Of a stretch of DNA of 35,841 nt, positions 1 through 35,841 are shown in pieces (within the stretch, counting starts at the first letter, position 1; every line of letters starts with the position of its first letter). The notes under the pieces were generated by a model, which saw nothing but the letters and a program-made list of their open reading frames with translations, was not told where the DNA came from and ran no database searches. The translations under genes were made by a program, and so were the position numbers. The stretch covers positions 1 through 35,841 of the forward strand of contig DUDM01000008.1 of assembly GCA_012959275.1 (NCBI GenBank). Direction: 5' to 3'. The DNA is from Candidatus Poseidoniales archaeon. Its GTDB lineage: Archaea > Thermoplasmatota > Poseidoniia > Poseidoniales > Poseidoniaceae.

Positions 1-38
1 CCAGGCGCGTCCACGTGAACATCAATTATCATCATAAG

Positions 39-111
39 TGGACGCGCCGAGATTTGAACTCGGGGCCTCTACCATGCCAAGGTAGCGATCTTCCAACTGA
101 TCTACGCGCCC
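39..111 (-). tRNA. tRNA-Ala (anticodon GGC)
   Basis: Reverse complement GGGCGCGTAGATCAGTTGGAAGATCGCTACCTTGGCATGGTAGAGGCCCCGAGTTCAAATCTCGGCGCGTCCA folds as a cloverleaf. Anticodon loop TTGGCAT; acceptor stem has the G3:U70 wobble diagnostic of Ala. CCA not encoded. Confidence 0.95.
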
Positions 112-187
112 AATATGCCCTTACGAGCAGCCCATCCACCAACCATCCCTCCTTGAGGCTTACGTTGTAATAGACAGCCCCCATCGC

Positions 188-700
188 TTGACCATGCAGC
201 CTCCGGAATTCCCCGATTTGGAAGTCCGACACTTGGAGGAAAATCTGGTTGATGATGATGCAGTATTTCTTCGCTTTCTTAGGGAATCACTGAAGATGGA
301 ATGGCTTGATGAGGACGACGATAGACTAGGAGTCACCAGATTCGCAGGAAATCACAACGATGTATTCCGTAAGAAGCGTCTCAAACTACCCCCTGGTAAA
401 ATCACCATTCTCTTGCATCCGATGTTAAGTGAGGATGATAGCCTCTACAAACATACTCTGGTTCATGAATTACTACACGCAGCAGGCTTAGCAAAGCATG
501 ATGATAATCATCATGAATTAGTCGAGAAAATAGCACCTGCACCAAGTCTTGCTAATTCACCGCTATTGCAGAAATTGAGAGAGAATGTTCTTGGCAAACG
601 TGAACTCGTTGAATGGTTGTGTGATGCTTGTGGTTTTCAGTGGAATAGAAAGACACTTCGTAAACCACATCGATGCCCAAAATGTGCATCGAGCCTCTAG
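188..700 (+). CDS. SprT-like zinc metalloprotease-family protein
   Basis: HTLVHELLHAAGLAKHDDNHH (HExxH plus downstream His) and C-terminal zinc ribbon CDAC...CPKC. Confidence 0.75.
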   Translation: MTMQPPEFPDLEVRHLEENLVDDDAVFLRFLRESLKMEWLDEDDDRLGVTRFAGNHNDVFRKKRLKLPPGKITILLHPMLSEDDSLYKHTLVHELLHAAGLAKHDDNHHELVEKIAPAPSLANSPLLQKLRENVLGKRELVEWLCDACGFQWNRKTLRKPHRCPKCASSL

Positions 701-750
701 ATATTTGACTGGCGACATGCGGCTATGGGAATTGAATCCACAACGTATCC

Positions 751-1013
751 ATCACGATACACATCAACACATAACAGAAGGATGGGAGCACAGGGATGCG
801 AGTTCTGGACTGAAATTGAACATCACACATCGAAGGAAGAACGAGCGCCCGTGCGCCCATCACGATTCACATCAACACATAACAGAAGGATGGGAGCACA
901 GGGATGAGAGTTCTGGACTGAAACAGAACATTACACATCGAAGGAAGAACGAGCGCCCGTGCACTCATCACGATTCACATCAACACATAACAGAAGGATG
1001 GGAGCACAGGGAT
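751..1013. repeat. 108-bp tandem repeat (two full copies plus a 47-bp partial) that includes the tRNA-Trp 3' terminus
   Basis: ATCACGAT(A/T)CACATCAACACATAACAGAAGGATGGGAGCACAGGGAT starts at 751, 859 and 967; exact 108-bp period. Confidence 0.95.
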
Positions 1014-1181
1014 TTGAACCCCGACCAGCGGGTATCTTCTGATTTATTCCGCCGTTTTTGGCTTAATTTTCAGGTTTGACATGGGTTGGCGTTCCAGTTG
1101 TTCATCAACTTTCAGCAAACCCGTTTTTGTCATTCCCGTGCAATTGGAGCCCACGATACTACCAAGTTATACTATACTCCC
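999..1181 (-). tRNA. tRNA-Trp (anticodon CCA) with a ~110-nt intron after position 37 (exon 1 1144-1181; intron 1034-1143; exon 2 999-1033)
   Basis: Minus strand: exon 1 GGGAGTATAGTATAACTTGGTAGTATCGTGGGCTCCAA, exon 2 ACCCGCTGGTCGGGGTTCAAATCCCTGTGCTCCCA. Acceptor GGGAGTA/TGCTCCC pairs (one wobble); anticodon stem GTGGG/CCCGC pairs; T-arm CGGGG-TTCAAAT-CCCTG. An intron at 37/38 is typical for archaeal tRNA-Trp. Confidence 0.85.
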
Positions 1182-1193
1182 AAGTATACACCA

Positions 1194-1301
1194 TCAGAGC
1201 TTGGCCTGGCGTCGCGCACGCTTTCGTCGGCGTAGTTTCTTCTTACGCCACTTCCAACGCTGATTACCAGCTTTTTTCCACGCTCGGGAACCTCGCTTCA
1301 T
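1194..1301 (-). CDS. Candidate small ribosomal protein eL41-like (35 aa)
   Basis: Not in the ORF track (under 60 aa). ATG at 1301, TGA at 1196-1194: MKRGSRAWKKAGNQRWKWRKKKLRRRKRARRQAKL. C-terminal half resembles the eL41 WRKKRxRRLKRKRRK pattern; TATA-like TCATATAGTG lies about 30 nt upstream of the ATG. Confidence 0.65.
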   Translation of the reverse strand: MKRGSRAWKKAGNQRWKWRKKKLRRRKRARRQAKL

Positions 1302-1419
1302 GGTGAACAAGGCGCCGACTGACCCTCACTATATGAGGACATCGGGATGCCATTGCCGACATTTCAACTGATTCTCCAGCCGCAGTATTCATGGAGGGGA
1401 GGCGCCGGCCGTGGTTTGC

Positions 1420-1492
1420 GGGCGTATGGTGTAGTTGGATATCATGTCGGATTTCTAATCCGACGACACGGGTTCGAATCCTGTTATGCCCA
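1420..1492 (+). tRNA. tRNA-Arg (anticodon TCT)
   Basis: GGGCGTATGGTGTAGTTGGATATCATGTCGGATTTCTAATCCGACGACACGGGTTCGAATCCTGTTATGCCCA; anticodon stem-loop TCGGA-TTTCTAA-TCCGA; acceptor GGGCGTA/TATGCCC. Confidence 0.95.
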
Positions 1493-1528
1493 CTTTGTAT
1501 GGTATTGTTTTTAGGCGTGGCTGTAACA
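1474..1528 (+). repeat. Direct repeat copy 1: tRNA-Arg 3' end plus downstream flank
   Basis: TCGAATCCTGTTATGCCCACTTTGTATGGTATTGTTTTTAGGCGTGGCTGTAACA, near-identical to 1665-1719. Confidence 0.95.
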
Positions 1529-1536
1529 GAATTCTC

Positions 1537-1579
1537 ACTTGAAACTTAATCATTACTTATTGTGATATAAGTTTCAAGT
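1537..1579. repeat. Perfect 12-bp inverted repeat, 19-nt spacer
   Basis: ACTTGAAACTTA (1537-1548) and TAAGTTTCAAGT (1568-1579). Confidence 0.9.
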
Positions 1580-1664
1580 CATCGCGTGAACGGCGGTGAT
1601 GCTGAGTAATGTTCAGTCCACGCTCGCGCTCAAACAACACGTTGAGTAATGTCCAGTTTGAGCA

Positions 1665-1719
1665 TCGAATCCTGTTATGCCCACTTTACTTGGTATTGCT
1701 TTTAGGCGTGGCCGTAACA
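1665..1719 (+). repeat. Direct repeat copy 2: partial tRNA-Arg 3' end plus flank
   Basis: TCGAATCCTGTTATGCCCACTTTACTTGGTATTGCTTTTAGGCGTGGCCGTAACA; 191 bp from copy 1. Confidence 0.95.
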
Positions 1720-1778
1720 TTCAACATGTTTTTTACTAACTCGGCATATTGTAGTCCGAGTTGCGCCATTGCTCAGAA

Positions 1779-2906
1779 TTAAGCAGATGGATTTCCTTTG
1801 AGTTTAGTAAGGACTCCAGCGGCTATTCCTGACACTGCACCAGTGATAGTTAACCAGACATTCATTCCAGCACTCATGTCGCCTTCGGATGGTAGCATCA
1901 GATACCAGATTAGGACTGCAATTCCTGCAAGGGCGCCGGCTGCAACCCCCGCGATGAAGCCGAATTTCTGGGTGTCGACTGGTAGGGCTCCGATGCCGAA
2001 GATGTTGAAGGCGATTAGCACAACACCTGCAAGGGCTGCAATTGTTGCTCCCCAAAGGATGTATCCACCTGTGCTTCCTGCTGAAGCTGTATCATAGCAA
2101 GTCTGGAATTTTTCCTTGTCATCATCATCAATAGTTCCTCCAAAGCCTTCAATGAATGCAGTCGCGAATGTTTCAGTGTTTGAGCAGAAATCATCTATTG
2201 AACCGGAATTACGGGTGGGGATTTTGTCTAATTCCTCTGCAGTTTCCATGTCCTCTTGAAGGAGTAAGTAACCGAAGGTTGCACAACCTTCCTTGCTAGT
2301 CTCATTTAATTCATCACAATCTATGGTCATGCTTGTCAGCCCCATTGACATATCTCCCATTTCATCATCGCTTTCGACAAGCCACGAATCCATGAATAAT
2401 CCCATAACTGAGAATACTAATGTAAGGACAATACATGCAACTGCAACAAATCCTAGAGGACCTCCTCCACTTGCTGCGGCTGCGGGTGCTGGCATCATTC
2501 CGCCCATTGGTGCAGGCATTCCCATTGCTGGGGCGCCTGCCATCATTGGAGCAGCCATACCAGGTGGTGCAGCCATACCAGGTGGTGCATCCATTGGAGC
2601 TGGAGCGGTTGGTGCAACTGTGCTGGTCATTTGCATTGCAGTTGTTTCTAATTCGCTTTGTTGTAGAATTCCATCGGCGTTGGCGTCGAAGTGGCGGGCT
2701 GTGTCTACGAGTTGGGTTGGATTAACCCCATGTTCTTGAGAAACTTCTGCTACATGCGTTTGCTCAAATTGGAAGTCTGCAACAGGTGCTACCTGTGCCA
2801 CTGCGGGCTCAAAACCAGCGTAGTATTGTTGTGTGTATTGTGTTGCTTGTTCAGGTGTATAGCCCTGTCCAATCAGTCCATCATAGTATGCTTGTCCGTC
2901 CGACAT
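1779..2906 (-). CDS. Membrane protein with a cytosolic-looking N-terminal motif, single EF-hand loop, Pro/Ala/Met/Gly linker and C-terminal TM helices
   Basis: EF-hand loop DANADGILQQSE; linker APPGMAAPPGMAAPMMAGAPAMGMPAPMGG; hydrophobic segments GPLGFVAVACIVLTLVFSVMGLF, ILWGATIAALAGVVLIAFNIFGIGAL, FGFIAGVAAGALAGIAVLIWYLML. Confidence 0.75.
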   Translation of the reverse strand: MSDGQAYYDGLIGQGYTPEQATQYTQQYYAGFEPAVAQVAPVADFQFEQTHVAEVSQEHGVNPTQLVDTARHFDANADGILQQSELETTAMQMTSTVAPTAPAPMDAPPGMAAPPGMAAPMMAGAPAMGMPAPMGGMMPAPAAAASGGGPLGFVAVACIVLTLVFSVMGLFMDSWLVESDDEMGDMSMGLTSMTIDCDELNETSKEGCATFGYLLLQEDMETAEELDKIPTRNSGSIDDFCSNTETFATAFIEGFGGTIDDDDKEKFQTCYDTASAGSTGGYILWGATIAALAGVVLIAFNIFGIGALPVDTQKFGFIAGVAAGALAGIAVLIWYLMLPSEGDMSAGMNVWLTITGAVSGIAAGVLTKLKGNPSA

Positions 2907-2978
2907 GACCCATACGACGCGAGGTATCCGCTTTGATATTTAGGGATGGGTTGAAGAATCGCGCAGGGCCGCCAATTA

Positions 2979-5162
2979 TTGGGAATAGCCATGCGCTCTA
3001 CTTTTGCATTCATCATCGTCGCCCTTTTTGCAGCGCCCCTTGCTGGCGCAATCGGCTTGGGAATTGATACCCCTCAGGGGTATTCACGGCTCGACGATTC
3101 ACAGTTACTTCCCTCAGGTTATTCAAACGACATTCCATTGCGAACACCTTCCCCGTTCACCTTTATTGTCGAGCAACCTTGGTGGAAAACAACTTCTTCT
3201 GACCTAGACCGAAATGGAATATTTGACAGTTTACAGACTGTTTCTGGAGAGGTTAATGTGGGGCTTTCTTATGACCATAGGCCGGCTGAATCTGATATTG
3301 CTACTTTGAATTCTCTGGGTTATGAGGTACAATTGGAATTGCTTTCAGTTGATGCTTTGTTACTTGGGGGGGTTGATGCTTCGCAAGTTTTTGCCTTGGC
3401 TGAATTAGATGGTGTTGTCATGGTAGAACGCTATGGTTCGGTTGTGTTCTTTGGCGATGTGCAGACAACTTCGATAAAATCTCGAAATTCAACAGAGTAC
3501 CCTGTTGGTGCTTGGGACTTAGGAGTGAGTGGTAAAGGAGTGAACATTGCCATGACTGATACCGGTGTTGACAATGAACATCCTGGATTAGTTGGCAAGT
3601 TCAAGGCTGGTTTTGATGCCGTTTGTTATCTTCATTCTGATGTACCCCGTTGCATCGCTGCTGGACTTGGTGCTAGAGAGGATGATGGCAGTTTTGACCC
3701 TGATGATGGTAACCAGCATGGAACTGCCTGTATTGGGATGGCTAGTGCTACTGGTCTTGAGGCCGATGGTACACAATCCAATTTCACTGGCTCAGCCCCT
3801 GATGCTGGATTAGTCGATGTGAGAATTGGGACCGATGTTGGAGCAGGACCATTTGAAAATTATTTGGCTGAACAAGAAGCCTATGAATCTGCGATGAACG
3901 GAATCCAGTGGATTATAGATAATGCAAATACCGAGTGGGCAGGTGTTGAGGCTGAGGACTACGGAATCGATATTTTGTCATTATCTTGGGGAATAACAAG
4001 CCATGAGAGTGGTGGCTCTGATGGCGATGAAATGCATAGTCGCTTGTTGGATGAGGCGATGGAGGCGGGAGTAATCGTTAGCGTTGCTGCAGGTAACGAT
4101 GGTCCAAGCAATGATGGCCTTTCAGGAATGGGCTCCTCTTCTCTATCCGTAACCGTTGGAGCGACTGATGATAAAAACACTATCAATCGCAGTGATGATA
4201 CAATTGCAGATTATTCTTCACGTGGACCTCGGAAAAATAATAGTGATGGCAATCCAATCGATGAACTAAAGCCAGATGTGTCTGCACCAGGTACTAACAT
4301 CATTCAGTCTGAAGCCTGTGTAACTAGTGGTTTTTGCAATAATAATGTGCCAGGTCAAGATGCATCGGATAATTCCTACACAGGACGTGGTTCTGGGACA
4401 TCCTATGCTACTCCAGCAGTTAGTGGAGTGATGGCTTTGATGATCGAGGCCAATCCTGAGTTGGAACCTTTACAGATTAAGGAAATCCTCCGAGTAACTG
4501 CTGAGCCTCGAGGCGGTGCAACTTATCCTGAAATCGACCCGATTTGGAATCGAGATTTTGGTTGGGGAATGGTCGATGCGCTTGCTGCTGTTGAGATGGC
4601 CATTCAATTGAACATGTCAGAGGTTGATTTAGACAACTTGGACCTTGACATGCAATTAAGAGGTACATTTGATGAGGTGAATGGCTCGGTGTACCGCATC
4701 GATGGTATCGCTTGGGCTAGGACAAATTCAGTTTCAGTAGTGCAATACCGAATTGATGGCGATGATTGGATTGAGGCAAGTTATGAAATTGGAGAAGGGG
4801 GTTCAACTGCTCTTGTGCCATTCAACTGGTCAGTCGCTCTCGATGTTGATAAGTTGAGTAAGGGGAATCATAGTATCGAGGTTCGGGCTGTAGGGCCAGA
4901 AGGTGAATCTTTACCGCTGACATATACAGTTATAGGAACAGGAATGAGTACGAGTGATTCAAGTTCATCATTTGGTCGAATCCTTTTCCTCGTCGGATTA
5001 TCCGTATTAGTTTTGGCTGCAGGAGCAATGGCGAGCCTTAAGCAAATCAAGGAAAATGCTGAGTCATCTAGTTCTACAATAACGGGGGAAATCGGCCAAC
5101 AGGCTCAGGAAGAGCCTACATTAGATGCAGAACTAGTGTCTGAAGAATCCACCTCTGGTTGA
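2979..5162 (+). CDS. Secreted or membrane-anchored S8 family serine peptidase (subtilisin-like)
   Basis: Catalytic motifs DTGVDNEHPG, HGTACIGMA and GTSYATPAVSGVMA; N-terminal signal-like segment; C-terminal TM RILFLVGLSVLVLAAGAMASL. Start may be the downstream ATG at 2991. Confidence 0.9.
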   Translation: MGIAMRSTFAFIIVALFAAPLAGAIGLGIDTPQGYSRLDDSQLLPSGYSNDIPLRTPSPFTFIVEQPWWKTTSSDLDRNGIFDSLQTVSGEVNVGLSYDHRPAESDIATLNSLGYEVQLELLSVDALLLGGVDASQVFALAELDGVVMVERYGSVVFFGDVQTTSIKSRNSTEYPVGAWDLGVSGKGVNIAMTDTGVDNEHPGLVGKFKAGFDAVCYLHSDVPRCIAAGLGAREDDGSFDPDDGNQHGTACIGMASATGLEADGTQSNFTGSAPDAGLVDVRIGTDVGAGPFENYLAEQEAYESAMNGIQWIIDNANTEWAGVEAEDYGIDILSLSWGITSHESGGSDGDEMHSRLLDEAMEAGVIVSVAAGNDGPSNDGLSGMGSSSLSVTVGATDDKNTINRSDDTIADYSSRGPRKNNSDGNPIDELKPDVSAPGTNIIQSEACVTSGFCNNNVPGQDASDNSYTGRGSGTSYATPAVSGVMALMIEANPELEPLQIKEILRVTAEPRGGATYPEIDPIWNRDFGWGMVDALAAVEMAIQLNMSEVDLDNLDLDMQLRGTFDEVNGSVYRIDGIAWARTNSVSVVQYRIDGDDWIEASYEIGEGGSTALVPFNWSVALDVDKLSKGNHSIEVRAVGPEGESLPLTYTVIGTGMSTSDSSSSFGRILFLVGLSVLVLAAGAMASLKQIKENAESSSSTITGEIGQQAQEEPTLDAELVSEESTSG

Positions 5163-5181
5163 CCTTTACCTTCGCGCTCCT

Positions 5182-6375
5182 TTGATATGTTGGAACGAAT
5201 TGCCTTGGCTCATGCGCGGCTTTTCGGATAGGGCGATGGCCATACAACCGACTGGCGTTCGCAGAATGTTTGACATGGCTGGAGATGATATAATTTCCTT
5301 TGGCTTAGGAGAGCCGGACTTCCAACCTCCTCAGGCCGCCATCGATGCAATGAGCAAGGCAATGCAAGATGGGCATAACAAGTATACAACTACAGCAGGG
5401 CTTCCTGCATTGAGAAAGAAAATAGCAGAATCATGGTCCTCTTATCAGGCAGGAATGGATGAGGATAATGTCTGTATGACGATGAGTGGAACAAATGCCT
5501 TACTCAATTGTTTCATGACCTTAGTTAATGATGGTGATAACGTATTACTTCCTGAACCGTATTTTCCACTTTATGGCCCCGATGTAACTCTATGTAGTGG
5601 TGAACCGCGATACTATGAGTGCCTATTCGAACACGAATTCATTCCACAAATCGAAGAACTAGAATCACTGGTCGATGAAAATACCAAAGCAATTCTTTAC
5701 AATTTCCCTTCCAATCCAACCGGTGCTACCTTGAATATTCAACAACGAGATGCATTACTTGAATTTGCAAAGAAGCATGACCTTTGGCTGATTACGGACG
5801 AAGTCTACGATCAAATGGTCTACGATGGAGAGCACGTTTCTTTCATGGGCTGTGATTACGATAATATCTTACTCATCAATTCATTTTCCAAGACATTTGC
5901 CATGACTGGCTGGAGAATAGGATACATCATGTCTAACAATCTTGAGGCGATGAAACAAATTATCAAATTACAATATTACATTACCGCCTGTTCTAATGAT
6001 GCAATGCAATATGCAGTTTTAACCGCCTTTGATGAAGCAGCAGATTATCCGGCTCAAATGACCAAGGAATTCAAGGCTAGGCGGGATTTAATTTGTCAAA
6101 GATTGAATGCAATGCCAGGAGTTTCTTGCCACCTTCCCAATGGCGCTTTCTACGTCTTTCCTAAGGTCGAAGTACTAGGGCTCAGTTCTGAAGATTTAGC
6201 AATTGAATTACTAAAGGGTGGAGTATTATGTTCTCCAGGTACCGCCTTTGGGAAATCTGGAGAAGGTCATCTTCGGTTCGCTTATACTGTCAGCAGAGAA
6301 GATATTTCCCGAGGTATGGATAAGGTTGAATCTGTATTAGTTGGGCTTCAGGAAGCAGCATCAACGGTTATTTGA
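5182..6375 (+). CDS. PLP-dependent aminotransferase, class I/II
   Basis: FGLGEPDFQPP, NFPSNPTGATL, TDEVYDQMVYDG and PLP-lysine region NSFSKTFAMTGWRIGY. Likely true start ATG 5212 (MRGFSDRAM). Confidence 0.9.
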   Translation: MICWNELPWLMRGFSDRAMAIQPTGVRRMFDMAGDDIISFGLGEPDFQPPQAAIDAMSKAMQDGHNKYTTTAGLPALRKKIAESWSSYQAGMDEDNVCMTMSGTNALLNCFMTLVNDGDNVLLPEPYFPLYGPDVTLCSGEPRYYECLFEHEFIPQIEELESLVDENTKAILYNFPSNPTGATLNIQQRDALLEFAKKHDLWLITDEVYDQMVYDGEHVSFMGCDYDNILLINSFSKTFAMTGWRIGYIMSNNLEAMKQIIKLQYYITACSNDAMQYAVLTAFDEAADYPAQMTKEFKARRDLICQRLNAMPGVSCHLPNGAFYVFPKVEVLGLSSEDLAIELLKGGVLCSPGTAFGKSGEGHLRFAYTVSREDISRGMDKVESVLVGLQEAASTVI

Positions 6376-6387
6376 GGTGGAAATTAG

Positions 6388-7014
6388 ATGGCAACATCGG
6401 ACTTATTGGCGCCGATTTTATGGTTGCTATCAGGAATCATCCTTGGTCACTTGATTCCACGCCTTCCGACTATTATCATGTCGAGATTTTCATTTTTCAA
6501 TCCCCAACTACCTCCTCATCCAGCACCTGTGCCAGTTGACGGATATTTATTGGCAAGAGTTTTGTTGATGAGAAACCTCCGTTCATTAGGATTATTTTTT
6601 GCTTTGATTCCGTTAATTTTGGGTTGGTTAGCCATTATTGGGGCTGATTCCCCATTTGGAGTTGGATTGGTATTAGGTGCAGTTTGGACTTTACTTTCGT
6701 GGTCCATACCAGAAAAGTTGGGCTCGCCTTCTTGGCCTTGGAGCCGTTCATTGGCTGAGGATTTACAGCGATTTAGAAACCAATCAAGGGATGAGAATAG
6801 CCGATGTTGTGATTCCCCAGAGTTGTTTTGGGAAGTTGCATGCATCAGATGTGCTGCCTGTCTCAAAGTCATAGATAACCGACCTCGTCCAGACCTTGGA
6901 AGAAAGCGCAGTGATGGATGGTTTATGGGGGCACTCCGAGTTTGGATGCTTGATGGAAAGTCGCCTTTGGGCTATGTGGAATTAAACAGTAATCCTTCAA
7001 ACGAAGAAGAATAA
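6388..7014 (+). CDS. Uncharacterised membrane protein with Cys-rich C-terminal region
   Basis: Hydrophobic N-terminal segments and CIRCAAC; TGAGGTG stop/SD junction with the preceding gene. Confidence 0.6.
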   Translation: MATSDLLAPILWLLSGIILGHLIPRLPTIIMSRFSFFNPQLPPHPAPVPVDGYLLARVLLMRNLRSLGLFFALIPLILGWLAIIGADSPFGVGLVLGAVWTLLSWSIPEKLGSPSWPWSRSLAEDLQRFRNQSRDENSRCCDSPELFWEVACIRCAACLKVIDNRPRPDLGRKRSDGWFMGALRVWMLDGKSPLGYVELNSNPSNEEE

Positions 7015-7015
7015 A

Positions 7016-8236
7016 TCATAATTTATCGAAGATGCCCATCGGGCTATCCTCTTCTTCAACGCCATCGATTGAATCACTAAGCGTAATGCCTCCCACCATT
7101 GGCATTATTGCTGCTGCACCTACCGGTATGACATCTTCTAGTAAGCCGCTGATTATTCCTTTGCCGTCATCTTCAGTTAGAGGTTTTTCGACAACCGGTT
7201 CCACCTCTTCAATGACTTCTTCTTCGCCCTCTGGATTTTCCCAATCATCATGCTTGTCTAGTTTCATCCACTGAGGCAAGGAGCCAGAGCCTCCAGCCAA
7301 AACGCCAAATGTCGTGAATGCAGCCAATGGCATGACTGCAAGCGCAGTTAACAAGTCAAGGAATGAATTTTCTGGAATCGAGCCAATTCCCAACCAGTCC
7401 TCGAATATTGCTTTTTCAGCGGCGATGCTGACTGCTAGGTCAGGTCCAATCCATGTAACTACTACAATGCTGGCCAAGCGGCCGAGTAACCAAAGAACCA
7501 GAATTGGCGCCATCCATGAAAGCCGAGTCATCGAAATCAGCCAGCGTCGGGTGAAGGCAGCAATGGCGACGAAGCGCCGTGCATAGGCAGGAAAAACGCG
7601 CATTGCGATGGTAAGAACAAGAAGATAACAGACCAATGCCCATTCAAGTAAGCGATTATTATACATCCATTCAGTTGGCAAGATAAGCATCATCAGGAGT
7701 GGAACGACTACAAGGGTGAGTTGGAATGGAATTGCCAGCAAAACTAATCCTCCATGGATGGCGAGTAGACCATGCCCCTCTTCATAGCGGTCATGTACTA
7801 AGCGCATCATTTTGCCATGTGGAGATTTTCGATGTCTAATTCTAGTTTGTTCGGTCAATAGCGAAGAGCGCCCACCTCGAACTAACCCGAGTCCCCGAAG
7901 CCAGCCTCCGCGGTTGACTATCCACAGTGGACTAAACCCTCCAACAACTAAAGCCAAGGCCAATGCGATCATTCCATAAGCAATAGAGGCAGAAAGAATC
8001 CAAGGAATCATTTGAGATTCAAACTTTATTGAAAAGCCATCAGGACCCGATTGAAATGAGAAGAGATAGGTTATCGAAAAAGCTGCGATAGGCGTTATGA
8101 TGACTTGACCAATTGCTACACCAGTTAGCCAAAGACGAGCGATTATCGGACTTCGGGCCTCACTCATGAAAGCCGCTTGGTAAGTCCACCAACCAAATGA
8201 CTTGCCCTTGGAATACCTTTGGCGAGGAGCATTCAC
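7016..8236 (-). CDS. Uncharacterised multi-pass membrane protein with acidic C-terminal region
   Basis: Long uninterrupted ORF with many hydrophobic segments; acidic C-terminal tail. Confidence 0.7.
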   Translation of the reverse strand: MNAPRQRYSKGKSFGWWTYQAAFMSEARSPIIARLWLTGVAIGQVIITPIAAFSITYLFSFQSGPDGFSIKFESQMIPWILSASIAYGMIALALALVVGGFSPLWIVNRGGWLRGLGLVRGGRSSLLTEQTRIRHRKSPHGKMMRLVHDRYEEGHGLLAIHGGLVLLAIPFQLTLVVVPLLMMLILPTEWMYNNRLLEWALVCYLLVLTIAMRVFPAYARRFVAIAAFTRRWLISMTRLSWMAPILVLWLLGRLASIVVVTWIGPDLAVSIAAEKAIFEDWLGIGSIPENSFLDLLTALAVMPLAAFTTFGVLAGGSGSLPQWMKLDKHDDWENPEGEEEVIEEVEPVVEKPLTEDDGKGIISGLLEDVIPVGAAAIMPMVGGITLSDSIDGVEEEDSPMGIFDKL

Positions 8237-8310
8237 GATGCTTTTCCTAATGCCGATTGAGGTTTATTTCCACCATACATTGACCGCGTATGCTTAAGGG
8301 GAGTTCTTGA

Positions 8311-11300
8311 GTGGGAGGGTTGATTGCGATGCGTCAGCGTAACTATCCCGTCTTTTTCATCCTCACTGCAATGATGTTGCAGTTTTTCCTGCCCATCATG
8401 ACAATCGATGTAGATGCCTCCGATTCAGCAAGAGGTGGGACGAATGATGATTTCCACATCAAGTCGATAACTATCGGAAATCTTGGCTATTCTCCTGAAA
8501 TGTGGGTACAGTCAGACGGTAGCGTTGTTGAGTACGTGATGAAGGGGGATCTTGTGCCAATCGGAGTCACCGTCATGCGAAATGGTGGTGCTCTAAGTGG
8601 TGCATCTGCGGATGTCTTACTTGAGGCAGTCCACCCAATTGGCTTCGTCGCTTGGTCAAGTAATTGGTCAACTGGAGATGTTTACGGTGGTGGCGAAGAT
8701 AGTCACGAAGCAGTGTGGACTGCAGATACTGCCCATAGCATTCTCAATGGAAGCGAATTGCTGGGTGGCTATATCCTAAGGGCAACAGTCAATTATTTCG
8801 CAGATACCAAGAATGAAAATGATGTATTGAACCAAACTATTCCAGTTGCCTTTTCTTCTGATATCATGGACGGCTCCTTACTTTCAGGACAAAGGCATAC
8901 AATGGTGCCATTCCGCTATGAGCAAGGTGGAGCAGGGGATGCTGTTGCAGTTGGTTCATGGCAAGATGATGACACAAGCGCATATGTTGGTTCAGCCCAT
9001 TGGAGACACTCAAATCCTGGCTCAAATTATGGAGGAAATGCTTGGGACCGCCTAGTCTGGGGATATGCTCCTGCATCCAACGACTGTGGCAGTGCAATCC
9101 ATGAAGGTGGCGCTGGTGCCATCTATGGGATGTTCTATTGTAGGTTATTGATTCCTAGCCTTGACTTAGTTTCGGTGCAAATGCACGCAACGGCTTGGGG
9201 AGTTATTGGCAATGGAGATGATGTAGCACTTGAGTTATGGAGAAGCGGAGGAGTCTCTCTACGCCACAATTTATCAACAGCCTTGCCAATGGTGGCATCT
9301 GGCCAAGGCCAATGGACCAATCTATCATGGGACCCAACAGACCTATTAGGCGGGCATTCTTGGTTTGCAGGAATGCTTTTTACCAGTGACAACAGTATCG
9401 CAGAAGAAGGATATCACGTTGATGACTGGAGAGTTTTTGCAGTAGAAAAGATAGACCAATTCACTTTAGATGTAACTTGCGATAACCCAGTAGCAGGCTA
9501 TACTGCGGTGCCAAACGAAGTAATTAGTCTATATTGTGAAGTGACCAATAATGGCTACAAGCCGGCGATAATTAGAGTCAAGAGCAATATTTCAAACGAG
9601 ACTTGGATGGAGCCAACTAATCCTAAAATCAGAATTGATTCTTCTCACCCTACTCAACACGGAGTAGAAGTGCAATTACCAGCAACTGCAGCAGGTGCAA
9701 CTACTGAAATGTGGATAAACTTGTCAATTCCTGCCGGTGCAGATATTCAACAACAGACATGGAATGTTACGTGGTCGGATGGCAGTTCACAAGGCTTAGG
9801 AGTCTTGGCAAGCCTTCAAGCGACTGTTGGAGTAACCGAGCAATACAGCGTTGTATTATCCTCTTCAACACCATTACTTGCTGGCAACCTCGGCCCTGGA
9901 GAGACGGAAATTATTCCGATGCGCCTTCAAAATACCGGAAACCGTTTGGCGACATTCAACATGTTCGCATCTTTCAGTGTAGAAGGATGGACATCCGCAT
10001 TCACAGATATTGATGGAGACTTCTTCTTGCCAGTCACCTTAGATAGAGGGCAAATATTTGATTTCAATATCTCTATCACTTCTGCGGCTGATGCAGCACC
10101 AGATAACTATTCATTCTCAGTTAGAGCATTATGCACCACCTGCGGAGGGGTCGCTGTTTCAGGAAATGATGTTCTGATTAGAACCCTCGAAGTTCTACCA
10201 TTCAGAGAAGTTGAATTAATCGCAGAAAGTTTGGAAATTTCTGCCCCAGCAAATGGCATCCTACAAAGAATCGCCTTAGAAATTAATAATCTTGGAAATG
10301 ATGATGAGGTCTATGATTTGGTTTTGACTCAGTCAAATGCTCACCTCCTTGCAGATTTATCTGCTGATTCTACAGGAACTCTTGATGCTTGGGATGGTTT
10401 TACTGAAATCCACCTCGACCTGCCGATGCCGCTATACTTAGACTCCGGATTATACAGTGCCACTATTCGTATCGTTAACCAAGCTGATCCCTCAGTTTTT
10501 GATAGTGTCACCATATCGGTAACTGTACTCGATACCGCAGCAGTCGGTGTAAGTGCTGATGACCCTGAACAATCATACATTCCAGGCGGTGATTCCGATA
10601 CAATTCGCTTTGAAATCAGGAATGAGGGAAATGCTCCTGATAGTTTCGACCTCTCGACAGAGGGCGGCACCGGAATGAGCGCTGAGATAGAGGGCCTCTC
10701 CACTTTGCGGACCCCAACCATTGCCCCAGGCGCATCTTACAATATAACCGTCAGATTCTCCTTTGATGAGAGTGCGGAAGGGCAAGTCGGATTGGAAGTA
10801 TCTGCAACAAGTGTTCTAGACTCTGACATATCTACCACAGGAACGATTCTGTTTTCAGTTGGTTCACAAGATTGGTTGAGACTAATCGCTGTAGATGATT
10901 TGGTTATCGATGAGGCTGGGACATATGAGGTCGTTCTGACCTTGAGGAACCAATTTACAGGTGAACAAACAGTGTCCATTGATGTGCGCCAAGAATCCTC
11001 TTCAAGCATGTGGTATCGTGCAAGTTCAAGCAGTGAGGCTGCACCTTTGCGTATATTGGAACAAAAGGAACGCTTCATCACAGTTGAAATTGTAATCAGT
11101 GAGACTTCCTTGCTAAACCTCCAAGAAGATGAAATGCTAACAACCTTTGAAGTTTGGGCGATTTCAAATACCGTTGAAGATGCTACCAATGCAACTATCA
11201 GAGTAACCCTGATGAAAATCAATACTAAGGACAGCGACTCTGATACAGATTCTGTTAACAGTGGCTCTAAAGTTGCTGATTATGCTGTCTGGGTAATAGG

Positions 11301-11652
11301 CCCAATAATCGTGCTGGCTTTGCTTGGAATGTTATTCAAGGTAATTACCGCCACTGATGAAGAAGATGAAACTCCTTGGGCCAATGAAGAATATGAAAGT
11401 AGTCTTTCGGCTCAATATGGAGCCGTACCAGCCGCTCCTGATGTTCAACCAGCACCGGACATGAGTCAATTTGCTCCGCCATCTGTAGAAACCGCACCTG
11501 TTGTCCAAGCCGCTCCAATCGTAGAAGCGGCTCCAGTTATGGAAGTCTCGGATTCAGGCGTGCCTCCCGTACCAGCAGCAGGATTACCTGAAGGCTGGAG
11601 CATGGAACAGTGGACCCATTACGGGGCTGAATGGCTGAAGAAGAATGCATGA
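8311..11652 (+). CDS. Large surface/secreted protein with repeated Ig-like (CARDB/NEW3-type) domains, one C-terminal TM and a cytosolic motif
   Basis: N-terminal signal-like segment; repeated beta-rich segments (NTGNRLATFNM, NNLGNDDEVYDL, NEGNAPDSFDL); TM YAVWVIGPIIVLALLGMLFKV; C-terminus GWSMEQWTHYGAEWLKKNA. Start may be GTG 8311 or ATG 8329. Confidence 0.75.
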   Translation: MGGLIAMRQRNYPVFFILTAMMLQFFLPIMTIDVDASDSARGGTNDDFHIKSITIGNLGYSPEMWVQSDGSVVEYVMKGDLVPIGVTVMRNGGALSGASADVLLEAVHPIGFVAWSSNWSTGDVYGGGEDSHEAVWTADTAHSILNGSELLGGYILRATVNYFADTKNENDVLNQTIPVAFSSDIMDGSLLSGQRHTMVPFRYEQGGAGDAVAVGSWQDDDTSAYVGSAHWRHSNPGSNYGGNAWDRLVWGYAPASNDCGSAIHEGGAGAIYGMFYCRLLIPSLDLVSVQMHATAWGVIGNGDDVALELWRSGGVSLRHNLSTALPMVASGQGQWTNLSWDPTDLLGGHSWFAGMLFTSDNSIAEEGYHVDDWRVFAVEKIDQFTLDVTCDNPVAGYTAVPNEVISLYCEVTNNGYKPAIIRVKSNISNETWMEPTNPKIRIDSSHPTQHGVEVQLPATAAGATTEMWINLSIPAGADIQQQTWNVTWSDGSSQGLGVLASLQATVGVTEQYSVVLSSSTPLLAGNLGPGETEIIPMRLQNTGNRLATFNMFASFSVEGWTSAFTDIDGDFFLPVTLDRGQIFDFNISITSAADAAPDNYSFSVRALCTTCGGVAVSGNDVLIRTLEVLPFREVELIAESLEISAPANGILQRIALEINNLGNDDEVYDLVLTQSNAHLLADLSADSTGTLDAWDGFTEIHLDLPMPLYLDSGLYSATIRIVNQADPSVFDSVTISVTVLDTAAVGVSADDPEQSYIPGGDSDTIRFEIRNEGNAPDSFDLSTEGGTGMSAEIEGLSTLRTPTIAPGASYNITVRFSFDESAEGQVGLEVSATSVLDSDISTTGTILFSVGSQDWLRLIAVDDLVIDEAGTYEVVLTLRNQFTGEQTVSIDVRQESSSSMWYRASSSSEAAPLRILEQKERFITVEIVISETSLLNLQEDEMLTTFEVWAISNTVEDATNATIRVTLMKINTKDSDSDTDSVNSGSKVADYAVWVIGPIIVLALLGMLFKVITATDEEDETPWANEEYESSLSAQYGAVPAAPDVQPAPDMSQFAPPSVETAPVVQAAPIVEAAPVMEVSDSGVPPVPAAGLPEGWSMEQWTHYGAEWLKKNA

Positions 11653-11739
11653 ATGTGCATTTTGCTCACTCATCTGTCATAATATCTCAACGATGGGTTC
11701 AAGTCGGCCGCCATAACCGCTGGGGCGCAGGTAGTCTCA

Positions 11740-13353
11740 ATGTACGCAGGTGGACAACAACCAATCTTCATTCTAAAAGAAGGAACAAGCCAAAGCCGTG
11801 GTCGCGGTGCTCAGAGCAATAACATCGCAGCAGCCAAGGCGGTTGCTGATGCTGTTCGCAGTACTTTGGGTCCAAAGGGCATGGACAAGATGTTAGTCGA
11901 TAGCATGGGTGATGTGGTTATTACCAACGATGGTGCAACTATTCTCAAGGAGATGGATATCGAGCATCCTGCTGCCAAGATGATTATCGAGGTTGCTAAA
12001 ACTCAAGAGCAACACTGCTTTGATGGCACCACAACAGCGGTTGTCATCGCTGGAGAATTACTCAAGCGCAGTGAAGACCTAATCGAGCAAAACGTCCATC
12101 CAACCGTTATCTGCGAAGGATTCAGATTGGCTGCAGAGAAAGCCATCGGCTTATTGGATTCACATGGAATCTCAACCTCTGATGATTTGCAAATGCTACA
12201 TGAAGTCGCTAAGACCGCTTTGACCGGCAAGAGTGCTGGGGCAGTCAAATCGTTCCTTTCAGAAATATGTGTTAACGCAGTTCAGGCAGTTGGCGTCATT
12301 GACGGCGATAAACGCTTAGTCGACCTTGGTGATGTTAAAGTAGAAAAGAAGCAAGGAGGTTCAATCAAGGATAGTAGTTTGGTGGACGGAATCATCCTCG
12401 ATAAAGAACGAGTTCACTCTGGCATGCCTCGTGGTATGGATAATGCAAAGATAGCACTCATTAACTCCGCAATCGAGGTCAAGAAGACCGAGGTTGACGC
12501 CAAGATTCAGATAACTGACCCGAGCCAATTAGCAAGTTTCCTCGAAGAAGAAGAGAATTTCTTGAAGAGCCTAGTCGAGAAAATCCAGGCCGCCGGAGCA
12601 AATGTTGTTATCTGCCAAAAGGGAATCGATGACCTCGCTCAACACTACATGGCAAAGGCTGGCTTATTCGCCATCCGTCGAGCCAAAAAGAGCGATATGG
12701 AAGCATTAGCAAAAGCCACCGGTGGTAAAATCGTCACCAACCTTGACGACCTATCCAATTCAGACCTCGGAACTGCAAGTAAAGTAGAGGAAAGGAAAAT
12801 CGGAGATTCCGATATGACCTTCATCACTGGATGCCCTGAGGCCAAGAGTGTCTCAGTCTTATTACGCGGTGGAACCGATCACGTAGTCGATGAAATACGC
12901 CGTGCTTTCGATGATGCAATCGGCGTGGTTAGCGTTGCTTGGGAAGATGGAATGGTCCTGACAGGCGGAGGTAGCGTCATGGCTGCCTTATCTCGTGAAC
13001 TTCGTTCCTATGCAGAGGGTATAGGAGGACGTGAACAAATGGCTATCGAAGCCTTTGCTACTGCCCTCGAAGTAGTTCCAAGAACTTTAGCAGAAAACGC
13101 AGGACTAGACCCAGTAAACACCATTATAGAATTGCGCAAAGCCCATGCTGAAGGACACTCTCATGCTGGAATTAACGTCGATGAGGGAGGGGTCAAAAAT
13201 ATGCTCGAAGCAAATGTCTTAGAGCCAGTTCGCGTAGTCGAACAAGCCATCCAAAGCGCCACCGAAACTGCGGTCATGATTTTAAGAATTGACGATGTAA
13301 TTTCAAGCAAGTCTGTCTCGATGGGTGAGATGGATCATGGGTTTGATATGTGA
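11740..13353 (+). CDS. Thermosome subunit (group II chaperonin)
   Basis: [62 protein letters not shown]. Confidence 0.97.
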
Positions 13354-13409
13354 GCATTAATATTTGTCAAACAGCAATAAAAAATCGGCAAATTTTGATG
13401 CGAACACAA

Positions 13410-13449
13410 GCGTGCGCTGAACACTAGAAAGTAATACGGCCGCGCACGC
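13410..13449. repeat. 8-bp GC-rich inverted repeat downstream of the thermosome gene
   Basis: GCGTGCGC (13410-13417) and GCGCACGC (13442-13449) in AT-rich intergenic DNA; function uncertain. Confidence 0.6.
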
Positions 13450-13610
13450 GAAGTGCGAACATTTGACGAATTAAACCTCAATCTACCGCAAATGTGAAAA
13501 TCAAACTTTGAATCATGCGCATTTGCACTTGATGTTCTATTATGTTGTCAAACGTTCAGTGATGATATGTTATCAAAAGTTAAAGACTTCATCCATCCCC
13601 CACACTTTGT

Positions 13611-13627
13611 CGATACCGTAGGTATCG
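13611..13627. promoter_or_regulatory. Palindrome, possible operator, just upstream of the redox fusion gene
   Basis: CGATACC-GTA-GGTATCG, perfect 7-bp arms ending 4 nt before the GTG and 13 nt before the ATG start. Confidence 0.5.
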
Positions 13628-13630
13628 TAG

Positions 13631-15586
13631 GTGTTTCCAATGTCTCAAATCTTATCCGTCTGGATTGAGGAGGGTTGTATCACCTGTGATGCTTGTCAGG
13701 AAACTTGTCCTGAAGTGTTCAGTGTCACCGACGATACCTGCTTCATTATCGCAGATGTGCGCACTGACGGAAAGTTTGATCAGAACGAGGGTCAGGCTAC
13801 TATCAAGGTAGAAATCGGCACTGAATTAGCCGACGATATCGTAGATGCCGCAGAAGGTTGTCCTGTTGAAGTCATCAAATTTACCACTGGAGAATCAACC
13901 GATGCTCCAGTTGAAGAAGCAGCCCCCGCAGTGGAAGTTGTCGCAGAAGAAGTCGAAGAAAAAGATGATTCAGCGATTGAAATCCCCGCATCCTTGCTGG
14001 AGGGCAACCGCGATTTGATGATTCTATTCGGCTCACAGAGTGGTAATTGTGAAGACTTGGCAGCAACCACTGCCAAGATTGCAGAACAGGTGTCCCTGAA
14101 TGCAACTGTCGTTGACATGGCGGAAGCTGACCTAGCAACGATTGCTTCCCAAAAGCGTGTAATGATTATTTGTTCAACATGGGGTGAAGGAGAGATGCCC
14201 GATAATGCTCAGGCATTATGGGATGCAGCCATTGGAGCAGGGGCGCCCTCTTTTTCAGGAGTCAATTTCAATGTCTGTGCCTTGGGTGATACGTCTTACG
14301 ACCAATACTGTGAATCCGGAAAAAATTGGGATGATCAATTTGAGGCGATGGGGGCAAGCAGAGTTGCAACACGTGTGGACTGCGATGTCGATTATGAACC
14401 GGCTTGGAAACTTTGGCTCCCTGAAGCCCTTGGTGCATTGGCGAGCATAGATTCCTCCGGCACAATGCAGCAGGAATATGTCAGTGCATTCATCGAGATT
14501 CTCTCACCAAAGAAGAAGTCAGCCGGTGCTGTCGCAGCCAGTGGTATCGAGCAACCCGATATCGAAGTTAGCCTGAGTATCTTCAGGTATAACCCATTGA
14601 TGGCAGAAAGTGGCCGTGATACCTATGATGTCACCGTCCCAGGTCATGCTAGTCTGCAAGATGTACTTGTTATGCTCAAGGAAACTCAAGATGGAAGCCT
14701 GACCTTCCGCACCAGCAGTGGAGCAGGAAGCAACCCACTGTGCGGATTATCGGTCAACGGAAATCTCGTATTAGCAGATTGTGTTAGAATGATTGACTTG
14801 ATGGCAGGAGCAGGGGAGCCAGCCAAAATACGTATTGAACCATTGCCAGGTCACCAAATCCTGAAGGATCTCTATGTCAGCACCAAGGCACTAGATGTAT
14901 CCAGAGAGCGAGCAAAGCCATGGTTGAGAACTATAGATCGGGTTGGAGCAAATACCCCTCAGGGCACCGTTATTGGTGTCATGTCGAGTACCAAGGCAAC
15001 TGCTTTACACGCCATGAATGACCTTGTTAGCGACCATCTTCTACATTCATTATCTGAGACTGTGCCACACAATCCATCTTACTTAGGGCCAGCAGTTCTG
15101 AACAGGCTTTGGGTGAAGGTGAACGACCCTCGTATCTCAAAAGACTGCAAAGAAGAGATGAGAGAAATTTTGCAAGGTACAGATGGAGTATGGGCCGAAA
15201 GCGACCTTGGCGTCATGGCAAGATTCGGACGTATGGGTCAGCGAGCCTCTCAGAATTACAATGATTGCCGCAGTGAATTATTGCGAGCCCATCGTTTCGC
15301 CGGTAAATCAGGACGCCATGTCAAGTGGTTCTGCAAGACCGTCAAGTCTTCTGGCACCCTCAACGAAACTATTCTTGCAGCTCAAACAATGGGTCCAATT
15401 GGAGCCATAGCCAACTTGCCTGCAACTCTCCGCATGGCATTAGGATTCACTCGTACGGGTGGACCAATGGTTCGCGACCTTCAGGGCTGGATAGCACCTG
15501 GGAAGATGCCTCCAATAATCAACAAGAGCGTTCATGACCATCATGAAGTCGTAGCCTTGTTCAATGAGTTTGACAAGAGGTTCTGA
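13631..15586 (+). CDS. Ferredoxin-flavodoxin-SdhB/HdrC-like fusion with degenerate Fe-S sites in the SdhB-like part
   Basis: Residues ~1-90: CITCDACQETCP...GCPVEVI. ~127-270: flavodoxin (ILFGSQSGNCEDLA, STWGEGEMPDNA, ALGDTSYDQYC). ~311-560: SdhB-like (VSLSIFRYNP, DGSLTFR, IRIEPLPGHQILKDL, YLGPAVLNRLWVKVNDPR). C-terminal HdrC-like tail (GTLNETILAAQTMGPIGAIANLPATLRMAL). Start GTG 13631 or ATG 13640. Confidence 0.8.
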   Translation: MFPMSQILSVWIEEGCITCDACQETCPEVFSVTDDTCFIIADVRTDGKFDQNEGQATIKVEIGTELADDIVDAAEGCPVEVIKFTTGESTDAPVEEAAPAVEVVAEEVEEKDDSAIEIPASLLEGNRDLMILFGSQSGNCEDLAATTAKIAEQVSLNATVVDMAEADLATIASQKRVMIICSTWGEGEMPDNAQALWDAAIGAGAPSFSGVNFNVCALGDTSYDQYCESGKNWDDQFEAMGASRVATRVDCDVDYEPAWKLWLPEALGALASIDSSGTMQQEYVSAFIEILSPKKKSAGAVAASGIEQPDIEVSLSIFRYNPLMAESGRDTYDVTVPGHASLQDVLVMLKETQDGSLTFRTSSGAGSNPLCGLSVNGNLVLADCVRMIDLMAGAGEPAKIRIEPLPGHQILKDLYVSTKALDVSRERAKPWLRTIDRVGANTPQGTVIGVMSSTKATALHAMNDLVSDHLLHSLSETVPHNPSYLGPAVLNRLWVKVNDPRISKDCKEEMREILQGTDGVWAESDLGVMARFGRMGQRASQNYNDCRSELLRAHRFAGKSGRHVKWFCKTVKSSGTLNETILAAQTMGPIGAIANLPATLRMALGFTRTGGPMVRDLQGWIAPGKMPPIINKSVHDHHEVVALFNEFDKRF

Positions 15587-15595
15587 GGTGAAAAA

Positions 15596-16450
15596 ATGAA
15601 GTTCGCATATTTCCCCGGCTGTGTCGCAAAAGGCAGTTCAAGAGAAGTTGAAGATGCCATGCGTTGCGTTGTCAAGGCGGTTGGAATCGACCTTATCGAC
15701 ATGCCTGGAGCGGCATGTTGTGGGGCTGGTGTCATGAAGCAAGGCAATCATCGCTTGCAATTAGCAATCAATGCCCGCACTTTTGCCATGGCAGAAGAAC
15801 AAGGAATGGACGTCCTAACTCCTTGTGCAACTTGTCAAGGAAATATGTATGAAGACCTAACCTTACTTTTGGAAGATGAACCCCTGCGTTCAGAAATTAA
15901 TGAAGTCTTAGAGCGAACCTGTGGAATGAGGTTCGAAGGCAACTTGCGAATGCGCCACTTACTCGATGTATTAGTCGAAGATATCGGCCTCGATGTTGTT
16001 GCAAGCAAGGTGGTTAACCCAGTGGATTTCCCAATCGCTGGATATTATGGCTCACCGATGCTCCGTGCTTCGGCAAATGGAGATGACGACCCACATAATC
16101 CAGTTTATTTTGAAGACCTAATTCGTGCATTGGGAGGAGATGCGGTAGATTATGATGGACGTACTGCAAGCGTTGGATTCCCGGGTTTACTTTCACAAGA
16201 AAAAACTGCTATGAAGATGACTGCTTCGGTATTATCAGAAGCCAAGCAAGAAGGGGCTCGAATTATGGCAACTGCCTGTCCTCTGGCTCATTTCAATCTC
16301 GATGTCTATCAAGTAAAGGCTGGAAAAACCACAGGAAAAGATACCAGTATGCCAGTAATTCATCTGCCAGAATTGGTCGCTTATGCATTGGGATATAATG
16401 TTGACAGATATGCACAACTGCGCACTCGCATCCTTGTTATTGGTGATTGA
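15596..16450 (+). CDS. HdrB/SdhE-like CCG-domain protein with intact first and degenerate second cysteine motif
   Basis: FPGCVAKGSS...GAACCGAGVMKQG...LTPCATCQGNMYED; second repeat YYGSPMLR...ASVGFPGLL...CPLAHFNLDVYQ. TGAGGTG junction with upstream gene. Confidence 0.8.
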   Translation: MKFAYFPGCVAKGSSREVEDAMRCVVKAVGIDLIDMPGAACCGAGVMKQGNHRLQLAINARTFAMAEEQGMDVLTPCATCQGNMYEDLTLLLEDEPLRSEINEVLERTCGMRFEGNLRMRHLLDVLVEDIGLDVVASKVVNPVDFPIAGYYGSPMLRASANGDDDPHNPVYFEDLIRALGGDAVDYDGRTASVGFPGLLSQEKTAMKMTASVLSEAKQEGARIMATACPLAHFNLDVYQVKAGKTTGKDTSMPVIHLPELVAYALGYNVDRYAQLRTRILVIGD

Positions 16451-17225
16451 GCAAAGCCATTTTACCGGCGACTGCAGGCGGTAGGCCAGCATCCACTAAG
16501 GTCGATTGATTAGCCTTGATGACTTTGCTTAGACTGCCAAAAGCCGAGAGTAATCTTTTGGCTCGCTTTGGCCCGATATTGGGATAGGACTGAAGAATTG
16601 ATAATTCAACTTGGGAGATTTTTCTAATTTCCATTTCAACAATGCCTGAAGATTGTGGATTGAAAATAAAATCCTCTACTGCTCTCAAACAATTTTCCTC
16701 TTTTTCCCTCAAGTAACTTCCACATCCGGATTTTTGGAATGCAGAGTATCGAGATACATTCCCTGTGCAATATTCCTCTTCCATTTTCCCTAGCCGCTTC
16801 TTCAATAATTCATATTGTCGTCTGCTACGATTTTGTTCACGATTGGCAATAATTTCAATCAAAGCAACACTCTCTGCTGCCCCAGAAGTTTGCAAAATCG
16901 GAATTCCAAGGTCGATCGCTATCGATGATAATGCACCTAATATTGCATTCCGATGTATTGCATGCATCCCTCCCTCATCCTCTTCAATCAGTAATATTGG
17001 GCGAGGAGATGCAGCCCGAAGTCGGTGCATTTGCCTGAACAATCTGCCATCAACTATCGATGAACAGAGGTCTGAATAGCATTTCCTTTCGATTAAAACG
17101 GCATCTCCAATCTCAATATCTCCATTTTTCAGATGGATTATTTCTAATTCAAAATCTACCGATTTAAGATGGCGTGAAAGGTGAGTCTGCATCTCACGAT
17201 GGTCGATTCGGACCACGCCAAGCAT
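16437..17225 (-). CDS. ERCC4/XPF-type nuclease with C-terminal helix-hairpin-helix (Hef nuclease half)
   Basis: VRIDHRE, VLIERKCYSDLCSSIVDGRLFRQMHRL (ERKxxxD), C-terminal YPNIGPKRAKRLLSAFGSLSKV. Confidence 0.87.
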   Translation of the reverse strand: MLGVVRIDHREMQTHLSRHLKSVDFELEIIHLKNGDIEIGDAVLIERKCYSDLCSSIVDGRLFRQMHRLRAASPRPILLIEEDEGGMHAIHRNAILGALSSIAIDLGIPILQTSGAAESVALIEIIANREQNRSRRQYELLKKRLGKMEEEYCTGNVSRYSAFQKSGCGSYLREKEENCLRAVEDFIFNPQSSGIVEMEIRKISQVELSILQSYPNIGPKRAKRLLSAFGSLSKVIKANQSTLVDAGLPPAVAGKMALLNHQ

Positions 17226-19105
17226 TACTCCTCGCCTCTATTTCCATCTAGTATTGGTTGGGACCAATCTCCTTCAAGGGATGTAGTCGGAGTTTGTTCT
17301 ACAGGTGGGGGCAAGAAGGAATCGATACTGGTTTGAGCACGGGGCCGCAATTGTTGTGGCTTGACATCAACTTTCATCGGCTTCGCTGCTGCCGTTGTTT
17401 GATTTGCAGGTGCTTCGATTTCTTCAATTTCCTTTAGTTGGGGTGCTAATCTTTCAACTTCATTCATCATCCAAGTAGCAGCCTTCAAATTATATTCTCC
17501 GTTTTCAACAGAAAAATGTTGCAACCTTTCTTCGAGAGTTTCCAAAACATGCTTGCTCCTTAGACTACGGGCTGCTCTCGCCAATGATTTGTGCATCTTT
17601 TCTTCCCTCGCTTGAGCAGAATGGCGAACTCCCTCATCCCTCGTACCTTCTGCTACAAGGACCACAACTCTACCTTCACGGTGGCGTGCTGTTCGGCCTC
17701 TGCGCTGGATAGTTCTGATTTCACTGGCTACCGGTTCGTGGAAAATAACCAAGTCCGCACTTGGAACATCCAATCCTTCTTCACCAACCGAAGTGGCGAT
17801 GAGAATATTGAATTCACCATCCCTGAATGATTGCAGTCGAGCAAGTTGCTCTTTTTGACTCATGCCGCTGCCCTTTTTCTTGGCTTGGCCGAAGAATTTA
17901 GTTGGCCTTGAGTTTTCAATTTCTAAGAGACCATCATGAATGACTTCCATGGTATCTCTGTAGTTGGTGAAAATAATCAAACGTGCTTGTGGATTAGTTT
18001 TGAAGGCCTGACTAACCAATTGTTTCACTTCTTTCAGTTTGGGGTTTGGTAATTGAAGAGTATGTAACTGTGACATTAGGGTTTGAATCAGTGGATTTGC
18101 TATTAATCGGGCTTGGGTTCTTGAGCCCTTCCTACTTTCTTCTTCCATTCTTGTCAGTGATTTCATCGCAGTCAATGGGCCTTGGGATAGTAATAGGGAA
18201 AGCAAGTTGTGAAGCCTAATCGCATCAGAATTGATTTTGGCAGCATTATAGGCTTGTGGATTACCGCGTTTTATTGCCAAACTAATTCTGTTTTGACTTT
18301 CCATCAGTATCCTTATTCCAACTAATCCTTTGACAGGAATGAACCCGAGGCGACCTAGCCTTTCGAGATATTGTAGCAATAATTCCTCAAGTGGTTTTGC
18401 CAGTGCTCTAGTCTCATCAGGCACCTCGATTCTAAACTCTGTTATTTCCAATCCTTGCACATAGGGCAGAAGTAGAGGGTCATTTGAGCGAAGATTGTGG
18501 ATTCTTTCAATCCCCAATCTTTTGATTACTTCATCAATTGCTTGTATTCTCCAGCCAGGGCTTGCAGTACAGGCAAGAATTCTCGTTGGCCCTGTTGAAT
18601 CTAAGAATAAGTCTCCCACTTGAGCCATTGCCTGATTCCCCGTCGCATGGTGGGCCTCGTCAAATACGATTAGCGCATAATCATCTAAGGATAGGCTGCC
18701 TCTTTGGGCATCATTACGGATGACTTGAGGGGTTGCCACGACCACTCTTGCATCTTGCATCATCCCTTCTCTTTTCTGCCAATTTTGGTTGCCGCTAACT
18801 TTGATTATTTCTGATTCGTCAATCGAAAGTACTTCCTTTAGGTCTTGAAAATGTTGTTCTATCAGCGGGTTAGTAGGTGCTACCATGATTGCTTTTCCAC
18901 CTTCATGGAGAGTTTGGGCTATCGCCATCCATGCTATCGCGGTTTTCCCTTGGCCGGTAGGCAGGACCACAAGCGTAGGTTGTGCCAAGCATTTACGCAG
19001 TGCATCCAATTGATGACCTCTGGCTTCTACTGTGCCAGCGATTAAACATGGGTGCCCGATTCTCGCTGTCATTCTGTCCCCCACTGACCTGATGCGTTCA
19101 TTCAA
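17225..19105 (-). CDS. Hef/MPH1-type SF2 helicase
   Basis: VLPTGQGKTAIAW, VFDEAHHATG, ACTASPG, TSVGEEGLDVPSADLVIFHEP, RTIQRRGRTARHREG; stop and nuclease start overlap (TAATG). Confidence 0.92.
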   Translation of the reverse strand: MNERIRSVGDRMTARIGHPCLIAGTVEARGHQLDALRKCLAQPTLVVLPTGQGKTAIAWMAIAQTLHEGGKAIMVAPTNPLIEQHFQDLKEVLSIDESEIIKVSGNQNWQKREGMMQDARVVVATPQVIRNDAQRGSLSLDDYALIVFDEAHHATGNQAMAQVGDLFLDSTGPTRILACTASPGWRIQAIDEVIKRLGIERIHNLRSNDPLLLPYVQGLEITEFRIEVPDETRALAKPLEELLLQYLERLGRLGFIPVKGLVGIRILMESQNRISLAIKRGNPQAYNAAKINSDAIRLHNLLSLLLSQGPLTAMKSLTRMEEESRKGSRTQARLIANPLIQTLMSQLHTLQLPNPKLKEVKQLVSQAFKTNPQARLIIFTNYRDTMEVIHDGLLEIENSRPTKFFGQAKKKGSGMSQKEQLARLQSFRDGEFNILIATSVGEEGLDVPSADLVIFHEPVASEIRTIQRRGRTARHREGRVVVLVAEGTRDEGVRHSAQAREEKMHKSLARAARSLRSKHVLETLEERLQHFSVENGEYNLKAATWMMNEVERLAPQLKEIEEIEAPANQTTAAAKPMKVDVKPQQLRPRAQTSIDSFLPPPVEQTPTTSLEGDWSQPILDGNRGEE

Positions 19106-19346
19106 GGTATGTCAATGATGAGCCTATGATAATTCTGATAAAGGGGAAGTAAATTGGCAATACTACCATGCTATGAGCCGTTTTCGGGCTAGGTCCAAAC
19201 CAAAGTGCTCATAAAGGGAATAAAAGTCGGCAGGTCGCTCAAAGGGTGAGCAGCCAGTCGCAGCGGGCAATCCAATGGACCCCGAAACCCGACTCCCATT
19301 CGTGGGGTTGGGCCGGCGACACGGCTGTTCCTTCGCTCTTTTAGCC

Positions 19347-19379
19347 GGTCTGAGCCCTGTTTTTACAGGCATTCGGACT
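19347..19379 (+). promoter_or_regulatory. Hairpin in the leader just upstream of rpl3
   Basis: GGTCTGAG-c-CCTGT-TTTT-ACAGG-ca-TTCGGACT folds as a nested stem (with G:U pairs) ending 8 nt before the GGAGG at 19388. Confidence 0.5.
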
Positions 19380-19401
19380 GTAAAACTGGAGGCAGAAAAA
19401 A

Positions 19402-20421
19402 ATGGCCAAGAGACACCATCCACGGCGTGGAAGCATGGCATTCAGCCCTCGCAAGAGGGCACAGCGTCACTTTGGACGCGTGAAGTCATGGCCACAGGTT
19501 GACAGTAAAGAGATTAGAGTGCAAGGATTCGCCGGCTGGAAGGCAGGTATGACTCACGTTATGATGAGAGATATGAATCCACGTTCCACTAGCGCTGGAC
19601 AAGAAATCCGTGTGCCGGTAACCGTAGTAGAAGTTCCAGAGATGATTGTGCTTGGAGTTCGTGGCTACAAAATGACTCCTTACGGAAAGCAAACCGCTGG
19701 TGAAGCATGGCTAGAAAGCGGCGAGTTAGTTGAAGCATTCCCTGAAATCGGACGTAGACTCCCAGAGCCAAAGGCTCACGAATCAGAAAAGCACTTTGAA
19801 GCCCTCAAGGAAGAGGACCTATGTGAAGTTCGACTAATCGTTGCAACACAACCTGGGAAAGTTTCAGGCTCACCTTCTAAGACTCCAGAAGTTATGGAAC
19901 TTGGATTGTGCGGAGGCACTCCAGAAGAGCAGTTGAATTGGTCCAGTGAACAACTAGGCCAACAAATTTCAATTGATTCAGTCTTTGACGAAGGCGTATA
20001 CATCGATGTTGTGGGTATCACAAAGGGATCCGGTTTCCAAGGTGTTATCCGCAGATTTGGTGGAAAACTACTTTCTCACAAGAACTCCAAGCGTCGCCGA
20101 CAACACGGAAACCTTGGAGATAAGGGTACAGGATACGTGAGGAAGACTCTGCGCCAAGCCGGACAGAAAGGTTACCACCAGCGTACTGAATTCAACAAGA
20201 ACGTCTTGAGAATCTCCAACCCTGAAGAGCACGAGATAACACCAGCTGGTGGTTTCCTCAACTATGGCGAAATTTCGAACCATTACATGCTCATCAAGGG
20301 CAGCCTACCAGGTCCAGCAAAGCGTCTAGTCTGTTTACGAGATGCAACCCGTGCTGGTGCAAAGGCAGACTATCCAATCGACATCACATATGTGAGTACA
20401 GCATCCAAGCAGGGGGTCTGA
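19402..20421 (+). CDS. rpl3: Ribosomal protein L3 (uL3)
   Basis: MAKRHHPRRGSMAFSPRKRA; VDVVGITKGSGFQGVIRRFG; operon position. Confidence 0.98.
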   Translation: MAKRHHPRRGSMAFSPRKRAQRHFGRVKSWPQVDSKEIRVQGFAGWKAGMTHVMMRDMNPRSTSAGQEIRVPVTVVEVPEMIVLGVRGYKMTPYGKQTAGEAWLESGELVEAFPEIGRRLPEPKAHESEKHFEALKEEDLCEVRLIVATQPGKVSGSPSKTPEVMELGLCGGTPEEQLNWSSEQLGQQISIDSVFDEGVYIDVVGITKGSGFQGVIRRFGGKLLSHKNSKRRRQHGNLGDKGTGYVRKTLRQAGQKGYHQRTEFNKNVLRISNPEEHEITPAGGFLNYGEISNHYMLIKGSLPGPAKRLVCLRDATRAGAKADYPIDITYVSTASKQGV

Positions 20422-20423
20422 AG

Positions 20424-21305
20424 ATGAAGGCAAGTGTATTCCACATCACCAACGATATCACTCAGGATCAGGTCGAAGCAGGCCGTCTTCAGGAAGTCTA
20501 CGACATCAGTGTCGAATCTGGAAAGAATATCAACTTACCAAGTGCTTTCGAAACCGATGTTCGCACAGACGTAGTTCGCAAGGCAGTACGAGTTTCTCGT
20601 GCTAACCGCCGCCAAGCCTATGGTTCCAAGCAGCAAAAGGGCAAGAAGCGACCAATGCCCGGTATGCGCCACTCTGTTGAATGGTGGGGTAAGGGCCGTG
20701 GTGTGTCTAGAATTATGAGAAAAACCGGTGCTAAGACTGGTGCAGAAAACCCACACACTCGTGGTGGACGTAGAGCTCATGGACCAAAGGTCGAGAAAGA
20801 CTGGAGTATGGCAATGAACACTACTGAACGCCGCTTGGCAAGAGATTCTGCTTTGGCTGCAACCGCAGACAAAGACATAGTATCCACACGTGGCCACAGA
20901 TTCCACGATGAAATCGACACTTTACCATTAATCATCGGCGACTACAAAGAAGTTCGTGATGAAGGTGAAGAAAGCATGGACATAGAGTCCTTCAGCCTTG
21001 AGCACCCAACCCGCAAGTTGATTGCAATTCTTGAGAGCCTTGGTCTAGGAGATGACTTACAGCGTGCAAGAGATGGACGCAAAGTTAGAGCAGGAAAGGG
21101 AACCATGCGTGGCCGTCGCCACCGCACCCCAAAGAGTGTCTTGATGGTAGTTTCACAAAAGTCCGGCCTTGCAATGGCTGGACGCAACATCCCAGGTGTG
21201 GATGTCGTCTCGGTTAGGGACCTCGCAGCAGAGGACCTTGCACCCGGTGGCGATGTTGGACGCTTGACAGTCTTCACAAAGAAGGCAGTAGAGGAACTCG
21301 CTTGA
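20424..21305 (+). CDS. rpl4: Ribosomal protein L4 (uL4)
   Basis: NRRQAYGSKQQKGKKRPMPGMRHSVEWWGKGRGVSRI; operon position. Confidence 0.97.
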   Translation: MKASVFHITNDITQDQVEAGRLQEVYDISVESGKNINLPSAFETDVRTDVVRKAVRVSRANRRQAYGSKQQKGKKRPMPGMRHSVEWWGKGRGVSRIMRKTGAKTGAENPHTRGGRRAHGPKVEKDWSMAMNTTERRLARDSALAATADKDIVSTRGHRFHDEIDTLPLIIGDYKEVRDEGEESMDIESFSLEHPTRKLIAILESLGLGDDLQRARDGRKVRAGKGTMRGRRHRTPKSVLMVVSQKSGLAMAGRNIPGVDVVSVRDLAAEDLAPGGDVGRLTVFTKKAVEELA

Positions 21306-21314
21306 GGTGATATC

Positions 21315-21587
21315 ATGGATCCATACAAGGTAATCATAGCACCGTGGCTGACTGAGAAGTCATTAGCGGCCCGTATCAACACAGAGGACGACAACCGTAA
21401 CAGGTTGGAATTCATTATCAACCGTAAGGCAACCAAGGCTGATGTCGCAAGTGCCGTAGAGAGGCTCTTCGACGTTAAGGTCGCTAAGGTCAATACTCGT
21501 ATCACAAAATACGGAAAGCATGCAAGTGTCAAACTCGCTGAGGGTTATGATGCTGAGGAAGCAGCACTGAAACTAGGAGCACTCTGA
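21315..21587 (+). CDS. rpl23: Ribosomal protein L23 (uL23)
   Basis: IIAPWLTEKSL...FIINRKATKADVASAVERLFDVKVAKVNT. Confidence 0.97.
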   Translation: MDPYKVIIAPWLTEKSLAARINTEDDNRNRLEFIINRKATKADVASAVERLFDVKVAKVNTRITKYGKHASVKLAEGYDAEEAALKLGAL

Positions 21588-21597
21588 GGTGGTTTGA

Positions 21598-22314
21598 ATG
21601 GGTAAGCGAATTCGTGCACAGAGAAAGGGCAGTAGCCCAAAATATCAGGTTAGTTCCCACCGTTTCCCCGGTAAGAACCGAATGCCAAACATCAAGGATG
21701 AGGTTGCAGAGGTTGCTGAACTAATTCATAGTCCAGTACACACAGCACCACTGGCCCGTGTTAAGCACGGCTATGATGAGTTCATGGTAGTTGCAACAGA
21801 AGGCCTTGCAGTTGGTCAAACAATTGCATTTGGAGATAATGTCTCCTTACGACCCGGCAATGTCACCTCACTTGGACAGATTCCAGAAGGTACCCCGATT
21901 AACAATCTAGAACTTCGCCCTGGAGACGGTGGTAAAATCGCTCGCTCTGGTGGCTCTTCGTGTATTGTCGAGAGCCAGTTGGACAGCGGTAGAGTTCGAG
22001 TCCGCTTACCAAGTGGAAAAACTCGAGACCTACCTCAAAAGTGCCGTGCTACAATCGGTATTCTGGCTGGCCATGGCCGCTCAGAGATGCCACTGATGAA
22101 GGCTGGTACAGCCCACTACAAGGCAAAGGCCCGTGGAAAGGCATACCCAACTGTTAGCGGTGTTGCAATGAACCCTGTTGACCACCCACACGGTGGAGGA
22201 AATCACCAAGCAGTTCACGGTCCAAACAGTGTCGCTCGCGGCACACCACCCGGCGCTAAGGTCGGACATATCGCACCAAGCCGCACAGGTCGTGGCCGAG
22301 GCAAGAAGAAATGA
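21598..22314 (+). CDS. rpl2: Ribosomal protein L2 (uL2)
   Basis: VSGVAMNPVDHPHGGGNHQ; RLPSGKTRDLP. Confidence 0.98.
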   Translation: MGKRIRAQRKGSSPKYQVSSHRFPGKNRMPNIKDEVAEVAELIHSPVHTAPLARVKHGYDEFMVVATEGLAVGQTIAFGDNVSLRPGNVTSLGQIPEGTPINNLELRPGDGGKIARSGGSSCIVESQLDSGRVRVRLPSGKTRDLPQKCRATIGILAGHGRSEMPLMKAGTAHYKAKARGKAYPTVSGVAMNPVDHPHGGGNHQAVHGPNSVARGTPPGAKVGHIAPSRTGRGRGKKK

Positions 22315-22325
22315 GGTGATTTGAG

Positions 22326-22820
22326 ATGGCAAAGAGAAAGCGTCGCTACATGACCCCTAAGGCAGCCCGTCGTCGAGTCCGCAAACTACGCGGAAGAGTC
22401 AGCGAGCGCCGCAAGAAAGAATTCCTCTACCGTGGTTACACGGTTGAACAGTTGCAGGCTCTACCTCTTTATCCAACTGAAGATGATGCAGATGTAATTT
22501 CAGTGGTCGGTCTATTATCAGCCCGCGCTCGCCGTTCATTCTCACGAGGAATCTCTGGAGAAAACGAGCACTTCCGCCTTCGAGTCAAGCATGCAGATGG
22601 CAAGGTAATCCGCACTCACCGCAGAGATATGGTAATTCTGCCAGAATTCGTAGGACAAACAATCGGAGTCCACAATGGACGTGGCTTCTCTGACATTGAA
22701 ATCAGGCCTGAAATGATCGGGCATTATCTGGGTGAGTTCGGCCTCACTCGCCGCAACGTTGCCCACAGTGGCCCCGGTGTCGGTGCGACCAAGTCGTCGA
22801 AGCACGTAGCACTGAAGTGA
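22326..22820 (+). CDS. rps19: Ribosomal protein S19 (uS19)
   Basis: THRRDMVILPEFVGQTIGVHNGRGFSDIEIRPEMIGHYLGEFGLTR. Confidence 0.97.
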   Translation: MAKRKRRYMTPKAARRRVRKLRGRVSERRKKEFLYRGYTVEQLQALPLYPTEDDADVISVVGLLSARARRSFSRGISGENEHFRLRVKHADGKVIRTHRRDMVILPEFVGQTIGVHNGRGFSDIEIRPEMIGHYLGEFGLTRRNVAHSGPGVGATKSSKHVALK

Positions 22821-22827
22821 GGTGAAA

Positions 22828-23397
22828 ATGATGAGTAGAGACCGTTCAAAACCTCAAAAAGGATACACCCAACTTATGCAAGGCACCCGCCTTTCCACTG
22901 CTCGCTCAGTGAATGTTGACTGTCACGTAAAACACTGTTACGAAATCGCTCGTGCAGTTCGAAACAAGACTGCATCAGCAGCCATAACAATTCTTGAATC
23001 AGTTATCAAAATAGATTCAGACCGCCCGGATATTCGCCGCAAGGCCCGTGCAATACCATTCGTTCGTGGAAATAACATGCGCCACCGAAACCGCGCAGGT
23101 CCACGTTCACTTGGACACCGAAAAGGAAAGATCGGCCCAGGCCGGTTCCCAGCCAAGGCCAGCCGTGAATTCATCAAACTCATCAACAGTGCCATGGATA
23201 ATGCTCGCCATGAGCATGACGATATCGAACCAGAAGACATGGTAATTACTCACGTCGCCGCTCACCGCGGCCAAATCAAGAAGGGATGGATTCCACGTGC
23301 CCGTGGACGTGCAACCCCTAGCAATCACTACCAGACCAATCTGGAATTATTTTTGGAAGACCTCTCCAGCGAAATAGAGGACGAGGACGAATTCTGA
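22828..23397 (+). CDS. rpl22: Ribosomal protein L22 (uL22)
   Basis: VDCHVKHCYEIARAVRNKTASAAITILESV; ATG 22828 fits the GAGGTG SD better than GTG 22822. Confidence 0.95.
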   Translation: MMSRDRSKPQKGYTQLMQGTRLSTARSVNVDCHVKHCYEIARAVRNKTASAAITILESVIKIDSDRPDIRRKARAIPFVRGNNMRHRNRAGPRSLGHRKGKIGPGRFPAKASREFIKLINSAMDNARHEHDDIEPEDMVITHVAAHRGQIKKGWIPRARGRATPSNHYQTNLELFLEDLSSEIEDEDEF

Positions 23398-23408
23398 GGT
23401 GTTGAAAG

Positions 23409-24077
23409 ATGGTAAGACAAAATAACGTTATTCGACGCATCATCGACCGCAATGTCGAGCGCCACTTAGTCAAGGAATTCTTGATGAACAACACAAAGAG
23501 AGCTGGTTTTGGTGGACTTGTCATTCGTAGAACTCCTCAAGGAACAGAAGTCACCCTAAAGGCAGAGCGCCCCGGAATGGTCATCGGCCGCAAGGGACGC
23601 ATCATTAACGAACTACAGCGCAGACTCGAAGTCGAGTTCAAACTTCAGAACCCTCGTTTGAAGGTAGATGAAGTAGAGAAGCCCGCTCTTAACGCCCAAA
23701 TCATGGCAGAAAAGTTAGCAAGTGCTTTGGAGCGCGGCTGGTACTTCCGCCGTGCAGGACACTCAACTGCGCTCAACATCATGGAAGCAGGCGCAAAGGG
23801 TGTTATCGTTATTCTAAACGGAAAGATTACCGGTGCTCGACACCGCACTCAGAAGTTCATCGCTGGCCACGTCAAGTACTGTGGTGAAACCGCTCTAATT
23901 CACATGGACCGGGGATTCTCCACTGCCATCAAGAAGTTGGGAACCATCGGATGTACCGTAGCAATTATGCGCCCAGGAACTAAACTCCCTCACGAGATCA
24001 CCGTTTATGGAAAGGACCAAGTTTCGGTCAATGATGAAGGCGAAATCGAAGTTATTCACATGGCGGTGGACGCATGA
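23409..24077 (+). CDS. rps3: Ribosomal protein S3 (uS3)
   Basis: KH motif GMVIGRKGRIINELQRRLE; operon position. Confidence 0.97.
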   Translation: MVRQNNVIRRIIDRNVERHLVKEFLMNNTKRAGFGGLVIRRTPQGTEVTLKAERPGMVIGRKGRIINELQRRLEVEFKLQNPRLKVDEVEKPALNAQIMAEKLASALERGWYFRRAGHSTALNIMEAGAKGVIVILNGKITGARHRTQKFIAGHVKYCGETALIHMDRGFSTAIKKLGTIGCTVAIMRPGTKLPHEITVYGKDQVSVNDEGEIEVIHMAVDA

Positions 24078-24277
24078 GTCACCTACCAAACCGAGAAATC
24101 GATAACATGGGCCAGGATGCTCGTAAGTCGCGATTAAAGGAACTAAGAGAAGAGATGCTTCAACTTAATTCTGAGAAGAGCATGGGTGGAACTGCCTCAA
24201 ACATGGGTGCTTACCGAGCAACCCGCCGCAGTATTGCACGCTTGTTAACAAAGATGCACCAGGACAGGAAGGAGTGA
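24074..24277 (+). CDS. rpl29: Ribosomal protein L29 (uL29)
   Basis: SRLKELREEMLQLNSEKSMGG; ATGA overlap with rps3. Confidence 0.93.
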   Translation: MSHLPNREIDNMGQDARKSRLKELREEMLQLNSEKSMGGTASNMGAYRATRRSIARLLTKMHQDRKE

Positions 24278-24283
24278 AACAAA

Positions 24284-24583
24284 GTGGCTGCAATTTGCAA
24301 TGTCTGTGGACTACCTGATGAACTCTGTATATGTCAAGAAATAGCAAAGGAACAGCAAAAAGCAATAATTTCAATCGTTAGAAGGAGGTATGGAAAACTG
24401 GTAACAATCGTCGAAGGAATCACTGATTCAGCAATCGACATCGACCAGTTAGCAAAGACACTCAAAGCACGCTGCGCAGCCGGTGGCACCGTCAAAGGAC
24501 GAGTCATCGAACTACAAGGCGAGCACAAGAAGAAGGCTGCAGAAGTACTGAAGAAAAATGGATATCAAGTGGAGGTGAGATGA
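24284..24583 (+). CDS. SUI1/eIF1-family translation factor
   Basis: CNVCGLPDELCICQEI; RRRYGKLVTIVEGI; GTVKGRVIELQGEHKKKAAEVL; GTG start. Confidence 0.95.
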   Translation: MAAICNVCGLPDELCICQEIAKEQQKAIISIVRRRYGKLVTIVEGITDSAIDIDQLAKTLKARCAAGGTVKGRVIELQGEHKKKAAEVLKKNGYQVEVR

Positions 24584-24838
24584 ATGGATGCAAGAAATAT
24601 GCCTTGGATAGGACGCACTGTGAGCATTTGCTCCTCAACTGATTCCACACTGGTCGGCCGCACCGGTCTTATCATCGATGAGACAAAGCGAACCATCAAG
24701 GTCTTGGAAGGTGAGTCAGAACTCACTTTTGCCAAAGACGTAATCAAATTCACATTAGATGATGCCGAGCAAATTATCGACGGCAGCATAGTAGGACAAC
24801 GGCTCGGTGACCGAATTCATCGAAGGTACAGGAAGTGA
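24584..24838 (+). CDS. rnp1: RNase P protein component 1 (p29/Rpp29)
   Basis: WIGRTVSICSSTDSTLVGRTGLIIDETKRTIKVLE; canonical position between SUI1 and S17. Confidence 0.93.
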   Translation: MDARNMPWIGRTVSICSSTDSTLVGRTGLIIDETKRTIKVLEGESELTFAKDVIKFTLDDAEQIIDGSIVGQRLGDRIHRRYRK

Positions 24839-25182
24839 AACCAATGCGTGACATCGGAGTTGACGTGAGCAGACCCAGTAGTGAGTGGGACGGCGATGAG
24901 AATTGCCCGTTCTATGGCACCTTAAGGCTAAGAGGACAAATCCATGAAGGTACAGTTGCCCGCATTGGAATGACAAAAACAATTATTCTTGAGCGCCACA
25001 ATGTTCGCAAAATGGCAAAATACCAAAGATATGAGAAGCGCACCAGTAGAATGGCTGCCCATTTACCAGCTTGTATCGGAGAACCTGAAATTGGCGCCCG
25101 CGTCAAGGTTATGGAGTGTAAGCCACTTTCCAAGACAGTTTCATACTGCGTTATCGAGATGGACAAGGAGGGATCTGCATGA
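24835..25182 (+). CDS. rps17: Ribosomal protein S17 (uS17)
   Basis: CPFYGTLRLRGQIHEGTVARIGMTKTIILERHNVRKMAKYQRYEKR. Confidence 0.95.
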   Translation: MKPMRDIGVDVSRPSSEWDGDENCPFYGTLRLRGQIHEGTVARIGMTKTIILERHNVRKMAKYQRYEKRTSRMAAHLPACIGEPEIGARVKVMECKPLSKTVSYCVIEMDKEGSA

Positions 25183-25577
25183 AGGGAATTGCAGGTAAGC
25201 AAACCCGTGGTCTTCCAACCGCTGCTCGAATGCAGTGCGCAGATAACACAGGTGCTAAAATCGTACAATTGATTTCAGTTTACAAAATTGGTTCAACCAT
25301 GCGCAGATACCCAGCAGCCGGAGTCGGCGACATGATCAAGGTCAGTGTCAAGAAGGGTACTCCAGAAACTCGCAGACAAATGTTCCGCGCAGTAGTCATC
25401 CGCCAGCGCCGTCCATTCCGCAGAGTCGACGGAACTTGGGTTCAATTCGAGGACAATGCCGTAGTCATTACCAATGAGCGTGGAGAAGTCCAAGGTTCCG
25501 ATATCAAGGGACCTGTATCAAGGGAGAGCGCAGAGCGCTGGCCCAGAATTGCGGCAACTGCCAAGCAGATAATCTGA
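25179..25577 (+). CDS. rpl14: Ribosomal protein L14 (uL14)
   Basis: MQCADNTGAKIVQLISV; GVGDMIKVSVKKGTPE; IKGPVSRESAERWPRIAATAKQII. Confidence 0.97.
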   Translation: MKGIAGKQTRGLPTAARMQCADNTGAKIVQLISVYKIGSTMRRYPAAGVGDMIKVSVKKGTPETRRQMFRAVVIRQRRPFRRVDGTWVQFEDNAVVITNERGEVQGSDIKGPVSRESAERWPRIAATAKQII

Positions 25578-25578
25578 G

Positions 25579-25992
25579 GTGCTGAATATGGTCAAGAGTA
25601 GCAAGCCAAACAAGCAAAGGAAGAGCATGTACAATGCTCCAACCCACAGCCAGCGAAAGCGAGTGAAAGCCCGCCTTCAAACTACAGACTCCCGCTTGGC
25701 GGGAATCCGCTCAGTCACCGTTCGTGTTGGTGATGAAGTCAAAGTTCTTCGTGGAGATTTTGGTAACCCAAGCAAGGGTAAGCGCCATGGAGGCCCTCGT
25801 GGAGTTAGCGGCGTTGAAGGCAAAGTCATCTCAATCAATGCAGCCAAGTCGCAATTGATGATTGAGGGAGCAACCCATTCCAAGGCCGACAATAAGGAGG
25901 AAGGTGTACCAATCCATTCCTCTAACGTGGTCATAACAAAGTTGGATGAAACCGACCCGATGCGAATGAAGAGCATCACCGATAGGAGCTGA
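25579..25992 (+). CDS. rpl24: Ribosomal protein L24 (uL24)
   Basis: VRVGDEVKVLRGDFGNPSKG and KOW context; likely start ATG 25588. Confidence 0.95.
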   Translation: MLNMVKSSKPNKQRKSMYNAPTHSQRKRVKARLQTTDSRLAGIRSVTVRVGDEVKVLRGDFGNPSKGKRHGGPRGVSGVEGKVISINAAKSQLMIEGATHSKADNKEEGVPIHSSNVVITKLDETDPMRMKSITDRS

Positions 25993-25997
25993 ATCAG

Positions 25998-26702
25998 ATG
26001 GGATCAAGCCACCACCTAAAGAGACTCAATATGCCCCGTTCATGGGCTCTACCTCGAAAGACTAGCGTCTGGGTAACTCGCCCAACTCCTGGTTCTCACA
26101 GCCTGGAAATGTGCATGCCATTGGTGATGATTGTCCGTGATGTTCTCGGCCTTGCTAAGAGCGTTCGTGAAGTCCGCACTATACTACACAACAAACTTGC
26201 CCGAATCGATGGTCGCATCGTCAAAGACCCACGAATTGGCGTAGGATTGATGGATGTCCTCACTCTTGGGGAGCAACACTTCCGCTGCGTCCTTGACCAG
26301 AATGGAAAACTCCGCTACCGCCAAATCGCAGAAAGCGATGCAGGTTGGAAGGTTTGCCGTATCGAAGGCAAGACAACTATCAAAGGTGGAAAGACCCAGT
26401 TGAACTTGCACGATGGACGCTGTATTATCGTCGATGATGCTAACGCTTACAACAGCGGTGATTCCTTGAAGATTTCACTACCAGAGCAGGAGATTATTGA
26501 GCACTTATCATTCACAGATGGCTGTGCATCATACCTAATCGGTGGATCACACGTAGGCAATATCGCTCATGTAAAGGAATACCTCGTCAAGCGTTCAAGT
26601 ATGTCAAACGAAGTCAATTTCGAAAATTTTGGAACCATTGCTCGCCACGTATTCGTGGTCAGTGACGCAACACCACTACCCGGCGTGGAGGTGAAGGTAT
26701 GA
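25998..26702 (+). CDS. rps4e: Ribosomal protein S4e (eS4)
   Basis: MGSSHHLKRLNMPRSWALPRKTSVWVTRPTPGSHSLEMCMPL. Confidence 0.97.
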   Translation: MGSSHHLKRLNMPRSWALPRKTSVWVTRPTPGSHSLEMCMPLVMIVRDVLGLAKSVREVRTILHNKLARIDGRIVKDPRIGVGLMDVLTLGEQHFRCVLDQNGKLRYRQIAESDAGWKVCRIEGKTTIKGGKTQLNLHDGRCIIVDDANAYNSGDSLKISLPEQEIIEHLSFTDGCASYLIGGSHVGNIAHVKEYLVKRSSMSNEVNFENFGTIARHVFVVSDATPLPGVEVKV

Positions 26703-27226
26703 GTGAAACAGCAAATCCAATGCTAACTCCGAGAATTACCAAAGTCACCATCAATATCGGTGTTGGTGAAGGTGGAGAGCGCCTTCAAACAGCTGAAAAA
26801 GTTCTAGAATTACTAACTGGCCTTTCTCCTCTACGTACAATGGGCCGCATCCAAAACCGCGACCTGAAAGTCCGCAAAGGTTTCCCAATCGGCTGCAAAG
26901 TCACCATGAGAGACAGCGAGAAAGTTGAGAAATTCTTGACCGATGCATTTTGGGTTCGTGAAAACAGCATTCCGTCATGGAATTTTGATGCACAAGGCAA
27001 CTTAACTTTCGGAATCAGCGATTATACTGAATTCCCAGACCAGAAGTACGACCCAGACATTGGGATTTATGGAATGGATATCAGCGTAGTTCTTGAGAGA
27101 CCAGGACACCGTGTCAAGCGCCGACGACGACGTAGTCGCAAGGTTGGCCGGAGCCACTCGGTTTCCCCAGATGAATCACGAACATGGTTTACCGAGAAAT
27201 TCGGTATAACAATTCAGGAGGAGTGA
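26699..27226 (+). CDS. rpl5: Ribosomal protein L5 (uL5)
   Basis: ITKVTINIGVGEGGERLQTAEKVLELLTG; FGISDYTEFPDQKYDPDIGIYGMDI. Confidence 0.97.
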   Translation: MSETANPMLTPRITKVTINIGVGEGGERLQTAEKVLELLTGLSPLRTMGRIQNRDLKVRKGFPIGCKVTMRDSEKVEKFLTDAFWVRENSIPSWNFDAQGNLTFGISDYTEFPDQKYDPDIGIYGMDISVVLERPGHRVKRRRRRSRKVGRSHSVSPDESRTWFTEKFGITIQEE

Positions 27227-27229
27227 AGC

Positions 27230-27382
27230 ATGGCAAGAGATCATGGAGAAGCAATTGGAAGAACAATCGGTTGCCGCCGTTGTGGCCGCAAGCGTGGAAT
27301 GATTCGCAGACACGGGCTAAGATTATGCCGTCAGTGTTTTAGAGATATAGGCCCAGAAATTGGGTTCAAAAAGTATAGTTGA
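27230..27382 (+). CDS. rps14: Ribosomal protein S14 (uS14, zinc-binding), 50 aa; not in ORF track
   Basis: [50 protein letters not shown]; CxxC..CxxC; between rpl5 and rps8. Confidence 0.95.
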
Positions 27383-27394
27383 GGTGGTGATGAG

Positions 27395-27784
27395 ATGCAA
27401 TTCGATCCTTTGAATGATGCCCTTGGCAAGATTTTCAACGCAGAGCAAGCAGGTAAGTACAACGTTGATGTTAGACCAGCAAGCAAGTTGCTTGCTTCGG
27501 TTCTTGATATCATGCAACAAGCCGGCTACATCGGCGCCTTTGAGCGTGATGAAGATGGACGCGGCGGTTCATACCGTGTCGAACTTCGTGGCGCTATCAA
27601 CCAATGTGGAGTAGTAAAGCCACGCCATTCCGTAGGTAGACAAGAGTTCGAGCAGTGGGAGTCCAGATACCTCCCTGCTCAGGATTTCGGTTTACTGATT
27701 TTGACCACCAACCAGGGAGTCATGCACCATTATGACGCTAAGTCGTCAAGAATTGGTGGTCGCTTACTGGCCTATGTATTCTGA
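27395..27784 (+). CDS. rps8: Ribosomal protein S8 (uS8)
   Basis: DPLNDALGKIFNAEQAGK; C-terminal LPAQDFGLLILTTNQGVMHHYDAKSSRIGGRLLAYVF. Confidence 0.96.
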   Translation: MQFDPLNDALGKIFNAEQAGKYNVDVRPASKLLASVLDIMQQAGYIGAFERDEDGRGGSYRVELRGAINQCGVVKPRHSVGRQEFEQWESRYLPAQDFGLLILTTNQGVMHHYDAKSSRIGGRLLAYVF

Positions 27785-27794
27785 GGTGATTTTG

Positions 27795-28340
27795 ATGGCA
27801 TTATTAGATAGAATAGACCACACAATAAAAATCCCAGAGGGCGTTACTGCCACTCTTAATGATGGCATGGCCACGGTAAGTGGACCAAATGGCTCAATCA
27901 GCAGAGAATTCATCAGCGGTAGAGTGTCTCTCTTCCGTGAAGGAGATGCACTCATCGTAAGAGTCGATATTCCTCGCCGAAAGGAGAAAGCCTTGGCAGG
28001 AGCATGGGCAGCCCACTTGCGCAACATGGTAGTAGGAGTGACAGATGGTTTCACTTACCACCTAAAGGCACTTTACAGCCACTTTCCAATGACTCTCGCA
28101 GTCAAGGGTAATGTCTTCGTAGTCAACAATTACTTCGGAGAGAAAGTTCCAAGAAACGCTGCCTTACCTTGGGCTAGTGAAGTCAAAGTAGAAGTCAAGA
28201 ACAAAGTAGAGATTACAGTTTCAGGCGCCGATAAGGAGAAAGTCGGTCAGACTGCTGCCAATATCGAGCGCTGTACTACGGTCAAAAAGCGTGACCGCCG
28301 TGTCTTCCAGGACGGAATATACCTGGTCAATAAGGAGTGA
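27795..28340 (+). CDS. rpl6: Ribosomal protein L6 (uL6)
   Basis: MALLDRIDHTIKIPEGVTATLNDGMATVSGPNGSISREF; ATG 27795 follows the TGAGGTG junction; the longer ORF start 27732 overlaps rps8. Confidence 0.95.
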   Translation: MALLDRIDHTIKIPEGVTATLNDGMATVSGPNGSISREFISGRVSLFREGDALIVRVDIPRRKEKALAGAWAAHLRNMVVGVTDGFTYHLKALYSHFPMTLAVKGNVFVVNNYFGEKVPRNAALPWASEVKVEVKNKVEITVSGADKEKVGQTAANIERCTTVKKRDRRVFQDGIYLVNKE

Positions 28341-28345
28341 TTCAA

Positions 28346-29083
28346 ATGTCTGAAGAATACCAAGACATGACTGTTGCAGAATTAAAGGTTCTACTGAAGG
28401 AATCTGGTCTACCAGTATCTGGAAATAAGTCTGTGTTAGTTGCCCGCCTATCTGATAATGCTGAAGATGATTCGGTTGAAGAGACTGTGGTTGAAGAGAC
28501 TGTGGTTGAAGAGACTGTGGTTGAAGAGGCCGCAGAAGAAAGCCAAGATTCTGAAGATTCTGAAGAAGATTCCGAAGAAGCCGAAGAAGCCGAAGAAGAT
28601 TCCGAAGATGACCTCGAGGACTTTGATGATGATGATGAGGACTGGGATGACGAAGAATCGGAATTACACGTTGCAAAACAAAAGCCAGTACTTGATGATG
28701 CCACAAAGGCTGCTTTGCTCCTACGCGCAGAACAAAAGAAACTGACACCAAACTTCCTTAGAACCGAATGGTTCCGCTACAAGCGCCTATCACGCAGTGG
28801 TTGGAGAAGACCCAAGGGAATGGATAACAAACAACGCCGCAATTACAAATATCGCGGTGCAATGGTCCGTGTTGGCCATGGAAAGGTAGCCGCAGCCCGC
28901 GGTCTTCACTCAAGTGGATTCCGCGAAGTTATGGTGCAGAATCCGAACGATCTCGAGGCTATCGACCCAGAGACAGAAGCAGCCCGTGTTGGCCGCACTG
29001 TTGGTGGTCGTAAGCGAGAGCGCATCCACGACCGTGCTGATGAATTAGGGATACGTATTTTAAACCGCAGGAGGGGACTCTGA
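28346..29083 (+). CDS. rpl32e: Ribosomal protein L32e (eL32) with N-terminal SAP-like domain and acidic linker
   Basis: N-term MTVAELKVLLKESGLPVSGNKSVLVARLSD; acidic region; C-term FLRTEWFRYKRLSRSGWRRPKGMDNKQRRNYKYRG. Confidence 0.92.
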   Translation: MSEEYQDMTVAELKVLLKESGLPVSGNKSVLVARLSDNAEDDSVEETVVEETVVEETVVEEAAEESQDSEDSEEDSEEAEEAEEDSEDDLEDFDDDDEDWDDEESELHVAKQKPVLDDATKAALLLRAEQKKLTPNFLRTEWFRYKRLSRSGWRRPKGMDNKQRRNYKYRGAMVRVGHGKVAAARGLHSSGFREVMVQNPNDLEAIDPETEAARVGRTVGGRKRERIHDRADELGIRILNRRRGL

Positions 29084-29541
29084 TGCAGATTACTAATCAA
29101 AAGAAGATGGCAGCTCAACTGTTAAAGTGCGGTGTTAACAGAATCTGGGTTCACCCAGCATTTGTTGACCAAATTTGCACTGCTGTCCAAAAGGACGACA
29201 TCCGCGAGTTCATTGAAGAAGGCTGGATTAAAGCCAAGCCAATCAAGGGAACAAGCCGTGTTCGTGCCCGCCACATCGCATTACAGAAAGCAAAGGGTCG
29301 CCGTAAGGGCCATGGAAAGCGTAAGGGTAGTGCAAATAGCCGAACCCCCCGCAAACAATCTTGGATGAGAACCATCCGTAGTCAACGCGGTACTCTTGCA
29401 GAGATGCGTGAAGATGGAACTTTGGAATCTAGCCAATACAGGTATTACTACCGTAAGGCAAAGGGTGGTTCATACCGCTCTCTCGCCCACATGCGCCAGC
29501 AAATGGCCGTGGACGGGGTTTCATTTGGAGGTGATGAATGA
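29083..29541 (+). CDS. rpl19e: Ribosomal protein L19e (eL19)
   Basis: QKKMAAQLLKCGVNRIWVHP; KGRRKGHGKRKGSANSRTPRKQSWMRTIRSQR. Confidence 0.97.
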   Translation: MQITNQKKMAAQLLKCGVNRIWVHPAFVDQICTAVQKDDIREFIEEGWIKAKPIKGTSRVRARHIALQKAKGRRKGHGKRKGSANSRTPRKQSWMRTIRSQRGTLAEMREDGTLESSQYRYYYRKAKGGSYRSLAHMRQQMAVDGVSFGGDE

Positions 29542-30050
29542 TGGCTAAAGGTGCAAGAAAAAGACTCCCGTACAGGCGCCGACGCAGTGGCGAAACGGAT
29601 TACCGGCGTCGCAGCAAGTTGCTTAGAGCACGCAAGCCACGAGCAGTAGTTAGAATCTCCAACACTCAGATTACTTGCCAATTGGTCAATTACATAGCCA
29701 CTGGCGACGAAGTGGTCATTAACGTCAACGGTTCAAGCCTAGTTTCCAAGTATGGATGGCCAGAATCCAATTCACGCAAATCTTTACCGGCATCTTACTT
29801 GGTAGGATTGGCAATGGGTAAAGCGGCAGTAGCTGCAGGACATGAGGAAGCAATCCTTGATATCGGCCTTGCAGCATCCAGAGGTTCACGAGTTTATGCA
29901 GCCCTCAAAGGTATGTTAGATGCAGGACTTGATTTACCACATGGTGAATCCGCAATCCCAGATGATGAGCGCCTAGGTGGGGCTCATATCAACGAAGAAC
30001 TCGCATCACAAGTTGAAACAACTCGTGGCAACATAGAGGGGGCATTCTGA
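29541..30050 (+). CDS. rpl18: Ribosomal protein L18 (uL18)
   Basis: LPYRRRRSGETDYRRRSKLLRARKPRAVVRISNTQITCQLV. Confidence 0.97.
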   Translation: MAKGARKRLPYRRRRSGETDYRRRSKLLRARKPRAVVRISNTQITCQLVNYIATGDEVVINVNGSSLVSKYGWPESNSRKSLPASYLVGLAMGKAAVAAGHEEAILDIGLAASRGSRVYAALKGMLDAGLDLPHGESAIPDDERLGGAHINEELASQVETTRGNIEGAF

Positions 30051-30880
30051 TGAGTGACGAAGCACCAGTAGAAGAAGAAAATACAGTTCCAGAGATGCCA
30101 GTAGAGGTACAGCCCTCCGCACCAGCCAAGATCGAAAATATGGCACCAGGTATCGCCCTTGCTTTCAATCCACCAGAGGTTAGTGAAGATGCACCACGGC
30201 GCCGTCGTGGAGTTGGAGTTGACCCAATGGAAGCATTGCGAAACTGGCAACCTCTAACTCGCTTAGGAAGAGCAGTTCATTCTGGCGAAATATTCTCTAT
30301 GGAACAAGCCCTTCGCAGTGGTATGCCCATACGTGAAGTTCAGGTCGTCAATGCTCTACTTCCAAACCTCGAAGAAGAAATCATCAAGGTAAACATGGTT
30401 CAGAGAATGACTGATAGTGGACGCCGTGTAAGATTCAATGTCATGGCTTGTGTTGGAAACCGCGATGGATATGTCGGTTTGGCAATCGCCAAGGGAAAGG
30501 AAGTAGCAGGAACAATCAGCAAGGCAATCGATGCCGCAAAACTCAATGTAATCTCAGTACAGCGCGGAAACGGCTCTTGGGAGTCTAGCGCTGGGCCAGG
30601 AACAAGTGTTCCATTCAAGGTCACTGGTCGTGCCGGTTCTACTCGTGTCACACTAATGCCGGCTCCAGCAGGAAAGGGATTGGTTGTTGGTGGTACAGGA
30701 AAGAAGGTCTTGGAATTAGCAGGCGTAACCGATGTTCTAAGCCGCTCCAAAGGGCAAACTCGTACTACCATCAATTATGCACTAGCAACATATAATGCTC
30801 TAATCGAAATGAACAAGACAAAGGTCAGTGCTGACCAACGTCAAAGATTGTTCATGGTTCAGGGGAGGTTGTTAGAATGA
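30050..30880 (+). CDS. rps5: Ribosomal protein S5 (uS5) with N-terminal extension
   Basis: MTDSGRRVRFNVMACVGNRDGYVGLAIAKGKEV; GTSVPFKVTGRAGSTRVTLMPAPAGKGLVVGG. Confidence 0.96.
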   Translation: MSDEAPVEEENTVPEMPVEVQPSAPAKIENMAPGIALAFNPPEVSEDAPRRRRGVGVDPMEALRNWQPLTRLGRAVHSGEIFSMEQALRSGMPIREVQVVNALLPNLEEEIIKVNMVQRMTDSGRRVRFNVMACVGNRDGYVGLAIAKGKEVAGTISKAIDAAKLNVISVQRGNGSWESSAGPGTSVPFKVTGRAGSTRVTLMPAPAGKGLVVGGTGKKVLELAGVTDVLSRSKGQTRTTINYALATYNALIEMNKTKVSADQRQRLFMVQGRLLE

Positions 30881-31347
30881 CTTGGTTAGTTGTTAGAGTA
30901 AGATCCGATGTTGGTGTCGAGCGCACTATCAAGGAAACAATGCACATGTTGAATCTGACTCGTGTTAATCACGCAGTCCTAGTTCCAGAGAATGACCAAT
31001 ACAAGGGAATGCTACAGAAAGCCAAGGATTACATCACTTGGGGAGAAATCTCAGAAGCAACCATCAACAATCTAATTTCAGAGCGTGGACGCCTAGCAGG
31101 AGACAAGCGTGTCGACGATGAAGTGGTCAAAGATAATAGCGATTTCAAGAACATTGCAGGACTATCAAAGGCTATTGCAGCCGGAGATGCTACTGTCAAG
31201 GATGTTGCAGGAATGAAGCGAGTCTTCCGCCTTCACCCACCTCGTGGGGCAAAAGGCTGGGGAGGCATCAAGCGTTCCTTCCGTGTTGGCGGTGCTTTAG
31301 GAGCACGAGGCGATGAAATCGAGGCCCTAGTGGTCAGAATGATGTGA
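30877..31347 (+). CDS. rpl30: Ribosomal protein L30 (uL30)
   Basis: VVRVRSDVGVERTIKETMHMLNLTRVNHAVLVP; FRLHPPRGAKGWGGIKRSFRVGGALG. Confidence 0.96.
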   Translation: MTWLVVRVRSDVGVERTIKETMHMLNLTRVNHAVLVPENDQYKGMLQKAKDYITWGEISEATINNLISERGRLAGDKRVDDEVVKDNSDFKNIAGLSKAIAAGDATVKDVAGMKRVFRLHPPRGAKGWGGIKRSFRVGGALGARGDEIEALVVRMM

Positions 31348-31359
31348 GGATGATTTGAG

Positions 31360-31773
31360 ATGGTAAGCAGAACCAATAAATTCCGTGGACGTTGCAGAAC
31401 TCATGGCCGTGGTCACAAGGCTGGCCGTGGTGCAGGAAAGCGCGGTGGCCGTGGAAACGCAGGACTAAACAAGCACAAGGTAATGACTCGAATTAAGTAC
31501 ATGCCCAACCACTGGGGAATGCACGGATTCAACCGCAAGCCAAGCCTGCGTACTGTCAACGTCTGTTGCAACGTCAGCGACCTTGAAAAGATGGAAGCAG
31601 ATGGAGGCTCAATCAATTTGACCGAAATGGGAATCGATAAACTACTCGGCAGTGGACAAATCAAAACTGCTCTCAACATCACTGTTGGAGCAGCCAGTCC
31701 AAGAGCAGTCCAGAAAATCGAAGCCGCAGGTGGAAGTGTTTCACTTGATGACGTTGAGGAAGACAGCAAGTGA
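31360..31773 (+). CDS. rpl15: Ribosomal protein L15 (uL15)
   Basis: KFRGRCRTHGRGHKAGRGAGKRGGRGNAGLNKHK. Confidence 0.96.
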   Translation: MVSRTNKFRGRCRTHGRGHKAGRGAGKRGGRGNAGLNKHKVMTRIKYMPNHWGMHGFNRKPSLRTVNVCCNVSDLEKMEADGGSINLTEMGIDKLLGSGQIKTALNITVGAASPRAVQKIEAAGGSVSLDDVEEDSK

Positions 31774-31848
31774 TTGCTGTTAACACTGAAGGAATAAACC
31801 CAAACTACTTGACAGCAACAAAGTGGCAAGAGAAAAGGAGGAGAGAAG

Positions 31849-33780
31849 ATGGTTAACCGCAGAAGAGTTACTTGGGCGATTGGACTAATCGCTGCAATGT
31901 ACTACGGTACGCTATTTTACTGGCAAAAAGAGAACCTATTAGGAGACTCAGTTGACCAAGTATTACGCGATAGAGCAATCCTTGGAATCGTCCTCGCCAT
32001 CCTCTATGTGGGATACCTAATGTGGTGTTTCATGAACGATTTACCAGAAAAAATCAAGGACATACCCTTTATTGGAAAATTCCTAAAGTTGGGAATTTGG
32101 TTAGGATTTGTTGGATTTGTTTCCTATTATTCTTGGTTTGTCGACAAAGAAGCCGTTGGTTTCCTGTTTGTTGGTGTACTGTTGATGGGATTCGGTGCTG
32201 CTGCTTCTTTGACATGTCTTTTCTATACAGGAACCGAGTCAAGCCGTCTCTATGCATTACGTAGATTCGTCGATGTCTATCCAACTATTACTAAGCCTGA
32301 TGGCCACGTTCGTTTCATGTCCAAACTATGGACTACAACCTTCGTTCTGATTCTTTACTTCGGTATGACTAATGTCATGATATGGGGATTATCTGGAACT
32401 GCATTAGATATTTTCTCTGGATTCCGTGCCATCATGGCTGGTGCCAGCGGTACCATCATGCACTTGGGAATTGGTCCAATTGTCACTGGTTCAATTATAA
32501 TGCAGCTATTCGCTGGTGCTAAGATTATCAAATTGGATCTACAAGATACAGATGATAAGGCACTTTACCAAGGTGTTCAGAAGTTATTGGTTCTAATCAT
32601 GATCCCAGTAGAATCGATTCCACAAACTTATGGTTTCTTAGATCCTAACCCAGATTTGATCATCAACCTTGGTTCTGGTTGGGCTAACATGATTATCGTG
32701 GCTCAACTATTCATTGGTTCATATTTGGTATTCCTTCTCGATGAATTAGTTTCTAAGTGGGGAATTGGCTCCGGTATCTCTCTATTCATTGCAGCAGGAG
32801 TTGCCCAGTCCACTTTCGTTGGAACCCTATCTCCTCTGCCGATCACTAAGGGTGTTGAATACAGTGTTCAGAATCCACCTGCGGGTGTACTGCCGATGAT
32901 ATTTTACATGTTTAGAACTGCATCCAATTCACAATTAGTATCACAAAATGGATTCGAATCAATGTTGCTGACGCACGTCAATCCAATCATTGCATTAGCA
33001 TCATCTATCATCGTGTTCATGGTGGTAGCATTCGCAGAATCCAGCAAATTAGAATTACCACTAACCCATGGAAAAGTTCGTGGACACAAGGGTAAGTACC
33101 CAATACGCTTGGTATATGCAAGTAATATTCCGGTCATTCTAATGGCGGCACTGCTCGCTAACATCAACATGTTCACGTTGCTCTTCTGGAGTCATCCGAC
33201 CTTATCTACGGTTCCGATACTGGGGCGTGAAGGGTGGTGGTCTCAAGCCGAATTGTTCGGGGCTTACGAGCCCGGTCAAAGCACTGCTTCGGACGGGTTT
33301 GCATGGTATGCTTCGATGGTTAATGGAGTCGGTGATTGGCTACTGCCATTACTCGACCAACGAGGCGATGTATTCGGTCACTCACTTGGTGAGATGATGC
33401 TACACGTAGTAGTCTATGTCGGTGTCATGACCTTGGGTTCAATGGTCTTCGCTAAGTTTTGGATCGAGACCACAAATATGGGCGCAAAGGATGTGGCTAA
33501 ACAAATTGAACGGACGGGGATGCAAATCCCTGGATTCCGTAAGAATCCAGCCGTGCTTGAGAAAATCTTGCAGAGGTACATCCCACCAGTCACGCTGTTC
33601 TCCGGCGCTTTCGTCGGATTGCTAGCATCTGGAGCGGATTTACTCGGTACCATCGGTAACGCCAGTGGAACGGGTTTGTTGCTGGCGGTAGGAATTATTC
33701 TGAGAACATATGAGCAAATCCAGAAGGAACAGGCGATGGAAATGCATCCGATGCTGAGACAGTTCTTCGGTGCTGAATGA
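31849..33780 (+). CDS. secY: SecY translocase subunit with ~135-aa hydrophobic N-terminal extension
   Basis: SecY core from LRRFVDVYPTITKPDGHVRFMSKLW; GIGPIVTGSIIMQLFAG; DELVSKWGIGSGISLFIAAGVAQ; preceded by extra hydrophobic segments. Confidence 0.93.
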   Translation: MVNRRRVTWAIGLIAAMYYGTLFYWQKENLLGDSVDQVLRDRAILGIVLAILYVGYLMWCFMNDLPEKIKDIPFIGKFLKLGIWLGFVGFVSYYSWFVDKEAVGFLFVGVLLMGFGAAASLTCLFYTGTESSRLYALRRFVDVYPTITKPDGHVRFMSKLWTTTFVLILYFGMTNVMIWGLSGTALDIFSGFRAIMAGASGTIMHLGIGPIVTGSIIMQLFAGAKIIKLDLQDTDDKALYQGVQKLLVLIMIPVESIPQTYGFLDPNPDLIINLGSGWANMIIVAQLFIGSYLVFLLDELVSKWGIGSGISLFIAAGVAQSTFVGTLSPLPITKGVEYSVQNPPAGVLPMIFYMFRTASNSQLVSQNGFESMLLTHVNPIIALASSIIVFMVVAFAESSKLELPLTHGKVRGHKGKYPIRLVYASNIPVILMAALLANINMFTLLFWSHPTLSTVPILGREGWWSQAELFGAYEPGQSTASDGFAWYASMVNGVGDWLLPLLDQRGDVFGHSLGEMMLHVVVYVGVMTLGSMVFAKFWIETTNMGAKDVAKQIERTGMQIPGFRKNPAVLEKILQRYIPPVTLFSGAFVGLLASGADLLGTIGNASGTGLLLAVGIILRTYEQIQKEQAMEMHPMLRQFFGAE

Positions 33781-33839
33781 TTTCACTAAGCAATTTTTGC
33801 GCAACAGCGCTCCTGTAAGAACATCCTCCAACCCCGCTT

Positions 33840-33868
33840 TAGCCCTGAAAATGAGAATTTTAGGGCTA
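33840..33868. terminator. Strong hairpin ~60 nt after secY, possible terminator or processing site
   Basis: TAGCCCT-g-AAAAT-gaga-ATTTT-AGGGCTA: 12 bp with one bulged G. Confidence 0.5.
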
Positions 33869-33873
33869 GATAC

Positions 33874-34083
33874 ATGTTGCATAAAAGCCCATTGGAGTAT
33901 GAAATACTCATATTCAACCTCAAATCGGAGGATAAAAATTATAGTTTTTGGGGCGGAAAGGAGTTTTCTACAAGTATCAAGACCTCTGATTTTGCTATGT
34001 ACCAGGTAGAGAAAACGGTTGAATTTAAGGTAGAGAATACGATTGATTTTATTGATATTATTGTTGAGAAATTAGGTTGGTAA
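33874..34083 (+). CDS. Possible small protein between secY and 16S rRNA
   Basis: 69-aa ORF only; no recognised motif; AT-rich spacer. Confidence 0.2.
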   Translation: MLHKSPLEYEILIFNLKSEDKNYSFWGGKEFSTSIKTSDFAMYQVEKTVEFKVENTIDFIDIIVEKLGW

Positions 34084-34187
34084 ACTCCTACATAGGGTGA
34101 CTTCAAGTGGAACTTCGTATTTGGCTTAGCAGTGGTCCGGTTTTGTGGTTCAGCCCCTCCCATCACCTTCATATAGGGTAGGTAGGT

Positions 34188-34328
34188 CGCAAGGTTGCTT
34201 GCGTCTGTCAAGGCGTTGCCGATGGAGTCTCTTCGGAGATGATGAAAACCGGCATCTGACGGGCGTGATGCCGAAGCAATGCGGTTCCGAGAAACCGATC
34301 TCCATTAGGGGACGCCAGCTCGGGGCTG
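34188..34328 (+). ncRNA. Candidate structured RNA element (rRNA leader or independent ncRNA), unidentified
   Basis: Hairpin CGCAAG-GTTG-CTTGCG; closing helices GGCGT/ACGCC (34212/34312) and ATGGAG/CTCCAT (34222/34300) enclose hairpins TCTC-TTCG-GAGA, GGCATC-N10-GATGCC and CGGTT-N6-AACCG. TATA-like TTCATATAGG at 34169-34178. Strand assumed from the 16S gene. Confidence 0.5.
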
Positions 34329-34453
34329 AGAAGGTGATCAGGTTACACAGAAATGTGTGTAAGATAAAGAGCAACTCTAGAAAAAGAGTGTTCCAACCAA
34401 AAATTAACCAATAAGTGACAACTTGTGATGTCGTCTTCAAGGATCAGTGCAGA

Positions 34454-34469
34454 GAAGAATTTATTCTTC
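34454..34469 (+). other. Perfect hairpin immediately upstream of 16S rRNA 5' end
   Basis: GAAGAA-TTTA-TTCTTC. Confidence 0.7.
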
Positions 34470-34474
34470 GAACA

Positions 34475-35841
<1,367 letters not shown>

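Follow-up and report, generated by a model that had tools for sequence, protein, structure and literature searches.

Among the closest described counterparts of the locus analysed here is the tRNA-Trp intron of Haloferax volcanii, which guides methylation of C34 and U39 (PMC4090602, PMC7994747). H. volcanii cells without this intron are viable (PMC7714728, citing Joardar 2008). In Pyrococcus furiosus, the C at position 39 has already been predicted as a target (PMC7668247), and in other archaea the excised intron is circular (PMC9014305, PMC7714728).

The gene lies in a window comprising the whole 35,841-nucleotide stretch of DNA that was analysed, contig C8 of a MAG of 1.92 Mb (77% complete, 68 contigs). 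The host is a member of Ca. Poseidoniales (Marine Group II), a marine Thermoplasmatota archaeon; a haloarchaeon is excluded. Relatives from Ca. Poseidoniaceae and Ca. Thalassarchaeaceae, both in Marine Group II, carry the same tRNA-Trp gene. When the segment was searched on its own, Rfam RF00005 detected a minus-strand tRNA-Trp(CCA) gene at 1181-999 containing a long insert (36.2 bits, cut-off 29), while ARAGORN did not call a tRNA-Trp gene at these positions. The insert is an intron between positions 37 and 38, which matches the site of the archaeal tRNA-Trp intron that encodes a dual box C/D guide (Table 1). We are highly confident that this intron is an orthologue of that guide in which the C34 half has decayed. 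The best explanation overall, held with moderate confidence, adds that the 39 half is its likely remaining function.

Table 1. Features of the tRNA-Trp gene and its intron, in 5' to 3' order along the minus strand
Feature	Position in window	Strand	Basis
tRNA-Trp(CCA) 5' exon, positions 1-37	1144..1181	(-)	Rfam RF00005, 36.2 bits; orthologue alignment
Anticodon CCA in 5' exon (C34 = 1147, A37 = 1144)		(-)	orthologue alignment
110-nt intron, between positions 37 and 38	1034..1143	(-)	orthologous introns, 97-124 nt
Guide-enclosing stem, 5' arm TTGCACGGG	1135..1143	(-)	relatives
Degenerate C box ATGACAA (86/86 intact relatives: ATGAYGA or ATGAAGA)	1127..1133	(-)	relatives
39 guide CGGGTTTG, 8 Watson-Crick pairs to C35-G42 of spliced tRNA	1116..1123	(-)	pairing, duplex energy
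D' box CTGA, intact	1112..1115	(-)	sequence, relatives
D'-C' spacer, 4 nt	1108..1111	(-)	sequence
C' box TGATGA, intact	1102..1107	(-)	sequence, relatives
Decayed C34 guide CAACTGGAACG, mismatches at C32 and A37	1090..1100	(-)	relatives, duplex energy
Decayed D box CCAA (86/86 intact relatives: CCGA or CTGA)	1086..1089	(-)	relatives
Guide-enclosing stem, 3' arm CCCATGTCAA, weaker than relatives' CCCGTTGCAA	1076..1085	(-)	relatives
GAAG, intron strand of putative BHB central helix, pairs with C32-C35	1036..1039	(-)	relatives
tRNA-Trp 3' exon, positions 38-73 (A38 = 1033, C39 = 1032)	999..1033	(-)	Rfam RF00005, orthologues

The putative BHB central helix is imperfect, as the first-pass annotation had judged by eye: C34 faces an A, an opposition that is conserved in intact relatives. 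The GAAG strand is kept in 87/89 introns that have a recognisable C34 guide.

Other features surround the gene. A very basic ORF of 35 codons (MKRGSRAWKKAGNQRWKWRKKKLRRRKRARRQAKL; 1194-1301, minus strand) ends 12 nt before tRNA-Trp and has no match in Pfam or NCBIfam. Because the same neighbour is found in 14/14 Poseidoniaceae loci among those listed, the ORF probably encodes a very small ribosomal protein; by eye it resembles eL41. Directly downstream of tRNA-Trp is a 108-bp tandem repeat (2.5 copies, 749-1013), each unit of which contains the last part of the tRNA-Trp 3' end and the trailer. An ORF on the plus strand (188-700) has weak matches, below cut-off, to a SprT-like metalloprotease and a zinc ribbon.

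The first-pass annotation had proposed that the intron is a guide for position 39, and this part of its reading stands. The D' box, spacer, C' box, C-like element and a further CTGA all lie exactly where it placed them, the predicted 8-nt guide forms eight Watson-Crick pairs with C35-G42, and the D+5 register falls on C39, which faces the fifth nucleotide upstream of D'. GGGTTTG, CTGA and TGATGA are unchanged in this intron, unlike its C34 half. Coincidence is one alternative, and correctly spaced boxes alone did appear in 391/100,000 dinucleotide shuffles of the intron (0.4%). None of the shuffles (0/100,000), however, combined the boxes with an 8-nt guide matching the tRNA anywhere, and the class-wide conservation and compensatory changes described below already refute chance, which we regard as having practically no prospect of being correct.

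The annotation had also held that the 39 duplex needs spliced tRNA. In the present genome the duplex does fit spliced tRNA better, with an energy of -12.1 kcal/mol compared with -8.2 on the precursor, where the last intron nucleotide gives a T.T mismatch. A need for spliced tRNA does not hold as a generality. The usual 39 guide in the host's family, GTGGGTTTG, is slightly better on spliced tRNA because its D'-adjacent nucleotide faces C35, but the guides GTGGGTTTC and GTGGGTAAT of the sister family fit the precursor better. Genus g10 was left out of the 39-guide strings and intron lengths, and its position-37 and C34-guide data were kept. A 2001 study is said to have described both guide duplexes as spanning exon-intron junctions of the precursor.

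In all, 111 distinct tRNA-Trp genes were parsed, 89 with a recognisable C34 guide and 86 with intact C' and D boxes. The plan of the 86 distinct intact introns is near-invariant: C, 39 guide, D', C', C34 guide and D, in the common form ATGAYGA/ATGAAGA, 39 guide, D', TGATGA, CAACTGGAGC and CCGA/CTGA inside TTGCACGGG/CCCGTTGCAA. Conservation in orthologous introns had been suggested as the check on a guide origin, and the shared plan supports descent of the intron from the box C/D guide of tRNA-Trp. Of the two halves, the 39 guide is less stable in evolution, being degenerate or lost in several genera. The C34 guide targets GCTCCAG followed by TTG, that is, positions 31-37 plus i1-i3 of the unspliced precursor, with D+5 on C34. 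Ten unbroken Watson-Crick pairs are formed in 79/86 introns and eight pairs in the 7 others. A 22-nt pattern of C', guide and D (TGATGANCAAYTGGARCNCYGA) matched 166/347 genomes of the class, and the reversed control gave 0 matches.

Outside Poseidoniales, 12 further Thermoplasmatota genomes have the same module within tRNA-Trp introns. Phylum-wide pattern matches in G521 and G543 lie outside tRNA-Trp genes and were discarded. The 12 introns start with TTA, whereas those of Poseidoniales start with TTG, and by raw counts that ignore kinship the guide has changed from CAA to TAA in 9/12, with a wobble in 2 and a mismatch in 1. These compensatory changes, paired inside the intron, show that C34 is targeted in the unspliced precursor. 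In family f24 of the same phylum (L371-L376), the tRNA-Trp introns are compact, about 70 nt long, and consist of little besides a canonical box C/D sRNA; L372, for example, has ATGATGA and CTGA boxes. No tRNA-Trp was found in five MAGs of the host's genus (G001-G005), which incompleteness alone does not readily explain.

The C34 half has not been maintained in this genome. Where the first-pass annotation saw no clear guide for C34, a damaged remnant lies directly after C', and every relative whose intron is intact has a C34 guide there. Its D-like CTGA at 1073-1070 was rejected, as it is not conserved in relatives; the true D box site reads CCAA. The C34 duplex has an energy of -5.3 kcal/mol, compared with -15.6 to -18.1 in intact relatives. 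The first three nucleotides of the 5' arm of the enclosing stem double as part of the ancestral C34 target. The conserved G is missing from both boxes of the terminal C/D motif, and by sequence these boxes would not form a kink-turn; in 86/86 intact relatives box C still has its GA and box D reads CYGA. With two mismatches and no D box, a C34 guide in D+5 register is absent. With so degenerate a C/D motif, a particle that works in full is not to be expected. Archaeal C'/D' activity generally depends on the C/D motif too. A stand-alone C34 guide was sought elsewhere in the 77%-complete genome (G000) with one pattern, TTGGAGNNCTGA; none of its 16 matches has a C-type box within 70 nt upstream. 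Judged by its sequence, the intron would not be filed as a full dual-guide member, since its C box, D box and C34 guide fail; it is better described as a variant reduced to half a guide, in which the part directed at position 39 may still be active.

Apparent decay could also arise from assembly or sequencing error, the true gene being an intact dual guide. The gene is known from a single MAG, 77% complete and in 68 contigs, and it is near a contig end, adjoining the tandem repeat. The changes, however, are scattered over both boxes (C and D), the guide and the enclosing stem, and they accompany A37 in the exon, a state shared with other decayed lineages. We consider such an error very unlikely.

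Position 37 of the tRNA forms a Watson-Crick pair with the guide in 86/86 intact introns (81 G37-C and 5 A37-T, again raw counts that ignore kinship). The intact A37-T cases are genus g4 and genome G262; G064 is a further A37-T case with its boxes lost. A37 is also found where the C34 guide is damaged (this genome and G016), where the intron is scrambled (G043, G078 and G074), with the 41-nt intron of g19 and where the intron is lost (g11 and g17). Among genes that lack the intron, G37 persists in g15, in two genomes of g13 and in one of g3. Among guides that are recognisable but broken, 2/3 mismatch position 37, compared with 0/86 among intact ones. These counts suggest that an intact guide accompanies the matching base and that guide loss frees the site without forcing a change. 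Guide state and position 37 thus appear to be associated, and the cause could run either way. A divergent intronless tRNA-Trp (anticodon stem ACCGG/CCGGT, G37) was seen in L267-L276 (g15, all sampled), L288 and L289 (g13) and L290 (g3). Other members of g13 and g3 carry the intron-containing gene; the divergent copies in these two genera suggest gene replacement or transfer.

In the ancestral form, the C'-guide-D unit pairs with the 5' exon and first intron nucleotides of the precursor and would direct 2'-O-methylation of C34, and the C-guide-D' unit pairs around the 3' splice site and would direct methylation at position 39. Most Poseidoniales, and Thermoplasmatota outside that order, still have this dual guide in intact form. 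In the present genome the C box, D box, C34 guide and enclosing stem have decayed together with a change from G37 to A37. Fibrillarin and L7Ae genes are present in the genome. After splicing, the excised intron would bind both proteins, L7Ae at kink-turns and fibrillarin as the methylating enzyme, and would direct methylation. The most likely remaining function, to which we give about an even chance, would be that the excised intron directs 2'-O-methylation of C39 in trans.

Alternatively, the guide may be wholly inactive and the intron a relic kept only because it is still spliced; D', C' and the 39 guide would then have survived simply through lack of time for decay. The broken C34 half is consistent with this, and on this branch the 39 half shows no significant excess of conservation (0/17 changes vs 3/21, p=0.24). 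Folded without protein, the intron keeps most of the 39 guide paired, with an accessibility of 0.16; intact relatives within the family have 0.34-0.44. Related lineages show what later stages of decay look like: scrambled introns in L208, L210 and L211, a 41-nt intron in g19 and intronless genes in g11, g15 and g17. The dispensability of the H. volcanii intron, cited above, points the same way. Conversely, 21 consecutive nucleotides (GGGTTTGCTGAAAGTTGATGA) match the ancestral pattern, and the 39 duplex is entirely Watson-Crick here but contains wobbles in most relatives. A relic is a serious possibility, though a somewhat doubtful one.

A more specialised guide can also be envisaged, with a single target, working from the C'/D' motif alone without a kink-turn-competent C/D and acting only after splicing, the guide having held position 37 at G until it was lost. 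Action would be restricted to spliced tRNA because, with A37 and the last-intron U, the duplex is flawless there but imperfect on the precursor. We consider this scheme unlikely. A decayed dual guide with a 39 half that may still function remains our preferred reading: the locus is an evolutionary snapshot of a known guide, one half decayed and the other intact, and involves no new mechanism.

With these results, the known range of the intron-encoded dual guide takes in Marine Group II and other Thermoplasmatota. Poseidoniales form a natural series, from the intact dual guide through a half-guide and a scrambled or short intron to no intron, so that the reason for keeping a dispensable guide becomes open to direct test. 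Because position 37 tracks the guide, an intron may be able to limit how the anticodon loop of the tRNA that contains it evolves.

At one end of this series, the intronless tRNA-Trp genes of g11, g15 and g17 encode the same tRNA without intron or guide; A37 is present in g11 and g17, as here, whereas g15 has G37. Two Rfam families preserve the undecayed form. The sR3 consensus (RF01133), AUGAUGA..CGGGUCUg-CUGA..UGAUGA..UUGGAGCaCUGA, is the same dual guide. Against its cut-off of 41 bits, the phylum relative L372 passes with 46.2; the score is 32.5 for an intact copy from Poseidoniales and 18.3 for the present intron. sR40 (RF01297) has CGGGUUUG-CUGA and UGAUGAAC..UGGA in common with this intron, which scores 17.3 bits (cut-off 50); sR40 is without the decay. 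The guides of H. volcanii and Pyrococcus (Cm34, with Um39 or C39) agree with the present one in the 37/38 site, in D+5, in both targets and in the order C-guide39-D'-C'-guide34-D. This intron differs from them in that its C34 guide, C box and D box are degenerate, position 37 is A, and its 39 guide favours spliced tRNA over the precursor.
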